From: Beijerinckiaceae bacterium
GTDB lineage: Bacteria > Pseudomonadota > Alphaproteobacteria > Rhizobiales > Beijerinckiaceae
Length of the DNA: 64,000 bases
Assembly (NCBI GenBank): GCA_004564215.1
Contig: CP024846.1
Location: forward strand, 2,617,501-2,681,500
Direction: 5' to 3'
Shown: positions 1 to 64,000 of the stretch, piece by piece
How the letters are laid out: each line of letters begins with the position of its first letter
Numbering within the stretch: the stretch's first letter is position 1
Notes under the pieces: model-generated
Seen by the model: only the letters and a program-made list of their open reading frames with translations
Told to the model about the DNA's origin: nothing
The model's database searches: none
Program-made: the position numbers and the translations under genes

Positions 1-294
1 GGAAAATCAAGGACTGACGCCCGCGATGCTTTGCTGAGTTGGCGCGACACCTTTCCCATTGTCGAGACCTCCCCGGAAGTCATGCTGGCGGCGGTCGATC
101 TGGCGACAGATCACCAGTTTGGCATCTGGGATTCAGTCATTCTGTCCGTCGCCTCGCAAGCAGGTTGCCGGCTGCTATTGTCGGAGGACCTTCAGGAGGG
201 CTTCACCTGGGGTGGAGTAACGGTCGTCAATCCGTTCGCATCACCACACCACACGCTGCTGGACGCCTTGTTGGGAGGTGTCGCCGAGTCATAG
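1..294 (+). CDS. PIN-domain (VapC-like) protein, C-terminal part, cut by the window edge
   Basis: The reading frame is open from base 1, so the 5' end lies outside the window. The visible 97 codons have the C-terminal half of a PIN-domain ribonuclease: a VETS segment, then HQFGIWDSVI with an acidic residue of the PIN active site, then the LLLSEDLQEG segment with the last conserved Asp, and an NPF ending. PIN toxins of VapBC pairs cleave RNA; any antitoxin gene would lie to the left, out of view. It is not obviously linked to the nif genes. Family assignment is good; the toxin role is inferred. Confidence 0.7.
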   Translation, partial: GKSRTDARDALLSWRDTFPIVETSPEVMLAAVDLATDHQFGIWDSVILSVASQAGCRLLLSEDLQEGFTWGGVTVVNPFASPHHTLLDALLGGVAES

Positions 295-479
295 TCGTAT
301 CAAATGCCGCCATCGGTGGGGACTGATTCGCCGATCACTCGGTCAAGTTCAGGAATCGGACTCTCCCCAATTTAGGCGGTAGATCTTTGAGTTCGCGGAT
401 CGCGGCTGCGCGAGAACGCGAAGCTTGATCGGAGGCGGCCTGCCAAATCCTCCAACCACAAATTTCGGAGCCTGCCGGA
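295..479. other. Non-coding gap
   Basis: This 185-base gap between the PIN gene and the DHFR-like gene has no convincing reading frame, RNA or promoter that I can recognise. Confidence 0.4.
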
Positions 480-929
480 ATGACATCGCGCAATAGGAAT
501 CAGGGGCCGGGTGGCGCCGATGTCCGGGTGATCTGCGCCATCGGAACCAGTGGCCAACTCGGGCTCAACGGGCGCATGCCTTGGGAGGGGAACCCTGGGG
601 CCGCATTCAAGGCGGATGTTGAGCGTTTTTTCGCTTTGACAAAGGGTCATGTCGTGATCGCCGGACCGCGCACTTTCGCGGCTTTCCCGGATTGGGCGCG
701 GCAGGACAGAACCGTGGTGGAGATCCATGCGTCCGACGAACCGAGGACAATCATTGAACGATACCGCGACCGGGTCGTGTATGTCGGAGGCGGGCCGGCG
801 GTTTGGAAAGCCTATGCGCCGTTTGTAACCCATTGGGACGTGACGCGACTGCCTTACGAGGGCGAAGCCGATAGATATTTAGATCCCGCGTGGCTGTGCG
901 CCGCTGGATTTGGCGACGGACGGTCTTAA
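480..929 (+). CDS. Dihydrofolate reductase-like protein
   Basis: The protein has 149 residues. The N-terminal strand VICAIGTSGQLGLNG and the MPW motif around residue 34 are the start of a DHFR fold, VVIAGPRTF is the nucleotide-binding strand-helix unit, and VVYVGGGPAVW is the second glycine-rich NADPH-binding segment. Known members reduce dihydrofolate with NADPH. It is slightly shorter than a typical FolA, and the usual folate-binding Asp/Glu region is not clear, so it may be a DHFR-family reductase with another substrate. It stands alone, with no thyA nearby. A GGAG lies 9 bases before the ATG. The antisense frame over it has no family features. Confidence 0.7.
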   Translation: MTSRNRNQGPGGADVRVICAIGTSGQLGLNGRMPWEGNPGAAFKADVERFFALTKGHVVIAGPRTFAAFPDWARQDRTVVEIHASDEPRTIIERYRDRVVYVGGGPAVWKAYAPFVTHWDVTRLPYEGEADRYLDPAWLCAAGFGDGRS

Positions 930-1238
930 GAGCTTCAAAATCAATCATTAACGGAAGGCCATGGCCCGTCTTAAATGGCCCGTCTCAAAATGTGAGATGC
1001 CAGTGGGGTCTATTCGCAATTGCCGATCCATGAAACTTAGCGGCGGCAGCTCAACCCTTCGTTGATCGCCCCGGAACTCCCAGCGGCTTGCTAATGTTTA
1101 ATCGGCCAAATTCGCAAACCTCCACGAGGGTGACGTGGAATTGATAAAATTCTGGCGGAAAGCCGCGCGAGGATGACGAGGACCACTAACCACAGCCTGC
1201 CTTATTTCTGAATTCTCGATAGAAGAAGGAAGTTAAGA
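930..1238. other. Intergenic region with a short direct repeat
   Basis: There is no gene in this 309-base stretch. ATGGCCCGTCT occurs twice, at 961-971 and 975-985. An element near 1153 resembles a sigma-54 promoter but its -24/-12 spacing is wrong by one base. Confidence 0.4.
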
Positions 1239-1490
1239 ATGGAAAAGCTGCAAGACGCGCAAGGCTGCATCGTCGACGCGCAACATCTCACCGATCTGGT
1301 CGAGATTGTAGCCAGCACGCTCGACAATCGCGAAGGCGCGACGATCTCAAACGCGGTCCGCTGCGCCGGCGGAAAACTCACTCGGGCGATGCTTTTGCTG
1401 GAGGAAGTCGAAGCCGATATGAACGCGGCGCGCGCTCCCCAAACCGGCTCGATCGAGGCCGTTTTCATCAATCAGAGACGAGGCAAGTAA
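1239..1490 (+). CDS. Small hypothetical protein, 83 aa
   Basis: I do not recognise this protein. It is predicted to be helical and acidic, with no Cys cluster or membrane segment; its one Cys pair is too widely spaced to suggest metal binding. An AAGGAAG ribosome site lies just before the ATG and codon third positions look GC-rich as in the neighbours, which supports a real gene. It stands alone between the DHFR-like gene and a long gap. Confidence 0.45.
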   Translation: MEKLQDAQGCIVDAQHLTDLVEIVASTLDNREGATISNAVRCAGGKLTRAMLLLEEVEADMNAARAPQTGSIEAVFINQRRGK

Positions 1491-2049
1491 CAAGACCGGA
1501 GAATCATGCTGGCCGTTCCAAATAGCTTGGCCAACGCTTGATTGTAGCATTCACCGTCCGCGGCTACCTCTTTAACAAATGCGCGACGACTCATTGTTGC
1601 ACGAGCGCTGGCCGAGCCGCCACTTGTAGAACGGCTGTATGAAAGATCAGTGCACTCGGTCAGGTTGAGCGGAGCATTCGGATGCTCTTGCCGTGTCCGC
1701 AATAAGTCTTCGGCATCTTCAACGGAACACGCCCCTGTAGGAAAATGGCTTCCGTTCGCGCGGGCGCATGCTCATGGTAGGATTTCCTTCAAGTCGAGCA
1801 CCAGCAAGACTCGCCCATCCCCAAAAGAATGGTGCCGGAAAACGCCGGGTATTGGAAAGTAGCTCCTGCCTCGGCTTGAACACCACTTCGACGCGATTGC
1901 CTATGGCACTCCATCAGGGAACCAAAATTGCACGGACAACACCGCAAAGGGCGTTGCCCTCGTTGTCGCAACGAAATTCGTCCTCACTTATTGTCCGGCG
2001 CAAATTGGCCCGATCCTTGCTTTTTTTCCTTTCGACTGGAGTTCGACCC
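1491..2049. other. Long non-coding stretch
   Basis: These 559 bases hold no convincing gene. The frame of the following SRPBCC gene stays open back to 1768, but the translated part is low-complexity and shows no domain, so I treat it as untranslated. No promoter, RNA or transposon end was recognised. Confidence 0.4.
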
Positions 2050-2520
2050 GTGACCGAAGTTTCTGAAAAGCGCTCCGTTCTGACCCAAGCGGATTTTGAG
2101 TATCCTGCTGAAACCGTGTGGCAGGCGATGACAGATTCAGAATGGCTCGCCGTATGGTTTTTCCCTAATGATATCCAGCCCGTTGTGGGACATAAGTTCA
2201 CCATTTGGGGACGCCCGATTGAGCGTTGGGACGGCGAGTTTAACTGCCAGGTGCTTGCTGTCGAGGCGCCCAAGATGATCAGCTTTCGCTGGTACGGTGG
2301 GCATGAGGAACTCAAGGCGTTTGGCCACTATATGGATACAACGGTAACCTGGACGCTTTCTCCGCTCGAGAGCGGCGGGACCCATTTCCGTTTCGTCCAC
2401 GAAGGGTTCGGCACCGATCCTGAGTCAGATGCCCTCTATGACGTGATGGCCAAAGGATCCGAGAGTGTCCTTAGAACACTCGCCAAGCGGCTTCCGGACC
2501 TTATCAAATTTGGGGCGTGA
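2050..2520 (+). CDS. SRPBCC / AHSA1-type START-like domain protein
   Basis: The protein has 156 residues from a GTG start preceded by GGAG about 9 bases upstream. The sequence is typical of the Aha1-C-terminal-like SRPBCC family: the FEYPAETVWQAMTDSEWLAVWF opening lies near residue 17 (quoted in part), then the central WDGEF strand, the ISFRWYGG strand, TTVTWTLSPLESGGT, and a C-terminal helix ending in LAKRLPDLI. These proteins form a deep hydrophobic ligand pocket; the ligand is unknown. The annotated frame could start further upstream, but the conserved domain begins right after this GTG. Confidence 0.7.
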   Translation: MTEVSEKRSVLTQADFEYPAETVWQAMTDSEWLAVWFFPNDIQPVVGHKFTIWGRPIERWDGEFNCQVLAVEAPKMISFRWYGGHEELKAFGHYMDTTVTWTLSPLESGGTHFRFVHEGFGTDPESDALYDVMAKGSESVLRTLAKRLPDLIKFGA

Positions 2521-2545
2521 GTTGCTCTGTGCCCGACGCTAATGC

Positions 2546-3013
2546 TTATGGGGAGGCATGCTCCTCCTCCGGCTCGGAGAGGGCGCCATAAAGCCAGCGG
2601 CGCAGATCGCCCGCATAAAGCACGCCAGCGACGCGTGCGACTTCGTTTTGATTGCGGATGAAACTCAGTGTCGGAATGGATTGGATGCGGAAATATTGGG
2701 CAAGCTCTCTCTCGGCGTCCGTATTCACCTTGGCAAAGCGGACCATGGGCTCGAATTCAGCCGCCAGGGCCTCGAAAATGGGCGCCATCGTCTGGCAAGG
2801 TCCACACCAGCTCGCCCAGAAGTCGATCACCAGTGGCAAGCCCTGCGCGAGCGCATGGGCGTTAAAGCGCTCGGCCGTCAGGTGAATGGGATGGCCAGTG
2901 AAAAGGGGGCTTGCGCAGGCGCTGCATTGGCCGCTCTTCGCGTCTTGGCCCTCTGCAAGACTGTTGGCCGTGTCGCAGGCGGGGCATGGAATGATCATGT
3001 CTTTGTCGCTCAT
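2546..3013 (-). CDS. trxC: Thioredoxin 2 (zinc-binding thioredoxin)
   Basis: The protein has 155 residues. An N-terminal zinc ribbon (CPAC at about residues 10-13, CSAC at about 30-34) precedes a thioredoxin domain with the active site WCGPC near residues 69-73 and the cis-Pro loop IPTL. This is the TrxC architecture of Escherichia coli, a cytosolic disulfide reductase. The frame is open further upstream, but the zinc ribbon fixes the start at the ATG at 3013. It follows the minus-strand hypothetical gene at 3067-3537 with a 53-base gap and may be co-transcribed. Confidence 0.9.
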   Translation of the reverse strand: MSDKDMIIPCPACDTANSLAEGQDAKSGQCSACASPLFTGHPIHLTAERFNAHALAQGLPLVIDFWASWCGPCQTMAPIFEALAAEFEPMVRFAKVNTDAERELAQYFRIQSIPTLSFIRNQNEVARVAGVLYAGDLRRWLYGALSEPEEEHASP

Positions 3014-3066
3014 CAACGAATGGTGCCATAGTCGCGCACGCTGCGCATAGTGCGCTTTTAACGCAG

Positions 3067-3537
3067 TCAAGCCCCTGACACTTCGCTCCCGCCCATCAGC
3101 CGGCCGTGCCAGCGCTGTTGAAACGCCGCCCATGACGCTTCGTCTTGAAAGATGACGTCGACAAACCACTCGATCGTGTGGATGCCGTCCGGCCAATGGC
3201 GGTCTTCGCCGTGCCAGGTCAGGATAGGCCAAAGGGAGTTGCGATAAGGCCGACCGGTGCTGTCGCGCAACGACGGGCGGCCCAAATGTTCGCTCAGCCA
3301 GACCATGATCTCCGGCAGAAAAGTGCTCGCGAAGGAAAGTCCATGGCGGCTTAGGCGTTCCGGCGTGCGCAGCAGATGCTGCTCGATCCAGGCAAAGGCC
3401 GGCGGTTCCTTCTCCGTGCGGAGTTCTCGCAGGGTCAAGAGCCGGAAACCAGGCTCCAGCCATTGGGCCGGGACGGCATGGATGGCCGTGGCCTCTGGTT
3501 GCAAGCTCATCGTCATCCCATGGTCGTCATGCGGCAT
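3067..3537 (-). CDS. Hypothetical protein, 156 aa
   Basis: I do not recognise this protein. It is rich in Trp and aromatic residues, has a WHGEDRHWPDGIH segment, and ends in a helical FQDEASWAAFQQRW stretch. It has no Cys, no signal peptide and no transmembrane segment. GAGGG precedes the ATG at 3537; internal ATGs at 3516 and 3510 are alternatives. It lies upstream of trxC in the same direction, so a stress-related role is possible but unproven. Confidence 0.55.
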   Translation of the reverse strand: MPHDDHGMTMSLQPEATAIHAVPAQWLEPGFRLLTLRELRTEKEPPAFAWIEQHLLRTPERLSRHGLSFASTFLPEIMVWLSEHLGRPSLRDSTGRPYRNSLWPILTWHGEDRHWPDGIHTIEWFVDVIFQDEASWAAFQQRWHGRLMGGSEVSGA

Positions 3538-3615
3538 GAGGCCCTCTTTTTCAATGGCCTTTATGACGAGCGCAAGGGAAACGCTCGATGCTTTCGTGCT
3601 CCTGGAATTGCGAAT

Positions 3616-3834
3616 TCATGCAGGCGGAACGGACGGGACGGGCGGCGCTCTGTCAACCGCCTTTAAGGCATCAAGGCAGGCAAACAGCGCCAATTGAGCG
3701 TCCTCAACGGCTTCTTCTTGCGTGTCGCCAACGCCGAGGCAGCCTGGAATATCGGGAAAGCTCACCACATAGCCACCCCCTTCCTCAGGCGGAAGCGGTG
3801 CCACATCGTATCGATAGACGCTGAGATCGCTCAT
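3616..3834 (-). CDS. hicB: HicB-type antitoxin
   Basis: The protein has 72 residues with the HicB partial RNase-H-like fold: YRYDVAPLPPEEGGGYVVSF, then the signature FPDIPGCLGVGDTQEEAVEDA. The C-terminal DNA-binding part found in longer HicBs is absent, so this is a short-form antitoxin. It overlaps the upstream toxin gene by four bases (ATGA), the usual hicAB order and coupling. It neutralises HicA and probably autoregulates the pair. Confidence 0.85.
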   Translation of the reverse strand: MSDLSVYRYDVAPLPPEEGGGYVVSFPDIPGCLGVGDTQEEAVEDAQLALFACLDALKAVDRAPPVPSVPPA

Positions 3835-4073
3835 CGGTCGAGTTCATCCATGCGGTCGATCAAATCGATAAAAGCCTTCACGTGAACGGCTCTGACCTTC
3901 TTTTTCATGGGGATCGCGACGCAATTGGGAACCGAGGGATGGGTGAACGCGACATGAGTGCCCGTCACCTTTCGGAATTTGACCGCATATTGCGATGCCG
4001 TGATTTCAAAATCAGCGGGAACCCAATCGCCTCCTGGATTGCCGCGAAAGGCTTCCAGCCGCTTATTATGCAT
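3831..4073 (-). CDS. hicA: HicA-type toxin (mRNA interferase)
   Basis: The protein has 80 residues with a dsRNA-binding-like HicA fold. GTHVAFTHP carries the catalytic His and is followed by the basic strand CVAIPMKKKVRAVHVKAFIDL. HicA toxins cleave mRNA when HicB is lost. The N-terminal helix is a little divergent from classical HicA. Adjacent hicB overlaps by four bases. The pair sits at the left border of the nif island, a common place for addiction modules. Confidence 0.8.
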   Translation of the reverse strand: MHNKRLEAFRGNPGGDWVPADFEITASQYAVKFRKVTGTHVAFTHPSVPNCVAIPMKKKVRAVHVKAFIDLIDRMDELDR

Positions 4074-4134
4074 GTCTGAATGTCCAAGTTGTGCGGTCTA
4101 ATGTGTCGGGTGCAACCATCCCAAATTGCGAAAC

Positions 4135-4162
4135 CCCGGTCCTTCTGGCCGGGGTTTTTGTT
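4135..4162 (-). terminator. Bidirectional hairpin terminator after the suf operon
   Basis: CCCCGG and CCGGGG arms around TCCTTCTGG form a strong GC stem. On the plus strand it is followed by TTTTTG; on the minus strand by TTTCG. It lies 46 bases beyond the sufT stop and upstream of hicA, so it most likely ends suf transcription. Confidence 0.7.
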
Positions 4163-4207
4163 TGAACCGAAGTGCCAAAAGTCTGGCCGTTCATTCCAGG
4201 GCGAAAT

Positions 4208-4573
4208 CTACATCAAACCCAATTCGAGTTGGGTTTCCTCCGACATCTTCGACTGGTCCCAGGGCGGATCAAAGACGAGATTAACTTTTACCTCCGTGAT
4301 GCCCTCGACACTACCCACCGCCTTTTCCACCCAGCCCATCATCTCGCCTGCGACAGGGCAGCCTGGCGCGGTTAATGTCATATCGATCTCGACGAGCCCG
4401 CCGGGGTCCTTCGCACTGATCCGGTAAATAAGTCCAAGATCAAAGATGTTTACCGGAATCTCTGGATCAAAAACGGTGCGCAGCGCCCCGATGATATCGG
4501 CAATAATACCCTCAGGAGGGACGTCAGGCGTCCCCGTCACAGAATCGATTGTCTGATCGCTTGCGTCTGTCAT
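4208..4573 (-). CDS. sufT: SufT / MIP18-family (DUF59) Fe-S assembly protein
   Basis: The protein has 121 residues. The DUF59 core is clear: an IIGALRTVFDPEIPVNIFDLG region with the DPE...NI.DLGL motif, LTAPGCPV with the conserved Cys, and the MVEGI-type region ending in FDPPWDQSKMSEE. SufT proteins help mature Fe-S proteins, especially under high Fe-S demand. It is the last gene of the minus-strand suf operon, 51 bases after sufS. A TTG 24 bases further upstream is an alternative start; the ATG has an AGGTG nearby. Confidence 0.85.
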   Translation of the reverse strand: MTDASDQTIDSVTGTPDVPPEGIIADIIGALRTVFDPEIPVNIFDLGLIYRISAKDPGGLVEIDMTLTAPGCPVAGEMMGWVEKAVGSVEGITEVKVNLVFDPPWDQSKMSEETQLELGLM

Positions 4574-4624
4574 TGGCGGGTCACCTGATTGCGACAATAT
4601 GGAGATCGCTTAGGCTAGAATCGA

Positions 4625-5899
4625 TCATCGGAAGAGCTCCAGAACCTGCTGAATGCCTCGGATCAGCGCGTCGACCTCCGCATGCGTATTGTAGAGCGCG
4701 AAGGAGGCGCGCGTGGACGCTGTCACGCCGAGTCGGTCCATGAGGGGCTGGGCACAATGACTGCCGGCGCGGACGGCGATGCCGGCGCGGTCGAGCAAGG
4801 TCGAGACATCATGGGGATGTGCGCCCTCGGTGACGAAGGTCACAAGCGCGCCCTTGTCGGGTGCCCGCCCGAAAAGCCGGAGGGCCTTGAATTTTGACAG
4901 CTCCTCGGTCGCATGTGCGAGAAGGGCTGATTCATGCGCGGCTATGGCCGCCCGATCAAGGCTGCTCAGATAGTTCAGCGCGGCACCGAGGCCGATCGCC
5001 TCGACGATCGGCGGCGTGCCAGCCTCGAAGCGGTGCGGCGGCTCGGCATAGGTGATCTTGTCCTTGGTCACCGCCTCGATCATTTCGCCACCGCCCTGAT
5101 AGGGCTGCATGTCTTTGAGATGCTCATATTTTCCGTAAAGGAAGCCAATGCCCGAGGGGCCATAGAGCTTGTGGCCCGTCGCTACGTAGAAATCGCAGTC
5201 AAGCGCTTGGACATCGACCTCTGTATGCACGGAGCCCTGACAACCATCGATCAGAATCTTGGCGCCGGCGGCGTGGGTGAGGCGAATGATTTCCGGCAGT
5301 GGCGTAAGCGTGCCGAGCACATTGGACATTTGCGTCACGGAGACGATCTTTGTCCTTGGCGAAAGCAGCTCGGCAAAGGCCTCGAGGTCGAAGCAATCAT
5401 CCGTGGTTAGGGGCACCCAGCGTAGCACCGCGCCTTTGCGCTCGCGCAGAAAATGCCACGGCACGATGTTGGAGTGATGCTCCATTTCGGTCAGGATGAT
5501 TTCGTCGCCTTCGCCGATGTCCGCTCCCAGGCTCGAGGCGACAAGATTGATGGCCTCCGTCCCGCCTTTGGTGAAGATGATCTCTTCCAGTTTTTCGGCA
5601 TTGACAAACCGGCGAACGGTTTCGCGAGCTTCCTCGAATGCGACCGTCGAAGCGGTGGACAGAAAATGTACGCCGCGATGAACATTCGCGTAAGTTTCCT
5701 CATAGCCCTTAGCCATGGCGTCCAGGACGGCCTTCGGCTTTTGGGCAGAGGCGGCATTATCGAGATAGACGAGCGGCTTGCCGTGAATCTCGCGGCTGAG
5801 AATGGGAAAATCCTCGCGCAAGCGGGCGACATCGAAGCCAAGAGCAGGCTTTGCTTGAAGCGTCACCGAGCTATTCGACATGAGAGATCTCGCTGGCAT
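4625..5899 (-). CDS. sufS: Cysteine desulfurase SufS (class II)
   Basis: The protein has 424 residues. VYLDNAASAQKP begins the PLP-binding fold, TEMEHHSN is the cofactor-stacking His region, VATGHKLYGPSGIGFLYG holds the Schiff-base Lys, and RAGSHCAQPLM holds the active-site Cys on the short lobe typical of class II enzymes. It takes sulfur from cysteine and passes it to SufBCD. No sufE or sufU is visible in the operon. The start overlaps sufD; the ATG at 5881 is an alternative with a shorter overlap. Confidence 0.95.
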   Translation of the reverse strand: MPARSLMSNSSVTLQAKPALGFDVARLREDFPILSREIHGKPLVYLDNAASAQKPKAVLDAMAKGYEETYANVHRGVHFLSTASTVAFEEARETVRRFVNAEKLEEIIFTKGGTEAINLVASSLGADIGEGDEIILTEMEHHSNIVPWHFLRERKGAVLRWVPLTTDDCFDLEAFAELLSPRTKIVSVTQMSNVLGTLTPLPEIIRLTHAAGAKILIDGCQGSVHTEVDVQALDCDFYVATGHKLYGPSGIGFLYGKYEHLKDMQPYQGGGEMIEAVTKDKITYAEPPHRFEAGTPPIVEAIGLGAALNYLSSLDRAAIAAHESALLAHATEELSKFKALRLFGRAPDKGALVTFVTEGAHPHDVSTLLDRAGIAVRAGSHCAQPLMDRLGVTASTRASFALYNTHAEVDALIRGIQQVLELFR

Positions 5900-7157
5900 G
5901 AACCTTCAGCCAATCTTGAACTGCCGCGGCTGCGAGCGCCCGCAAGGCGTCGCTTTCAATCGCTTCGAGAATTTCGCCGAGGAAGGCTTCGACGAGGAGC
6001 GCCCGTGCCTCTGCTTCCGGAATGCCGCGCGCGCGCAAGAAGAACAGCGCCGCCGAGTCGAGTTCACCCACCGTGGTGCCATGGCTGCATTTGACATCGT
6101 CGGCGAGGATTTCGAGTTCCGGCTTCGTCGCGATCTCGGCTTGCCGCGAGAGAAGCAGCGTTCTGATCATCTGCCGCGCATCGGTTCCTTGCGCGTCGGG
6201 CCGGACCCGAATACAGCCCTGATAGACGCCGCGCGCCGATCCTCCCAACACGCCCCGAAAGGCCTGATGACTCGCCGTGTTTGGGCCAGCATGAGTGATG
6301 ACGATGGTATTGTCGCAGTGCCGGCTTTCGGTTGCCAGATAAGCCCCGTCCAAACGGGCCTGCGCGTCCTTCTCCGTCAGCGAAAGCAAAGCTTCGTGCC
6401 GCGAGAACCGTGCGCCCTCCGACAGATAGAAGCCTTTATAACATGCGGCGGAGGCGACCTCCCCAAGGGTCATCGCCGATTGCCGGGCCGCGGATCCAAG
6501 CTGTTCGATGCGGACATGCGTGAGTTCCGACTGGGCAGCAAGCCGAACCTCGGTCACGATCGTGGAGAACCCCGGATTGCCGCTGTGGGCCTCGACGAGC
6601 GTTGCCTTCGCGCCCTCATCCAGCAGGATCAGGATGCGCAAATGGCGGCCTTCTGGCGTGCGGGCTTCGGTGCCCTGCCAGTCGAACTGCAGGTAAAGCG
6701 GGGCATCGAGGGTCACCCGCGCGGGCACATGCAGGACGAGCCCATCCTCCATGAGCGCTGTATTGAGGTTCAGGAGGGCGTGGTCCTTCTGCGGGTTGAT
6801 ATGCCCGATTTGATTGGCGAAGGGCGTGACGGGGTCGGCAAGGATCTGCCGCAAGGGCACGGCACCAATCTGGGAGAGTCCCGATTTGGCCTCGTTGAGA
6901 ATGCCGTTCTCGAACAGCGCGAGATGCGCGCCGGGCAGGACAGGCGCGGGCCGCACGGGGCTTGTATCTTCCGTTGTATGGGCAAGCGCCCGGGCAAGGT
7001 CGGAATATCGCCATGCCTCGACCTGGCGGGTCGGCAGGCCGCTTTCCGCAAACGTCGTTCTAGCTTCCTCGCGCAAGGCTCCGAGCCAGGGCACGGGGGT
7101 CTCGCCGCCATTTGCCATGACGTCCAGCAGGCGGCTCAGTGCAGAGGTCTCGCTCAT
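5871..7157 (-). CDS. sufD: Fe-S cluster scaffold subunit SufD
   Basis: The protein has 428 residues. The N-terminal helical part includes LPTRQVEAWRYSDLARAL, the signature RxExWxxT/D region of SufD. The C-terminal beta-helix ends in the conserved DDVKCSHGTTVGELD and FFLRARGIPEAEARALL motifs shared with SufB. SufD forms the SufBC2D scaffold with its neighbours. ATG at 7157 is chosen; a TTG three codons upstream overlaps the sufC stop. Confidence 0.93.
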   Translation of the reverse strand: MSETSALSRLLDVMANGGETPVPWLGALREEARTTFAESGLPTRQVEAWRYSDLARALAHTTEDTSPVRPAPVLPGAHLALFENGILNEAKSGLSQIGAVPLRQILADPVTPFANQIGHINPQKDHALLNLNTALMEDGLVLHVPARVTLDAPLYLQFDWQGTEARTPEGRHLRILILLDEGAKATLVEAHSGNPGFSTIVTEVRLAAQSELTHVRIEQLGSAARQSAMTLGEVASAACYKGFYLSEGARFSRHEALLSLTEKDAQARLDGAYLATESRHCDNTIVITHAGPNTASHQAFRGVLGGSARGVYQGCIRVRPDAQGTDARQMIRTLLLSRQAEIATKPELEILADDVKCSHGTTVGELDSAALFFLRARGIPEAEARALLVEAFLGEILEAIESDALRALAAAAVQDWLKVHASEISHVE

Positions 7158-7162
7158 GTCCG

Positions 7163-7912
7163 TCAAGCCGCCTTTCCGGTCATGCCGTCATAGCCCTCTT
7201 TTTCCAGGAGAAGCGCCAGCGATTTATCGCCGGAGCGAACGATCCGGCCTTCCGCCAGGACATGTACATAATCCGGCACGATATAGTCGAGCAGCCTCTG
7301 GTAATGGGTGATCACCAGAAACGAGCGATCGGGCGCCCGCAGCGCGTTGACGCCTTCGGCGACAAGCTTCAAGGCATCGATGTCGAGGCCGGAATCCGTC
7401 TCGTCGAGGATTGCCAGCGAAGGCTTCAGAAGCGCCATTTGCAGCACCTCGTTGCGCTTCTTCTCGCCGCCGGAAAAGCCAACGTTGAGCGGACGCTTCA
7501 GCATGTCCTCGGACACGTTGAGTTTCTTCGCGGTCTCGCGAACAAGACGCAGGAATTGAACGGCATCGAGATCCGGTTCGCCGCGAAGCCGGGCTTGCGA
7601 GTTGATGGCGGTCTTCAGGAACGTGAGGTTCGAGACGCCAGGGATTTCGAGGGGATATTGAAACGCCAGAAAAACGCCTTTGGCCGCGCGTTCCTCCGGC
7701 TTGAGGGCAAGCAAATCCTCGCCCTTGAACGTGACCCGGCCGCTTGTGACGTCATACCCTTCACGGCCGGCGAGCGCATAGGATGTCGTCGATTTGCCGG
7801 CGCCATTGGGGCCCATGATGGCGTGCACCTCGCCCGCACCTACCTTAAGCGACAGGCCTTTCAGGATCTCCTTGCCTTGAACGCTCGCGTAAAGGTCTTC
7901 GATCTCAAGCAT
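7163..7912 (-). CDS. sufC: Fe-S assembly ATPase SufC
   Basis: The protein has 249 residues with an ABC ATPase fold. Walker A is GPNGAGKST near residues 35-43, the Q-loop is AFQYPLEIPG, the signature is FSGGEKKRNE, and Walker B is LAILDETDSGLD. SufC drives the conformational change of the SufBC2D complex in the cytosol; it is not a transporter. It is followed closely by sufD, which begins just inside or after its stop codon. Confidence 0.96.
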   Translation of the reverse strand: MLEIEDLYASVQGKEILKGLSLKVGAGEVHAIMGPNGAGKSTTSYALAGREGYDVTSGRVTFKGEDLLALKPEERAAKGVFLAFQYPLEIPGVSNLTFLKTAINSQARLRGEPDLDAVQFLRLVRETAKKLNVSEDMLKRPLNVGFSGGEKKRNEVLQMALLKPSLAILDETDSGLDIDALKLVAEGVNALRAPDRSFLVITHYQRLLDYIVPDYVHVLAEGRIVRSGDKSLALLLEKEGYDGMTGKAA

Positions 7913-7957
7913 GCCGTTCTCCGCTTTGATTCTTACATGGAAACAGGGGCGAACGCC

Positions 7958-9406
7958 TCACCCGACGCTTCCTTCAAGACTGATGCCGACTAGCTTCTGC
8001 GCCTCGACGGCAAATTCCATCGGCAATTGCTGCAGCACCTCGCGGCAAAAGCCATTGACGATGAGCGCGACCGCCTCTTCCGTGGCGATGCCGCGTGAGA
8101 GGCAATAAAAAAGCTGATCGTCGCTGATTTTCGATGTCGTGGCCTCATGCTCGAGGATCGCCGTGGGATTGCGGGACTCGATATAAGGCACCGTATGCGC
8201 ACCGCATTTGGAACCCAGGAGCAGCGAGTCGCATTGCGTAAAATTGCGCGCGCGTTCCGCTTTCTGATGCACACGCACTAGGCCCCGGTAGGTGTTCTGC
8301 GCAAACCCGGCGGAAATGCCTTTGGAGATGATCCGGCTTTTGGTGTTCTGGCCCAAATGAATCATCTTGGTGCCGGTATCCGCCTGCTGATAATGATTGG
8401 CGATCGCGATCGAGTAAAACTCGCCGACCGAATTGTCGCCGCGCAAAATGCAGGAAGGATATTTCCAGGTAATCGCCGAGCCGGTTTCGACCTGGGTCCA
8501 GGAGATTTTCGAATTGGCGCCGCGGCAGTCGCCGCGTTTGGTCACGAAATTATAAATTCCGCCTTTGCCATTCTCATCGCCAGGATACCAGTTCTGCACG
8601 GTCGAATATTTGATCTCCGCGCCTTCGAGTGCGACGAGCTCGACCACCGCCGCGTGAAGCTGGTTTTCGTCGCGCATCGGTGCCGTGCAGCCTTCGAGAT
8701 AGCTCACATAAGCGCCCTTGTCGGCGATGATGAGCGTGCGCTCGAACTGGCCCGTGTTGGATGCATTGATCCGGAAATAGGTCGAGAGCTCCATCGGGCA
8801 GCGCACGCCCTCGGGCACATAGACGAATGAACCGTCCGAAAAGACCGCCGAATTCAGCGTCGCGTAGTAATTGTCGGTGACCGGAACGACGGTCCCCAAA
8901 TACTTCCGCACAAGTTCAGGATGCTTGGCCAGCGCCTCGGAGATCGGGCAGAAGATCACACCCACTTCTTCAAGCTTGGACTTGAAGGTTGTCGCAACCG
9001 ACACCGAGTCGAACACGGCATCGACCGCCACGCCGGTCAGCATCTTTTGCTCCGAGAGCGGAATGCCGAGTTTCTCATAAGTTTTCAGAAGTTCCGGATC
9101 GACCTCGTCGAGGCTGGTCGGCGCATCCTTCTTTGGTTTGGGAGCCGCGTAGTAATAGGAGTCCTGGAAATCGATCTGTGGATAATGAACGCGCGCCCAT
9201 TTGGGCTCGGTCATGGTCAACCAGCGGCGATAGGCCGCGAGCCGCCACTCCAGCATCCACTCCGGCTCGTTCTTCTTCGCCGAAATATACCGGACGATAT
9301 CTTCAGATAGGCCTTTCGGCGCGAACTCGCTCTCGATCTCCGTGACGAAACCATATTTGTATTTCTGGTCCGCAATCTCTTGTAGAGTTTCTGCCTCTTG
9401 GCCCAT
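7958..9406 (-). CDS. sufB: Fe-S cluster scaffold subunit SufB
   Basis: The protein has 482 residues, normal for SufB. It has the [14 protein letters not shown] helix, [16 protein letters not shown], the beta-helix with [27 protein letters not shown] (quoted for location only, around residues 290-315), and the conserved AHTVPYIES and LFYCLSRGI segments at the C-terminus. It is the first gene of the sufBCDS-sufT operon. A sigma-54 promoter lies about 200 bases upstream, so this copy appears dedicated to, or boosted for, nitrogen fixation. Confidence 0.95.
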
Positions 9407-9437
9407 GTCAGATTCCCGACGTTGAAATTAAAGAGAC

Positions 9438-9455
9438 ATGGCGGCAGGCCGCCAT
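9438..9455 (-). repeat. Perfect palindrome in the sufB leader
   Basis: ATGGCGGC-AG-GCCGCCAT is a perfect inverted repeat with 8-base arms and a 2-base centre, 31 bases before the sufB start codon. It could be an operator or an mRNA leader hairpin. No known regulator site is recognised in it. Confidence 0.45.
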
Positions 9456-9603
9456 TTCAAAGAGGGCGTTGCCACGCATTGTGAGGATCGGCGCTGCACA
9501 AGCTGCATCCGACCTTCGGTTCGCTGTATCGAGTTTTGCTTGATCCACGGCCTCGGTCCTACACTACGACAACGCCGGACTTGGCTGCCACAGTGTTTGG
9601 TAG

Positions 9604-9619
9604 TGCAAGCGTAATGCCA
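9604..9619 (-). promoter_or_regulatory. Sigma-54 promoter of the suf operon
   Basis: Read on the minus strand, TGGCATTACGCTTGCA has the -24 GG and -12 GC with exactly 10 bases between them. Transcription would start near 9592, about 185 bases before sufB. No perfect TGT-N10-ACA NifA site was found upstream of it. Confidence 0.65.
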
Positions 9620-9774
9620 CGGGAGGTGAGGACGGAAGGGTTGCAGGCGAAAACGCTTGCAGGTCAACGACATGAACCTGAAAACGAAGGCTCATTTTCC
9701 GACGGCTTCAGCAAGTTGATGTCGCAATGTCTGCGGAGCTTTTTCTTCAACGCGGCATTCTGCGCGCGCTTCGT

Positions 9775-10254
9775 TCAACAGCCTTCGGCAAGCGCCGCGA
9801 CGACTGGCCAGCCAACCGCGCCTGTCGGATCCAATTTTTGCAACGCCTGCAGGATTTCGAGGGCTTGATCTCGTTCGGTTCGCCGAAGGTGAATGAACGC
9901 AAGTGCCTTCAACGTATACAGCGCGAAGCGGCCCGGCCCGTCCGGGATGATGGACGCCGGCTGCCAATTGCGCCAATCCTCTTCCCAGCCGGCCTGTCGC
10001 GCTGCTACTTTGAGGCCGAGCTCGGCGACGCCGAGCGCTTTATCGAGGTTTCCCTGATAGGTGTGGATCTTGTATAGGCAGAAATAAGTCGGGAGTTCCT
10101 CAGGGGCCGCCGCCAGGGCCTCATGAAACAATCGATCCGCCAGAATGTGGTCGCGGCGATAGGCGGCAACGCCCTGCTGGAGCAAGGCATCGATGGCCTC
10201 TGGGAGGTCGCCGAAATTGATGGCCTCTGGTTCTGAAAGCAACTCTATCGACAT
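9775..10254 (-). CDS. TPR-repeat protein, nif-associated, 159 aa
   Basis: The protein contains about three tetratricopeptide-like helix pairs: DHILADRLFHEALAAAP, YQGNLDKALGVAELGL and RTERDQALEILQALQKLDP. It resembles the protein encoded at 49155-49697: both have a PDWR/EDWRNW segment, an RFALYTLKALAF / RFFLFTLKGYAY helix and a closing LDPT. TPR proteins bind partner proteins; the partner is unknown. It follows the YqeB-like gene in the same direction with a 38-base gap, and sufB lies further downstream behind its own promoter. Confidence 0.7.
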   Translation of the reverse strand: MSIELLSEPEAINFGDLPEAIDALLQQGVAAYRRDHILADRLFHEALAAAPEELPTYFCLYKIHTYQGNLDKALGVAELGLKVAARQAGWEEDWRNWQPASIIPDGPGRFALYTLKALAFIHLRRTERDQALEILQALQKLDPTGAVGWPVVAALAEGC

Positions 10255-10292
10255 TTAAAACTCGAAAGCGCTCCCGCTCGGCTCGGCTGCGC

Positions 10293-11159
10293 CTATTTGA
10301 CGACCGAAAGCGTGCGTCGAAGCTCAGCTGGAGCGGTCGCGGCGTGAATCGAAACTGCCTTGGTGACGGCGTTGGCGATCGTCTTTGCGCGGCCATCGAT
10401 CCCTGTCCAGCAGGCTTTGCGACCGCGCGGATCGACTTCGAGAAGCTTCACGGATGCTGGCACCTCGGTGCCATCGCGGACAACGCCGCGAAGAACGCCA
10501 TCGAAGGGCGCCCGTATTGCCGTACCACCGAGGTGGCCGATAATGAAATCCTTGAATATGCGGGTGCCGATCTCAATCGCCGTATGCCATCGGCCCGGAA
10601 ACGCGGCATAGACGAAGCGCTCTGCACCTTTGTTCCCAAGTTGACGGGCCAACCCGTCCGCTGCGTCGGTGGAGCCTTGTTGAAGGATTCTCCCGACCTT
10701 CGAGGGGCGGGTTTCGATTGCGGCATCGCAATTGGTCCCTGCGCAGAAGCCTGGACCGACGCCGACGGTGAAGCGGGCCAGCCGGCGCAAGTCGGGCGTC
10801 ACCTGATATTTCTGCATTCTGGCGTCGATGAGAACATCGAGCCGGCGAAGGACGATCAGATCGAGAAGACCGAGCTCGGTGATGATCACGCCCCGGGACC
10901 GGGAAAGGCCCGAGAGAATGGCGAGGCCCATGTCCATTCGCTCGGCAGTTACGCCGGCGATCGTGATGGGATCATCGAAGAGAACGTCGTGAAAAGCCAT
11001 TTTTCGGCGGATCACGGGCGGCAGCGGATCATGGGACAAGACCACGGAATAGCCGTTGCGGTAGAGATTGACCGCGATAGCGGAGGCAATTTCGTTGGTT
11101 CCGAGGATCACGGCAAATAATGGGGGCGTGGGCCGGCCGGAATTTGTGAAGCTGTGCAT
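10293..11159 (-). CDS. YqeB/EF2563-like molybdenum-hydroxylase accessory protein
   Basis: The protein has 288 residues. An N-terminal Rossmann-like strand (FAVILGTNEIASAIAVNLYR) is followed by VIRRKMAFHDVLFDD, a VDVLIDARM-type segment, VGVGPGFCAGTNCDAAIET, and a C-terminal IRAPFDGVLRGVVRDGTEV repeat. This pattern is that of the 'selenium-dependent molybdenum hydroxylase system' protein family of XDH-type enzymes. No molybdenum hydroxylase is encoded here, so a role in Mo handling for nitrogenase is an inference. The ATG at 11159 is used because the open upstream frame lacks a ribosome site. Confidence 0.7.
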   Translation of the reverse strand: MHSFTNSGRPTPPLFAVILGTNEIASAIAVNLYRNGYSVVLSHDPLPPVIRRKMAFHDVLFDDPITIAGVTAERMDMGLAILSGLSRSRGVIITELGLLDLIVLRRLDVLIDARMQKYQVTPDLRRLARFTVGVGPGFCAGTNCDAAIETRPSKVGRILQQGSTDAADGLARQLGNKGAERFVYAAFPGRWHTAIEIGTRIFKDFIIGHLGGTAIRAPFDGVLRGVVRDGTEVPASVKLLEVDPRGRKACWTGIDGRAKTIANAVTKAVSIHAATAPAELRRTLSVVK

Positions 11160-11187
11160 GGAGTGTTCTCTTGACTTCCTCGACGAA

Positions 11188-11203
11188 AGCAAAAGCCGGG
11201 CCG
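11188..11203 (-). promoter_or_regulatory. Putative sigma-54 promoter of the YqeB-like/TPR operon
   Basis: On the minus strand CGGCCCGGCTTTTGCT keeps the -24 GG, -12 GC and 10-base spacing. The implied leader is only about 18 bases. It faces away from the grx promoter, and the NifA site at 11279-11294 lies between the two. Confidence 0.5.
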
Positions 11204-11278
11204 CACCAGCTGGGGCCCGGTTCACGGCCGTTGCCCTGCTGCAAGGGCGGCGAGAAATCCCTGCCGTCTTTCAGGCCA

Positions 11279-11294
11279 TGTCTGGAAACCGACA
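11279..11294. promoter_or_regulatory. NifA upstream activator site
   Basis: TGTCTGGAAACCGACA matches TGT-N10-ACA. It is 67 bases before the plus-strand -24 element at 11362 and 75 bases before the minus-strand one at 11203, so it may serve both divergent operons. Confidence 0.75.
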
Positions 11295-11361
11295 TTATTG
11301 CGAGAAAGCGAAATCCGGCCATCCACGGGGCGAGTCGAAACGAAGCGCGCTGTCAACCAAA

Positions 11362-11377
11362 TGGACTGGCGCTTGCA
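11362..11377 (+). promoter_or_regulatory. Sigma-54 promoter of the glutaredoxin-ferredoxin operon
   Basis: TGGACTGGCGCTTGCA has the -24 GG, a perfect TTGCA at -12 and the correct spacing. The ATG at 11414 follows after a leader of about 25 bases. Confidence 0.65.
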
Positions 11378-11413
11378 TCCCGGAGTGACCGAATTTGACT
11401 CGAGAGGCAGTTG

Positions 11414-11749
11414 ATGGCCGATTCAACAGTTAAGCGCATCGAAGATATTGTTGCGGGAAGCGATGTCGTTTTATTCATGAAGGGTATCCCCGCCGCTCCC
11501 CAATGCGGTTTCTCAGCTGCGGTCGTCCAGATTCTGTCCCAGCTCGGTGTGCCTTTCCAATCCGTGGATGTCTTGTCCGACCTCGAGATTCGCGAGGGGA
11601 TCAAAGCTTTTTCGAACTGGCCGACGATCCCGCAGCTTTATGTCAAGGGGGAGTTTATGGGCGGCTGCGACATTGTTCGAGAAATGTTTCAGACGGGTGA
11701 GCTCGCCGCGCTGTTGAGCACCAAAGGTATCAAGGCGGCCGCGCTATGA
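11414..11749 (+). CDS. grxD: Monothiol glutaredoxin (Grx4/GrxD family)
   Basis: The protein has 111 residues. The family hallmarks are [17 protein letters not shown] with the monothiol CGFS site near residues 35-38, the [19 protein letters not shown] glutathione-binding region, and a C-terminal helix. Such proteins carry [2Fe-2S] clusters with BolA-type partners and deliver them to targets. AGAGG lies 5 bases before the ATG. It overlaps the next gene by four bases and is preceded by a sigma-54 promoter and a NifA site, which indicates a nif-specific copy. Confidence 0.9.
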
Positions 11750-12099
11750 CCGTGAGCGAAGACACCGAAATCGAGATTCCGCAGGTCTTTAAGCGCCACG
11801 CCTTTGCATGCCACACGCAACGCCCTCCTAATCATCCGCGGGGGAGCTGCGGCAGTCTCGGCGGTCAGCCACTCTGGGATCGGTTGGGCAAGAAGCTCGA
11901 GGCGGAGGGGCTTACGGACGTCGGCTTCACGGCGTCCGGGTGTCTCGGCTTTTGCAAGGCTGGCCCCTTAATGGTGGTCTATCCGGAGGGCATCTGGTAC
12001 CGGCCAACCACGCCCGAAGACATCGACGAGATCGTCGAGTCGCATTTCAAGCAGGGCAAGCTGGTGGAACGCCTCGTCATGATTCTGACGCGGAGCTAA
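11746..12099 (+). CDS. Thioredoxin-fold [2Fe-2S] ferredoxin
   Basis: The protein has 117 residues. The cluster ligands are the Cys in [10 protein letters not shown], the Cys in RGSCGSLG, and the two in [20 protein letters not shown], the pattern of the thioredoxin-like [2Fe-2S] ferredoxins (Shethna protein I / Aquifex Fd type). The start codon overlaps the grxD stop, so the two are translationally coupled. A role as an electron or cluster carrier for nitrogenase is inferred from context. Confidence 0.85.
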
Positions 12100-12202
12100 G
12101 CCCCCCAGCTTGGTCCTTTCAGGATCCAAAGCGAGGGCGAGATTTGGCTAGCCTGAAATCCCGGGCTCGCCAAATGGCTCAAAGCCACCCGCTTCCTTCT
12201 CT

Positions 12203-13027
12203 TCAAAGATTGAGCTGCTTCATGCCCTGGCCGAGGCGGGGCGCCGACGCATTTTCCTGGGCAGGGACGGCGCGCCGCAACAGGGTGAGGCATTCGATCG
12301 TCGCGGCCATGTCAAGGGCGGAGAAGCCATCAAGCGTCTCCGGCCTTGTATCGGCGCCGGCGGCGAGCAGGCGTTCAACGACGGAGGCCTTGCCAGCTGA
12401 GGCGGCATACATCAGGCACGTCGCGCCATTGTCGTTCGGATTGTCGATGTTTATCCCCGCCTGGATGAGCACGCTCATGGCCTCCAGGGAGCCGCCGACG
12501 CAGGCAAGCCACAGCGCATTGTTGCCGTCGGCGTTTCGTACGTCCAGCTGTGCGCCGGCCGCGATGATCGCGCGCATGATTTCAATGTGCCCCCCATGGC
12601 TAGCTTTCATCAGGGCCGTTGTGCCGTTCGCGATCACGGCATTGACGTCATTGGCGGGGAAGCCATTGGCGGTGAGCCAATTCTGCAGGGTTTTCTCAAA
12701 TGTATCGTCGCTTATGCGCGGCCTTTTGCTCCAGGCCTCATAGCCGCCTTCAAGGCTATAGACTTGGGAAAACCCAAAATCTGAGAAAATCTGCGCATAT
12801 TCGCGGCTTGCATAGCCGTGATAGCAGTAAATGAGGATCGGCATGCTCTTGGCCGTTGCGTCGATCACCGCGGAAAGATTGGTGATGGAAACGTTGCGGG
12901 CCCCTTTGATATGGGCTCGGGCAAACGAGGGGGCATCCCGAACGTCGAGCACCAGCACGTCCTGATCTCGGATCAGGCTTTGGGCCTCATGAATGCCAAT
13001 GTCCTTGAAGGGAATGCGGGGTCTCAT
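12203..13027 (-). CDS. Rhodanese-ankyrin repeat fusion protein
   Basis: The protein has 274 residues. Residues about 1-110 form a rhodanese domain (DVLVLDVRDAPSFARAHIKGA, then IYCYHGYASREYAQIF with the active-loop Cys). A linker helix follows (TFEKTLQNWLTANGFPAN), and then at least three ankyrin repeats from about residue 135 (GTTALMKASHGGHIEIMRAII, DGNNALWLACVGGSLEAM and the GATCLMYAASAGKASVVE unit; positions approximate). Rhodaneses move sulfane sulfur; the ankyrins suggest a protein partner. It overlaps the SagB-like gene by four bases and belongs to a NifA-controlled operon. Confidence 0.85.
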   Translation of the reverse strand: MRPRIPFKDIGIHEAQSLIRDQDVLVLDVRDAPSFARAHIKGARNVSITNLSAVIDATAKSMPILIYCYHGYASREYAQIFSDFGFSQVYSLEGGYEAWSKRPRISDDTFEKTLQNWLTANGFPANDVNAVIANGTTALMKASHGGHIEIMRAIIAAGAQLDVRNADGNNALWLACVGGSLEAMSVLIQAGINIDNPNDNGATCLMYAASAGKASVVERLLAAGADTRPETLDGFSALDMAATIECLTLLRRAVPAQENASAPRLGQGMKQLNL

Positions 13028-14694
13028 GACGATAGCTCCTCGGGGCGACCGTGACCGATCGGATAGGCAGGCAAGGTCGTAATGCGGCCATCGGTCAAGG
13101 GATAGCCGACTGTGAAGTGGTAAAGTGATTGAAAACGCGTGGTTTTCAGTCCCAGCAAATTGTGCAGCAGATCGTCGAAATAGCAGCCGATGCCGGTTCC
13201 TCGTAGCCCTGCGGCCTCGGCCTCCAGATAGAGGACATGTCCGAGCAAACCAGCTTCCCAATGAAGCTGGCGGTAACGCCACGGGTTTTGTTTCACGACG
13301 TCTTCAAATTCGCCCAGCATCCCAAGCGAGAAGCACCCGTCGCTCGCGATCGCTTGGTGGCAGCTCACCGTTTTGGCGACGTTTCTGCAATCCGCGGCCA
13401 TCAGTTTGACGAGTGGGAGGTGATGTGGGGCGCTGTCAGGTTTCTGCCAGAGGAAGTCCGGGCTGATCGCTTCTTGCAGAATATGGCCAGCGTCGGGATG
13501 GCGGGGCAGCGCATAGAGGCCGGGTTCCAGGCCCTCCACCCGGTGAACAAAGAAAACCGGATGAAGGCGCGGCCTATAAGTCCAGACGTCCCAGGGCGCG
13601 AGCGGACGGACCAGCAGGCAATCCACCATCCGATAGAAAGCCTCCGCGCTCATCGTAAATTTGCTGTCGAAACGCTGGGCGCTGCGTCTGTTCAAAATAA
13701 CTTCGGCCGCCTGAGGTTTCGTTGCCTCCGATTGCAGCGGCGCATAATTTGGACCCTCGGCCGGATGTTCCACAACGGCGCCCTGCGTCGCCAGGCTGAC
13801 CTGATCGATCACCGGCCAACGATAAATCGGATGTGGGTCGAGGAGGTTGGCGTGTCCCATCCAATGGGTAGCCTGGGGCTCCCAGGGGCTTGGCGTTTTG
13901 GGTTCTGCGCTGGAATTGTCGGATTTCGGATCAAAATCGATCGCGACCAGGAGATCGCAATCCTCAGGCTCAACCCCGGCAAACTCGTCGGCTCGGTCAA
14001 GCCCCATCAACGCCGTCAGCTCGCGATAGCCAATCGTTTCGACCAATTTCGCCGACCATCCGAGGGTGCCAGCGGCGTATCGCAGGGCACCGAGTGCATG
14101 GCCAATGTCGAGCTGGCAATAGCGGAAGGCGCGTTCGCCATATTTCCAAGCTTCCCGCCAATGAATCGAGGAAAGACAAATCCAAAGGCGTTTTTCCGCC
14201 GTCGCCGGGGGAGGCACGGCAGCGGGACCGGGCGTGCTCTTGCATCGCTGTTCCAGCGCGTGCTCACGGCTCAAATAATGGTAGAGACCATCATCCAATC
14301 CGGGGACATTGTTGGAAATCACATAGGCTTCCGTCGGGTGCAAATTGCCGCTCGACGGGTTGCAGCGTAGCGCCCACCGGTCGGGTCCATATTCCTTCCA
14401 TGCCGAAAGTCCCAGGGACAGCTCCATGAGCCTGCTTACGGACGTAAGGGACAACGCGGCCGGACGAACGCGGCCCGGCACATAAAGATCCGCAAAACTG
14501 GTCTCGAGCCCGCTTGCTCCGAGGGGGAGAGCGATGCGCGCGCTGCCTTCAAATTCCCGGAAGGGATTTGGCTGCGCATCCCAATCCAGCGTCTCGGGTC
14601 CGGCGGCATAACGCTCCGGCTTATGCTTGGTCCGCGCGTGATAGGCGAAGGCAATCTCCGCTGGATCCGTCGTCGGGGATACTGCGTGAGTCAT
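13024..14694 (-). CDS. SagB-type (ThcOx-like) nitroreductase-family dehydrogenase
   Basis: The protein has 556 residues and two nitroreductase-like halves. The N-terminal half has a LSAWKEYGPDRWALRCNPSSGNLHPTEAYV region (about residues 85-115), typical of the SagB/ThcOx family: the RxxPSxGaxhP FMN-binding signature. The C-terminal half has a degenerate repeat, VILNRRSAQRFDS and GLRGTGIGCYFDD. SagB enzymes are FMN-dependent azoline oxidases in peptide modification, but no peptide precursor or cyclodehydratase is nearby, so a different redox role is likely. ATGA overlaps join it to both neighbours. Confidence 0.8.
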   Translation of the reverse strand: MTHAVSPTTDPAEIAFAYHARTKHKPERYAAGPETLDWDAQPNPFREFEGSARIALPLGASGLETSFADLYVPGRVRPAALSLTSVSRLMELSLGLSAWKEYGPDRWALRCNPSSGNLHPTEAYVISNNVPGLDDGLYHYLSREHALEQRCKSTPGPAAVPPPATAEKRLWICLSSIHWREAWKYGERAFRYCQLDIGHALGALRYAAGTLGWSAKLVETIGYRELTALMGLDRADEFAGVEPEDCDLLVAIDFDPKSDNSSAEPKTPSPWEPQATHWMGHANLLDPHPIYRWPVIDQVSLATQGAVVEHPAEGPNYAPLQSEATKPQAAEVILNRRSAQRFDSKFTMSAEAFYRMVDCLLVRPLAPWDVWTYRPRLHPVFFVHRVEGLEPGLYALPRHPDAGHILQEAISPDFLWQKPDSAPHHLPLVKLMAADCRNVAKTVSCHQAIASDGCFSLGMLGEFEDVVKQNPWRYRQLHWEAGLLGHVLYLEAEAAGLRGTGIGCYFDDLLHNLLGLKTTRFQSLYHFTVGYPLTDGRITTLPAYPIGHGRPEELSS

Positions 14695-15128
14695 CGATGT
14701 CCAGGCTCGCTCGGGTGGTTCGGATCGGGGCAGGGCGGAGAGGTCACGGGGCGCCCGCACCCTTGAACGTCCGCCCTCTCGGTCCCAAGCAGCTCCCTGA
14801 TCAATGCACCGTCAAAGCCAAAAGCTCTTTGCTCATCGACTTCCAAAAGGGGCCTCCGGATCAAAAGCGGCTCGGCCAGCATCAGCGTGAGCGCGGTTGC
14901 CGCATCCATTCTTTCCGGATCAATGTCCCCCGATTTCACCCGTGGCGCGGCCGCATTGAACCAGGCGGCCGGATCCGTATCGCCAAAAAAGCCGCGAAGG
15001 CGCTCGGCCGTCCAACGCTCCGTGAGCAGATTCCTCGCAACGACGGTGTGGCCCGCCGCCTCGAGGATCCGCTTCTGACGAGCATTGGTCCCGCACCCGG
15101 CCTTTTCATAGAAAACGACGACCGCCAA
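14691..15128 (-). CDS. ArsC/Spx-fold nitrogenase-associated protein (NifO-like)
   Basis: The protein has 145 residues. It has an ArsC-like thioredoxin fold: VVVFYEKAGCGTNARQKRIL with a CxxN instead of an arsenate-reductase CxxS loop, then HTVVARNLLTERWTAERLRGFFGD, and LLIRRPLLEVDEQRAFGFD containing the RRP(L) segment of the family. Relatives sit in nif clusters and include Azotobacter NifO. The TTG start is chosen because GGGAGAG lies 7 bases upstream and the conserved strand begins at the second codon; in-frame ATGs further up overlap the receiver gene. Confidence 0.75.
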   Translation of the reverse strand: MAVVVFYEKAGCGTNARQKRILEAAGHTVVARNLLTERWTAERLRGFFGDTDPAAWFNAAAPRVKSGDIDPERMDAATALTLMLAEPLLIRRPLLEVDEQRAFGFDGALIRELLGTERADVQGCGRPVTSPPCPDPNHPSEPGHR

Positions 15129-15174
15129 AACATATCTCTCCCAGTGGGTGACCAGCCAGGCCGTAGGTCGACAG

Positions 15175-15609
15175 CTACTTGAGCATGCCGAGCTGAATGA
15201 GCGGTGCCCCGCCGCCACGTCCAAGAATCGTGTCGACCTTTTTTCGGACCGACTCGAGCGTCAGGGGCTTGACCAGGGCGCCATGCGCTCCGGCCTTCAT
15301 ACCGTCGACGGCCGTCGTCTCATCGGCTTTGTCGCAGACGATCAAAATGCGAACGCCGGGAAATTTCGCGTTTAACTCGCCGAGCAGTTCGACGCCTCTT
15401 TCCTTCAGAAATGACACGCCAAGCAGCAAGACGTGAGGCTTGAGCCAGCCGGCGCCTCTCTCATACGCTTCTTCGGGAGTCGCCAGCTCATGGGTTTCGA
15501 TTTCATCGTGCAGCATGAACTGCAACGCCGCGCGTGTGATCTCGTCATGATCGACAACGAACACGCGCCGTTGATCGACGGCCTTGGAAGTTTCGACACC
15601 GATCTGCAT
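15175..15609 (-). CDS. Degenerate response-regulator receiver protein
   Basis: The protein has 144 residues and is a lone receiver domain. VFVVDHDEITRAALQFML is the first strand and acidic pocket, VRILIVCDKADE is strand 4, and AGAHGALVKPLTLES has the conserved Lys and cis-Pro. Strand 3 reads HVLLLGVSF, so the phospho-accepting Asp is Gly, and the strand-4 Thr/Ser is Cys. It cannot be phosphorylated in the usual way. It is the first gene of the minus-strand operon that shares the NifA site with nifH. A role as a protein-binding adaptor is inferred. ATG at 15639 is an alternative start. Confidence 0.7.
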   Translation of the reverse strand: MQIGVETSKAVDQRRVFVVDHDEITRAALQFMLHDEIETHELATPEEAYERGAGWLKPHVLLLGVSFLKERGVELLGELNAKFPGVRILIVCDKADETTAVDGMKAGAHGALVKPLTLESVRKKVDTILGRGGGAPLIQLGMLK

Positions 15610-15677
15610 TACGCCCTCGCCAAAGGTTCCAGGGTCCACATGCGCCGCTCCGTCAAGCGACGTGGGTAGGCTGCTCT

Positions 15678-15693
15678 AGCAAATCTCGTTCCG
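15678..15693 (-). promoter_or_regulatory. Sigma-54 promoter of the receiver/ArsC/SagB/rhodanese operon
   Basis: On the minus strand CGGAACGAGATTTGCT has -24 GG, -12 TTGC and 10-base spacing, with a leader of about 57 bases to the ATG at 15609. The nifH NifA site lies 112 bases upstream. Confidence 0.6.
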
Positions 15694-15805
15694 AACGCCG
15701 CGGAGAGGACGGCATTGGAAATGCGAGACGACCGGGACGAACAGAATGCCGGGAGCCTCGCGGCGGAATTCATCGTTGTTTTGTTTGTTACAGCCTGACA
15801 TCTGA

Positions 15806-15821
15806 TGTCGGGTTCAAAACA
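15806..15821. promoter_or_regulatory. NifA upstream activator site of nifH
   Basis: TGTCGGGTTCAAAACA matches TGT-N10-ACA. It lies 68 bases before the nifH -24 element and 112 bases before the divergent minus-strand promoter. Confidence 0.88.
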
Positions 15822-15889
15822 TCCTCACGTCGTCCCGTGCCAGAAATTAAAGCGCATAAAAAACAACTACTTAGCTTGATAAAACCGAC

Positions 15890-15905
15890 TGGCACGCTGG
15901 TTGCT
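15890..15905 (+). promoter_or_regulatory. Sigma-54 promoter of nifHDK
   Basis: TGGCACGCTGGTTGCT matches the sigma-54 consensus at every conserved position. The expected transcription start is near 15917, giving a leader of about 146 bases to nifH. Confidence 0.95.
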
Positions 15906-15954
15906 CGATATGGCCCGGAACGGCGAGTGAGGGCTGAGCGCACGCCGACGCTAA

Positions 15955-16947
<993 letters not shown>

Positions 16948-16965
16948 CCATTTTAAAAAACACGA

Positions 16966-16991
16966 TCCGGCCCCTTTCAGGAGGGGCCGGA
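16966..16991 (+). promoter_or_regulatory. Stem-loop between nifH and nifD
   Basis: TCCGGCCCCT and AGGGGCCGGA form a 10-bp stem with a 6-base loop. No T-run follows, so it is more likely an mRNA stabiliser or processing element that keeps nifH mRNA high than a full terminator. Confidence 0.7.
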
Positions 16992-17029
16992 CTGCGGCGC
17001 GATAACAGGGATGACAGCGAGGTAGGGCT

Positions 17030-18532
17030 ATGAGCTTGGCTAAAACGGAGAGCGTTGCGGAAATCAAGGCTCGCAATAAGGAACTGATCAACGAAGTCTT
17101 GCAGGTTTATCCTGAAAAGACGGCAAAACGGCGGGCCAAGCACCTCAATGTGCATGAAGCCGGCAAGTCCGATTGCGGCGTGAAGTCCAATCTGAAATCC
17201 ATTCCGGGTGTTATGACGATCCGTGGCTGCGCTTATGCCGGCTCGAAGGGTGTCGTCTGGGGCCCCATCAAGGACATGATTCACATCAGTCATGGGCCGG
17301 TCGGATGCGGTCAGTACTCCTGGGCCGCGCGGCGCAACTATTATATCGGCACGACGGGCATCGATACCTTCGTGACCATGCAGTTTACGTCCGACTTCCA
17401 GGAGAAGGACATTGTTTTCGGCGGCGACAAGAAGCTCGCCAAGATCATGGACGAGATCCAGGAGCTGTTCCCGCTGAACAACGGCATTACGGTTCAGTCG
17501 GAATGCCCGATCGGCTTGATCGGCGACGATATCGAAGCCGTCTCCAAGCAAAAATCCAAGGAATATGAAGGCAAGACCATCGTTCCGGTCCGCTGCGAAG
17601 GTTTCCGCGGCGTGTCGCAATCGCTTGGTCACCATATCGCCAATGACGCGATTCGGGATTGGGTCTTCGATAAAATCAACCCGGATACGCCGGCAAGATT
17701 CGAGTCGACCCCCTACGATGTGGCAATCATCGGCGACTACAACATCGGAGGCGATGCATGGTCCTCACGTATCCTCCTCGAGGAAATGGGCTTGCGGGTG
17801 ATCGCCCAGTGGTCAGGCGATGGCAGTTTGGCGGAGCTTGAGGCGACCCCGAAGGCTAAACTCAATGTGCTGCACTGCTACCGTTCGATGAACTACATCT
17901 CGCGGCACATGGAAGAGAAATACGGGATTCCGTGGTGCGAATATAACTTCTTCGGTCCGTCCAAGATCGCCGAATCTTTACGCAAGATCGCAGCGTTCTT
18001 CGACGACAAGATCAAGGAAGGCGCGGAGCGCGTCATCGCGAAATATCAGCCCTTGATGGACGCGGTCATCGCCAGGTACCGGCCGCGTCTCGAAGGCAAG
18101 ACCGTCATGCTGTTCGTCGGCGGTCTCCGCCCGCGGCACGTGATTGGCGCCTACGAGGATCTCGGCATGGAAGTCGTCGGGACTGGCTACGAATTTGGCC
18201 ACAACGATGACTATCAGCGCACCGCCCAACATTACGTCAAGGATGGCACGCTGATTTACGACGACGTGACCGGCTACGAATTCGAGAAATTCGTCGAAAA
18301 GATCCAGCCCGATCTCGTGGGCTCCGGCATCAAGGAAAAATACGTGTTCCAGAAGATGGGTGTGCCTTTCCGGCAGATGCACTCCTGGGATTATTCCGGC
18401 CCGTATCATGGTTACGATGGTTTCGCGATTTTCGCGCGTGACATGGATATGGCCATCAATGCGCCGATTTGGAAGATGGCGAAGGTGCCGTGGAAGGCAT
18501 CTCCCGAGCCGACGATGCTCGCTGCTGAATAG
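17030..18532 (+). CDS. nifD: Nitrogenase MoFe protein alpha chain
   Basis: The protein has 500 residues. P-cluster ligands are Cys67 (RGCAYA), Cys93 (GPVGCGQY) and Cys159 (SECPIG). FeMo-co is held by Cys283 (LHCYRSMNY) and His451 ([12 protein letters not shown]), and the catalytic His lies in SLGHHIAND near residue 201. All FeMo-co residues of the Mo enzyme are present, so this is a Mo, not V or Fe-only, nitrogenase. It follows nifH after a stem-loop. Confidence 0.99.
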
Positions 18533-18541
18533 GCTTCGTGA

Positions 18542-18571
18542 CCTGGCTCTCCTCGCGTGGGGAGAGCCAGG
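18542..18571 (+). promoter_or_regulatory. Stem-loop between nifD and nifK
   Basis: CCTGGCTCTCC pairs with GGAGAGCCAGG (11 bp, 8-base loop). There is no T-run. It probably stabilises the upstream mRNA or tunes the nifD:nifK ratio. Confidence 0.7.
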
Positions 18572-18610
18572 ACATAACTCTCGCATAGGACAATTGAAAA
18601 GGGCTTCATT

Positions 18611-20170
18611 ATGACCCAGAACGCCGATCACGTGCTCGATCACTTCGAGCTATTCCGGGGTCCGGAATACCAGCAGATGCTGGCGAACAAGAAGAAGATG
18701 TTCGAGAATCCACGCGATCCGGCTGAGGTGGAGCGGATTCGCGAATGGGCCAAGACGCCCGAATATAAGGAGAAAAACTTCGCTCGCGAAGCGCTGACCG
18801 TCAATCCCGCCAAGGCATGTCAGCCGCTCGGCGCGGTGTTTGCGGCGGTCGGGTTTGAAAAAACCATTCCTTTCGTCCATGGGTCGCAAGGCTGCGTTGC
18901 GTATTACCGCAGCCACTTCTCTCGCCACTTCAAGGAACCGAGCTCCTGCGTATCCTCCTCGATGACCGAGGATGCGGCGGTCTTCGGCGGCCTCAACAAT
19001 ATGATCGACGGGCTTGCCAACACCTATCATATGTACAAGCCCAAGATGATTTCAGTTTCCACCACCTGCATGGCGGAAGTGATTGGCGATGACCTTAACG
19101 CCTTCATCAAAACGTCGAAAGAGAAGGGCTCAGTGCCAGCAGATTATGATGTGCCTTTCGCCCATACGCCCGCCTTTGTTGGAAGCCATATCACCGGCTA
19201 CGACAATGTGTTGAAGGGAATCTTCGAGCATTTCTGGGACGGCAAGGCCGGCACCGCGCCAAAGCTCGTGCGCGAACCCAATGAGAAGATCAATTTCATC
19301 GGCGGGTTCGACGGCTACACGGTCGGCAATATCCGTGAGGTTAAGCGCCTGTTCAATCTGATGGGCATCGAGCATACCATTCTCGCGGACAACAGCGATG
19401 TGTGGGACACACCGACCGACGGTGAGTTCCGGATGTATGATGGCGGTACCACGCTTGAAGAAGCGGCCAACGCGGTCCATGCGAAGGCAACCATTTCGAT
19501 GCAGGAGTTCTGCACCGAGAAGACACTGCCCCTCATCGCCGCGCATGGTCATGAAGTGCTGGCCTTCAATCATCCAATCGGCGTGACTGCCACCGACAAA
19601 TTCCTCATGGAAATATCGCGGATCACCGGTAAGGAGATCCCCGAGTCAATCGCGAGGGAACGCGGCCGTCTTGTCGATGCGATTGCGGACTCAAGCGCCC
19701 ATATTCACGGCAAAAAGTTTGCGATCTATGGCGATCCGGATCTCTGCCTCGGTCTTGCTGGCTTCTTGCTCGAACTTGGCGCGGAGCCCACGCATGTGCT
19801 CGCCACCAATGGCGGCAAGACTTGGGTACCAAAAGTCCAGGCGCTCTTCGATAGCTCGCCGTTTGGACAGAATTGCCACGTGTATCCGGGCAAGGATCTT
19901 TGGCATATGCGGTCGCTCTTGTTTACCGAGCCAGTCGACTTCTTGATCGGTAACACCTACGGAAAATATCTGGAACGGGATACGGGCACTCCGCTGATCC
20001 GCATTGGCTTCCCGGTCTTCGATCGCCATCATCACCATCGCTATCCGGTGTGGGGCTATCAGGGCGGCATGAATGTTCTGGTCTGGATCCTCGACAAAAT
20101 CTTTGACGAGATCGATAAAAACACCATCGTTCCGGCCAAGACCGACTTCAGCTTCGATATTATTCGCTGA
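18611..20170 (+). CDS. nifK: Nitrogenase MoFe protein beta chain
   Basis: The protein has 519 residues. The P-cluster ligands fall at the same numbers as in Azotobacter: Cys70 (PAKACQPLG), Cys95 (GSQGCVAYY) and Cys153 ([12 protein letters not shown]). The N-terminal extension that wraps around the alpha chain is present (about residues 1-60). It pairs with NifD in the alpha2-beta2 MoFe protein. Confidence 0.99.
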
Positions 20171-20189
20171 TGGGGGTGTGACGGGGTTT

Positions 20190-20229
20190 CCGCCGCCGAT
20201 CCAGGTGAATGAGCCGGGATCGGTGGCGG
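20190..20229 (+). promoter_or_regulatory. Stem-loop between nifK and nifE
   Basis: CCGCCGCCGATCC pairs with GGATCGGTGGCGG (13 bp including one G-T wobble, 14-base loop). It lacks a T-run. As nifE has no sigma-54 promoter of its own here, nifENX may be read through from nifHDK at a level set by this hairpin. Confidence 0.65.
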
Positions 20230-20302
20230 GGCAGTTTGAAAGAAGATCATAATTGTTCGTCGCGGGTACGTCGGCTTCCCGCGATGGAGCTAGGAGGCAC
20301 GA

Positions 20303-21991
20303 ATGAGTTCGCTGTCGGCCACGATCCAGGGAGTTTTTAACGAGCCGGGCTGCGGCAAGAACGCGAACAAATCGGAGGCCGAGCGAAAAAAAGGGTGTAC
20401 CAAGCAGCTGCAGCCGGGAGGCGCCGCCGGAGGCTGCGCATTCGACGGCGCGAAGATTGCCCTTCAGCCCCTCACCGATGTGGCGCACCTCGTTCATGGG
20501 CCGATCGCCTGCGAGGGCAATTCCTGGGACAATCGCGGCGCGAAATCGTCCGGGTCCAATATTTGGAGAACCGGCTTCACGACCGACATCAATGAAACGG
20601 ATGTCGTGTTCGGCGGCGAAAAGCGGCTCTATAGAGCGATCAAGGAAATCATCGAGAAATATAATCCGCCGGCGGTCTTTGTTTATCAGACCTGCGTGCC
20701 GGCGATGATCGGCGATGATATCGACGCCGTCTGCAAAGCGGCCCGCGAAAAATTCGGCAAGCCCGTCATTCCGATCAACTCACCCGGATTTGTTGGACCG
20801 AAGAACCTCGGCAACAAACTCGCCGGCGAGGCCCTCCTCGAACATGTGATCGGGACCGAGGAACCGGACTATACCACTCCCTATGACCTCAACATTATCG
20901 GCGAATATAATCTGTCCGGAGAGCTGTGGCAGGTCAAACCGCTTCTCGATGAATTGGGGATTCGGATTTTGTCCTGCATCTCCGGAGATGGACGCTATCG
21001 CGAGGTCGCCTATTCCCATCGCGCGCGCGCATCGATGATGGTCTGCTCCAAAGCGATGATCAACGTCGCGCGGAAGATGGAGGAGCGCTACGGGATTCCG
21101 TTTTTTGAAGGGTCCTTTTATGGGATCACCGATTCCAGCGACTCCCTGCGCGAAATTGCGCGGATGCTGGTTGAGCGGGGCGCTCCCGACGAATTGATCG
21201 GCCGCACCGAAGCAGTCATCGCCCGCGAAGAAGCACGGGCCTGGGCGGCCATCGCGCCCTACAAGCCGCGTTTCGAGGGTAAAAAGGTTCTGCTCATCAC
21301 GGGCGGCGTAAAATCCTGGTCGGTTCTCGCTGCCTTGCAAGAAGCCGGGCTCGAACTTGTCGGCACCAGCGTCAAGAAATCGACGAAAGAAGACAAGGAG
21401 CGGATCAAGGAACTCATGGGGCAAGACGCCCATATGATCGACGATATGGCGCCGCGTGAAATGTATAAAATGTTGAAGGATGCGCGCGCCGATATCATGT
21501 TGTCGGGGGGCCGTTCGCAATTCGTGGCGCTGAAGGCCTCGATGCCCTGGCTTGATATTAATCAGGAGCGCCACCACGCCTATATGGGCTATGTCGGCAT
21601 GGTGAGGCTCGTCGAGGAAATCGACAAGGCTCTCTACAATCCGATCTGGGAGCAGGTCCGTAAGCCCGCGCCTTGGGAAAATCCGGCCAATAATTGGCAA
21701 GCCAAAGCGATCGCGCAATTGGACGCCGAGGCCGCGGCGCTGGCCGCAAATCCGGAACTTGCTGAAAAAGCCCGGCGCGCCAAGAAAATCTGCAATTGCA
21801 AGAGCGTCGACCTTGGCACGATCGAAGACGCCATTGCCGCTTACGCTTTGGACACGGTCGAGGGAGTCAGGGAAAAGACCAATGCTTCCGGCGGCTGCGG
21901 CGCCTGCGCCGGGCGCGTCGAGGAAATCCTCGCCAGCCTTTCGAGGCCGGAAGACATCCTCTCCATTCCAGCCCTTGCCGCCGCGGAGTGA
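20303..21991 (+). CDS. nifE: FeMo-co scaffold subunit NifE with a C-terminal BFD-like [2Fe-2S] domain
   Basis: The protein has 562 residues, longer than the roughly 470 of Azotobacter NifE. The NifE core has [37 protein letters not shown] and [12 protein letters not shown] as cluster-binding regions. From about residue 490 a tail reads KKICNCKSV, then [16 protein letters not shown]: a CxC and CxxC pair spaced as in BFD-like [2Fe-2S] domains. NifEN matures the NifB-co precursor to FeMo-co. The tail may hold an extra redox or storage cluster. Confidence 0.96.
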
Positions 21992-21994
21992 ACG

Positions 21995-23383
21995 ATGGCT
22001 AAGGTGACAATCGGCAAAAAGGCGTGCGCCGTTAATCCATTGAAGATGAGCCAGCCGATCGGCGGCGCGCTCGCCTTCATGGGCTTGCGTGGCGCCATGC
22101 CGCTGCTGCATGGGTCGCAGGGCTGTACCTCGTTCGGGTTGGTCCTGTTCGTGCGGCATTTCAAGGAAGCCATTCCGCTGCAAACAACCGCGATGAGCGA
22201 GGTGGCCACTGTCCTTGGCGGCCTCGATAACGTCGAGCAGGCGGTCCTTAATATTTACAATCGGGCCAAACCTGAATTGATCGGCATTTGTTCGACGGGC
22301 GTGACGGAAACCAAAGGCGATGACGTCGAGGGATACCTCAAGCTTATTCGCGATAAATATCCAGATCTTGCAAAATTTCCGATGGTTTACGTCTCCACGC
22401 CCGATTTCAAGGATGCGTTTCAGGACGGCTGGGAGAAAACCGTCGCCAGAATGATCGAAGTGCTGGTCGATCAGCCGGGCAATGCGGCGCGGAAGGATCC
22501 GAGCCGGGTCAACGTTCTGCCCGGATGCCATTTGACTCCCGGCGACATCGAGGAACTGCGCATAATCATCGAGGATTTCGGGCTCGAGCCATCGTTCCTG
22601 CCCGATTTGGGCGGATCGCTCGACGGGCATATTCCGGATGAATTCACCCCGACGACGATCGGGGGAATCGGCGTGGAAGAAGTCGCGACAATGGGGTATG
22701 CGTCCTGGACGATCGCGATCGGCGAACAGATGCGGCGAGCCGCCGAAGCGATGGAGAAGAAGGCGGGCGTTCCTTTCAAGCTTTTCGATCGTCTGTGTGG
22801 TCTTTCTCCCAATGATGACTTCATCATGTTTCTGAGCAGCATCAGCGGCAGGCCGGTGCCGATGAAATATCGGCGCCAGCGCGGCCAGCTCGTCGATGCA
22901 ATGCTCGATGGACACTTTCATTTGGGCGGCCGCAAACTAGCCATCGGTGCAGAGCCCGACCTGTTGTTCGACATCAGCAGCATGTTGCACGAGATGGGGA
23001 CCCGAGTTACCGCCGCGGTGACCACCACCGCGTCGCCGGTTCTGGCCCGCGTCGCCGTCGACGAAGTGTTGATCGGCGACCTCGAAGATCTGGAGACCCT
23101 TGCAAAAGACAGGGGGTGCGATCTGCTGATCACCCACTCGCATGGCCGCCAAGGTGCCGAGCGCTTGAAAATTCCCTTCTTTCGCATGGGGCTGCCGATG
23201 TTTGACCGACTGGGTGCCGGGCATCTTGTTTCGGTCGGCTATCGGGGCACGCGCGATCTTATTTTCGGTATCAGCAATCTGATCATTGCGGATGGCGAGG
23301 AAAATCATGAGCCGACACCTGACACGTGGCGGACGCCGGCTGGCTTGGCGGCGGATGCCGCAACGGCCGTATCGACCCATTAG
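21995..23383 (+). CDS. nifN: FeMo-co scaffold subunit NifN
   Basis: The protein has 462 residues. It has the NifK-like fold with KACAVNPLKMSQPIGGALAF and GSQGCTSFGLVLFVRHFKE near the N-terminus and CSTGVTETKGDDVEGYL around residue 90. It begins three bases after the nifE stop, so the two subunits are translationally coupled. NifEN is the scaffold where Mo and homocitrate are added. Confidence 0.97.
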   Translation: MAKVTIGKKACAVNPLKMSQPIGGALAFMGLRGAMPLLHGSQGCTSFGLVLFVRHFKEAIPLQTTAMSEVATVLGGLDNVEQAVLNIYNRAKPELIGICSTGVTETKGDDVEGYLKLIRDKYPDLAKFPMVYVSTPDFKDAFQDGWEKTVARMIEVLVDQPGNAARKDPSRVNVLPGCHLTPGDIEELRIIIEDFGLEPSFLPDLGGSLDGHIPDEFTPTTIGGIGVEEVATMGYASWTIAIGEQMRRAAEAMEKKAGVPFKLFDRLCGLSPNDDFIMFLSSISGRPVPMKYRRQRGQLVDAMLDGHFHLGGRKLAIGAEPDLLFDISSMLHEMGTRVTAAVTTTASPVLARVAVDEVLIGDLEDLETLAKDRGCDLLITHSHGRQGAERLKIPFFRMGLPMFDRLGAGHLVSVGYRGTRDLIFGISNLIIADGEENHEPTPDTWRTPAGLAADAATAVSTH

Positions 23384-23407
23384 CGACAGAGGAGAGGTGG
23401 AAGGCTG

Positions 23408-23803
23408 ATGAAAATCGCATTTGCTACCCAAGACTTGAAGCGCGTCGACGCGCACTTCGGCTGGGCCAAGAATATTGCGATCTATGAGATTGGTCCCGAA
23501 GGGCATCAATTCCTCGAAGCTATTCAATTTGACGGAGACCTCAAAGAGGATGGCAACGAGGATAAACTCGCGCCGAAGATCGAGGCGATCAAGGATTGCG
23601 CCATCCTCTATGTGGCGGCTATCGGCGGCTCGGGTGCGGCGCGCGTTGTGGCAAACAACATTCACCCCATGAAGGTCAATGAGCCGGAGGAAATCTCAAA
23701 CCTTCTGCTGAAACTTGAGGATGTCTTGAAAGGCACGCCGCCTCCCTGGCTCCGCAAGGCTTTGTCGAAAGGCAAAGAGAGAACTCTTGATTTCGATGAA
23801 TGA
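23408..23803 (+). CDS. nifX: FeMo-co carrier protein NifX
   Basis: The protein has 131 residues with the NifX/NafY fold: [22 protein letters not shown] (start, His in the DAHFG motif), a central [14 protein letters not shown] segment and [18 protein letters not shown]. The C-terminus has the [11 protein letters not shown] motif. NifX binds NifB-co and the FeMo-co precursor and shuttles them to NifEN. GAGGTGGAAGG provides the ribosome site. Confidence 0.95.
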
Positions 23804-23811
23804 GGCATGAA

Positions 23812-24282
23812 ATGGCTGAAGTAGCTGCAGTGATCGATAGTAATCCGGCCGCCGAGGCTCCTTTTGTGAAGGAGCTAATCAAATTATGGCGGGCGCAGGA
23901 TACCCATGGCACCTGGGACGGAAAGGCCGATCTGGACCTGCTGGAACCCTACATCATTGACAAGGCAGCGCGCAGGGCATTGCCGATCATTGGCGATCCG
24001 GACCCGGATACCATTTGGCGAATGGAGCTCTTCTTCAATGCGGTCTCCCTCTCCATCGAGCGCGCGACAGGCGTCATGATCTCGCCGATGCTGAAGATGA
24101 GCCATGAAGGGTTCGGACGCATGGTCCTCATTGGCGGCCGCCTCATCGTCGTCAACAAGCAATTGCGCGATGTGCATCGCTTCGGCTTCGACAATCTCGG
24201 CAAACTCGCTGAAGAGGGAGACAAATACGTCGCCTCCGGTGTTGAAATGATCAACAAATTTCCGGATGTGGCAAAATATTGA
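23812..24282 (+). CDS. NifX-associated protein (DUF269 family)
   Basis: The protein has 156 residues, the typical length for the NifX-associated DUF269 family: [20 protein letters not shown], the conserved [18 protein letters not shown] segment and [27 protein letters not shown] (positions about 95-125). This gene follows nifX in most diazotrophs. The ATG at 23812 is favoured by GAGG 6 bases upstream; the ATG at 23800 overlaps the nifX stop. Its function is not settled; a role in cofactor assembly is inferred. Confidence 0.9.
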
Positions 24283-24296
24283 ATAGGGACGCAAAC

Positions 24297-24497
24297 ATGA
24301 GCGACGTCGAGACTTTGAAAGCGGAAATCAAGAAACTCTCCGCTAAAGCCATCCAGGCCAAAATGGATCTGCATGATTTGTCGGAAGAACTGCCGGTGAA
24401 TTGGGAGCAGATCCTGAGCGTCGCGCAGAAAGCCCATGACGCATTCGCGGAATTGGAACTTAAACGGGCAAGCCTGAAAACCCTTGAGGCAGCCTAA
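24297..24497 (+). CDS. CCE_0567/DUF683-family small nif protein
   Basis: The protein has 66 residues and two predicted helices: VETLKAEIKKLSAKAIQAKM, DLHDLSEELPVNWEQI and a final helix. This is the small DUF683 family encoded between the DUF269 gene and fdxB in many nif clusters, where it forms a helical dimer that may bind metal. AGGGAC precedes the ATG. Its function is unknown. Confidence 0.88.
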   Translation: MSDVETLKAEIKKLSAKAIQAKMDLHDLSEELPVNWEQILSVAQKAHDAFAELELKRASLKTLEAA

Positions 24498-24518
24498 CTA
24501 TCTAAGGCGCAACGACCA

Positions 24519-24827
24519 ATGCCACATTCAACTCGCGACGGACGTTCATGGCAGCCCGAATTTCTCCAGGCCATAGACCCGGATAAATGTATCGGCTGCG
24601 GTCGTTGCTTCAAGGTCTGCGGCCGTGAAGTCATGACACTGAAAGGCATCAACGAGGATGGCGAACTCGTCTCCCTCGACGATGACGAGGATGATGAGGA
24701 TGATGAGGTCGAGAAAAAAGTCATGGTCATGAACGACGATGGGGCCTGCATCGGATGCGGCGCCTGCGCGCGCGTTTGCCCGACCAACTGCCAAACCCAT
24801 GCCGCCGAAAAGGCCGAGGCCGCCTAA
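24519..24827 (+). CDS. fdxB: Nif-specific ferredoxin III (2[4Fe-4S])
   Basis: The protein has 102 residues. The two cluster motifs are CIGCGRCFKVCGRE at about residues 24-37 and CIGCGACARVCPTNC at about residues 79-93, separated by an acidic Asp/Glu-rich loop (LDDDEDDEDDEVE). The long linker and the unusual first motif, where the usual Pro after the last Cys is Gly, mark the FdxB family. It lies between the DUF683 gene and nifQ, as in other alphaproteobacteria, and probably donates electrons in FeMo-co synthesis. Confidence 0.93.
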   Translation: MPHSTRDGRSWQPEFLQAIDPDKCIGCGRCFKVCGREVMTLKGINEDGELVSLDDDEDDEDDEVEKKVMVMNDDGACIGCGACARVCPTNCQTHAAEKAEAA

Positions 24828-24841
24828 CGCGAGAGAGAAGA

Positions 24842-25462
24842 ATGGATGCGGACGAGGCCTATCGTTGGCTGATCGGATGTTCCGCCCATTCGGCGCACGA
24901 TAGCTTTGACCTTCATATCGTGGCGTCAGTCTTCGCTCTCGCGATGAGCGAGGCTGAGCAAAGCCATGGTGACCTGATTGCCGGTGTGGGCCTTGAAAAG
25001 AAAGCCCTTCTGGATCTAGTCCGGGCGATGTTTCCCGGCACCCTGGCCGCGTTCCAAGGCATGCTCCCCGACACCGCCATCGTGGTTGACGAAGAGGAAC
25101 AATCGCTTCGCGATATTTTGGGAATTTATGCGACCGGCGCCCGGCGCCTTGAACGTCCTCTCGCGGCCGTGATTGCGCGGCGCTGCAAATCGCCCCATCA
25201 TCTTTGGCAGGATCTCGGGCTGCGGAACCGGGACGAGTTGTCACGGCTCATGAAAAGGCATTTCGCGCGGCTTGCCGAACGCAATCAGCACAATATGAAG
25301 TGGAAGAAATTCCTCTACCGGATGGTCTGCGGTTCCGAGGGATTTACGCTGTGCGCCGCCCCGGTCTGTTCGGAGTGCGATGATTTCGCGGACTGCTTCG
25401 GGGCCGAGGATGGCGAAGCACGGCTGGCACGCTTGGGGAATCCGCGAGAAAACGCAGCCTGA
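24842..25462 (+). CDS. nifQ: Molybdenum delivery protein NifQ
   Basis: The protein has 206 residues. The C-terminal metal motif CAAPVCSECDDFADC (C-x4-C-x2-C-x5-C) near residue 178 is the NifQ signature that holds a [Mo-3Fe-4S] cluster. The helical body includes WKKFLYRMVCGSEGF just before it. NifQ donates Mo to NifEN/NifH. The ATG at 24842 is chosen over an earlier in-frame codon inside fdxB; GAGAGAG precedes it. It ends three bases from the convergent gene. Confidence 0.93.
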   Translation: MDADEAYRWLIGCSAHSAHDSFDLHIVASVFALAMSEAEQSHGDLIAGVGLEKKALLDLVRAMFPGTLAAFQGMLPDTAIVVDEEEQSLRDILGIYATGARRLERPLAAVIARRCKSPHHLWQDLGLRNRDELSRLMKRHFARLAERNQHNMKWKKFLYRMVCGSEGFTLCAAPVCSECDDFADCFGAEDGEARLARLGNPRENAA

Positions 25463-25464
25463 CG

Positions 25465-25788
25465 CTACTCGATCCCTTGCTCTCGCGCCTTCCACATCGC
25501 CGCGATCCGAAACCGCTCGTTAATCGCGGTTGGGCTGGCGAGAATCTCGGCCTCTGCCTCTTTGAAGGCGGCGTCCACGATCGCAGCTTCTTCCTGGGTG
25601 AGCGCTACTCGTCCCGCCATATGGGAGGCTTCCGGCAGGACTTGAAGGATTGCGCGGCGATTTGGATGCATCTTGACTTCGATGAGTTCGAAGGCTTCGA
25701 GCTCGCCATCAAGGAGGATCGCCAGCCCGACGACTTCCAATTTGCGTCCGTCCTGGGTAGTCTTAACAAGTGTAGCCATCGTCATCAT
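25465..25788 (-). CDS. Hypothetical nif-island protein, 107 aa
   Basis: I do not recognise this protein. It starts with a beta-rich segment (GRKLEVVGLAILLDGELEAFELIEV) and continues with helical, acidic sequence (TQEEAAIVDAAFKEAEAEIL). AGGATGG precedes the ATG pair at 25788/25785. It overlaps the upstream small gene by four bases and forms a three-gene operon with it and the sulfurtransferase. No metal motif is seen. Confidence 0.6.
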   Translation of the reverse strand: MMTMATLVKTTQDGRKLEVVGLAILLDGELEAFELIEVKMHPNRRAILQVLPEASHMAGRVALTQEEAAIVDAAFKEAEAEILASPTAINERFRIAAMWKAREQGIE

Positions 25789-26042
25789 CCATCCTGTTCG
25801 GCGAGCCAGCTATAGCCACCTTGGTCCCATAGCTGAGCAAGCGTTTGATCGGCGTGCCAGGCCGGATATTGTATCTTTAGCGCTTCGTAATCTGCCAGAA
25901 AACGAACGGCGTCGTCGCCCCGAAGAAGGGCCGATAATTGATCGGTCTTGAACCGCAGTACGAAGGCCGCTCCATCATCGGTCGACAAGAGTTCATATTC
26001 TGTCCCCTCCGCGATCGAGCGGGTTACCTTCTCATCGGACAT
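25785..26042 (-). CDS. Hypothetical nif-island protein, 85 aa
   Basis: I do not recognise this protein. It is acidic and begins MSDEKVTRSIAEGTEYELL; two beta strands (YELLSTDDGAAFVLRF) precede helices and a Trp-rich end (WHADQTLAQLWDQGGYSWL). The ATG at 26042 is 31 bases after the sulfurtransferase stop, with GAGGGGAGG in the gap. It overlaps the next gene by four bases (ATGA). Its place suggests a partner of the sulfurtransferase, but this is inference. Confidence 0.6.
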   Translation of the reverse strand: MSDEKVTRSIAEGTEYELLSTDDGAAFVLRFKTDQLSALLRGDDAVRFLADYEALKIQYPAWHADQTLAQLWDQGGYSWLAEQDG

Positions 26043-26073
26043 GACAAAGCCTCCCCTCGCGGTCTTGGGTCTC

Positions 26074-26931
26074 TCAAGCGGCGACCGCCGGCGTATCTTC
26101 GGCGAGGCCCCATTCGGCCCAGGATCCGTCATAAACCGCGACGTCGCTTTTTCCCAAAAGATAGAGGCCGAGGGCCACGACGCAAGACGTGATGCCCGAC
26201 CCGCAAGTCGTCACGATCGGGCGCTGAAGATCTATGCCCGAAGCGGCGAAGCGGGCCGCAAGGGCTTCGGGCGGGATGAAAGCACCCGACTCGGGATCAA
26301 TCAAGTCGCCCCAAGGAATATTTATGGCGTTGGGAATGTGCCCCAGCTTTTTGTGCGGAAACACGTCCTCCTGGCTTCCATCGAATTTGCTTGGGCCCCG
26401 GGCGTCGATGACTTGTTCGGCGCCGGTTTCAAGATTGGCCTTCATCTCGCTCAGCGTGCGGACAAGGGCCGGATCGAACGTCGCCGTAAAGCTCCCGGGC
26501 TCCGGTCGAACCGGGGACATTTCGGTGGGCAGCTTCTCCTTGGTCCATTTGCCATAGCCGCCGTCCAGCAACGCGACCTTGTCATGCCCGAAGACGCGAA
26601 ACATCCACCAGGCCCGCGCGGCTGCCGAGCCGCCGCAGAGGCGATCATAGACGACGACCCGGTCGCCTGCGTTGATCCCGATGAGCCCGATCTTGTGGGC
26701 GAACTCCGCGGGCTTCGGCAGCATATGGGGCAAAGGATTTGACTTATCCGCGAGATGATCGATGTCGAAGTGGACGGAGCCCGGCAGATGGCGCCCGCGA
26801 TATTGCGTCCGTCCGTCGAGATTGGTGCTGACATGATGCCAGGTGCAATCGAGAATCCGCAGATCGGGGTCCGACAGATGCTCGGCAAGCCACGTCGTGC
26901 TCACCAGCGCTTCGTGGTTCGTGTTACTCAT
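26074..26931 (-). CDS. Tandem-rhodanese sulfurtransferase (SseA-like)
   Basis: The protein has 285 residues with two rhodanese domains. The first, catalytically inactive one has RILDCTWHHVSTNLDGR and GDRVVVYDRLCGGSAAARAWW. The second has VIDARGPSKFDGS and the active loop TTCGSGITSC near residue 240. The CGSGxT loop is that of 3-mercaptopyruvate sulfurtransferases. It may add sulfane sulfur to Fe-S or nitrogenase assembly. CGGAGG upstream supports the ATG at 26931 rather than the one at 26952. Confidence 0.9.
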   Translation of the reverse strand: MSNTNHEALVSTTWLAEHLSDPDLRILDCTWHHVSTNLDGRTQYRGRHLPGSVHFDIDHLADKSNPLPHMLPKPAEFAHKIGLIGINAGDRVVVYDRLCGGSAAARAWWMFRVFGHDKVALLDGGYGKWTKEKLPTEMSPVRPEPGSFTATFDPALVRTLSEMKANLETGAEQVIDARGPSKFDGSQEDVFPHKKLGHIPNAINIPWGDLIDPESGAFIPPEALAARFAASGIDLQRPIVTTCGSGITSCVVALGLYLLGKSDVAVYDGSWAEWGLAEDTPAVAA

Positions 26932-27072
26932 TGCAGAAAGCCTCCGTGACATGCATTTGTGTTGGTCTGACTGTCAAAAAGAGATATTGGCGCGCTAGGC
27001 CCTCCGAAAGACTGAAACGGAAGCGTTGTCGGCAACAAGGGCGCTACGGTCGCTCGATGATGGAGACATGTC

Positions 27073-27279
27073 ATGAAATTAAGCGCTCGCAATGTTTTTC
27101 CTGGTCGGGTGGTCGCGGTGACGAAAGGTGCAACGACGGCCCACGTCAAAATCGAACTCGCGCCTGGCCTTATTGTCACATCCTCGATCACCAATGAATC
27201 CGCAGACGATCTGGGCCTCAGGGTCGGCGATGCCGTTTCCGCAGTCATCAAATCGTCGGATGTTATTATCGGCAAGTGA
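27073..27279 (+). CDS. mop: Molybdenum-pterin/molybdate-binding protein (Mop, TOBE domain)
   Basis: The protein has 68 residues, one Mop/TOBE unit: MKLSARNVFPGRVVAVTKGATTAHVKIEL in part, then ITNESADDLGLRVGDAVSAVIKSSDVIIG. Such molbindins form oligomers that bind and store molybdate. It ends 14 bases inside the 3' end of the convergent DUF2478 gene, which is also molybdenum-linked. It fits the need of nitrogenase for Mo. No sigma-54 promoter was found before it. Confidence 0.92.
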   Translation: MKLSARNVFPGRVVAVTKGATTAHVKIELAPGLIVTSSITNESADDLGLRVGDAVSAVIKSSDVIIGK

Positions 27280-27910
27280 GTGGCAGCGATAAGCTATCCT
27301 CCTGGCTCTTTTGCCCGTCGGGTCTCGTCAGACCGGGCCCCGGTTCCCCGCATCTTTCAAGCTGGGCGAGCACGCGTCTGCGGCTGGTCCGCCATGAAAT
27401 CTCCTGCCACCAATCGTCGATCACGCTGCGTTCGCTTGCCAGGGTCGTTCCGAACCCTCCCGTGAAAGCGGTCCAGGCGTCCAAATGCTTTTCGGGCACG
27501 GCGGTGAGGACGAGAAGCCCGGCAGCGACCGCCGCGGCGAGCTCGTCCCGCAAGCCTTTTCCGGCCGCTTCCTGGGTTGAGAATTTGTTGACGATGACGA
27601 GTTCGACGCCGGCCTGCACCGCATTTCCGATCGCAAGCGCGGCATTGGCGAGCCCGCTCGGATCGAGCTTGCAGTCGCCACTTGCCTGACTGATGGGGAA
27701 CATGCGTCCCGACATCAGGTCGATCAGTTCCATCGCGCGGCGTGGATCCTGACCGTTTTTCTCATTGTGCTGCACCAATCCGCCGACCCGGTGGCCCCGG
27801 CGGATCAACTCAAGCGCGAAGTCCCTCAGCAGGCCATCCACGTCATCTGCGGGGTGATAGACCACCGCCGCGAGGTTCAGGAGATGATCCGTGTAATCGG
27901 AGCTGATCAT
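27266..27910 (-). CDS. DUF2478 P-loop-like protein, molybdenum-linked
   Basis: The protein has 214 residues. It has the DUF2478 pattern: LAAVVYHPADDVDGLLRDFALELIRRG (in part), GHRVGGLVQHN, the DLMSGRMFPISQASG strand, LANAALAIGNAVQAGVELVIVNKFSTQEAAGKG with NKF as the conserved Walker-B-like end, and a closing DDWW helix. Family members sit beside molybdate transport and Mop genes and are thought to bind nucleotides. It is preceded by a clear sigma-54 promoter and two tandem NifA sites. Confidence 0.78.
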   Translation of the reverse strand: MISSDYTDHLLNLAAVVYHPADDVDGLLRDFALELIRRGHRVGGLVQHNEKNGQDPRRAMELIDLMSGRMFPISQASGDCKLDPSGLANAALAIGNAVQAGVELVIVNKFSTQEAAGKGLRDELAAAVAAGLLVLTAVPEKHLDAWTAFTGGFGTTLASERSVIDDWWQEISWRTSRRRVLAQLERCGEPGPGLTRPDGQKSQEDSLSLPLTCR

Positions 27911-27951
27911 GGCTCACTCGCCGCCGGGCAAACCCCGGCTTTGCAAGAATT

Positions 27952-27967
27952 AGCAAACTCCGTGCCG
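27952..27967 (-). promoter_or_regulatory. Sigma-54 promoter of the DUF2478 gene
   Basis: On the minus strand CGGCACGGAGTTTGCT matches the consensus except for the first base. The leader to the ATG at 27910 is about 30 bases. Confidence 0.85.
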
Positions 27968-28000
27968 TGTGAGCGCGTCGAACTTAAAAAGCCCTGAACG

Positions 28001-28034
28001 TGTCGGGAAACAAACATGTGTCTCGATATGAACA
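28001..28034. promoter_or_regulatory. Two tandem NifA sites
   Basis: TGTCGGGAAACAAACA (28001-28016) and TGTCTCGATATGAACA (28019-28034) both match TGT-N10-ACA. Their first bases are 18 apart and they lie 33 and 51 bases before the minus-strand -24 element. Confidence 0.8.
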
Positions 28035-28061
28035 TGCTCCGGCGAATCCGTTTGCTTTGCT

Positions 28062-28520
28062 TCACGCGCTCTTTGGGAGAGCATAGCCAGTCCGGGGATG
28101 TGCCTCGTAATATTCCGGCTTCTCCGGCCATGTCCCGTCCGGCATGAATTTGAACTTCGTTACAGTAACGGGCGCGCCCTGCGAAAATGAGACCTCGCTG
28201 AATTTAACCTCGCGGTCTCCGGGTCCGGCGGAGAAATCTCCCACCACGCTCCCATCCGCTTTGCAAGCGCGCGCAAAGCCGGGTGTGCCGACGCTGCTCG
28301 CCGGCACGGGATTGTCCACGAAAAGAGGGGTTTCAAGTCCCTCGGACTCCGGGCCAAAGGCCGGCGAAGCGAAGGTAAAGGTTGCCAACAGGCCGCTTCG
28401 ATCGACGGAGGCGTCCGGCGTTAATGGCCGCGCAACCGAGTAAACCTTGAGCGTGCCCCCCTCCAAAAGCGCTTTCAGCTCCTCAATCCCGCAATTAGCG
28501 AACGCTTGTGTAACCTTCAC
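28062..28520 (-). CDS. Hypothetical protein, 152 aa
   Basis: I do not recognise this protein. An N-terminal helix (AFANCGIEELKALLEGGTLKVYSVARP) leads into a beta-rich body with LATFTFASPAFG, FARACKADGSVVGDFSAGPGD and VTVTKFKFMPDGTWPEKPEYY. It has two Cys, not in a motif. The fold looks like a small beta-sandwich. It stands alone between the DUF2478 promoter region and a dispersed repeat. Function unknown. Confidence 0.55.
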   Translation of the reverse strand: MKVTQAFANCGIEELKALLEGGTLKVYSVARPLTPDASVDRSGLLATFTFASPAFGPESEGLETPLFVDNPVPASSVGTPGFARACKADGSVVGDFSAGPGDREVKFSEVSFSQGAPVTVTKFKFMPDGTWPEKPEYYEAHPRTGYALPKSA

Positions 28521-28621
28521 GGCGAATCTCCTGCTCTGTCATGCCGCGCAATGCGCATCAATTTCTGTGCCAATTCCGGGCGCAAGCTTAGGCAGCGTAA
28601 CCGCAGCATTACGGCGCGGCG

Positions 28622-28738
28622 CTAGAGCACTTCCCGATCAGATGGAATCATCTGATCGAAAAGGAATCGCTCAAGTTCAACGAGTTGGAGCATGTTCTGA
28701 TCGAAAAAGTCGGTCAACTTTTTCAGAACATGCTCTAG
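28622..28738. repeat. Dispersed palindromic repeat, copy 1
   Basis: This 117-base element recurs at 38325-38440 with only five differences plus one length change. It holds two inverted repeats: GATCAGATG-GAAT-CATCTGATC, and GAGCATGTTCTG pairing with CAGAACATGCTC around AAAAAGT/ACTTTTT. It is flanked by CTAGAGC and GCTCTAG. This is a REP-like intergenic element of the type spread in Hyphomicrobiales. Its edge supplies the TAG stop of the gene at 28735-29142. Confidence 0.85.
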
Positions 28739-29142
28739 TGAATCTGTCCGCGCGGCGGGTCGCTGGATGGGCCGCTTTCCACATGGGCGATTGGACTCGA
28801 CTGGTGATGCACGATTCGCCATGTGCCGGCGATCTGCCGGAAGTGATTGCTCGCGGCGAGCGCCACCGAACCCATCGCTTCAATGCAAAGGACGCGTCCC
28901 TCGTCGCCCGCGATGATGGCATGGGGTTCATGACACGTGATTGCGGGGCAGTTGGCGCTCTGGAGTATGTCGCGCCAACTGCCGAGAACGGCAGTTCGTC
29001 CGATGATGGCCGGCCAGCCGGGATGAATGCAGGAGACGGCGTCGTCATCCGCCCAAAGCCGGGACATCGCCTCGACATCTCCGGTTGCGAAAGCGGTATA
29101 GAAGGCCGCGTTGGCGGCAAGGATCGTTGTCTTGTCGGTCAT
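28735..29142 (-). CDS. SnoaL-like / NTF2-superfamily protein
   Basis: The protein has 135 residues with the NTF2-like cone fold: ILAANAAFYTAFATGDVEAMSRLWADDDAVSCIHPGWP (in part), IIGRTAVLGSWRDIL, and IAGTWRIVHHQSSPI near the C-terminus. Such proteins bind small ligands or act as isomerases; no substrate can be named. The ATG at 29142 is used. The final TAG lies in the terminal bases of a dispersed repeat, so the original C-terminus may have been changed by repeat insertion. Confidence 0.75.
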   Translation of the reverse strand: MTDKTTILAANAAFYTAFATGDVEAMSRLWADDDAVSCIHPGWPAIIGRTAVLGSWRDILQSANCPAITCHEPHAIIAGDEGRVLCIEAMGSVALAASNHFRQIAGTWRIVHHQSSPIAHVESGPSSDPPRGQIH

Positions 29143-29318
29143 TTGTTTGGGTTCGTTCGAATGCATCCAATTCAACCTACTCCCAATGCACTGAATATGA
29201 TCGGAAAGGAATTGCTCCTGTGAAAAAGTGAAGCACTAGTTTTGATGGGCAAGGGCCCGCAAGGCTTGCGCGATTCTTGCAAGGTCGCTCCCGCGCGAAG
29301 ATTTGCGGAGATGTAGCA

Positions 29319-30944
29319 ATGCTTGAGACGGCAATCATTGGCGGCGGATTATGCGGCCTCAGCTTGGCCGCGAGCCTGCATCGGCAAGGCGATTTTCTGC
29401 TGTTCGATGCGCGGACCCGGTTGGGGGGGCGCATTCTCACCGAGTCTTGCGCGCGGTCGGGCACGGCTGATCTGGGGCCCACCTGGTTCTGGCCGGACAC
29501 CCAGCCGCTGGTCACGCAGCTCATCGCCGATCTTGGACTCGCGGACTTTCCGCAACATGATGATGGCACGGTGCTGCACCTCCGTGATCCCGACAAGACA
29601 CCCGAACGGTTGGAAAACCAAGGCGTGCACAGTGGAGCCCGCCGCCTGACCGGCGGCATGGGAAGCCTGGTCGATGGTTTGGCGAAGGACCTGCCCCTGG
29701 AAAAATTACGGCTTGGCCATGTTTTGACAGGTCTTCAAAATCGCGGGGATCATATTGGGCTGATTTTTCGATTTGAAGATCAATTTATCGAGCTTGCGGC
29801 GCGCCATGTGGTTCTTGCCCTGCCGCCTCGGCTCGTGGAGGAGAACATCCGCTTCGAGCCGGAGCTCGACGTCCCCGTGCGCGATGCCATGCGCGCGACC
29901 GAGACCTGGATGGCTGCGCAGGCAAAGGTAGTGATCAGTTATGAACAAGCGCTCTGGCGGGACGAAGGCAAGTCCGGCAATGCCTTTGTCACGCATGAAC
30001 AGGCGGTGATCGGCGAGATTTTCGATGCTTGCGATTCGACCGCCGCCCAACCTGCTTTGGGGGGATTTCTTGCGCTGTCGCCGGAGCTACGCGACTCTTT
30101 CAGAGGAGGATTGCCCCTGCTCATGGGCAATCAAATGGCTCAGGTGTTTGGTCCGGAGCTTGAGGATGGGGAGCAGCATTATCAGGACTGGGCAAAGGAG
30201 CCCTATACATGCAGCACCTTGGATCGGACCGCATCGAGGACCGAGCATGCGGGCTTCGCTAATCCTCTTCTGCGCCGGGCCATATGGGACGGAAAGCTCT
30301 ATCTGGGCGGTTCGGAAACCGCGTCCCATGGGAGTGGTTACCTTGAAGGCGCGATCGAGGCGGCAAGGCGGATCGATCGTGAACTCACACGCGCCTGGGT
30401 CGCCAAGGGGCAGGGGACATCGACCGTTCTCCACGACGGCGCCGAGGCCCCCCTCACCGACTCTATGAATGCCGCAAGTCTCGCCCAATTTCGCGATTGG
30501 GTGGTGTTGCAGGGCGATGTTGCCTTCGACAGCTATCGTCACCGCCTTAACCGCAGTCTTTCTATTCAGCAGCGGGATCAGCTTACCCAGCGGGCGATCC
30601 TGGGGTCGATTGAGGAAATCTATAGTAAGGCCTTGGCCCTCCTCGACGATTTACCTTTCGACATGAAGGAGGTGCGGGTCGAGCGCGGCCGGTCGGCAAT
30701 GACGCCGGATGTGCAGGCTCCATTCCGCTCCTTCATGCAAAACTTGCTGGATGATGTCGTTGCGTTCAACGCGACATCTTGTGCACTGTCGAACTTCCCG
30801 GATGAGCATCATCCGCCGAAGGACTATATGCAGACGATTCTGCGGGACATGGCTGCCGCCTGGCAGGAGTTCTCCTTGGCGGCCAACGCGCTGCTTCTGA
30901 GCAAAGGGCAAGCGCAGGATCGCCCGCAACGGAAGATGATGTGA
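29319..30944 (+). CDS. FAD-dependent amine oxidase-like protein with C-terminal extension
   Basis: The protein has 541 residues. The FAD-binding motif AIIGGGLCGLSLAASLHRQG is at residues about 5-24, followed by LLFDARTRLGGRI. LGPTWFWPD and the closing FAD motif LYLGGSETASHGSGYLEGAIEAA (around residue 335) are as in monoamine oxidases. About 170 residues follow that look helical and match no domain I know. GGAG lies 8 bases before the ATG. It is 28 bases from a Rieske gene, so a flavin/Fe-S electron chain is a reasonable inference. Confidence 0.8.
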   Translation: MLETAIIGGGLCGLSLAASLHRQGDFLLFDARTRLGGRILTESCARSGTADLGPTWFWPDTQPLVTQLIADLGLADFPQHDDGTVLHLRDPDKTPERLENQGVHSGARRLTGGMGSLVDGLAKDLPLEKLRLGHVLTGLQNRGDHIGLIFRFEDQFIELAARHVVLALPPRLVEENIRFEPELDVPVRDAMRATETWMAAQAKVVISYEQALWRDEGKSGNAFVTHEQAVIGEIFDACDSTAAQPALGGFLALSPELRDSFRGGLPLLMGNQMAQVFGPELEDGEQHYQDWAKEPYTCSTLDRTASRTEHAGFANPLLRRAIWDGKLYLGGSETASHGSGYLEGAIEAARRIDRELTRAWVAKGQGTSTVLHDGAEAPLTDSMNAASLAQFRDWVVLQGDVAFDSYRHRLNRSLSIQQRDQLTQRAILGSIEEIYSKALALLDDLPFDMKEVRVERGRSAMTPDVQAPFRSFMQNLLDDVVAFNATSCALSNFPDEHHPPKDYMQTILRDMAAAWQEFSLAANALLLSKGQAQDRPQRKMM

Positions 30945-30972
30945 GATGGCAGCTTGCTTGAACGAGGACACA

Positions 30973-31395
30973 ATGAACTCAGATGTTGCTTATGCAATTT
31001 GCAGCATGAATGACATTCCCAGCCAGAAGGCCAGGGGTTTTCAGCTGATGCGCGTCGGGGAGGATGGCACCAACCGGCCGTGGCACATTGTGGTGATTCG
31101 ATGGGGCCGGCAGGTGTTTGGTTATGTCAACAAATGTCCCCACGATGGGGTCAATCTCGACTGGGAGCGAAACCAGTTTTTGGATCCGAATGGCATCCGC
31201 CTGATGTGCGGCAAACATGGTGCGCTGTTCGAACTAGGGACCGGCACCTGCGTCGACGGGCCCTGCAAGGGCCGGAGTTTGACACCCGTGGCCCTGACCA
31301 TTTTGGACAATGACATCTGTGTCACGGGTGTAACGCTTGTCGAGGAAGACGATAGCATTGAGGACGAAGAGATTGCAGACGAAGAGAAGGCCTGA
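30973..31395 (+). CDS. Rieske-type [2Fe-2S] protein (copy 1)
   Basis: The protein has 140 residues. The Rieske ligands are CPHDG and, 22 residues after the Pro-His pair, LMCGKHGALFELGTG. The C-terminal tail is strongly acidic (EEDDSIEDEEIADEE). It resembles NirD/bacterial Rieske ferredoxins and the second copy at 55166-55615 (same VNKCPH/VNTCPH, GTCVDGPCKG/GLCVDGPCKE). It follows the amine-oxidase-like gene and ends 29 bases from a convergent gene. Probably a soluble electron carrier for that flavoprotein. Confidence 0.87.
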   Translation: MNSDVAYAICSMNDIPSQKARGFQLMRVGEDGTNRPWHIVVIRWGRQVFGYVNKCPHDGVNLDWERNQFLDPNGIRLMCGKHGALFELGTGTCVDGPCKGRSLTPVALTILDNDICVTGVTLVEEDDSIEDEEIADEEKA

Positions 31396-31424
31396 GGGGA
31401 AGCGCCTTCTCCTGCTTTTCCTCG

Positions 31425-32015
31425 TCAAACCGGACGATTCTCATTCCGATTCTTGACCGGCTCCATGAGTGCCAGTCCTTGTTCGTAACTGATGTTCTCA
31501 TATTTTGCATCTAGGCCGATTGCGGCATCGAGAAGGTAATCCAGCTTTCCCGCTGTATCGAGCTTCTTGATGTCGTTCTTGTCGATGCTCATGAGATCCA
31601 GCATTTCCTTCCATACGGTGGATTCGTCGCAGGGCAGGACGGTGAAGGTAATGCCGTCGTGGGTGACGCGGTACTTCGCCAAGAGATCAATGTTGTTGCA
31701 ATACATGAAATAGGTTCCTGTGGGGCTCAGGAGGCCTTTGAGAACCCCGGTGACCGACTCCAGATAGGCGAAGGAATGGAGGTAGCCGGCGAGAATAGGG
31801 ATCGTCGTTTCCCCTTCCTCCGCGATGGTCAGAACCTGTTCGATGGAAAAATCCGGCGGCCGTTTTTCATCCGCTACCTGCGCTTGGAATTTCAGCGCGA
31901 TGTCACCTCGAAATCCAAATCGGCCAGGCTTCTTAGTGGGGCTCTTAAGGACCGCATTGAGGAGGCGTCCCTCCTGATCAAGGCGGCCAAGGGGGGTCTT
32001 CTCAATCGTTGTCAT
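31425..32015 (-). CDS. Uncharacterised 196-aa protein, divergent partner of the AAA ATPase
   Basis: I do not recognise this protein. It has alternating strands and helices: LTIAEEGETTIPILAGYLHSFAYLESVTGVLKG (in part), TYFMYCNNIDLLAKYRVTHDGITFTVLPCDEST, and a helical end with KLDYLLDAAIGLDAKYENISYEQGLALM. There is no metal motif or membrane segment. GAGGA 7 bases upstream marks the ATG at 32015, seven codons after another ATG. A sigma-54 promoter faces it, back-to-back with that of the AAA ATPase, which suggests joint work. Confidence 0.6.
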   Translation of the reverse strand: MTTIEKTPLGRLDQEGRLLNAVLKSPTKKPGRFGFRGDIALKFQAQVADEKRPPDFSIEQVLTIAEEGETTIPILAGYLHSFAYLESVTGVLKGLLSPTGTYFMYCNNIDLLAKYRVTHDGITFTVLPCDESTVWKEMLDLMSIDKNDIKKLDTAGKLDYLLDAAIGLDAKYENISYEQGLALMEPVKNRNENRPV

Positions 32016-32075
32016 GAAGATTTCCTCAATTGTCATCGAATTGGCAGGGCTGCGCGCTGCGGCGCAAGCGCCCCA

Positions 32076-32091
32076 TGCAAATGATCTGCCG
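32076..32091 (-). promoter_or_regulatory. Sigma-54 promoter of the 196-aa gene
   Basis: On the minus strand CGGCAGATCATTTGCA has -24 GG, -12 TTGCA and 10-base spacing; the leader is about 50 bases. It is divergent from the promoter at 32096 with only four bases between the elements. Confidence 0.6.
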
Positions 32092-32095
32092 GTTT

Positions 32096-32111
32096 TGGCG
32101 CGAGGCGTGCA
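32096..32111 (+). promoter_or_regulatory. Sigma-54 promoter of the AAA ATPase gene
   Basis: TGGCGCGAGGCGTGCA keeps -24 GG, -12 GC and spacing, with T to G at the first base of the -12 box. The ATG at 32161 follows after about 38 bases. No perfect NifA site was found nearby. Confidence 0.55.
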
Positions 32112-32160
32112 AGCCTGGTGAAACCGACACTTTGTCTGTCGCACGAACAGGCGCACAAGC

Positions 32161-33864
32161 ATGAAACTTCAGATCGAACGGCCCTTTGTCGAAACCTTGG
32201 TCGCGGCCTTCCCGGATCTCTCGCCGTTGAAGGAACAGCTGCGATTTGGCGATAAAGTCGAAGTCCCGTTCCACCAGCTTTCGAGTGCCGAACTCACCTT
32301 CCTGCAGAGCTTATATCTGGATGCTGGGCCGAAGATGCAGGCCAGCTTTGCCCATATCGCAACACTCCAGCGAGCCTTCAACGACAACGGCGTAAGGTTC
32401 ACGGCCGAGGATCTGGAGTCGGTGCTGCCGGCGATCGCGCGCTATTTGGTCGCAGATGCGATCCGGGGCTGGATGTTCACTGCCAATGTGGCGAGCCGGC
32501 CGCTGCCCTATGCGGTCACAAGGCTCGATTACACGCCGCCCTCCAACGATGAGACAGGGCGCGTGTTCATCGAGCTGAAGGCCAACGCCAAGGGCGCGAT
32601 CACCTCGGCGACGCTGAGGATTTCTGCCGGCGACATTGTTGGTAAAACAATCGGAGAGATTTTTGCAGCCAAGGGATTTTTGAAGGAAACCCCCGAGCTC
32701 ATTGCCGCCTATGACGAGACCGAGGCGCGCTATTTTGACTGGCGCGCCCGCTACGGCTCTCAGTTCTCCGGCAAGGGAACAGGATTTTACACGGATGATC
32801 CAAATTCATCTCACCGGGATGTGGATTGGTCCCGCAAGGACGTGGTCGTCCTCGCCTCCGGTGGCGGCACCGCCCGCCTCGTCAATGACGAAAGCATTTT
32901 GACAACCCGTGCCCTGACGCTCGATGTCACGGGAGACATCCTCGGGCAATATTTGAGAAAGGCCGCAAAGAGCAATTTATACAATGCCGAGGACGAGGTC
33001 GAAGAATCCAAAGCCGCCATCGGCAAAGGCCTGTTCTGCCGTATTCCCGTGCACGCCTATATTCTTATGTTTCACCTCGACCTGCATCATTATTTGTGGG
33101 TGCATGTCGACGATATGACACCTTACGCCTATCAGCCGGACTTAAAACAAAAGCTGATTTTGCCCGAGGAACAAACCGATCTCATCGACATACTGACGGC
33201 CGAAATGGACATCTTGATGGATGACATTATCGCCGGGAAGTCGGGAGGGACGACGGTTCTCTGCGCCGGCCCGCCGGGGGTCGGCAAGACCTTAACGGCC
33301 GAGGTCTATTCGGAGATCATCAAACGGCCCCTCTACCGGGTTCATTCCGGTCAGCTGGGTCTCAATGTCGCGGCCATGGAGGCCGTTCTAAAGGACACTT
33401 TGACGCGGGCTCAGCGCTGGGGCGCGGTGATGCTCATCGATGAGGCGGATGTTTACATCAAGCGTCGCGATGACGACATTCAGATGAATGCTGTCGTCGG
33501 CGTGTTCCTCCGAGTCCTTGAATATTTCAACGGGCTTTTATTTCTGACCACCAACCGCATCGACGATATTGATGAAGCGATCGTGTCACGCTGCATCGCC
33601 TTGATCAAATTCTATCCCCCCGACAACGTCGCGCGGCGCAAGATTTGGACGGTGATGACCGAACAATTCGGGCTGACCGTTGACCGGCTGCTCGTGGACC
33701 AGCTGACCGAAACATTTCCGGCCGCGAGCGGTCGCGATATCAAGGGCTTGGCAAAGCTTGTCGCAAAATATTGCCATCACAAGCAGGTCCGTCCTTCCTT
33801 GGAAGTCTTCAAGCGATGCTCGATCTTTCGAGGGATGGATCTCGATGAACAATTGGCCCCGTGA
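32161..33864 (+). CDS. AAA-family ATPase of the nif island
   Basis: The protein has 567 residues. Residues about 1-365 form a region with no domain I know, alpha/beta with a VLASGGGTARLVNDES stretch. The AAA module follows: Walker A AGPPGVGKT near residue 370, Walker B VMLIDEADV near 422, sensor-like FLTTNRIDDIDEAIVSRC, and a helical lid. The GPPGxGKT and TTNRxDxID pattern matches classical AAA remodelling ATPases rather than sigma-54 activators (no GAFTGA). It may remodel a nitrogenase or electron-transfer protein; this is inferred from its promoter and context. Confidence 0.75.
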   Translation: MKLQIERPFVETLVAAFPDLSPLKEQLRFGDKVEVPFHQLSSAELTFLQSLYLDAGPKMQASFAHIATLQRAFNDNGVRFTAEDLESVLPAIARYLVADAIRGWMFTANVASRPLPYAVTRLDYTPPSNDETGRVFIELKANAKGAITSATLRISAGDIVGKTIGEIFAAKGFLKETPELIAAYDETEARYFDWRARYGSQFSGKGTGFYTDDPNSSHRDVDWSRKDVVVLASGGGTARLVNDESILTTRALTLDVTGDILGQYLRKAAKSNLYNAEDEVEESKAAIGKGLFCRIPVHAYILMFHLDLHHYLWVHVDDMTPYAYQPDLKQKLILPEEQTDLIDILTAEMDILMDDIIAGKSGGTTVLCAGPPGVGKTLTAEVYSEIIKRPLYRVHSGQLGLNVAAMEAVLKDTLTRAQRWGAVMLIDEADVYIKRRDDDIQMNAVVGVFLRVLEYFNGLLFLTTNRIDDIDEAIVSRCIALIKFYPPDNVARRKIWTVMTEQFGLTVDRLLVDQLTETFPAASGRDIKGLAKLVAKYCHHKQVRPSLEVFKRCSIFRGMDLDEQLAP

Positions 33865-33894
33865 CCTCCCACAATGGCGCGGAAAGCGCACCCC

Positions 33895-33910
33895 TGTCGT
33901 AAACACGACA
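33895..33910. promoter_or_regulatory. NifA upstream activator site of the hesB-nifSV operon
   Basis: TGTCGTAAACACGACA matches TGT-N10-ACA and is 61 bases before the -24 element at 33972. Confidence 0.85.
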
Positions 33911-33971
33911 CACGTCGGAAACGCAACAGCTAAGAATATGTAAACCCTTGTAATAACAGCTTCTTGCGAAA

Positions 33972-33987
33972 TGGCACGCCGCTTGCC
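33972..33987 (+). promoter_or_regulatory. Sigma-54 promoter of hesB-nfu-nifS-nifV-cysE-nifW
   Basis: TGGCACGCCGCTTGCC is a full consensus match; the hesB start follows after about 28 bases from the expected transcription start. Confidence 0.92.
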
Positions 33988-34026
33988 CTTCAACGCCTAT
34001 GTTTCCTCGGTAGTGAGGGTGAGTGA

Positions 34027-34350
34027 ATGATTAACCTGACCGACAGCGCATTGGAAGCGGTGCGGAGCGCGATCCAGGGTGCCTCCGAGCCCGTTGGCGG
34101 ATTGCGCATCATGGTCGAGGCCGGTGGCTGCGCCGGCAACAAATATATGATGGGCCTCGTCAATGAGGCCGAGCCGGACGACACCGTCGTCGAGCGCGAC
34201 GGCGTGAAAGTATTTGTCGACATGAATAGCCACGATCTCCTCGCCGGCACGACCATCGACTTCGTCGTGGCGCTGGAAGGTTCGGGGTTCACATTCGAAA
34301 ACCCGAATGCAACGGCGAGTTGTTCTTGCGGCAAGTCATTCGGCTCCTAA
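34027..34350 (+). CDS. iscA: HesB/IscA-family Fe-S carrier (nif type)
   Basis: The protein has 107 residues. It has the A-type carrier fold with GGLRIMVEAGGCAGNKYMMGL (first Cys near residue 37), VKVFVDMNSHDLLAGTTIDFV, and the C-terminal pair in ATASCSCGKSF. All three ligand Cys are present. Relatives called HesB, IscN or nif-IscA lie beside nifU/nifS. It is the first gene of the operon that continues with nfu and nifS, so it likely carries clusters for nitrogenase maturation. Confidence 0.92.
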   Translation: MINLTDSALEAVRSAIQGASEPVGGLRIMVEAGGCAGNKYMMGLVNEAEPDDTVVERDGVKVFVDMNSHDLLAGTTIDFVVALEGSGFTFENPNATASCSCGKSFGS

Positions 34351-34392
34351 CGCGCGACTGTTTGAAGCCCGTCAAAAAGTGAAGGCAGAGTC

Positions 34393-34683
34393 ATGCTGGT
34401 TGAATCTGAGCAGGTAGGCCAAGTCCCGACAGCAGAGGCGGATCGGATCCGGCTCATCATGGAAGTCATCGAGGAAATCCGTCCGAATTTGCGCCGGGAT
34501 GGGGGCGACTGCGAACTCGTCGAGGTTTGCGGCAACAAGGTTATGGTCAAGCTCACCGGCGCCTGCGTGTTCTGCAAATTGAGCAGCGCGACACTCGAGG
34601 GCATTCAAACCCGTATTGTGGAAAAGCTGGGCGAGTTCGTGCGCCTTGTTCCGGTCATGGGCGGGGTCAAGGCCGCGCATTGA
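34393..34683 (+). CDS. NifU C-terminal-domain protein (Nfu type)
   Basis: The protein has 96 residues. IRPNLRRDGGDCELVEVCGNKVMVKLTGACVFCKLSSATLEG (in part) is the NFU domain; CVFC holds a [4Fe-4S] cluster. The N-terminal scaffold and central ferredoxin-like domains of full NifU are missing: only 42 bases separate it from hesB, so they are not encoded upstream. It acts between IscA and NifS as a carrier. With no full-length NifU in the window, the Suf system may do the scaffold work. Confidence 0.92.
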   Translation: MLVESEQVGQVPTAEADRIRLIMEVIEEIRPNLRRDGGDCELVEVCGNKVMVKLTGACVFCKLSSATLEGIQTRIVEKLGEFVRLVPVMGGVKAAH

Positions 34684-34695
34684 AAGAGGCGTGCC

Positions 34696-35895
34696 GTGGG
34701 ACCGATCTATCTGGACAATAATGCGACAACTCGCACGGACCCTCGGGTCGTCTCGGCGATGCTGCCGTATTTTACCGAACAGTTTGGCAACGCGTCGTCC
34801 ACTCACGCCTTCGGCACAGAGGTCGGCGGGGCGCTGAAACAGGCTCGCCAGCATTTGCAGGCCCTGCTCGGGGCGGCGTTCGACCACGAGATCATCTTTA
34901 CCTCCGGTGGCACGGAATCCGACAACGCAGCGATTCTTTCAGCGCTTGAAGCGCAGACGGACCGGGATGAAATCGTCACGACGAGTGTCGAGCACCCGGC
35001 CATTCTGGCGCTCGTGGCCCATCTGGAAAAAACTCGCGGAATTAAGGTTCACGTGATCCGCGTCGATGGCCGCGGTCGCCTGGATCTTGACTCCTATAAG
35101 GCCGCGCTTGGGCCGCGAACCGCGATTGCATCGGTCATGTGGGCCAACAATGAGACCGGAACCTTGTTTCCGGTGGCAGAGCTGGCTGCGCTCGCTCATG
35201 CCGCTGGTGCGCTGTTCCATACCGATGCGGTGCAGGCGGTCGGCAAGATTGCGATCGACCTAAAAGCCACCGAAATCGATATGCTTTCCCTGTCGGGGCA
35301 CAAGCTGCACGGGCCGAAAGGAATCGGCGCGCTTTATGTCCGAAAGGGCGTCAAATTCAAACCGCTGATCCGGGGCGGCCACCAAGAACGCGGCCGGCGT
35401 GGCGGAACGGAAAACGCCCCGGCGATCATTGGGCTTGGCAAGGCTGCTGAACTCGCGAGCGCTTACTTGGAAGAGGAGCGCCTCCGGGTCGGCGCCCTGC
35501 GCGACCGGCTCGAGCGGGGGCTGCTGCAGATCGGCCATTGTTTCGTGACGGGAGACGAACAGAACCGGCTGTCGAATACCTGCAACATCGCCTTTGAATA
35601 CATCGATGGCGAGGCCATCCTCCATAACATGAACAAGGAAGGCATCGCGGCGTCATCGGGCTCGGCCTGTACCTCGGGCTCGACTGAACCGTCCCATGTC
35701 TTGCGCGCGATGGACGTCCCTTCCACGGCCCTGCATGGCGCCATCCGCCTTTCCCTGTCCCGCGAAAATTCCGACGGGGACGTCGATCGGGTTCTCGAAA
35801 TATTGCCTGGCATCATTACAAAGCTGCGGGAACGGTCGCCGATGTGGCAAGAGCGCCAAACGAGTGCCGAGCTTCACGTCTCGAATTACGCGTGA
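34696..35895 (+). CDS. nifS: Cysteine desulfurase NifS
   Basis: The protein has 399 residues from a GTG start with AGAGG 6 bases upstream. [13 protein letters not shown] opens the PLP fold, TSVEHPAI has the stacking His, [18 protein letters not shown] the Schiff-base Lys, and [18 protein letters not shown] the mobile-loop Cys of class I enzymes. It provides sulfur for nitrogenase Fe-S clusters through the Nfu/IscA neighbours. Confidence 0.97.
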
Positions 35896-35902
35896 GGACA
35901 TG

Positions 35903-37078
35903 ATGACCATCATGCCGCAGGGACAGCCTCCCATCATCGTGAATGATACGACGCTTCGCGACGGCGAGCAGGCGCCGGGCGTCTCCTTCACCCTCGAAGA
36001 AAAGCTCGCGATCGCGCGCAGCCTTGATGCGGCCCGGGTCGATGAGATCGAGGCCGGAATTCCGGCGATGGGAAGAGCCGAGATCGAGGCCATTGCGGCC
36101 GTGGGCGAGACGGTCCGCAATGCGGCCGTCATTGCCTGGTGCCGAATGACCGAGGCGGATGTCGATGCCGCGCTCGAGACCGGCCTCACGCGGGTCAATC
36201 TGTCGGTGCCGGTGTCCGACCGGCAAATTTGGGTCAAATTCAGATCTGGGCGCGAGGAGGTGATTTCGCGCATTCAACGGGTTGTTTCTTATGCGCGGGA
36301 GAAGGGTCTTTCGGTCTCGGTCGGCGGCGAAGATTCGAGCCGCGCGGACTTCGGGTTTCTGTTGCAGGTCGTCAAAACCGCGGGAGAAGCCGGAGCGCAT
36401 CGCTTCAGGTTTGCGGACACCGTCGGAATCCTTGAGCCGTTCAAGACCTACGACCTTTTCAAAAGCCTCCGCGCGGAAACCGATCTGGAGCTTGAATTTC
36501 ATGGTCACGACGATCTCGGCCTGGCGACGGCAAATACGCTGGCGGCTGTGCGCGGCGGAGCAACCCACGCGAGCGTTTGCGTGCTGGGCCTCGGCGAGCG
36601 TGCCGGAAATGCCGCGCTTGAGGAAGTGGTTGCTGCGCTCGGTCAGGTTGGGAATCGTCAGACCGCCGTCGATCTCACCCATCTGACCGATCTGGCGGAG
36701 CTGGTTGCAAAGGTGGCGCGCCGGCCGATTCCCGCGGCGAAATCGATCGTTGGGGCGGCGGCCTTTGCCCATGAATCCGGAATCCATGTTTCCGGGCTTC
36801 TGCGCGACCCTGAGTGCTACGAAGCGCTGAATCCGGCCTGGTTCGGCCGAACCCGCAGCATTGTGCTCGGCAAGCACTCCGGCATGGCAGCGGTGACCAA
36901 TGCGTTGGTCTCGCTGGGTTTGGAGGTCGATGAAAGCCGGGCGCGCCGGGTGCTCGACGAAGTCCGCACGCGCGCCTCCGCCCTCAAAAGGTCGGTTGGC
37001 GATCTTGAGCTTTTGGAGTTTTACGCTGCGACGGGCTCCGAGAAATCGTCGCTCCCGACAGATGCCAATTTGGATTGA
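35903..37078 (+). CDS. nifV: Homocitrate synthase NifV
   Basis: The protein has 391 residues. [17 protein letters not shown] is the acetyl-CoA/metal site of the DRE-TIM family, [16 protein letters not shown] the His-x-His metal site, and [19 protein letters not shown] the family's C-terminal helix. It condenses acetyl-CoA with 2-oxoglutarate to the homocitrate ligand of FeMo-co. ATG at 35903 is preferred for ribosome-site spacing over ATG at 35900. Confidence 0.96.
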
Positions 37079-37086
37079 GGACGCCG

Positions 37087-37908
37087 ATGATCACCGCGCA
37101 GACTCTTGAGCGGACGGGACAGCTGATGGGCGGCGCGAAAATTTGGACTTTGCTGCGCGAAGACATCGGTTGCGTGAAGGCGCGCGATCCTGCCGCTCGG
37201 CATACCCTTGAAGTCATTCTTACCTATCCAGGAGTGCACGCTCTCATCCTGCACCGCTTCGCCAATTGGCTCTGGAAGCGGGGTTTGAGGTTTCCGGCCC
37301 GCTTGGTTTCCTGGTTTGGACGCCTCGTCACCAATGTCGACATCCATCCGGGAGCGACGATCGGGCGCCGGTTCTTTATCGATCATGGGGCCGGGGTCGT
37401 GATCGGCGAGACGGCGGAAATCGGCAATGATGTGACGCTTTACCACGGCGTGACCCTTGGCGGCACCAGCTGGTCGCCCGGCAAACGGCACCCGACGGTG
37501 GAGAGCGGCGTCTTGATCGGCGCCGGCGCCAAGATTCTCGGGCCGATCGTGGTTTGCGCCGGGGCCAGAATTGGAGCCAATTCGGTAGTGGTCGAAGATG
37601 TGCCGCCGGGGATGACGGTCGTCGGCATCCCCGGAAGAGTGGTGCGGGAGGCGCGCGAATGGAGGCGGAGCGATGGCCGCATCGACCTCGATCATCACCT
37701 GATCCCGGATCCTGTCGGTGAGGCGCTGACCCGCATGCTCGACCGGATCGAGTTCCTGGAGGCCCGCGTCACGCATTTGCAGGGGCGCGTCAATCCCTAT
37801 CTTTCCGGCGTCCAGGAAGCGCGCGCCAAAGCCGCGGACAAACCCGGCAAGACTGAAGAAAAAATAGATTCGGCCTCGACTTCATTTGCGATGACGGAGC
37901 TTAGGTGA
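37087..37908 (+). CDS. cysE: Serine O-acetyltransferase (NifP/CysE)
   Basis: The protein has 273 residues. A left-handed beta-helix with hexapeptide repeats is clear: [30 protein letters not shown] (in part), [25 protein letters not shown], and [28 protein letters not shown]. It makes O-acetylserine for cysteine, the sulfur donor of NifS; the copy inside a nifS-nifV operon corresponds to Azotobacter NifP. GAGG precedes the ATG. The TGA overlaps the nifW start. Confidence 0.93.
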
Positions 37909-38261
37909 TGAGTGTGATTGACGATCTTGGACAGCTCTCCGCCGCTGAGGAGTTCTTTGTCTTTCTTGACGTACCCTTTGATGCCACCGTCGTACAAGTC
38001 GCGCGGCTGCATATTCTGCGGCGCATGGGGCAATATATTAAGGGGAGCCAAATCGACGGGTCTTTTGAAGGTCTTCCCGATGCGGAGATTCGATCACTCT
38101 GCCGCACTCATCTCGAACAAGCCTATCAGGATTTCGTCAAATCCTCTCCGATCCAGGAGCGGCTGTTCAAGGTGCACAAGGAAGCCGTGGAGCCGAAGGC
38201 AGAGCCCGCAAAACCTTTCGTGCCGCTCGCCTCCCTCGCCGTGGCGAACAAAGGAAAGTGA
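37908..38261 (+). CDS. nifW: Nitrogenase-stabilising protein NifW
   Basis: The protein has 117 residues, with LSAAEEFFVFLDVPFDATVVQVARLHILRRMG (in part) and a helical body to FKVHKEAVEP; this is the NifW family. It binds the MoFe protein and helps guard it from oxygen. Its start codon overlaps the cysE stop. It is the last gene of the operon and ends seven bases before the fixA NifA site begins. Confidence 0.93.
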   Translation: MSVIDDLGQLSAAEEFFVFLDVPFDATVVQVARLHILRRMGQYIKGSQIDGSFEGLPDAEIRSLCRTHLEQAYQDFVKSSPIQERLFKVHKEAVEPKAEPAKPFVPLASLAVANKGK

Positions 38262-38267
38262 CAAAAA

Positions 38268-38283
38268 TGTTGCGTAGCTGACA
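38268..38283. promoter_or_regulatory. NifA upstream activator site of fixABCX
   Basis: TGTTGCGTAGCTGACA matches TGT-N10-ACA. It lies 195 bases before the fixA -24 element, far more than the usual 30-115 in this window, because a dispersed repeat sits between them. Confidence 0.75.
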
Positions 38284-38324
38284 GCAGAGGCGGTTTTCCT
38301 GCCGGACCTTGTCAGAGTTGCGCG

Positions 38325-38440
38325 CTAGAGCGCTTCCCGATCAGATGGAATCATCTGATCGAAAAGGAATCGCTCAAGTTCAACGAGTGGGAGCATGTTC
38401 TGATCGAAAAAGTCGGTCAACTTTTTCGGAACAGGCTCTA
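38325..38440. repeat. Dispersed palindromic repeat, copy 2
   Basis: This copy is nearly identical to that at 28622-28738, in the same orientation, including both inverted repeats. One arm of the second palindrome has two changes (CGGAACAGG for CAGAACATG), so this hairpin is slightly weakened. It separates the NifA site from the fixA promoter. Confidence 0.85.
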
Positions 38441-38478
38441 AGGGCCCGATTCGTGGCCCGCCGTTCTTGGCGGCATGT

Positions 38479-38494
38479 TGGCACGAAGCTTGCG
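38479..38494 (+). promoter_or_regulatory. Sigma-54 promoter of fixABCX
   Basis: TGGCACGAAGCTTGCG matches the consensus at the -24 and -12 boxes. The fixA ATG follows after about 46 bases of leader. Confidence 0.9.
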
Positions 38495-38551
38495 CGTGGA
38501 AGGTTGGCGGCCCACACCGTGGTGGGGGCTTCAGGGCGAAAGTGAGATCCT

Positions 38552-39406
38552 ATGCACATTGTCGTCTGCATGAAGCAGGTTCCCGATAGCGCGCAAATTC
38601 GTGTTCATCCGGTTACGAACACGATTATGCGCCAAGGTGTGCCGACGATTATCAACCCTTACGATCTTTTCGCGCTCGAAGAGGCGATGCGATGGCGCGA
38701 CCGTTTTGGCGGTGAGGTGACGGTGCTTACCATGGGTCCGCCCATGGCCGAGGATTCGCTTCGCAAGGCGCTGACGTTTGGAGCCAACCGCGCCGTCTTG
38801 CTGACGGATCGCTTTTTTGCCGGCTCCGATACTTTGGCGACGAGCTACGCTTTGGCCGGTGCCTTGCAAAAGATCGAGCAGGAATTTGGCAAGCCGGCGA
38901 TGATCTTCACCGGCAAGCAGACCATCGACGGCGACACGGCGCAGGTCGGCCCCGGGGTTGCCAAGCGGCTGGGGCTCAATCAGCTTACTTATGTCGCCCG
39001 GATCGTCGAGCTTGTTCCGGAGGAGGACCGTATTACCGTCGAGCGCCGCGCCGAGGGCGGTGTCCAGGTCTTATCGACGCGTTTGCCGGTCCTGATCACA
39101 ATGCTCGAGGGCGCCAACGAAATCCGGCGCGGCTCGCTTGACGATGCCTTCCGGGCGGCGCGGGCGAAGATCGTCACTTGGAGTGCCGCGGATGCGGGGA
39201 TCACGGATCTCGCCAAATGTGGATTGCGCGGCTCGCCGACTATCGTGAAGAAAGTCTTCGCGCCGCCAGCGCGGGCTGAAAAGGCGCATCAAATCCCGAC
39301 CACCGATCAGTCCATGGAGGAGCTCGCGGAGAAGGCGATGGGCGAGATTTTTAAGCGTCAACCGGCCCTTGAAGGCGAACTCATGCGATTTTCCGCAGGC
39401 CAATAG
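38552..39406 (+). CDS. fixA: Electron-bifurcating flavoprotein FixA (ETF beta-like)
   Basis: The protein has 284 residues with the ETF-beta fold: [48 protein letters not shown] (in part), [24 protein letters not shown] for AMP/FAD binding, and the C-terminal [12 protein letters not shown]. With FixB it forms the ETF that, with FixC and FixX, splits NADH electrons between quinone and ferredoxin/flavodoxin for nitrogenase. Confidence 0.97.
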
Positions 39407-39420
39407 AAAGAGGCTCAATC

Positions 39421-40518
39421 ATGACCGAGGCCGCGAAACCAGCACCCGCGCCAGCCGGCCGCGCCGGCACCAGGAAAGAGCTGCCTGAACATTTTAGAGG
39501 CTACAAACATGTTTGGGTCGTCGTCGAATGTGAGCATGGCGCCGTCCATCCGGTTTCGTTCGAGCTTCTAGGCGAGGGCCGTAAGCTGGCGGACAAGAGA
39601 GGCGTCGAACTGGCCGGAGTCATCATGGGCAGCGATCGCGAAACCATCGCTGCGGTTGCCAATGAATGCTTCGAATATGGCGCGGATGTCGTCTATACGG
39701 TGACCGATCCGGCGCTCGCTCATTATCGCAATGAGGCCTACACCAAGGCCATGACGGATCTCGTCAAAACCTACAAGCCCGAGATTTTGCTCCTCGGGGC
39801 GACGACGCTGGGGCGCGATCTTGCCGGATCCGTGGCGACGACTCTGCTTACGGGGCTCACCGCCGACTGCACGGAGCTTGCCATCGACGATGAAGGCTCG
39901 CTCGCGGCAACAAGGCCGACCTTTGGCGGTTCGCTCCTTTGTACCATCCTGACCCTGAACTATCGGCCGCAGATGGCGACCGTGCGGCCGCGGGTCCTGC
40001 CGATGCCGACGCCCGAGCCCGGCCGTCGGGGCCGCATCGTCGAACATCCGCTCGGATTGGTGGAAGAAGATATCGTCACCAAAGTCCTGCAGTTCGTCGC
40101 CGACAGAGAGTCGAACAAGGCCCAACTTGCTTATGCGGATATTGTTGTCGCCGGCGGTTTGGGCCTGCGCTCGGCCGAGAATTTTCAGCTTGTCAAATCG
40201 CTCGCCGAAGTCCTCGGCGCCGAATATGGCGGCTCGCGCCCGCTGGTTCAAAAAGGCTGGATGAGCTCCGACCGACAGATTGGACAGACGGGAAAAACCA
40301 TTCGGCCAAAGCTCTATATCGCGGCCGGGATTTCGGGAGCGATCCAGCACAGGGTGGGCGTCGAAGGCGCCGATCTGATTGTCGCGATCAACACCGACCC
40401 GAACGCGCAAATATTCGATTTCGCACATCTGGGGATCGTCGCGGATGCCATCAGGCTGTTGCCGGCCCTGACAGAGGCCTTCCGCAAGCATCTCTCGGTC
40501 AACCGGCTCGCGGGCTGA
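39421..40518 (+). CDS. fixB: Electron-bifurcating flavoprotein FixB (ETF alpha-like)
   Basis: The protein has 365 residues. The FAD-binding C-terminal domain is typical of ETF-alpha: [34 protein letters not shown] (in part), [20 protein letters not shown] and [24 protein letters not shown]. The N-terminal half has the Rossmann-like [20 protein letters not shown]. It is 14 bases after fixA. Long frames across this gene in other phases are shadows. Confidence 0.97.
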
Positions 40519-40529
40519 AGGAGGCATTC

Positions 40530-41834
40530 ATGATCGAGGAACGCTTCGACGCGATTGTGGTAGGGGCAGGCCCTTCAGGCAATGCCGCCGCCTATACCAT
40601 GGCCAAGGAAGGGCTCAAGGTTCTCCAGCTCGAGCGAGGAGAATACCCAGGTTCGAAGAATGTCCAGGGGGCGATTCTCTACGCCAATGCTCTGGAAAAA
40701 ATCATCCCGGATTTTCGGGAAGATGCGCCCCTAGAACGCCATATCATCGAGCAGCGTCTTTGGACGATGGACGACACCTCCTATGTCGGCATGCATTACC
40801 GTTCCGAAGATTTCAATGAAGAGCGGCCGAACCGCTATACGATCATCAGGGCGCAGTTTGACAAATGGTTCAGCCGCAAGGTCCGCGACGCGGGCGTCGT
40901 CCTGCTGTGTGAAACAACGGTCCGGGAACTCTTGCGCGATCGTCACGGGAAAGTTATCGGGGTCAGGACCGATCGCGATGGCGGCGTGGCGTTCGCCGAT
41001 GTCGTCATTCTCGGCGAGGGCGTGAACGGCCTCGTCGGACAGCGCTCGGGCCTCCGCTCCGAATTAAAGCCGGAAAGCGTGGCGCTGGCAGTTAAGGAAA
41101 TGCATTTTCTGCCGCGAGAGGTCATCGAGAGCCGATTCAATCTGAAGGGCAACGAAGGCGTGGTCATCGAAGCGATGGGCACGATCACCGCCGGGATGAC
41201 GGGCACGGGCTTTCTCTACACCAATCAGGAATCGATCTCGGTCGGTATCGGGGCCATTGTGTCCGATTTCGCTGAAAATGGCACGACGCCTTACGGCCTC
41301 CTGGAAGCCTTCAAAAATCATCCGAGCATCAAACCGCTGCTGGCCAATTCCGAGTGCAAGGAATACGCGGCCCATCTGATCCCCGAAGGTGGCTACAAGT
41401 CGATTCCCGAACTCTTCGGCGACGGCTGGATTGTCGTTGGCGATGCCGGGCAATTCGTCAATGCGGTGCATCGGGAGGGGTCCAATCTGGCGATGACCAC
41501 AGGCCGCATTGCCGGCGAAACGGTCGTTTGGCTCAAGCGGCGGCGCGAAGAATTGTCGAAGGCAAATCTGGTCGAATATAAGCGCCGGCTCGATGAGACC
41601 TTCGTCATGAAGGATCTCAAGAAATATAAGAAAATTCCCGAATTTCTGCACCACAACAAGCACGTCTTCGGGCTTTATCCGAGGCTGTTGACCGCCGCTG
41701 CGCAGACCTGGTTTCGGGTGGACGGCGCCGACAAGCTCACGAAGGAAAAAGAGATCCTTAAGTCGTTCCGCAAAGGCCGGACGATGTCTGGCCTAATTGG
41801 AGATGCATTCAAGCTGGTGAGGGCATGGCGATGA
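40530..41834 (+). CDS. fixC: FixC flavoprotein (ETF:quinone oxidoreductase-like)
   Basis: The protein has 434 residues. [23 protein letters not shown] is the FAD-binding GxGxxG site, [15 protein letters not shown] follows, and [23 protein letters not shown] is the second FAD motif. It accepts one electron branch from FixAB and delivers it to quinone. GAAGGAGG is the ribosome site. The frame stays open upstream inside fixB, but that part is not homologous. Confidence 0.97.
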
Positions 41835-42142
41835 CAAGCATGGCGGAAGTCGGTGCATCCGGCACCAAGGTTGAAGAGAAGCTTTTTCAAAATCGCTATC
41901 TGGTGGACGCGGGGCGGCCGCACATCAAGGTGCGCCCGCATGAGGTTCCATCAAAGGCCTTGCTGTCGCTGACATTCACGTGTCCGGCAGGCTGTTATAG
42001 CCAGAACGACAAGGGCCAGGTCGAGATCACGGTGGACGGCTGCGTTGAATGCGGGACCTGCCGTGTGGTGACCTCAAAAACCGGCGAGATCGAGTGGGAT
42101 TATCCACGCGGCGGGTTTGGCGTTCTTTACAAATTCGGATGA
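41831..42142 (+). CDS. fixX: Ferredoxin-like protein FixX
   Basis: The protein has 103 residues. FTCPAGCYS and [13 protein letters not shown] provide the cluster Cys of the FixX family, and the end reads [17 protein letters not shown], a strong family signature. It joins FixC in the membrane-side complex. The gene overlaps the fixC stop; ATG at 41831 has GAGG 8 bases before it, and ATG at 41825 is the alternative. Confidence 0.95.
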
Positions 42143-42177
42143 TCGCCCGCAGATTCTAACTTCTGCGGAGATGAAGC

Positions 42178-43023
42178 TTGCGCTTGTCGGATGCTGAAAT
42201 TGACATCCTCCTGGAGGAGGACGTGCGTTTCGGCGATTTGACGATGCGGGTGCTGGGCATTGGCGATAAGCCGGGGCGGATGACCTTTGCGGCGCGTCAG
42301 AATCTGGTCGTTTGCGGATCGGATGAAGCAGCTCGGCTGCTATCTCGCCTCGGTGCGTCGGTCGGCTTTGCCGCGCCGGCTGGAATGCGCGTCGAGAAGG
42401 GGACCCTTCTCCTCGAGGTCGAGGGGTCGGCCGCCGCTCTTCACGCCGGTTGGAAGACGGCGCAAACGCTCATGGAATGGGCGTCGGGAATTTCGACCCT
42501 CACCAACGGCATTGTCTCAGCCGCGAGAACTTACGCTCCCCGGATTGCGGTTCTCTGCACGCGGAAGTCGGTACCGTTCACGCGCAAGCTATCTTTGAGC
42601 GCCGTGATCGCCGGTGGGGGCGAGATCCATCGCCTTGGGCTTTTCGACACGATCATGGTCTTCGACGAGCATCGGGCTTTTCTAGATAGACCTGCTGATT
42701 TTAAGGCCTTCATCGCCAAGCTCAAGGAACGCGCCCCCGAGCGCTCCGTCATGGTGGAGGTCACCTCTGAAGCCGATGCGCTTCTGGCGGCTGAAGCTAT
42801 GGTGGATGTGATTCAACTTGAAAAATTCGCACCCTTTGCAGTGGCCTGCGTCGTGCAAGAGATCCGCAAAAGAAGGGATGGTCGCCCCGTCATCGCTGCA
42901 GCGGGCGGCATCAATGCACAAAACGCAGGCGACTATGCAAGGGCTGGAGCCCATGCGCTGATCACATCGGCTCCTTTTTATGCAAGCCCGGTTGAGATTC
43001 AGGTTCGCATTAGCCCATTGTGA
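42178..43023 (+). CDS. modD: ModD, pyrophosphorylase-like molybdenum-linked protein
   Basis: The protein has 281 residues from a TTG start, supported by GGAG 7 bases upstream. It has the quinolinate phosphoribosyltransferase fold: LLEEDVRFGDLT, WASGISTLTNGIV, CTRKSVPFTRKLS in place of the QPRTase TRKT(x)P motif, IQLEKFAP and AAAGGINAQNAGDYARAGAHALITS. ModD genes accompany molybdate transport or nif genes; the reaction is unknown. It lies between fixX and nifA. Confidence 0.9.
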   Translation: MRLSDAEIDILLEEDVRFGDLTMRVLGIGDKPGRMTFAARQNLVVCGSDEAARLLSRLGASVGFAAPAGMRVEKGTLLLEVEGSAAALHAGWKTAQTLMEWASGISTLTNGIVSAARTYAPRIAVLCTRKSVPFTRKLSLSAVIAGGGEIHRLGLFDTIMVFDEHRAFLDRPADFKAFIAKLKERAPERSVMVEVTSEADALLAAEAMVDVIQLEKFAPFAVACVVQEIRKRRDGRPVIAAAGGINAQNAGDYARAGAHALITSAPFYASPVEIQVRISPL

Positions 43024-43204
43024 GCTGTGTGACGTTTTGACTGCAGAAGCGCGCGCAGCTTTTAAGCTTAATGAGGTCCCGCACCAGAATTTCCTTGCAC
43101 CTTCGTTTCGCACCTGCAAAACTTTTCGAAAGCGCCAGATCGGATGGTCGACAAAATGACGCTATGTTTTGGGGAGGCACGCTCTGAACCCGAAGGTTGG
43201 TGCG
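43024..43204. other. Leader region of nifA
   Basis: No sigma-54 element with canonical spacing and no TGT-N10-ACA was found here. nifA may be read from the fixA promoter through modD, or from a promoter type I cannot recognise by eye. Confidence 0.4.
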
Positions 43205-44962
43205 ATGCCCATGATTAGCTCCACAAGGGACGGCTTGAATTTTACCTCTCATCACGCGCCCGACTCCAACGAGTTCTCCAACCGCGCTGAGATCGCTCTC
43301 CATGGCGTGTACGAGATCTCGAAGATTCTCGCGATTCCCGCGCGCCTCGAGACAACCCTTTCGAATGTCCTGAAGCTGCTTTCGAGTTTCCTCGAAATGC
43401 GGCACGGAACGATCGCGCTTCTGGACGCGGACGGCGCGCCGAAAATTGTCGTGGGCTTGGGCTGGAATGAGGAAAATGCGAAAACCCATTTCGACCGGAT
43501 TCCAGAACGGGCTATTGGTCAAATCGTGACGACCAAAATGCCGGTCGTTATCGAAGACGTCGCGAAAAACCCCTTGTTTGCGGATTGGTCGGCCTCCGAG
43601 CGGGGAAAGACCGATTCAAGAGTTTCATTCATTGGCGTTCCGATCAAGGAGCGCGACAGGGTGATCGGCACGCTGACGATCGATCGGATTTGGGATGGCC
43701 GCGCCGATTTCCGCTTCGATGAGGATGTCCGTTTTCTTGCAATGATCGCCAATCTGGTTGGGCAGACAGTGCGCCTCCATGATGTCGTCTTGCGCGATCG
43801 CGAGCGCCTTATGACAGAGCAATACCGGCTTGAGAAGGAGCTGTCCGAGTCCGCCCCGGCGGAACGCGAACCACGCTTGAAGGGTATCATTGGCGAAAGC
43901 GATGCGATCCGCTCCGTCCTCGACAAGATCAAGATCGTCGCGCGCAGCAATTCGACGGTGCTGCTGCGTGGAGAATCGGGGACCGGCAAGGAGCTTTTCG
44001 CACGCGCCACCCACGATCTTTCTCCGCGCAAGAAAGGGCCTTTCATCAAGCTCAACTGCGCCGCATTGCCCGAGTCGGTGCTGGAATCCGAGCTTTTCGG
44101 GCATGAGAGAGGCGCGTTTACCGGCGCGATGGCGCAGCGCAAAGGCCGCTTTGAACTGGCCGATCGCGGCACCTTGTTTCTGGACGAGATTGGCGAAATC
44201 TCGCCGACGTTTCAGGCGAAGCTTCTTCGGGTGCTTCAAGAAGGCGAGTTTGAGCGGGTTGGGGGGATGCGGACGCTCAAGGTCGACGTCCGCCTGGTCG
44301 CAGCCACGAACAAGAATCTCGAAGATGCCGTCGCTCGCGGGGAGTTCCGCGCCGATCTCTATTACCGCATCAATGTTGTCTCGATTTCGCTTCCGGCGCT
44401 TCGAGACCGGCCCGACGATGTCTACATTCTGGCCCGTGAATTTCTGCGCCGGTTCAATCAGGAACATGGAACCCAGCTGGCCCTGACGTCCTCGGCCAAA
44501 GGCGTCCTGGAGGAATGTTATTTTCCCGGCAATGTGCGGGAACTTGAAAATTGTGTGCGGCGAACAGCCACGCTGGCCAAGGATGTGAAAATTGTCGCCG
44601 ACGATTTCGCCTGCCGTCATGACGAGTGTCTATCTTCGACTCTGTGGAAAGGGCCCATCCCGACATCCGGATCGCTGAAGATCATCGCCAAACCCGCGCC
44701 ACAACCCGCCGCGCGGACTCCGGTGCCGGAGCCTTCCCCGCCGCCGCGCGAGGTGGAAGTCGCTCCCCAGGCGAATTCCTGCCCTCAGTCGGACAGTTGT
44801 AGCGTTTTGCACGGGGAAGGTCAGTCGGAACGGGATCGCTTGCTCGAGGCGATGGAGACGGCTGGCTGGGTGCAGGCCAAGGCCGCGCGCTTGCTGAATT
44901 TGACTCCGCGGCAGATTGGCTACGCTCTGCGCAAGCACGATATTCCGATCAAACGATTCTGA
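43205..44962 (+). CDS. nifA: Nif-specific transcriptional activator NifA
   Basis: The protein has 585 residues. A GAF domain (about residues 25-185) is followed by the sigma-54 AAA+ domain with GESGTGKE near residue 255, GAFTGA near 303 and LFLDEIGEI near 324. A Pro-rich linker precedes the Fis-type HTH (WVQAKAARLLNLTPRQIGYAL, near 555-577). Between the AAA+ and linker lies C-x11-C-x19-C-x4-C (ending FACRHDEC), the motif of oxygen-sensitive rhizobial NifA. No nifL is present, so NifA likely senses oxygen itself. GGGGAGG at 43171 is too far for this ATG; AAGG nearer by is used. Confidence 0.97.
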   Translation: MPMISSTRDGLNFTSHHAPDSNEFSNRAEIALHGVYEISKILAIPARLETTLSNVLKLLSSFLEMRHGTIALLDADGAPKIVVGLGWNEENAKTHFDRIPERAIGQIVTTKMPVVIEDVAKNPLFADWSASERGKTDSRVSFIGVPIKERDRVIGTLTIDRIWDGRADFRFDEDVRFLAMIANLVGQTVRLHDVVLRDRERLMTEQYRLEKELSESAPAEREPRLKGIIGESDAIRSVLDKIKIVARSNSTVLLRGESGTGKELFARATHDLSPRKKGPFIKLNCAALPESVLESELFGHERGAFTGAMAQRKGRFELADRGTLFLDEIGEISPTFQAKLLRVLQEGEFERVGGMRTLKVDVRLVAATNKNLEDAVARGEFRADLYYRINVVSISLPALRDRPDDVYILAREFLRRFNQEHGTQLALTSSAKGVLEECYFPGNVRELENCVRRTATLAKDVKIVADDFACRHDECLSSTLWKGPIPTSGSLKIIAKPAPQPAARTPVPEPSPPPREVEVAPQANSCPQSDSCSVLHGEGQSERDRLLEAMETAGWVQAKAARLLNLTPRQIGYALRKHDIPIKRF

Positions 44963-45015
44963 GCCGCGGCCTCCGGATCGCGGAGCCTAAAACCTCAGGA
45001 CCGGCGACAGACGCA

Positions 45016-45031
45016 TGTCGGGATTCCGACG
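45016..45031. promoter_or_regulatory. NifA site with one mismatch before fdxN
   Basis: TGTCGGGATTCCGACG fits TGT-N10-ACA except for the last base. It is 73 bases before the -24 element at 45105, the normal distance here, and its left half equals that of the nifH site. Confidence 0.6.
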
Positions 45032-45104
45032 CGGTCATTCGACCGCTGTCAGGCTTGACTGCCGAGAATCTGAAAATTCTTGCTGAAACAATAGCTTATT
45101 TGAA

Positions 45105-45120
45105 TGGCACAACGCTTGCT
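45105..45120 (+). promoter_or_regulatory. Sigma-54 promoter of fdxN-nifT-SIR2
   Basis: TGGCACAACGCTTGCT matches the consensus, with about 70 bases of leader to the fdxN ATG. Confidence 0.88.
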
Positions 45121-45200
45121 GTTTCCTCCTCGGTTGCTGGTGGGCTGGTGCGTCTTGGGGCGCCCGAGCGCCGCGGCGTGGCCCGGAAAAGGAGGGGGGT

Positions 45201-45395
45201 ATGGCCTATAAGATTATCGCTTCACAATGCACGGGCTGTAGCATGTGCGAGTTCGAATGCCCCAATGCTGCGATCTCGATGAAGGGCGATACATTTGTCA
45301 TCGATCCCAAGAAATGCACCGAATGCGAAGGCCATTTCGACCGGCCGAAATGCGACGAAGTGTGTCCGGTTCCGAATACCTGCGTTCCAGCCTAA
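45201..45395 (+). CDS. fdxN: 2[4Fe-4S] ferredoxin FdxN (copy 1)
   Basis: The protein has 64 residues. The first cluster motif is [12 protein letters not shown], the second [18 protein letters not shown], where the loop of eight residues between the second and third Cys is typical of nif FdxN. Such ferredoxins reduce NifH or serve NifB. GGAGGGGGG precedes the ATG. A second copy follows nifB at 48590; the two are about 65% alike by eye. Confidence 0.95.
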
Positions 45396-45629
45396 CGCCA
45401 GGTGCGCCGTTCCGAGGCTGTCAGGATAATTTATGGACGAACTGAGAGAGGCTCTTGATCGCCCTTTGCAGACAAAGACCGCGCCTGCGTGCAAATTTGT
45501 CGCGAACCCATCGAGCGCTTGTTCGGTCTTTGCCGTCCGTTTTTTCAACGAATAACGCGGCCGGACGCCAGTTGGCGGCGGTTCGCGGGTCACGTCTAAA
45601 GATGCCTCGCACCCCAAGGAACGGACTCC
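45396..45629. other. Gap between fdxN and nifT
   Basis: These 234 bases contain no convincing gene and no sigma-54 or NifA element with correct spacing. A GGCGG-rich segment near 45570 resembles a -24 box but is one base out of register. Confidence 0.4.
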
Positions 45630-45848
45630 ATGAAAGTAATGATTCGCCGCTCTCCCGAGACCGGTCTTTCGATTTATGTGCCGAAGAAAGATCTCGAGGA
45701 GCCGATTGTCGAATCCCAGTTTGAAACTCTTTGGGGAGGCTGGATTCGCATTGCGAATGGTTGGGTGCTCAATCTTCCCGAAATGGCGCCCGATACGCCT
45801 CTGCCCATAACCGTGAATGCGCGCAAAAGCGGCGAAGAGGAGTCCTGA
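45630..45848 (+). CDS. nifT: NifT/FixU family protein
   Basis: The protein has 72 residues. MKVMIRRSPETGLSIYVPKKDLEEPI and the WGGWIRIANGWVLNLPE segment are the NifT signature. The function is still unknown, although it is widespread in diazotrophs. It lies between fdxN and the SIR2-like gene and starts three bases before the latter in the same direction. Confidence 0.93.
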   Translation: MKVMIRRSPETGLSIYVPKKDLEEPIVESQFETLWGGWIRIANGWVLNLPEMAPDTPLPITVNARKSGEEES

Positions 45849-45851
45849 CGA

Positions 45852-46724
45852 ATGAATGCGCCAATCTCTCCGCCCGCCGAAATGTTGAAGCTGGCAGACG
45901 CGGAGGCTGAGCTTGCCGCTCTCGCCGCTCCCTTGCGCGCCGGCAAGATTGTTCCCTATCTTGGGCCAGCAATTTCCTTGCTCTCAAATCCTCAAGTTCC
46001 CATGACGCCGGAGGCGCTTGCGGAGTTCTTCGGGACCAAGGTCGCGCTGCCGCGCCGCGCCAGGGGCAATGCCTGGGCGTCGGCCCAGCATATTGAGAGT
46101 TTTAAGCATCGTTCCACCTTATCGGCCTTGATGGGCCAAGCCTTCGCTACGCCGGTCGAACCGACGCCTTTTCATCGCTATCTTGCGTCGCTCCACCTGC
46201 CGATGATCGTCGACACATGGTACGACGGAGCCATGCGCGCGGCGCTCGCCTCGGAAACCGGCTGGGGAGAAATCCAAGGGATTACGCGCGCCGGAATCGG
46301 TGAAAGCCGTTGGTATCGCTTTTATGACCCGGCAGGGGTTGAAACAGATCATACGGCGGCGGAAACATGGGCGACGCTTCTTTACAAGCCGCATGGCAGC
46401 GTTACGCCCGCGAAGAACTTCCTAATCTCGGATGCTGACTATGTCGAGGTTCTGACGGAGATTGACATCCAGACGCCCATCCCCGACATCGTGAAGGATC
46501 GACGCACGGAACGAAGCTTTCTGTTCATCGGCTGCCGTTTCCACGATCAGCTTCTGCGCACCTATGCGCGGCAGGTCGCCAAAAGATCGGCGGCGACGCG
46601 TTATGTTATCGTCGAACCAGATAGCCTGACCAAGAATGAGGTTCGCTTCTTTATCGCGCAAGGCTTGACGCCCATTGGAGTGCCGCTGGCCCGTGCGATA
46701 GAGATTCTGACCGAAGCAGCCTGA
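45852..46724 (+). CDS. SIR2-like protein of the nif island
   Basis: The protein has 290 residues. It has an [16 protein letters not shown] segment similar to the NAD-binding GAGxS region of SIR2-like proteins, [19 protein letters not shown], and [23 protein letters not shown], then [16 protein letters not shown]. The catalytic His of deacetylating sirtuins is in a YKPHGS context as in SIR2_2-type NADases. It follows nifT by four bases. A role in NAD handling or defence is possible; the nif operon position argues for a nitrogenase-linked role. A terminator follows. Confidence 0.72.
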
Positions 46725-46748
46725 CCTTCCTCTTGTTGCTCATGTCGT

Positions 46749-46784
46749 ACAGCGCCGGGATCAAGACCGGCGCTGTTTGCTTTT
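46749..46784 (+). terminator. Rho-independent terminator after the SIR2-like gene
   Basis: ACAGCGCCGG pairs with CCGGCGCTGT around an 8-base loop, followed by TTGCTTTT. It closes the fdxN-nifT-SIR2 operon ahead of the nifB promoter. Confidence 0.85.
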
Positions 46785-46810
46785 ACTTGTTCTGCACTGG
46801 AACCTATGCT

Positions 46811-46864
46811 TGTCGCGTTTCCAACATACTCAAATATTGGTGCGAACATGTTCGCAAACCGACA
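46811..46864. promoter_or_regulatory. Two NifA sites upstream of nifB
   Basis: TGTCGCGTTTCCAACA (46811-46826) and TGTTCGCAAACCGACA (46849-46864) match TGT-N10-ACA, 94 and 56 bases before the -24 element. Their first bases are 38 apart. Confidence 0.85.
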
Positions 46865-46920
46865 GTCTCGATAGCCCGCTAAGTCATTGAACTCTCAGCA
46901 GGTTCAATAGGTCTTTAGAA

Positions 46921-46936
46921 TGGCACGCGAGTTGCT
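46921..46936 (+). promoter_or_regulatory. Sigma-54 promoter of the nifB operon
   Basis: TGGCACGCGAGTTGCT is a full consensus match, with about 33 bases of leader before nifB. Confidence 0.94.
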
Positions 46937-46980
46937 CCCTATACGCCAGATTTTGGAATATCGACGAGCGAGGAGCGGAC

Positions 46981-48549
46981 ATGCAAGCGCAAGCGCCAGC
47001 ACAGCACGAGGGGATGAATGTCGGGACCGTCGCCAACGTGGAAGATGTTTTGCAGAAAGTAGCGGAGCACAAAGGGTGCGGCACATCGGGCGGCAGCGGT
47101 AAGGCAAGTTGCGGATCGGCGGCAGGTCAAGGCGATCTTCCTACCGAAATCTGGGAAAAGGTTAAGAACCATCCCTGCTACAGCGAGGAAGCGCATCACC
47201 ACTACGCGCGCATGCATGTGGCCGTGGCTCCCGCCTGCAACATTCAATGCAATTACTGCAATCGCAAATATGATTGCGCCAATGAGTCTCGGCCGGGTGT
47301 GGTCAGCGAAAAGCTGACGCCCGAACAGGCCGCCAAGAAGGTGCTCGCCGTTGCATCGACCATCCCGCAGATGACGGTGCTTGGCATCGCCGGCCCCGGC
47401 GACCCGCTCGCCAATCCTGAAAAGACATTCAAGACCTTCGAACTGATCGCGAAGACTGCGCCGGACATCAAGCTGTGTCTGTCCACGAATGGCTTGGCGT
47501 TGCCGGATCATGTCGACACCATCGCCGGCTTCAACGTCGATCATGTCACCATCACCATCAATATGGTCGACCCCGAAATCGGCGCGAAGATCTATCCCTG
47601 GGTGTTTTGGAAACATAAACGCTACACCGGCGTGGAAGCCGCCAAGCTGCTGACCGACCGCCAGCTGCAAGGTCTGGAAATGCTGACCGAGCGCGGGATT
47701 CTCTGCAAGATCAATTCGGTCATGATCCCCGGCATCAATGACAAGCATCTTGTTGAGGTCAACAAAGCCGTCAAATCGCGCGGCGCGTTCCTCCACAACA
47801 TCATGCCGCTGATCTCGGCCGCCGAACATGGCACGGTGTTTGGCCTCAACGGACAGCGCGGTCCGACGGCGCAGGAGCTGAAGGCGCTCCAGGACAGCTG
47901 CGAAGGCGAGATGAACATGATGCGGCATTGCCGCCAATGCCGCGCGGACGCCGTCGGGCTTCTCGGCGAGGACCGCAGCGCGGAGTTCACGACCGACAAG
48001 ATCATGGCGATGGAGGTCAACTACGATCTCGACTCGCGCCAGGCCTACCAGGCAAAGGTCGAAGAGGAGCGGGTTGCCAAAGTTGCCGCGAAGCAGGAAG
48101 AGCTTGCGACACTTGCTGGTGAAATGAGCGACATCAAGCTTCTTGTTGCGGTGGCAACCAAGGGTTCGGGACTGATCAACGAGCACTTCGGCCATGCCAA
48201 GGAATTCCAGGTTTGGGAGCTTTCCACAGCCGGAGCAAAGTTTGTAGGTCACCGTCGCGTCGATCTGTATTGCCAGGGCGGCTATGGCGAAGAAGACAGC
48301 CTCGAGACGATCATTCGAGCCATCAACGATTGCCACGCCGTATTCGTGGCGAAGATCGGCGGGTGCCCGAAGAGCGATTTGATCAAGGCGGGGATCGAGC
48401 CGGTCGATCAATTTGCACACGAGTTTATCGAGAAGTCGGCGATCTCCTGGTTCAAGGCCTATCTTGACAAGGTGAACAGCGGCGAAATCGAGCACGTCGT
48501 GCGCGGCGATGCGGAAATTCGTCAAGGAGCGCTGACCGCGGCGGCCTAA
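46981..48549 (+). CDS. nifB: FeMo-co biosynthesis radical SAM protein NifB
   Basis: The protein has 522 residues. [18 protein letters not shown] near residues 81-98 has the radical-SAM CxxxCxxC and an extra NifB Cys. [16 protein letters not shown] is the GGE-like region. From about residue 385 a NifX-like domain follows ([23 protein letters not shown]). NifB makes NifB-co, the 8Fe core of FeMo-co. It heads a long operon reaching to at least 53493. Confidence 0.98.
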
Positions 48550-48589
48550 TCCCTCGATCCCTCGAAGGTCCAGGTAATAGGAGCAACTT

Positions 48590-48814
48590 ATGACTTTGAA
48601 GATTATCGCCTCACAATGCACAAGTTGCTCGGCCTGCGAGGCCGAGTGTCCCAACGTCGCCATCTCGGAGAAGAACGGAACCTTTGTCATCAACCCGAAG
48701 AAGTGCACCGAATGTCTTGGGCACTTCGACAGCCCGCAATGCGCGGCTGTCTGTCCGGTCGATGACACCTGTGTGATCGACAACGCATACCCGCGATACC
48801 AATTGGCGGAATAG
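48590..48814 (+). CDS. fdxN: 2[4Fe-4S] ferredoxin FdxN (copy 2)
   Basis: The protein has 74 residues, with [12 protein letters not shown] and [18 protein letters not shown] cluster motifs. It lies directly after nifB, where FdxN supplies electrons for NifB. It has a longer C-terminal tail than copy 1 ([11 protein letters not shown]). GGAGC precedes the ATG. Confidence 0.95.
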
Positions 48815-48825
48815 GGAGGTCCTGT

Positions 48826-49140
48826 ATGAGCTTTGAAATAACTCCGGCGGCGGAAAAATTCATTCGCCTTATGCTGCGCAGCGATGGCACCCAGGGTAGC
48901 GGCTTCCGGCTGGTTGTCAGCCCTGGCGGCTGCTCCGGGCTTGCCGCCGACATCAGCGTGTTGCAGGCGCCGGAGCCGGGAGACGCGATTGTCGAGCGCA
49001 ATGGCGTGAAGCTCTTTCTGCCAGCGGAGAGTCGGATTCTGCTGGACGGCGTGACCATCGATTTCGCGGATACGGCCTCGCAAACAGGGCTCGTGTTCCG
49101 CGATCCGAAGGCCACTTCATGCGGCTCGCACGGGCACTAG
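48826..49140 (+). CDS. IscA-like protein lacking the last ligand Cys
   Basis: The protein has 104 residues with an A-type carrier fold: FRLVVSPGGCSGLAADISVL (Cys near residue 36) and VKLFLPAESRILLDGVTIDFADT. The C-terminus reads ATSCGSHGH, so the usual CGC pair has become CGS and the third ligand Cys is replaced by Ser next to His residues. It may bind a cluster or iron differently from the copy at 34027. GGGAGG precedes the ATG. It follows fdxN in the nifB operon. Confidence 0.85.
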   Translation: MSFEITPAAEKFIRLMLRSDGTQGSGFRLVVSPGGCSGLAADISVLQAPEPGDAIVERNGVKLFLPAESRILLDGVTIDFADTASQTGLVFRDPKATSCGSHGH

Positions 49141-49154
49141 ATGGGGGAGCGTGC

Positions 49155-49697
49155 ATGACCGGCGCAGCCAGCGAAGGCAGGCCGCAGGCTCTACCGGTGG
49201 AGGACGCTATGCTTGCCGACGCTCTGTTGGGAGGCGGTCTGCCTCCCGAAGCAGAGCAGCACTTGTGGCAAGCAGGGGACTCCTATCACTTGGACGATGT
49301 CGCGGAGGGCCATCTCCGCGAAGCGCAGGCGCTTGCTCCAGGGCATGCGGCTGTGCTGATCGGCCTTTATCGTTTTTATTTTTACAAAGGGCGTCTGGGC
49401 GAGGCGCTGGACGTCGCAAAACTATGTCTGGAAAAGGCCGCGCACGACAATAATCTTTCGCCGGATTGGCGGGAGGTGAAGGCCGGCGATGCCTTGTTCA
49501 GCCGTTATGAGGAAATTCTTCCTCGGTTTTTTCTCTTCACTCTCAAGGGCTATGCCTATCTCCAAATGCGCCTCGGCAATTTGGACGAAGGCCATACCGC
49601 GATCCAAAAGCTGTTGGAGCTCGATCCCACCGACAAGGTCGGAGCCAAAGTCCTGCTCGAGGTTATTGAACGCATAGGGCAGGACAATGACGGATGA
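49155..49697 (+). CDS. TPR-repeat protein, nif-associated (copy 2)
   Basis: The protein has 180 residues. Helix pairs include EGHLREAQALAPGHAAVLIG, YKGRLGEALDVAKLCLEKA and LGNLDEGHTAIQKLLELDP. It resembles the 159-residue protein at 9775-10254 over most of its length. GGGAG precedes the ATG at 49155, inside a longer open frame. It overlaps the LRV gene by 11 bases. A chaperone-like scaffold role is inferred. Confidence 0.75.
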   Translation: MTGAASEGRPQALPVEDAMLADALLGGGLPPEAEQHLWQAGDSYHLDDVAEGHLREAQALAPGHAAVLIGLYRFYFYKGRLGEALDVAKLCLEKAAHDNNLSPDWREVKAGDALFSRYEEILPRFFLFTLKGYAYLQMRLGNLDEGHTAIQKLLELDPTDKVGAKVLLEVIERIGQDNDG

Positions 49698-50460
49698 TAT
49701 CGACGAAGCCTTGGATTGGCTGGGGAATGAGGTCGACTGCGCTTCCTGTTCTCATTTGGCGATGCGGAACGCGGGACGTTGCGAACTGAAGCATGCATGC
49801 GTCAACGACCGTTATGCGCGACGGATCGATCGTTTCTTCAATTGGAATCCAGAGGTTGCGAATTCCTATGTCACGCACCCGCATTTCGAGGTGCGGGCGA
49901 TCGCGGCGAAGCACGCGGACATTTTTCTGTTGCCGCCGCTTCTGGATGACCCGGAAGAGGCCGTCAGATGGAACGCCGCCCGGCGCTTGCCGAAGCGCTA
50001 CAATTTGCGTCTGCGCACGGATCCGCATCGCGAAGTTCGCATTCGGGTTGTCTCGCTTTTGGAGGATTCGGACCTCATCCCGATGATGACGGACTCCGAT
50101 TATTACGTCCGGCTGGTGATTGCACGGCGCGTGACGCCGGCACTCCTGGTTCGGATGATTTTCGATGAGGAGGCGGAAGTTCGGCGGGTGGTCGCGCGCC
50201 GCATTCAGCAGGCTTGGCTGTTGCAAATGGCCGCCGATTCTGACGCGACCGTCAGACTGGAGGTCGCGCAACGGCTGGCCCCGGATCTGTTGCCGCGGCT
50301 GCGTCACGATGCGGACTGGCGCGTGCGTTACGAGGTCGCGAGCCGAGTCCCTCTATCCAAGGTTGTTGAATTGTCGGACGATGATGATCTGCTGGTCCGG
50401 GAAATGGTGCAGTCTCGCCTTGTGGGTGAACAGGAAACGCTGAGGGGTATGCCGACATGA
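49687..50460 (+). CDS. LRV (leucine-rich repeat variant) protein with a 4Fe-4S cluster domain
   Basis: The protein has 257 residues. The N-terminal cluster has Cys at about 18, 21, 32 and 38 (CASC, GRC, KHAC), as in the Azotobacter LRV protein. Then come about seven repeats of roughly 24 residues with the R.xVAxR / L..L..D pattern (for example VRLVIARRVTPALLVRMIFDEEAE). The repeat solenoid suggests protein binding. It overlaps nifZ by four bases. It is a usual companion of nifB. Confidence 0.9.
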   Translation: MTDDIDEALDWLGNEVDCASCSHLAMRNAGRCELKHACVNDRYARRIDRFFNWNPEVANSYVTHPHFEVRAIAAKHADIFLLPPLLDDPEEAVRWNAARRLPKRYNLRLRTDPHREVRIRVVSLLEDSDLIPMMTDSDYYVRLVIARRVTPALLVRMIFDEEAEVRRVVARRIQQAWLLQMAADSDATVRLEVAQRLAPDLLPRLRHDADWRVRYEVASRVPLSKVVELSDDDDLLVREMVQSRLVGEQETLRGMPT

Positions 50461-50774
50461 GCAATATCGTTCGCGACAGTGATGTGGTTGAGATCAGTGA
50501 GCCGCCCTATTTCGGCTTCGGTGAAAAGGTGAAGGCAAAGCGTGTCATTCGCAACGATGGAACCTATGCCGGCAAGGAAATCGGCGAGATCTTGGCGAAG
50601 AAGGGCGAGGAAGGCTTCGTCGTCAGCATCGGCACGTTTCTGCAGCAGTTCTATATCTATGGCGTCGAATTCCTGGAAAGCGGCAATCGCGTGGGCATGA
50701 AGCGCAAGGAGCTTGAGCCGGCGAAACCGCGTGACGACGATGAGGACTTGCCGTTGCCGAAGGTGGCGTCGTGA
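50457..50774 (+). CDS. nifZ: NifZ family protein (copy 1)
   Basis: The protein has 105 residues. FGFGEKVKAKRVIRNDGTYAGKEIGEILAKKG (in part) and GFVVSIGTFLQQFYIYGVEFLESGNRVGMKRKEL (in part) are the NifZ signature. NifZ helps form the second P-cluster of the MoFe protein. The end is acidic and Pro-rich. It overlaps both the LRV gene and the second nifZ by four bases. Confidence 0.93.
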   Translation: MSNIVRDSDVVEISEPPYFGFGEKVKAKRVIRNDGTYAGKEIGEILAKKGEEGFVVSIGTFLQQFYIYGVEFLESGNRVGMKRKELEPAKPRDDDEDLPLPKVAS

Positions 50775-51010
50775 TTGAACCGAGGTTCCCAAAATATCAG
50801 TGGGGTCAGCGTGTGCGCGCCCTCCTTGATCTCCACAATGACGGCTCATATCCGGATTTCCCGGAAGAGGCGCTGCTGGTCAAAAATGGCGATGCGGGTG
50901 AGATTGTCCAGGTTGGGACACACACCGAGTCAAACACGCCAATCTATCTCGTTGAGTTCGCCGAACGTCTCGTCGTCGGTTGTCTGGAGGAAGAAATCTT
51001 ACCGCTTTAG
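50771..51010 (+). CDS. NifZ-like protein (copy 2)
   Basis: The protein has 79 residues. YQWGQRVRALLDLHNDGSYPDF and GEIVQVGTHTESNTPIYLVEFAERLVVGCLEEEI repeat the NifZ fold without its C-terminal tail. It is shorter and clearly diverged from copy 1, with which it overlaps by four bases. Tandem nifZ-type genes probably arose by duplication and may act as a pair. Confidence 0.85.
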   Translation: MIEPRFPKYQWGQRVRALLDLHNDGSYPDFPEEALLVKNGDAGEIVQVGTHTESNTPIYLVEFAERLVVGCLEEEILPL

Positions 51011-51024
51011 CGGAGATTGACGCC

Positions 51025-51384
51025 ATGGAAGCAGCGGCTCTCAGTGAAATAAAGGTGGGACAGTTTCCCCATCCCAACGATCTAGACCGCAAACGCATCG
51101 AGCGCGCGCTTCGGGCGCGCAAGCGATACCGCTACGTTCTGCCAAAAGTGCTCGCCGTCGCCAAGGGTTATCGAATCGAGAGCCCCTGTTGTTCGCGCAA
51201 CATCGACGCCGACGGCGGCATCATCGACGTCGCTTTGCTGCAATATGACGAACAGCAGAGCTCGTGGCAGCTTTATCGAAAGGATCATCGTAACGGGACA
51301 TGGGAACTCCACAGCACCGCTTTGCGGTTGCCGGAAGTGTTGGATCGGCTGAACACCGATCCCGAACGGAAATTCTGGCAGTAA
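51025..51384 (+). CDS. Probable DUF3024-type small protein
   Basis: The protein has 119 residues. RIERALRARKRYRYVLPKVLAVAKGYRIESPCCSRNIDADGG (in part) with a CC pair, then ALLQYDEQQSSWQLYRKDHRNGTWELHS; I think this is the DUF3024 family often found in nif operons, but cannot confirm. GGAGATTG precedes the ATG at 51025. It lies between nifZ and the DUF6129-like gene. Function unknown. Confidence 0.6.
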   Translation: MEAAALSEIKVGQFPHPNDLDRKRIERALRARKRYRYVLPKVLAVAKGYRIESPCCSRNIDADGGIIDVALLQYDEQQSSWQLYRKDHRNGTWELHSTALRLPEVLDRLNTDPERKFWQ

Positions 51385-51426
51385 AATTGCAACGGGTATT
51401 TGCTTGAAAAAAGTCAGAGTGGATTC

Positions 51427-51696
51427 ATGGCCTTGAGTGTCGATGATTTAACGGCGATAGATGCGTTGCTGGTGACGCCGGACCCCAATGCGAGTCCGTT
51501 CAGCGAATTGCGGCGCCGGCTTCCGCATCTCTCCTGGACCTGCTGCGATGCGACGGATGTGACCGAGGAGCCGTTTCGCGTTTACGAGCGGTTTGAAATC
51601 CATTTGGTGAACAGCGCCGATCACTGCGCCCAAATCACCTCGGATCCCGCGCGTGCCACGGGAATTGTTTTGGCACGACGGAGCGCTGTCGCATGA
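51427..51696 (+). CDS. Small nif-operon protein, DUF6129-like
   Basis: The protein has 89 residues. It has helical LSVDDLTAIDALLVTPDPNASPFSELRRRLPHLS (in part), then WTCCDATDVTEEPFRVYERFEIHLVNSADHCAQI. The Cys pair and one more Cys could bind metal. The DUF6129 label is from memory of nif operons and is uncertain. It overlaps the DegT-like gene by four bases. A TTG at 51400 is an alternative start. Confidence 0.5.
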   Translation: MALSVDDLTAIDALLVTPDPNASPFSELRRRLPHLSWTCCDATDVTEEPFRVYERFEIHLVNSADHCAQITSDPARATGIVLARRSAVA

Positions 51697-52904
51697 CAAA
51701 TCCGGATCTCGTGCAAGATGTTAACGACGAACTGAACGATCTTATCGGCGAGGAAGCGGACTCGTCGTTTATTCCGCTTTCCGATCCCGACATTACGACG
51801 GCCGAGCTTGAAGCTGTCGATCTTGTCATGCGCTCTCCGCGGCTGTCGACTGGACCGACCGTCGAGGCCTTTGAGCAAGCTTTCGCGGAATATGTCGGTC
51901 GCCAATATGCGGTCGCCGTGCCGAGCGGCACCATCGGTCTTCTGATTACGCTTCTCTCCTATGGCATCGGTCCCGGCCAGGAGGTGATTGCGTCGCCCTA
52001 TTCGTTCCGGGAAACCGCCCACGCGATCAGCCTGGCGGGTGCAAAGCCGGTGTTTGCGGACATCGATTATTGGGCCGGCACGCTGGTTCCCGAGAAGGTC
52101 GAAGCGCGGATCACGGAGAAGACGCGCGCCATTGTCGCCTGCAACAACAACGGGCATCCGGCGGCTTGGCCTGGCTTGCGCGCCGTTGCGAAGGCACACC
52201 GCCTGATCCTCATCGAGGACTCCACCGAAGCGATCGGCTCCAAATATCAAGGCGCGCTGGTTGGTACATTTGGCGATGCCGCGATTTTCGATTTTTCGCA
52301 GCCATCCCCGCTCACCTGCGGCGAGGGCGGCATGGTTGTGACCGATGATGTAGATGTCGCGGTGGCCTTGCGGCGGCATCGCTCGCATCGCCTTCAGGAA
52401 CGCTCTTCCGTTGTCGTCACCGCGACGGCGCCTTATCAGGCCGGGATGAGCAATCTTTCGGCCGCGCTTGGTCTGGCCCAGTTGAAGCGGCTCGACGAGA
52501 TCCTCGAGCGCCGCCGCCTCACCGAGCAGCTTTACTACGCCTATGTCCAATCCTTCGAGGGGATCAAGGACCCGTATGTGGCGCCCGATGTGACCGAAGT
52601 GAATTGGTTTTTATATCTCGTGCATCTGGGGACGCGATTTTCACGCTCGAGCCGGGACGCGATCATCGAAGATTTGCGAGTGGAACGGATCGAAGCCGCC
52701 GCTTATTGCACGCCGCTCCATTTGCAGCGGCATTATTTCGAGTTGGGCTATCGTCGGGGTGGCTATCTCGTGACCGAGAAAGTGGCGGATCGCGCGGTCG
52801 CATTGCCGTTCCATTCGCATCTCACGGAGCATCAGATCGAATTCATCGTCGCGACCATGAAGGACGCGTCGATCAATGTCGGCGCGGGGGCGGCGATTTA
52901 TTAA
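51693..52904 (+). CDS. DegT/DnrJ-family protein without the PLP lysine
   Basis: The protein has 403 residues with the aspartate-aminotransferase-like DegT fold: GPTVEAFEQAFAEYVGRQYAVAVPSGTIGL (in part), SPYSFRETAHAISLAGAKPVFADIDY, ILIEDSTEAIGSKY and MSNLSAALGLAQLKRL. At 201-213 the motif reads FDFSQPSPLTCGEGG; the residue equivalent to the catalytic Lys (FSFHxxKxxTxxEGG) is Ser205. It should not make a PLP aldimine. It is not near sugar genes, so a structural or sugar-binding-like role in the nif operon is possible. Confidence 0.85.
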   Translation: MTNPDLVQDVNDELNDLIGEEADSSFIPLSDPDITTAELEAVDLVMRSPRLSTGPTVEAFEQAFAEYVGRQYAVAVPSGTIGLLITLLSYGIGPGQEVIASPYSFRETAHAISLAGAKPVFADIDYWAGTLVPEKVEARITEKTRAIVACNNNGHPAAWPGLRAVAKAHRLILIEDSTEAIGSKYQGALVGTFGDAAIFDFSQPSPLTCGEGGMVVTDDVDVAVALRRHRSHRLQERSSVVVTATAPYQAGMSNLSAALGLAQLKRLDEILERRRLTEQLYYAYVQSFEGIKDPYVAPDVTEVNWFLYLVHLGTRFSRSSRDAIIEDLRVERIEAAAYCTPLHLQRHYFELGYRRGGYLVTEKVADRAVALPFHSHLTEHQIEFIVATMKDASINVGAGAAIY

Positions 52905-52951
52905 ACCAACCGAGTCGTGCAAACGACGTCAGAGAAACGAGGAATGTTTCA

Positions 52952-53260
52952 ATGTCATTGATTACGATTATGCCATCTGGAAAGACGATCGAAGCTGTGG
53001 AGGGAACGACGCTGCTTGTGGCGATCCTGGCAGCCGAAGAGGATCTCAATCACAAATGCGACGGCAATGCTTCATGCGGGACCTGTCATATCTTCGTGCA
53101 TGAAGGACGCAAGGGCGTGTCCAAGATCGCTCGCGAGGAAAACGAGAAGCTCGATTCCATTGTTGGCGTGGGCTCGAAATCGCGGCTCGCCTGTCAGGCC
53201 AAAGTGCTGGGCACGGAGAATATCAAGGTCGAGCTGTTAGGCTTTGGCTCCGGTATGTAG
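52952..53260 (+). CDS. Plant-type [2Fe-2S] ferredoxin
   Basis: The protein has 102 residues. KCDGNASCGTCHIFV holds three cluster Cys and LACQAKVLGTENIKVEL the fourth, as in adrenodoxin/ISC-type ferredoxins. It may donate electrons to the nif redox proteins or to assembly. CGAGGA lies before the ATG. It follows the DegT-like gene and precedes a 71-residue hypothetical gene, both in the nifB operon. Confidence 0.9.
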   Translation: MSLITIMPSGKTIEAVEGTTLLVAILAAEEDLNHKCDGNASCGTCHIFVHEGRKGVSKIAREENEKLDSIVGVGSKSRLACQAKVLGTENIKVELLGFGSGM

Positions 53261-53277
53261 AGTGTTGGGAGGCAGAG

Positions 53278-53493
53278 ATGGATTCGGCAAAAGTTATGAT
53301 TCATGTGCGCTTCGCGCCGAACGGCACCGTCGTCGAGATCAGCGAACGGCCGCCGGCGTTGAGCCCGCAGGATTGGTTCAATTGCTTAAGCGACAATGCT
53401 GGCAATGAGTATCAGCCACTCTCGGGTGGACGCGGCGTGTTTCGCCTGACGCGGACCGTAGTCGATACGCTGAGAACGGCGAACGCAGCGTAA
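53278..53493 (+). CDS. Hypothetical nif-operon protein, 71 aa
   Basis: I do not recognise this protein. It has VMIHVRFAPNGTVVEISERPPALSPQDWF, then a YQPLSGGRGVFRLTRTVVDTL end; one Cys. It resembles other short basic proteins at the end of nifB operons, with an N-terminal half like NifT in length only. GGGAGGCAG precedes the ATG. A GC-rich hairpin follows. Confidence 0.6.
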   Translation: MDSAKVMIHVRFAPNGTVVEISERPPALSPQDWFNCLSDNAGNEYQPLSGGRGVFRLTRTVVDTLRTANAA

Positions 53494-53520
53494 GCGCGCC
53501 GAGGGAAGGTGGTGAGGAGA

Positions 53521-53552
53521 GCGCCCCGGCGCATAGGATGCGCAAGGGGCGC
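53521..53552. terminator. GC-rich hairpin between convergent operons
   Basis: GCGCCCC pairs with GGGGCGC, with an inner GCGCA-TAGGA-TGCGC stem. There is no T-run. It lies between the end of the nifB operon and the convergent small gene and may slow transcription from both sides. Confidence 0.5.
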
Positions 53553-53593
53553 TTGCGCCTCAAGTCCACCCGCAGAGCGGCTTATAGTTTGTA

Positions 53594-53878
53594 TTATTTC
53601 AGAAAATGCAGTGAGAACTGAGCCAGCTTTTCCGACGTATCGAGGCCGCGCTCGACCGGCCATTTATTCTGGAAGAAATAGGTTTTTACGTCGCGGGTCA
53701 CTTCTTTCCCGTTGAGATACCAACGCTCGACGCCATCGGGGAAAATCACCGCCGGCCCGTCGGCCCGGTGCACCACGTCATTGTCCAGCCAAAGCCTCGT
53801 ATCGACATAGAGGTAGCACCCCGCCTTGCGCGACATGTCATCTTGATTGCGGTCGTCCACGGTGGCCATCTCGGTCAT
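53594..53878 (-). CDS. Hypothetical protein, 94 aa
   Basis: I do not recognise this protein. The body LYVDTRLWLDNDVVHRADGPAVIFPDGVERWYLNGKEVTRDVK (in part) has beta strands with WY and HRADGPAV like MORN-type or beta-rich repeats of phage and plasmid proteins. AAAGGA precedes the ATG. It lies 53 bases downstream of the GST gene and could be co-transcribed with it. Confidence 0.5.
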   Translation of the reverse strand: MTEMATVDDRNQDDMSRKAGCYLYVDTRLWLDNDVVHRADGPAVIFPDGVERWYLNGKEVTRDVKTYFFQNKWPVERGLDTSEKLAQFSLHFLK

Positions 53879-53931
53879 GATTTTTCCTTTCGAGGCTCAT
53901 CACTATTGGTTCTGCGCATTCGGTATCTGTC

Positions 53932-54618
53932 CTAAAGGGCTGCGGGCTGGTGCGCTCTTTCCGGGCTTGCGACCATGACATCACCGGACATGCCTAAGGC
54001 ATCCGGATTATAGCCCTCTTCGCGGAGGACGCGCCGCACCGCTGGGCGGGCGAGCATGCGGCGATAATGTGCGGCGAGATGTTCTGGCAGCGGAATCTTG
54101 ACCTTGTCAGCCCAGAATTCGACGTAAAAGAGAATCGGATCGGCGATTGAAAAATCGCCGATCACATAGGGTTTGGCCTTTATCTCGTCGTTCAGGATGG
54201 CAAATCCCTTCTCGATGATGTCGCGGCCAAGCTTCCGCACCGTCGCATGATCGCTCGGATTGCGGGTAAAGGTCGGGGTGGCGAAGATGCGGGCAAAGCC
54301 CTGGCAGTGGATGGTGTCCACGACATAGGCCATGGTCTCGAGAGCTTTTGCCTCCAGGTCGGGGGTCTCGGGCCATAATTTGGCGCGTGGGTGGGTGCGC
54401 GCGAGCCAGTAGGCGATCGCCTGCACCTCGGTGAGCGTGCTGCCGTCCTTGCGCATGAGCGCAGGAATCGTCGATTTTGGATTGATCGCGACATAGTCCG
54501 GCTTGAAATGATCGCCCGCCGGCAGGTTCACGATATAAACTTCGAAAATCTCCTCCAGCTCTTCCAGGATGATGTGAATACCGGTCGAGCAGGATCCAGG
54601 TGTCATGTAGAATTTCAT
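53932..54618 (-). CDS. Glutathione S-transferase family protein
   Basis: The protein has 228 residues. The N-terminal thioredoxin-like part has MKFYMTPGSCSTGIHIILEELE, PKSTIPALMRKDGSTLTEVQAIAYWLA with the GSH-binding segment. The C-terminal helical domain has YVIGDFSIADPILFYVEFW, the usual GDxxSIAD N-capping box. GSTs occur in several nif clusters, perhaps for redox or homocitrate-related chemistry, but the substrate is unknown. It has a putative sigma-54 promoter and NifA site upstream. Confidence 0.87.
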   Translation of the reverse strand: MKFYMTPGSCSTGIHIILEELEEIFEVYIVNLPAGDHFKPDYVAINPKSTIPALMRKDGSTLTEVQAIAYWLARTHPRAKLWPETPDLEAKALETMAYVVDTIHCQGFARIFATPTFTRNPSDHATVRKLGRDIIEKGFAILNDEIKAKPYVIGDFSIADPILFYVEFWADKVKIPLPEHLAAHYRRMLARPAVRRVLREEGYNPDALGMSGDVMVASPERAHQPAAL

Positions 54619-54677
54619 GTTTGCTCGTCCGCATTTTTGAGGGATGGGGCGCAACAGCGGGACCGCTCAGGCGTGCC

Positions 54678-54693
54678 CGGCATGCTTCATGCA
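54678..54693 (+). promoter_or_regulatory. Weak sigma-54-like element, plus strand
   Basis: CGGCATGCTTCATGCA keeps -24 GG, -12 GC and spacing, but the -12 box is ATGC. It would drive the gene at 54777. It overlaps the minus-strand element at 54690-54705 by four bases. Confidence 0.4.
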
Positions 54694-54705
54694 AATGCCG
54701 TGTCA
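54690..54705 (-). promoter_or_regulatory. Putative sigma-54 promoter of the GST gene
   Basis: On the minus strand TGACACGGCATTTGCA has a perfect -12 TTGCA and spacing, but GA instead of GG at -24. A perfect NifA site lies 46 bases upstream. Confidence 0.5.
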
Positions 54706-54751
54706 CCGCAGGTCTTGCGAGGAGGCGTCCGCAAAGCGCGTCCAGAATCCG

Positions 54752-54767
54752 TGTTCCATTTGCGACA
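54752..54767. promoter_or_regulatory. NifA-type site between GST and the 102-aa gene
   Basis: TGTTCCATTTGCGACA matches TGT-N10-ACA. It is 46 bases before the GST promoter but only nine bases before the plus-strand ATG at 54777, so it suits the GST direction better. Confidence 0.6.
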
Positions 54768-54776
54768 AAGACGAAA

Positions 54777-55085
54777 ATGGCATTCGATCTCAAAAATGAC
54801 TGGTCCGTGACCGATGTGAGCTCGCTGCTCGGCTCGGTTGAGGATGACCGGAGCTGGCGCCTCGAAGTCACGAGTGACGGGGTAGCGCAGCTGAATGATA
54901 TGACCACAATTCCCGACGCGGATTATGAAGCAAAGCTGCACTGCTTCTTTGAGATCTGGGATCAGGGAACCGATTTTGTGGGTCCAGGCGCGGCCGGCGA
55001 CAACAGCCTTTGTAAGAAGCTTGAGCGCGTTCTGCGGGAAAATTATCCGGTCCTTGCAGGTCCAAGGACGCTCTCGGCCCTTTGA
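54777..55085 (+). CDS. Hypothetical protein, 102 aa
   Basis: I do not recognise this protein. MAFDLKNDWSVTDVSSLLGSVEDDRSWRLEVTSDG (in part) leads into YEAKLHCFFEIWDQGTDFVGPGAAGDNSLCKKLERVL. It has two Cys and a Trp-containing central helix. The length and context (before a Rieske gene, 80 bases apart) suggest a nif-accessory protein. The ATG at 54777 lies within a longer open frame that is not conserved-looking. Confidence 0.6.
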   Translation: MAFDLKNDWSVTDVSSLLGSVEDDRSWRLEVTSDGVAQLNDMTTIPDADYEAKLHCFFEIWDQGTDFVGPGAAGDNSLCKKLERVLRENYPVLAGPRTLSAL

Positions 55086-55165
55086 GATACATGGGCGCTC
55101 GAGAGGTTCGTACCCCATAAGAGGGTGTGGCAAGGGTTAATAACTCGGCGGATAGAGGTGAAGGA

Positions 55166-55615
55166 ATGTCATCGGGGGATGCTGAGGTTTATGTGATCTG
55201 CGCCGCCAGCAATATCGAGCCGGGCACGGCCAAAGCATTTAGTCTCTTTCGGGTCAACGACACCGGAGAACACAGGCCTTTTCCGATCGTGATCGTACGA
55301 AAAAATGCAAAGGAATTTTTCGGCTATGTGAATACCTGCCCGCATGAGGGGCTTTGGCTCAATGTGGGCGCCGGAACATTTTTCGATGCCGAGCGGAAGT
55401 TTCTCAAATGCGGCCGGCATGGAGCCAAATTCGAGATCGAAACCGGGCTTTGTGTCGATGGACCTTGTAAGGAATCGAGCCTCCAGCCCATCTCGCTGGC
55501 GGTCGTCCAGGGCGATGTTTGCCTTTCCGGCGTCGAGCTCGTCGAGGACGACGGTGAGCCGGATCCGTTCGAAGAGCTTGACGATACCATGGAGATCATG
55601 ATCCATCCCGACTGA
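55166..55615 (+). CDS. Rieske-type [2Fe-2S] protein (copy 2)
   Basis: The protein has 149 residues. Ligands are in VNTCPHEGLW and FLKCGRHGAKFEIETG. It shares VYVICAASNI, GYVNTCPHEG, GLCVDGPCKE and an acidic end (EDDGEPDPFEELDD) with copy 1 at 30973-31395. GAGGTGAAGGA precedes the ATG. It is followed by two small unknown genes. A nif-linked electron carrier is the best guess. Confidence 0.87.
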   Translation: MSSGDAEVYVICAASNIEPGTAKAFSLFRVNDTGEHRPFPIVIVRKNAKEFFGYVNTCPHEGLWLNVGAGTFFDAERKFLKCGRHGAKFEIETGLCVDGPCKESSLQPISLAVVQGDVCLSGVELVEDDGEPDPFEELDDTMEIMIHPD

Positions 55616-55646
55616 TCGCTCGCCGACCCAAAGTCTGGAGGATATT

Positions 55647-55961
55647 ATGGCGGAGGAAATGCCCGAGGACTGTCGCTTTTTCGTATCTTATACCGGTGTC
55701 AAACTGCCCTTCAATCTTGTGAACCCGATCGCGGCAACTGCCCTTTCCAATCGCAATACGTTTATCCGCGCCTATTTCAACACGGCGGGTGCGCTGACCA
55801 GTTTCGAGAAGGTCGTTTATGGCGAGGTCGAACTTGCCCATCGCTATGAGTACCACCCGAACGGCACCCTTAAATCGGCTGAAATCATCATGTTGGAGGA
55901 GGATCCGGTCGTCATGAACTTCGACGAAAAAGGTGTGCAGCTTTCGGGTTCTGATGCCTGA
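55647..55961 (+). CDS. Small nif-island protein, possibly DUF6156-like
   Basis: The protein has 104 residues. MAEEMPEDCRFFVSYTGVKLPFNLVNPI opens it, then FIRAYFNTAGALTSFEKVVYGEVELAHRYEYHPNGTL (in part) and AEIIMLEEDPVVMNFDEKG. It looks beta-rich. I recall such proteins next to Rieske genes in nif clusters as DUF6156, but cannot confirm. GGAGG lies 11 bases before the ATG. Confidence 0.6.
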   Translation: MAEEMPEDCRFFVSYTGVKLPFNLVNPIAATALSNRNTFIRAYFNTAGALTSFEKVVYGEVELAHRYEYHPNGTLKSAEIIMLEEDPVVMNFDEKGVQLSGSDA

Positions 55962-55985
55962 TCGCAAATGGCGGAGGAGGGAGCG

Positions 55986-56153
55986 GTGACGGTCGCTCAA
56001 TTGATCGAAGAACTCGCAAGGATGCCGAAAGACGCGGTCGTGTTGATGGAAAGCGACGGGGGGTTGTCGCTGGTCAGCGCGTTGGATTTCGTCGCGGCTC
56101 TGGGTCCAGCGGCGCCGGCCGAAGTAATCCTGCTTCCGAATATGAACGAATAG
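55986..56153 (+). CDS. Small hypothetical protein, 55 aa
   Basis: I do not recognise this protein. It reads TVAQLIEELARMPKDAVVLMES, then a hydrophobic LSLVSALDFVAALG end; it resembles the short 'DxVV.ME' units of phage-type proteins. GGAGGAGGG lies just before the GTG at 55986, so this start is better than the ATG at 55968. It follows the DUF6156-like gene closely. Confidence 0.55.
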   Translation: MTVAQLIEELARMPKDAVVLMESDGGLSLVSALDFVAALGPAAPAEVILLPNMNE

Positions 56154-56288
56154 CGCGTGTGGCTCGCATGCCGGGGAGCCGATCTTCCTCACGCCGAAGG
56201 CACGCGATCAATCATGCGCGTTGGTGAGATCCTTGCTTAAGATCTGGCGGGGCGGTCGCCCGGAATGGGATGTGGCAGGAGATCTGGG

Positions 56289-58331
56289 GTGACAAACCGG
56301 TTGGCGCAGGAAACGAGCCCCTATCTTCTGCAGCATAAGGACAATCCGGTCGATTGGCATGTGTGGTGTTCGGACACGCTCTCGAAAGCGCAAGCGGCGG
56401 ACATGCCGATCTTGCTTTCGGTCGGCTATGCGGCCTGCCATTGGTGCCATGTAATGGCGCATGAGAGCTTCGAAGATGCCGAGACGGCGGCGCTTATCAA
56501 TGAGCTCTTCATCCCGATCAAAGTCGATCGGGAAGAGCGGCCCGACGTCGATACCATTTATCAAAATGCCTTGTCGCTGCTCGGCCAGCATGGCGGCTGG
56601 CCGCTGACCATGTTTCTAACGCCCAAGGGCGAGCCTTTCTGGGGCGGCACCTATTACCCTCCTGTGAAAAAATATGGCCGCCCGGCATTTGCAGATGTGT
56701 TGAAGAAAGTTGCCGGAGTTTATCGCCAGGAAAAAGAGACGGTGGCAAAAAACACCGGCATTCTCGCCAATGGCTTGCGCAAACTGTCCGAGCCGCCGCC
56801 CGACAATATGCTCACGCCCGACACGCTGAACGAAATCTGTCTGAAGATCGCCGAATTGATCGATCCGGTCGAAGGCGGTTTGGGACAAGCCCCGAAATTT
56901 CCGCAATCGCCCGTGCTGGCCCTTCTGTGGCGCGGCTACAAGCGCACCGGCCACGCGAGTTTGCGCGATGGAGTCTTGCTGACGCTTGACCATATGTCGC
57001 AAGGCGGCATTTACGACCATCTCGGCGGCGGTTATGCGCGTTATGCGACGGACAATGATTGGTTGATCCCGCATTTCGAAAAAATGCTCTACGACAATGC
57101 CCAGCTCATCGAGCTTTTGACCTGGGCCTGGCAGGAAACCAAAAATCCGCTTTATGCGGCGCGGGTCGCCGAGACCATCGGCTGGATGCTGCGGGAAATG
57201 CGCGTCGAAGGTGGGGCCTTTGCCGCGGCGCTCGATGCCGACAGCGAACATGAGGAAGGCAAATTCTACACATGGACGGCAGCCGAGGTGGGGGCGGTTC
57301 TTGGACCCGACGCGCCTCTCTTCAACAGGCATTACAACGTGCATCGCATCGGCAATTGGGAAGGCAAGACCATTCTCAACCGCTCGGATATGCCGGAGCT
57401 GATGGATATGGAGACCGAAGCGAAACTCGCCGCATGCCGCGAAAAACTTTGGGCGGTCCGCGAACAGCGTGTGCGGCCGGGGCGGGATCACAAGGTCCTG
57501 GCGGATTGGAACGGCTTGGCTATTTCAGCACTGTGTCTTGCGGCCGGCGCATTCGTCAAGGGCGAATGGCTGGACGCGGCCCGGGAGGCATTTTCCTTCA
57601 TCGAAACCAGAATGACGGGAGCGGACGGCCGCCTATTCCATTCCTGGTGCGAGGGCCGCGTGCACCCGGGTATTCTCGATGACTATGCGAATATGAGCCG
57701 CGCCGCGCTGGCGCTCTATCAGGCGACGGGTGCGGATTTCTATCTCGCCCGCGCCGAGAGCTGGGTCGCTCTGCTCGGGGCGCATTACCGCGACGAAGAG
57801 CGGGGCGGCTATTTCTCGACGCCGCATGATGCCGCCGATCTCATTACCCGCATCCGCAATGCGGCCGACAATGCAACCCCCTCCGGCAATGGCATGATGG
57901 TCGAGGTTTTGGCGAATCTTTATTATTTGACAGGCAAGCCTGGCTATCGCGACCAGTCCGAGGTGCAGATCGGGGCATTTGTGGGGGAGGCCGTACGCCA
58001 CGCCGTTCCGCTCGCCACTCTTCTGTCGGGGATGGATTTTCTCCTCAATGCCGTGCAAATCACGATCTGTGACGGTGAGGGAGCGCAGGCGCTGTTGCGA
58101 GAGGTGGAGACCTTCTGTGTCCCCAATCGGGTCTTACAAAGGATCCAAGGGGATGAGGAGGTGCCGCCGGGGCATCCTGCGGAGGGAAAGACACGGGTCG
58201 GCAATTTGGCGACGGCCTATGTCTGTGTCGGCGAGAGTTGCTCGCTTCCGATCACGGATTGGGAGATCTTGCACCGCGTTCTTTCGGACCGCGGCGCGCA
58301 TATGACAGGGTGTGGAGTGAAGGATGTCTGA
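56289..58331 (+). CDS. DUF255 thioredoxin-domain protein (YyaL/SPATA20 type)
   Basis: The protein has 680 residues from a GTG start with AGGAG upstream. The thioredoxin-like domain begins NRLAQETSPYLLQHKDNPVDW and has CHWCH near residue 56 in YAACHWCHVMAHESFED. An (alpha/alpha)6-barrel follows (GGIYDHLGGGYARYATDNDW, KVLADWNGLAISAL, NATPSGNGMMVEVLANLYYL). The function is unknown; a redox role with sugar-like binding is assumed. It overlaps the hemoglobin gene by eight bases. Confidence 0.9.
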   Translation: MTNRLAQETSPYLLQHKDNPVDWHVWCSDTLSKAQAADMPILLSVGYAACHWCHVMAHESFEDAETAALINELFIPIKVDREERPDVDTIYQNALSLLGQHGGWPLTMFLTPKGEPFWGGTYYPPVKKYGRPAFADVLKKVAGVYRQEKETVAKNTGILANGLRKLSEPPPDNMLTPDTLNEICLKIAELIDPVEGGLGQAPKFPQSPVLALLWRGYKRTGHASLRDGVLLTLDHMSQGGIYDHLGGGYARYATDNDWLIPHFEKMLYDNAQLIELLTWAWQETKNPLYAARVAETIGWMLREMRVEGGAFAAALDADSEHEEGKFYTWTAAEVGAVLGPDAPLFNRHYNVHRIGNWEGKTILNRSDMPELMDMETEAKLAACREKLWAVREQRVRPGRDHKVLADWNGLAISALCLAAGAFVKGEWLDAAREAFSFIETRMTGADGRLFHSWCEGRVHPGILDDYANMSRAALALYQATGADFYLARAESWVALLGAHYRDEERGGYFSTPHDAADLITRIRNAADNATPSGNGMMVEVLANLYYLTGKPGYRDQSEVQIGAFVGEAVRHAVPLATLLSGMDFLLNAVQITICDGEGAQALLREVETFCVPNRVLQRIQGDEEVPPGHPAEGKTRVGNLATAYVCVGESCSLPITDWEILHRVLSDRGAHMTGCGVKDV

Positions 58332-58752
58332 CGTCGCGGTTGAGGTTTCAATGTTTGAGCGGATCGGCGGTGCGCTTGTCATCGACCGTTTGGTCGAGGG
58401 CTTCTACCGGAGGATGGAGACGCTGCCGGAAGCCAAGGTGATCCGGACCATGCACGCCGACGATCTCGGGCCGACCAAAAATATTCTCAAGCGCTATCTC
58501 TGCGAATGGATGGGAGGTCCAAAACTCTATTCGGCCGAAAAGGGCCATCCCCGGCTGCGCCAGCGGCATATGGGCTTCAAGATCGGCGCGCCGGAACGCG
58601 ATGCCTGGTTGCTTTGCATGAAGGGCGCGTTGGAAGAGACCGTTGCCGATGTCGAAGCCCGCCAGGAGATTTACGTCTTGCTGGCAAAGCTCGCCGATTG
58701 GATGCGCAACCAAGCGGACAATCCCCACGATATGGGCGCACATCGTCCGTGA
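58324..58752 (+). CDS. Group II truncated hemoglobin
   Basis: The protein has 142 residues. The 2-on-2 globin pattern has FERIGGALVIDRLVEGFYRRM with the B10 Tyr, PRLRQRHMGFKIGAPERDAWLLCM with the proximal His and G8 Trp of group II. It binds O2 or NO and may guard nitrogenase or sense gases. It overlaps the DUF255 gene and probably shares its mRNA. A hydrophobic pocket is expected from the LLCM helix. Confidence 0.87.
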   Translation: MSDVAVEVSMFERIGGALVIDRLVEGFYRRMETLPEAKVIRTMHADDLGPTKNILKRYLCEWMGGPKLYSAEKGHPRLRQRHMGFKIGAPERDAWLLCMKGALEETVADVEARQEIYVLLAKLADWMRNQADNPHDMGAHRP

Positions 58753-58755
58753 GGT

Positions 58756-58995
58756 CTATAAAGGGATCCCAAAAAAGTCCTCGTCCGCGCCGCCCCAGGC
58801 TTTATGAAGGGCCAAGCCCTTCTGCCATTGCGCGGCTTCCGTTTCGTCCGCGCCGCGATGGGTAATCTTGCCGGTCGAGTTTTCAGCCAGCAGATAGGTC
58901 TTCCCGTTGCGAATGAAGCGATTGAGATCTTTCATGTCGGTCGGGCGCACGACGCATCGGGGCGCTTCGTCGACGAGAATGGTCGTGGGAAGCAT
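58756..58995 (-). CDS. Small nif-controlled protein, 79 aa
   Basis: I do not recognise this protein. It opens with TILVDEAPRCVVRP, continues TDMKDLNRFIRNGKTYLLAENSTGKITHRGADE (in part), and ends in an aromatic WGGADEDFFGIP tail. One Cys. GAGGAG lies 8 bases before the ATG. It follows the 81-aa gene after a 29-base gap, so both are read from the sigma-54 promoter at 59327-59342. Confidence 0.6.
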   Translation of the reverse strand: MLPTTILVDEAPRCVVRPTDMKDLNRFIRNGKTYLLAENSTGKITHRGADETEAAQWQKGLALHKAWGGADEDFFGIPL

Positions 58996-59024
58996 TGCCA
59001 GATCTCCTCTTGACTGAACTCAGC

Positions 59025-59270
59025 TTAAAATCCGTCCTCCGCGCGGCCCCATGGATGCGAGCCTGGGACAAGCGACGCGCTGATTCCAGCCTTCTCTATA
59101 TCCGCAAGGCTTTTGTAGAAGGTGCCTTCATGCACAAGGGTGCCGCCCTTTGTGGTAATCGCGACATAGCGTGCGACAGGATCGGTTTCACAGAGATATC
59201 CGCCACCCGGATCCAGGGTGTTGCGTGCATTTCCATCCCAATCCACAAAGAAACCTTCCGCGACCGGCAT
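59025..59270 (-). CDS. Small nif-controlled protein, 81 aa
   Basis: I do not recognise this protein. GFFVDWDGNARNTLDPGGGYLCETDPVARYVAITTKGGTL (in part) is beta-rich and ends in a short helix with LADIEKAGISASLVPGSHPWGRAED. One Cys. It is the first gene after a sigma-54 promoter and NifA site, so it belongs to the nif regulon although it has no known family. Confidence 0.6.
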   Translation of the reverse strand: MPVAEGFFVDWDGNARNTLDPGGGYLCETDPVARYVAITTKGGTLVHEGTFYKSLADIEKAGISASLVPGSHPWGRAEDGF

Positions 59271-59326
59271 GCGACATCCTCATTGATTGAACTCATCGAC
59301 CATCGGTGAGCCGATGCTGGCATGAG

Positions 59327-59342
59327 AGCAAATTTCTTGCCG
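59327..59342 (-). promoter_or_regulatory. Sigma-54 promoter of the two small genes
   Basis: On the minus strand CGGCAAGAAATTTGCT has -24 GG, -12 TTGC and the right spacing; the leader is about 45 bases. Confidence 0.65.
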
Positions 59343-59373
59343 CGCCCGATTCACAGGTGATTGTCATGTTCAA

Positions 59374-59389
59374 TGTTGCGAACGCGACA
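59374..59389. promoter_or_regulatory. NifA upstream activator site
   Basis: TGTTGCGAACGCGACA matches TGT-N10-ACA, 31 bases before the -24 element at 59342. This is the closest spacing in the window. Confidence 0.7.
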
Positions 59390-59420
59390 ATCATGCCAAG
59401 CGCAATGTTAAGCTCCGCAA

Positions 59421-59437
59421 GCTGTCCGTACGACAGC
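59421..59437. repeat. Small inverted repeat
   Basis: GCTGTC-CGTAC-GACAGC is a perfect inverted repeat in the leader of the GNAT-like gene. It could be an operator; no regulator is recognised. Confidence 0.35.
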
Positions 59438-59524
59438 GAAATTTAGTCCAAGCCTCATTGATTTCTGCGCGCGCGAGGCTCCATTTTGTGCTAGCTATTT
59501 CTTTTCCGTTCTGGGGATAAAATC

Positions 59525-60001
59525 ATGGCTGACTTGAAGCAACGCGCGGCGGCGTTGAGCGATCTAAAAGACATCTGGGGCCTGCTGAAAGAAGCTGCAA
59601 ACGAGATCCCGTTTGATCTCGGGAATGAGGCCAGCCAGGAAAACGTCTTGACCGAAATCATGGCGTGCTGCACCTCCGGCCTTTCGCCGATTGTTATCGG
59701 CGAGGACAAAGCCGTCGTTGGGGCATTGCTTGTGCGCCGGGACGATTTCGAATGGGGTTTTAGGAACGGTGAGGCGGTTCACGTTTCCTATGCGGCAATT
59801 GCACCGACCCACCGCGATCAAGGGGTTTTGGCTTCGCTGGTCGCGGAAGTACAAGACCGCAAGGTTCCGGTGTTTGCCAGTGTGAAAACCGGAGACCAGC
59901 TGGGTCTTGCCGATGAACTCCAGAAGCTTGGCTTCAAGCATGAATGCGCGGCGGAAAGCGGCTGGGGCGATCTCTACAAATGGCAGCCTGCGGCAAACTA
60001 A
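59525..60001 (+). CDS. GNAT-like N-acetyltransferase
   Basis: The protein has 158 residues. A helix (LSDLKDIWGLLKEAANEIPFDL) and strand lead to VHVSYAAIAPTHRDQGVLASLVAEV, which resembles the GNAT acetyl-CoA motif (R/Q-x-x-G-x-G/A) with a weak glycine pattern (RDQGVL), then KLGFKHECAAESGW. The acyl-CoA site is atypical, so the substrate and activity are uncertain. It stands between the nif-controlled pair and a convergent small gene. Confidence 0.6.
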   Translation: MADLKQRAAALSDLKDIWGLLKEAANEIPFDLGNEASQENVLTEIMACCTSGLSPIVIGEDKAVVGALLVRRDDFEWGFRNGEAVHVSYAAIAPTHRDQGVLASLVAEVQDRKVPVFASVKTGDQLGLADELQKLGFKHECAAESGWGDLYKWQPAAN

Positions 60002-60030
60002 GTTTGTGCCTTGGCGCGCTTGCAAATAGG

Positions 60031-60074
60031 GTTCGGGCCAAGATCCGATCAAGGATCAGGGTCCGAACTTCTTG
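60031..60074. terminator. Hairpin terminator between convergent genes
   Basis: GTTCGGGCC and GGGTCCGAAC form a stem (with one bulge) around a loop of about 18 bases that itself holds GATCC/GGATC, followed by TTCTTG and further T-rich sequence. It separates the GNAT-like gene from the convergent 105-aa gene. Confidence 0.55.
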
Positions 60075-60123
60075 ATGATTTTATCGAACGGCTTCCCTGC
60101 CGAGCTCCGAAGGGAATCGGGCT

Positions 60124-60441
60124 TTAAGAATCGCCCCGCGTTGCGAGGTCGGCGAGCGCCTGTTCGATGATTGCCCGGCAATTTAAGAGGCGTTGATATT
60201 CCGCCTTGCTTACTTGAACCGTCTCCCGCGAAAGGGGCTGCCCCGGCACGGGCTCGCTCGCCTGAGCGGCTTCGAACAAGATTTTTTCGAGCTGGAATAT
60301 GCGCTCGCTCGCCCGTTCGAGATAGGGAACCGGATTCGCCAGGACATTCGCTTCGTGCAGCGCATCCAGGCTTAACAGCGTTCTGAGGCGGCGTGCCGAC
60401 TGACGCTTCTTCTTGCCGAACTCATGCTTGATCACGCTCAC
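60124..60441 (-). CDS. Hypothetical helical protein, 105 aa
   Basis: I do not recognise this protein. It starts basic (KHEFGKKKRQSARRLRTLLS) and continues as long helices (ALHEANVLANPVPYLERASERIFQLEKILFEAA in part; VSKAEYQRLLNCRAIIEQALADL), probably coiled-coil. It may bind nucleic acid or dimerise. It lies 47 bases downstream of the dienelactone hydrolase gene on the same strand and marks the edge of the nif island. Confidence 0.55.
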   Translation of the reverse strand: MSVIKHEFGKKKRQSARRLRTLLSLDALHEANVLANPVPYLERASERIFQLEKILFEAAQASEPVPGQPLSRETVQVSKAEYQRLLNCRAIIEQALADLATRGDS

Positions 60442-60488
60442 GATGGTCCCCGTCGATCATCGGTTCGCTGAGCATTTGATCCCGGCAC

Positions 60489-61250
60489 TCATTCGGGCGG
60501 TCCATCCGCCATGGCCGCCGCCGGCTTTTTCTTCTTTTCCGTTTTCGCAGCCGCATAGGCCCCCGCGTTCTTCAGAAGAATGGGCGGTTGACCTTCCACA
60601 TATTGGGCGATCCAGAACAGCGTGCGCTCAAGGGCTTTGGTAGCGGCTACCTCGTTATAGCTGCTGCGTTCATCGCAGTTGAAGCCATGCCCCGCCAGAT
60701 AGGTGAAAGCGCTGACATCTGGCCGAGCGGCCCGGAAGTGGACAATCTCTTCCGGCGCGATCAGAGGATCTTCCTCGCTGAAATGCACCAAGGTTGGGAT
60801 TTTCCGCTTCTCTTGGAATTCATTTGTGATTCCGCCGCCATAATAACCGATGGCGCAGGCAAGCCCGCTCACTTTGTTGCCCGAGAGATAGGCGAGATAG
60901 CCGCCCCAGCAATAGCCGACAATCGCGACTTTCCCGACATCCTTCACCGAATCGACAGTTGCCTGAATGTCGGCAAGCGCATCCTTGAGGTCCACTTTGC
61001 TCTTGAGTTCCAGGCCCTGGGTGAGTCCCGCTTCGTCATATGGCAGTGCCACGTCGCGGTTTACCCGATCGAAGAGCGCGGGGGCGATCGCGACATAGCC
61101 GCGCGCGACAAAGCTTGCCACCATTTTCTTGATATGCGGATCGATCCCGAAGACTTCGTGAAGAACCACAACGGCGCCTTTAGGCGCCTCGGATGGATCC
61201 TCGCGATAGGCTGAAAATTTATGTCCGTCGGCTGCGGTTAGCTCGATCAT
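60489..61250 (-). CDS. Dienelactone hydrolase family protein
   Basis: The protein has 253 residues with the alpha/beta-hydrolase fold. GYCWGGYLAYLSG has the nucleophile Cys in the G-x-C-x-G elbow (near residue 122), HFSEEDPLIAPEEIVHF the acid, and LAGHGFNCDERSSYN the catalytic His. It cleaves lactones or esters; the exact substrate is unknown. GGGAG precedes the ATG. It looks like flanking chromosomal DNA, not part of the nif system. Confidence 0.85.
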   Translation of the reverse strand: MIELTAADGHKFSAYREDPSEAPKGAVVVLHEVFGIDPHIKKMVASFVARGYVAIAPALFDRVNRDVALPYDEAGLTQGLELKSKVDLKDALADIQATVDSVKDVGKVAIVGYCWGGYLAYLSGNKVSGLACAIGYYGGGITNEFQEKRKIPTLVHFSEEDPLIAPEEIVHFRAARPDVSAFTYLAGHGFNCDERSSYNEVAATKALERTLFWIAQYVEGQPPILLKNAGAYAAAKTEKKKKPAAAMADGPPE

Positions 61251-61541
61251 GGTGCTCCCAGTCACTTTGCATGGAGAGGATGAAAGCGGTTAGGGTCGCT
61301 CTGCCGCTGATGACTGGGATGAGGATGCAGGTAAGGTGCCAACCCTGCAGCCCTCGGGCGGTGTGGCAAATCGTGAAGGCTTTCCGACAACCGCCGACCT
61401 CCCGTCGGACATGGCGGGCCGCGGCCAGCGTCCAGCGACAGGTCGGAGTAAGGACGCAAGAGTAAAAGGGACCGGTTGCCGCTTAGCTTGCGGCCAGCTA
61501 GGTTGATCGCTCCTTTTTCGCCAGCGATTGGTTCTACCGAC
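61251..61541. other. Non-coding stretch before plsY
   Basis: These 291 bases show no convincing gene. GC-rich segments near 61320-61400 vaguely recall riboswitch-like pairing, but no known riboswitch or RNA core is present. Confidence 0.35.
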
Positions 61542-62126
61542 GTGCTTCAGAGCGCTTTTGCTTTTTTCTTTGGCTATCTCTGTGGCTCAATTCCTTTCGG
61601 TCTCCTGTTGACGCGGCTTGCCGGAACCACCGATCTTCGTTCGGTCGGGTCAGGCAACATTGGGGCCACCAATGTTCTGCGCACCGGCCGCAAAGACTTG
61701 GCCGCGATGACCCTTCTCCTCGATCTTTTGAAGGGTACGCTGGCGGTCTCGGTCGTCGCGTATTTTGCACCCGGTCAAGCTGTGCTGTTGGCGGCGCTGG
61801 GGGCCTTTCTGGGCCATCTCTATCCAGCATGGCTGCGCTTTCGCGGCGGTAAGGGGGTGGCGACGTTTCTGGGTTGCCTCCTGGCCGTGGCATGGCCGGC
61901 GGCACTCGCCTTTGGCCTCGTTTGGCTTACGGTCGCGGCGCTCACCCGTTACTCCTCCGCCGCGGCGCTGACGGCAAGCGCGCTAACCCCTTTCGTGCTT
62001 TTCGTTTTGGGCCGAACCGACGCGGCGTTTTTGTTCGCTCTGATGGTGATCCTTTTGTGGATGAAGCACCGCGCCAATATTTCGCGCCTCATTGCGGGCA
62101 CCGAATCGCGGATCGGGCGCGGTTGA
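61542..62126 (+). CDS. plsY: Glycerol-3-phosphate acyltransferase PlsY
   Basis: The protein has 194 residues with at least five hydrophobic membrane segments. [20 protein letters not shown] and [21 protein letters not shown] are the PlsY acyl-phosphate and glycerol-phosphate motifs. It starts phospholipid synthesis by acylating glycerol-3-phosphate. GTG at 61542 is the likely start; TTG at 61503 is possible. The TGA shares one base with the dprA start codon. Confidence 0.93.
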
Positions 62127-63403
62127 TGCCGCTACCCACGGGACAGCTTGTCGAACTGAACGATGCCGAGCGGTTCGACTGGCTGCGGCTCGTGCGGTCG
62201 GAAAACATCGGCCCCCGTACATTTCAGCTTCTCCTCAGCCGCTACGGTAGCGCCGGAGCGGCTCTTTCGGCCTTGCCGGACCTGATCGCTAGGGGCCAAG
62301 CGGGACGCCCAATTCGCATCGCGACCCTTGAAGACGTCGACCGGGAACTAGACGCGGTCCGGCGCCAGGGGGCGCGATTCTTCGGCCTCTGGGAGCCAGA
62401 TTATCCCGCGCTCTTGCGGCAGATCGCTGGGGCGCCCCCGCTGATCGCGGCGCGCGGGAATTTTGCAAGCCTCCGGCGGTCCATGATTGCGGTGGTCGGT
62501 TCGCGCAATGCTTCCGCGGCCGGACTTGCGTTTACGTCGCAGCTCGTGCGTGGGGTTGCCCGCGCCGGTCACGTCATTGTTTCCGGTCTGGCCCGAGGAA
62601 TCGATGCGCGGGCGCATCAAGCCGCAATGGAAACCGGAACCATCGCCGTTCTTGCCGGAGGGCTGGGCAATATTTATCCGGCCGAACATGAAGCCTTGCT
62701 TGAACGGCTCCTCGAAGAGGGCGCGGCGGTCAGCGAAATGCCGTTTGGCTGGGAGGCGCGAGGGCGCGATTTTCCCCGCCGCAATCGCATTGTGGCGGGC
62801 CTATGCCGGGCGACCATCGTCGTCGAGGCGGCCCGCCGCTCCGGCTCCTTGATTACCGCAAGATTTGCGGCCGAACAGGGCCGCGAAATCTTTGCTGTTC
62901 CCGGCTCGCCGCTTGACCCCAGAGCCGAGGGGGCCAATGACCTTTTGCGTGACGGTGCGACATTCTGCACCAAGGCGGAGGACGTGATCGAGGCCCTAGC
63001 CGAGCAAGACCTGGCGCGCGAGCAGGCTTCGTTTGGCTTTTCCGAGCCCGACGTGGGCGCCGAGCCGCAGGAACCATTGTGGGACGAACTCGATCTTGCG
63101 GAAGTGGCGGGGGCGCCCTCGGCAACGGCACGGATCGAGCCGAACATGGGCGCGACAGCTTGTGTCGATCCCCAGTCGACGGGAGAGAACCCCTCTTTAA
63201 GGAGACCGGCCGTGGTCCCGCACGACGATTTGGTGGCGCGGGTCTTCGAGCTTTTGGGACCGGTGCCGATCTCGGTTGACGAAATCGTAAGAATGTCAGA
63301 GGCCTCCGCGAAAGAGGTACGGACCATACTGCTGGGATTGAAACTCGCCGGAACCATCGAATGGCACGGTGGCGATCTGGTTTCTTTCCTGCCTGAAACC
63401 TGA
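62126..63403 (+). CDS. dprA: DNA-processing protein DprA
   Basis: The protein has 425 residues. An N-terminal SAM-like part (FDWLRLVRSENIGPRTFQLLL) precedes the Rossmann core: IAVVGSRNASAAGLAFT, VSGLARGIDARAHQAAMETG, AVLAGGLGNIYPAEHE and FPRRNRIVAGLC. A long variable linker leads to a C-terminal winged-helix-like domain (VPISVDEIVRMSEASAKEVRTILLGL, partly). DprA loads RecA on incoming ssDNA. It is coupled to plsY. Confidence 0.95.
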   Translation: MPLPTGQLVELNDAERFDWLRLVRSENIGPRTFQLLLSRYGSAGAALSALPDLIARGQAGRPIRIATLEDVDRELDAVRRQGARFFGLWEPDYPALLRQIAGAPPLIAARGNFASLRRSMIAVVGSRNASAAGLAFTSQLVRGVARAGHVIVSGLARGIDARAHQAAMETGTIAVLAGGLGNIYPAEHEALLERLLEEGAAVSEMPFGWEARGRDFPRRNRIVAGLCRATIVVEAARRSGSLITARFAAEQGREIFAVPGSPLDPRAEGANDLLRDGATFCTKAEDVIEALAEQDLAREQASFGFSEPDVGAEPQEPLWDELDLAEVAGAPSATARIEPNMGATACVDPQSTGENPSLRRPAVVPHDDLVARVFELLGPVPISVDEIVRMSEASAKEVRTILLGLKLAGTIEWHGGDLVSFLPET

Positions 63404-63571
63404 GCCTAAACGCAGGTTTTCGGGTGCGGCAGCCGCATACGCGCTTCAGCTAAATTGAAACACCATCTTGCGCGGGCGGTTGCGCTGCGGTACGGATCGC
63501 CCCAGCCGAGGCAGGGGAGCTTGCTCCTTGCCGCGCGATTCCGATCTCGCTCATTGAGACCGAGCCCATTC

Positions 63572-63937
63572 ATGCCGAACCTTCTCGATCAATATTTGCC
63601 GCTTGCGGTCTTTATGGCGGTTGCCGCCGTGATTTCCGGCGCTTTGCTGGTTGCGCCCTTCCTCGTCGCCTTCAAGGCGCCCGATGCGGAAAAACTGTCC
63701 GCCTATGAGTGCGGTTTCAACGCCTTCGACGATGCGCGCATGCAATTCGATGTAAGATTCTATCTTGTGTCCCTGCTGTTCATCATTTTCGATCTGGAGG
63801 TCGCGTTTTTGTTTCCCTGGGCGGTGGCCTTCCGCGATGTCGGGGCGTTCGGCTTCTGGTCCATGATGATTTTCCTTGGCGTTCTGACCGTAGGCTTCGT
63901 CTATGAATGGAGAAAGGGTGCGCTCGAATGGGATTAG
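63572..63937 (+). CDS. nuoA: NADH-quinone oxidoreductase subunit A
   Basis: The protein has 121 residues and three membrane segments. [43 protein letters not shown] (in part) is the NuoA signature, with the YECG loop between segments one and two. It is the first subunit of complex I. The ATG at 63572 is used; the frame is open further upstream. It overlaps nuoB by ten bases. Confidence 0.96.
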
Positions 63938-64000
63938 ACCTGCGGCACCAAGACGTTGCGCTGGCGGCGAATGATCCGTATTTCCTCTCGATCAATGACC
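63928..64000 (+). CDS. nuoB: NADH-quinone oxidoreductase subunit B, N-terminus only
   Basis: Only the first 24 codons are in the window. [20 protein letters not shown] followed by SIND resembles alphaproteobacterial NuoB starts with a D-x-Y-F-L-x-I-N segment. The ATG lies inside the nuoA 3' end, the usual nuoAB coupling. The Fe-S Cys are beyond the window edge. Confidence 0.75.

Follow-up and report, generated by a model that had tools for sequence, protein, structure and literature searches.

Genes at the locus

The window, by which we mean the whole stretch of DNA analysed, comprises 64 kb out of a 3.33-Mb single-contig genome and carries a molybdenum nitrogenase cluster, the genes of which are named by inference from Pfam matches and gene order (Table 1). 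A genome of its genus, G429, shares its NifD coordinates with G688, a record of Methylocella tundrae, and the window is thus probably from a near relative of Methylocella (Beijerinckiaceae). Nitrogenase requires many helpers, not all of which are known, and the cluster includes two divergently transcribed genes, one for an AAA+ ATPase and the other for a 196-aa protein, here labelled SML. The mechanical open reading frame of SML is longer, extending to 32162 (245 aa), whereas its homologues begin to align at the ATG of position 32015. The flavin amine-oxidase-like family found nearby occurs at 22 of the 80 ATPase loci for which flanking DNA was examined, including loci distant from nif.

An earlier note on this DNA had described the roles of both genes as unknown, and we have come across nothing to contradict it, as Pfam and NCBIfam contain no domain for the N-terminal region of the ATPase, SML has no named fold and the open-access literature held no study that we recognised as dealing with the ATPase gene and no phenotype in print. 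The nearest published hint is azo3791 of Azoarcus BH72, an ATPase gene that does not lie in the nif cluster, whose expression is regulated and for which RpoN and NifA sites are predicted (PMC3916325); it could not be matched to the window ATPase.

Table 1. Position of the genes and sequence elements discussed in the text.
Feature	Position	Strand	Remarks
nifHDK	16063-20170		Pfam and gene order
nifEN	20303-23383		Pfam and gene order
DUF269, nifQ, iscA-/nifU-/nifS-like genes, homocitrate-synthase-type gene (nifV), hexapeptide transferase			Pfam and gene order
fixAB, nifA, SIR2_2, nifB, TPR, LRV-FeS, DegT aminotransferase, 2Fe-2S ferredoxin			Pfam and gene order
Flavin amine-oxidase-like gene	29277..30944	+	
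Rieske [2Fe-2S] protein gene	30946..31395	+	Neighbour
SML gene (196 aa)	31425..32015	-	No named fold; linked to one NifD lineage
Codons of the conserved SML tail	31428..31460	-	C-terminal PVKNRNENRPV
Sigma-54 -24/-12 element of SML	32076-32091	-	CGGCAGATCATTTGCA
Sigma-54 -24/-12 element of the ATPase gene	32096-32111	+	TGGCGCGAGGCGTGCA
AAA+ ATPase gene (567 aa)	32161..33864	+	ATG start; nif-linked relative of phage/plasmid family phrog_29662
ATPase N-terminal region, residues 1-365	32161..33255	+	Aligns with relatives from phages and plasmids, most clearly from residue ~85 on
Pfam AAA domain, residues 366-482	33256..33606	+	PF00004, E 1.2e-16
Sigma-54 element	33972-33987		Listed with the downstream iscA-/nifU-/nifS-like genes
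iscA-like, nifU-like (NifU domain only) and nifS-like genes	34027..35895	+	Downstream of the ATPase

Sigma-54 elements

The elements of the two divergent genes are separated by exactly 4 bases (32092-32095) inside the 145-base spacer between the ATPase and SML. Considered in the window spacer alone, both are moderately unusual (P = 0.014 and 0.052 in Markov shuffles). The same divergent order is found in eight other alphaproteobacterial loci, seven of which were aligned with the window, the spacer alignment excluding the eighth (L006; G and L numbers denote genomes and loci), which has a 744-base spacer. In this alignment two blocks are conserved, TGGC(g)CG-type-N-TGC on the + strand and CGGC-N-TTTGCAT on the other, and the remaining spacer is hardly alignable. 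Since both blocks are conserved across the aligned loci we regard the elements as firm, and the coordinates of the arrangement first described in the earlier note, with the two elements four bases apart, hold. The SML-side element furthermore reaches p <= 0.03 in 8/8 divergent loci including L006, where the top AAA-side site differs and lies at -133.

When the 250 bases upstream of the ATPase were scored against shuffles, sigma-54 elements were obtained in 28/79 loci of the nif-linked clade at p <= 0.05 and 20/79 at p <= 0.01, compared with 1/59 and 0/59 of the phage and plasmid relatives (Fisher 3e-7 and 8e-6, respectively). The element-bearing loci include L033, L039, L040, L062, L064, L067, L068 and L079, the examined flanks of which contain no core nif gene. 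The absence of an upstream element in 51/79 loci counts against the explanation that we favour below, and in at least some of these loci other same-strand genes precede the ATPase. In G465 (L104), a genome lacking the ATPase, and on a symbiotic plasmid of Bradyrhizobium (L096) SML has a sigma-54 element of its own, as do its gammaproteobacterial relatives in L054, L058 and L061, and seven SML loci have none directly upstream. Furthermore, the exact NifA upstream activator TGT-N10-ACA is not found between 28034 and 33105; control by NifA is thus not supported by an upstream site in this interval, which likewise counts against our favoured explanation. Sigma-54 control of the ATPase and SML is well supported by the conservation of the predicted elements.

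The ATPase and its relation to known AAA+ proteins

The AAA domain is recognised by PF00004 with 61.7 bits against a curated cut-off of 21.2. Residues G370, G375-T377, D427, E428, N465 and R477 are invariant in 11/11 aligned family members, and we take K376/T377, D427/E428, N465 and R477 to be the Walker A motif, the Walker B motif, the sensor-1 asparagine and the arginine finger. Since the catalytic residues are invariant throughout, the window ATPase is expected to be active. With regard to the N-terminal region, the statement in the earlier note that it contains no known domain is correct for Pfam and NCBIfam, but it does not extend to phage families, since the profile of phrog_29662 matches residues 85-560 (profile positions 89-546 of 548, E 3.3e-108). 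The ATPase, including most of its N-terminal region and excluding the first 84 residues, which fall outside the match, is thus found to match a phage family, and this is new. The phrog_29662 and plasmid proteins are of similar length, have an N-terminal region followed by a C-terminal AAA domain, are ~32-44% identical over long alignments and share the invariant catalytic residues.

The closest solved structures by sequence are those of VCP-like, Cdc48 and proteasomal classical AAA ATPases, though only in the AAA domain. The window ATPase differs from these by having a single AAA domain, another N-terminal region and a pore loop 1 devoid of an aromatic residue: with the loop placed by alignment to a VCP-like ATPase, no aromatic is present at 398-405 in the window ATPase or at 401-402 in 11/11 members. 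Classical threading is therefore not supported, although some AAA+ remodellers lack the pore-loop aromatic and yet function. The predicted structure is of low confidence (pLDDT 55). Rubisco activase CbbX and the CbbQ/NorQ-type activators are dedicated AAA+ remodellers encoded beside their metalloenzyme, and the window ATPase would share this mode of working with them; a CbbX model is not among its 21 NCBIfam matches at E <= 1, the HMMER filters dropping weak matches.

The presence of the active-site residues would also be in agreement with a role in quality control, in which nitrogenase or Fe-S proteins that have been damaged, for instance by exposure to O2, are taken apart or unfolded by the ATPase so that they can be reused or proteolysed. 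This notion could draw on the annotation of phage relatives as ATP-dependent proteases and on the NodA-positive genome G465, which has a nif cluster lacking the ATPase at its usual place, as would fit a need relieved by the nodule. The protease families among the Pfam and NCBIfam matches of the window ATPase are FtsH and Lon models only, matching the AAA part far below cut-off, which leaves room for an undescribed protease fold. However, the protease name appears to be based on the ATPase domain. In addition, no protease is found among the recurrent neighbour families that could be named by eye, many neighbours not being identified, nine NodA-negative NifD genomes likewise lack the ATPase, one NodA-positive genome has it, and the pore loop is without its aromatic residue. 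We consider quality control unlikely.

Co-occurrence with nitrogen fixation

In the family sample of 149 genomes the ATPase, identified by its N-terminal region, is present in 23 and NifD in 27, with both in 21 (Fisher p 3.5e-18, kinship ignored). The two genomes with the ATPase and without NifD both contain other nif genes, since nifA and nifB adjoin SML in G327, and nifV, fixAB, iscA and SIR2 genes adjoin it in G335, which is 78% complete. Conversely, NifD occurs without the ATPase in 6 of the 27 (G303, G318, G380, G390, G419 and G423). Among the 249 genomes of the order sample NifD is found in 44 and the ATPase in three, all with NifD, leaving 41/44 NifD genomes without it; the N-terminal region is found in 1/289 genomes of the class sample, namely the window's own, and a close copy of the ATPase on 1/236 NifD-bearing plasmids.

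Core nif genes are seen in the flanking DNA examined for 30/80 ATPase loci. The 50/80 without one might suggest that the nif link is indirect and that the ATPase serves some process common to its hosts, such as methane or one-carbon use or low-oxygen life, the more so as many carriers are methanotrophs or their relatives. A search for NifD that covered 50 of the 80 named ATPase-bearing genomes, 44 of them without a core nif gene in the flanks, nevertheless found it in 46 (76-96% identity, two partial). The other four are all metagenome bins, two with a NifE-like match only and two with none, and one of them (G715) is the same as G335 by coordinates. Furthermore, the carriers include Bradyrhizobium, Azorhizobium, Derxia, Zoogloea and Ferrovum, and the genes are absent together: G388, from the window's own genus, lacks NifD, the ATPase and SML, as does G307, whereas its congeners G346 and G401 have all three. 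An indirect link is therefore quite improbable.

The counts indicate that a genome with the ATPase nearly always has nitrogen fixation too but that the converse does not hold; given the many diazotrophs without it, the ATPase is not a general requirement of nitrogenase. The nif link proposed earlier for the ATPase is thus borne out by 21/23 genomes of the family sample and 46/50 named genomes. It had also been reasoned that the link would fall if homologues were common in non-diazotrophs; this is not the case for the close clade, and the nif-free relatives found are distant phage and plasmid proteins of at most 44% full-length identity. The nif-linked ATPase spans alpha-, beta- and gammaproteobacteria and is carried, together with nifHDK, nifEN and SML, by an 89.6-kb plasmid of Methylococcus sp. 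EFPC2, where it follows the run iscS-iscU-erpA-iscA-hscB-hscA-fdx-nifV-nifW-...-grxD-bolA.

SML and its connection to the ATPase

SML follows the nitrogenase lineage more than it follows the ATPase, judging from its distribution against NifD identity. In the order sample it occurs in 11/249 genomes, which are exactly the 11 with a NifD at least 84% identical to that of the window, and in 0/33 other NifD genomes (NifD 75-80%). The family sample has it in 22/23 genomes with NifD at or above 86%, in 0/4 with NifD at 76-78%, and in addition in G327 and G335. Likewise, NifD is found on 236 plasmid records, 16 of them at 80-90% identity, and SML on 8 of these 16 and 0 of the 220 others, plus two records with other nif genes. 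Among the 50 searched ATPase genomes a clear SML (>= 42%) is present in 35 and a distant relative (25-29%) in 5.

In the window and at eight loci of alphaproteobacteria a type-1 SML is transcribed away from the ATPase gene, whereas 11 gammaproteobacterial loci carry a distant type of SML (~189 aa, ending VGAI) on the strand of the ATPase, 90-356 bases upstream of it. Comparison with hhalign shows homology between these types (probability 97.8, E 1.1e-12, 163 columns), and since SML relatives thus adjoin the ATPase in two different arrangements, some functional contact is likely, although not an obligatory one. Indeed, while 23/24 SML genomes of the family sample have the ATPase, 10/11 of those in the order sample do not, and 1/10 SML plasmids carries a close copy, a count covering the plasmid sequence only. 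Furthermore, G465 (L104; Rieske, SML, iscA, nifS) and a plasmid of Bradyrhizobium sp. BWA-3-5 (L186; Rieske, SML, iscA, nifU, nifS) keep the window's gene order minus the ATPase. The co-occurrence of both genes with nif, as envisaged in the earlier note, is true of each gene taken separately; an obligate or dedicated pair is not supported, SML being often found without the ATPase and following one NifD lineage.

The C-terminal tail of SML is strongly conserved, with NRPV ending 120/120 of the closest homologues and the longer PVKNRNENRPV 104/120. NRPV also ends 22/22 untruncated type-1 copies from alpha-, beta- and gammaproteobacterial loci, the window's included, and it is missing in two tail-less paralogues and in the gammaproteobacterial SML type. 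In the structure model residues 191-196 have pLDDT < 50, i.e. low confidence and a flexible tail, and conservation of a flexible tail suggests a docking peptide. SML copies from genomes without the ATPase retain the tail as well, which points to a different Nif protein as the probable partner. A conserved docking-like tail would, together with the nif link and sigma-54 control of the ATPase, also suit a regulatory switch, by which the ATPase reversibly activates or inactivates nitrogenase or a nif regulator according to the energy or nitrogen state of the cell. No modifying domain was however found with Pfam or NCBIfam, and such a switch is, like an indirect link, quite improbable.

Phage and plasmid relatives

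The wider family of the ATPase is mainly one of phages and plasmids, and homologues run into the thousands (1763 and 4643 found). Relatives of the ATPase are found in the Bacillus phages AR9 and PBS1, where the identity is 40%, in 132 related stretches from IMG/VR, of which 80 were kept, and on 156 plasmid records, where the nif plasmid of EFPC2 reaches 78% and the rest stay below 60%, the best of these being ~41% among the 40 listed. No nif genes were seen in the six plasmid and phage regions read around relatives. In the phylum sample the wider family occurs in 9/387 genomes: the window's, five at 53-76% identity to it and three at 34-39%. The two at 53-54% (G726 and G729) have no sigma-54 element and are counted against the favoured explanation. 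Nearer to the nif clade than any mobile row in our trees is a fragment (L107) from a phage contig that also bears replication genes. Over the AAA part it is 59-62% identical to members of this clade, and its 59% identity to the window ATPase covers residues 314-559 only.

In these trees the nif-linked rows form one clade (23 rows, SH-aLRT 100; 16 rows, 100/100 in the second tree), the stem of which measures 1.2-1.3 changes per column and lies within a larger well-supported group including phage and plasmid rows. End branches are short in the nif clade (~0.08-0.4) and long in the mobile rows (~0.5-3), so the phage and plasmid copies differ from the nif ATPase in branch length as well as in their near lack of sigma-54 elements. 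The shape of the trees agrees with a single recruitment out of mobile elements and strong constraint thereafter. Because midpoint rooting was used and there are few chromosomal members outside nif, we infer the direction of recruitment, and with these members thinly sampled a mobile origin rests mostly on the phage and plasmid rows.

A family carried by phages and plasmids could alternatively supply a defence or mobile-element gene that is a passive passenger of nif islands. The presence of a SIR2_2 gene in the same cluster agrees with this, as does the resemblance of the AAA domain (residues ~327-538) to the IetA/TRIP13 defence ATPases. The N-terminal region is however unmatched by these proteins, and the IetA-type equivalog model gives 39 bits against a curated cut-off of 510, through the AAA part only; identity with the IetA anti-phage ATPase was rejected on this ground. 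Slow evolution, sigma-54 elements and co-occurrence with nif over alpha-, beta- and gammaproteobacteria are likewise ill suited to a passenger, which makes this alternative highly improbable.

Proposed function

The best explanation is, in our view, that the ATPase is an ATP-driven remodeller of a nitrogenase-system client, a proposal that we hold to be evenly poised between right and wrong and that ranks, in decreasing order of probability, above quality control, an indirect link, a regulatory switch and a passenger or defence gene. The lineage would have been recruited from the phrog_29662 phage and plasmid family into a sigma-54-controlled nif regulon of Proteobacteria. Its N-terminal region may bind the client, for which structural proteins, maturation proteins and Fe-S donor complexes are the candidates, while the conformation or assembly state of this client would be altered by the AAA ring during maturation or repair. 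A role in Fe-S assembly is hinted at by the iscA-, nifU- and nifS-like genes downstream of the ATPase and by the isc run of the EFPC2 plasmid. SML would be a separate nif accessory protein bound to one nitrogenase lineage, and in genomes that have the two it might be an adaptor for the ATPase or a co-client. The complete proposal, i.e. that a phage- or plasmid-type ATPase was domesticated once and became a sigma-54-controlled, dedicated remodeller of the nitrogenase system across Proteobacteria, with SML and its conserved docking tail connecting it, as adaptor or client, to a single nitrogenase lineage, is a possible yet doubtful one that we put forward tentatively.

The ATPase is probably an unstudied helper of nitrogenase, and we would class the locus as encoding an uncharacterised nif accessory ATPase, under sigma-54 control and probably descended from phages or plasmids, together with a small protein specific to one nitrogenase lineage. 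Both nif-linked genes are direct targets for deletion, the ATPase occurring in a large number of diazotrophs among the alpha-, beta- and gammaproteobacteria and SML being tied to a nitrogenase lineage, and the symbionts with the gene order minus the ATPase offer a natural comparison. Should the ATPase indeed remodel one of the nitrogenase proteins, it would clearly exemplify how an ATPase of mobile elements can become the helper of a metalloenzyme.

Gene families around the ATPase

Several families recur in the stored flanks of the 80 ATPase-bearing loci, namely an ankyrin protein (27 loci), a GST (26), the amine-oxidase-like family (22), and a FAH-family protein and a small zinc-ribbon protein with 16 loci each. 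The ankyrin, GST, FAH and zinc-ribbon names were assigned by eye from sequence or taken from the annotation of locus L098, and L024, L031, L043 and L098 are among the loci that exemplify these four families. Homologues of the 152-aa protein, at 60-70%, lie near nif genes at five of the 80 loci. In Bradyrhizobium sp. BTAi1 and relatives, the amine-oxidase-like family occurs in the ATPase flanks with the core nif genes not nearby, and is there accompanied by SnoaL-, GST-, ankyrin- and SagB-like genes, names that were partly given by eye. SIR2_2 homologues are furthermore found in the stored flanking sequence of the ATPase at 13 loci, and on rhizobial plasmids they adjoin nif genes.

Features considered in this part
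Feature	Position	Remarks
152-aa protein	window 28062-28520	no Pfam match
Amine-oxidase-like flavoprotein gene, then Rieske protein gene	window 29277-31395	
SIR2_2-domain protein	window 45852-46724	inside nif cluster
Second SML-like gene	G000:C1:1705932-1706456 (locus L083, 6933-7472)	window's own genome; NRPV tail absent
nif plasmid of Methylococcus sp. EFPC2	loci L097 and L098	methanotroph; 89.6 kb
L107		IMG/VR contig, 5.3 kb; phage, carries ATPase fragment

A second SML-like gene

Second matches of this kind were found in 19 genomes of the family sample (149 genomes), all of which also carry SML, and in none of the sampled genomes that lack SML. A good sigma-54-like element (p 0.003) is located 191 bases 5' of the copy in the window's own genome, which is adjoined by thiC-like and ABC-transporter genes, as named by eye.

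Phage and plasmid relatives

The closest mobile relative of the ATPase seen is the fragment on the phage contig L107, which matches the window at 59% over residues 314-559; the same contig carries DNA-polymerase- and exonuclease-like genes, likewise named by eye. The NifD records of plasmids fall into two groups, one with 80-90% and the other with 60-80% identity to the NifD of the window, and of these only the former group includes plasmids bearing SML, although SML was not found on eight peanut Bradyrhizobium plasmids of this same group. Within the approximately 50 kb read of the EFPC2 plasmid, the genes include nifHDK, nifEN, nifX, nifQ, nifL, nifV, nifW and isc-hsc genes, and SML, the ATPase, a GST, a Rieske protein and clpXP are present as well. 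For nitrogen fixation, this plasmid may show what a natural gene set looks like in compact form.
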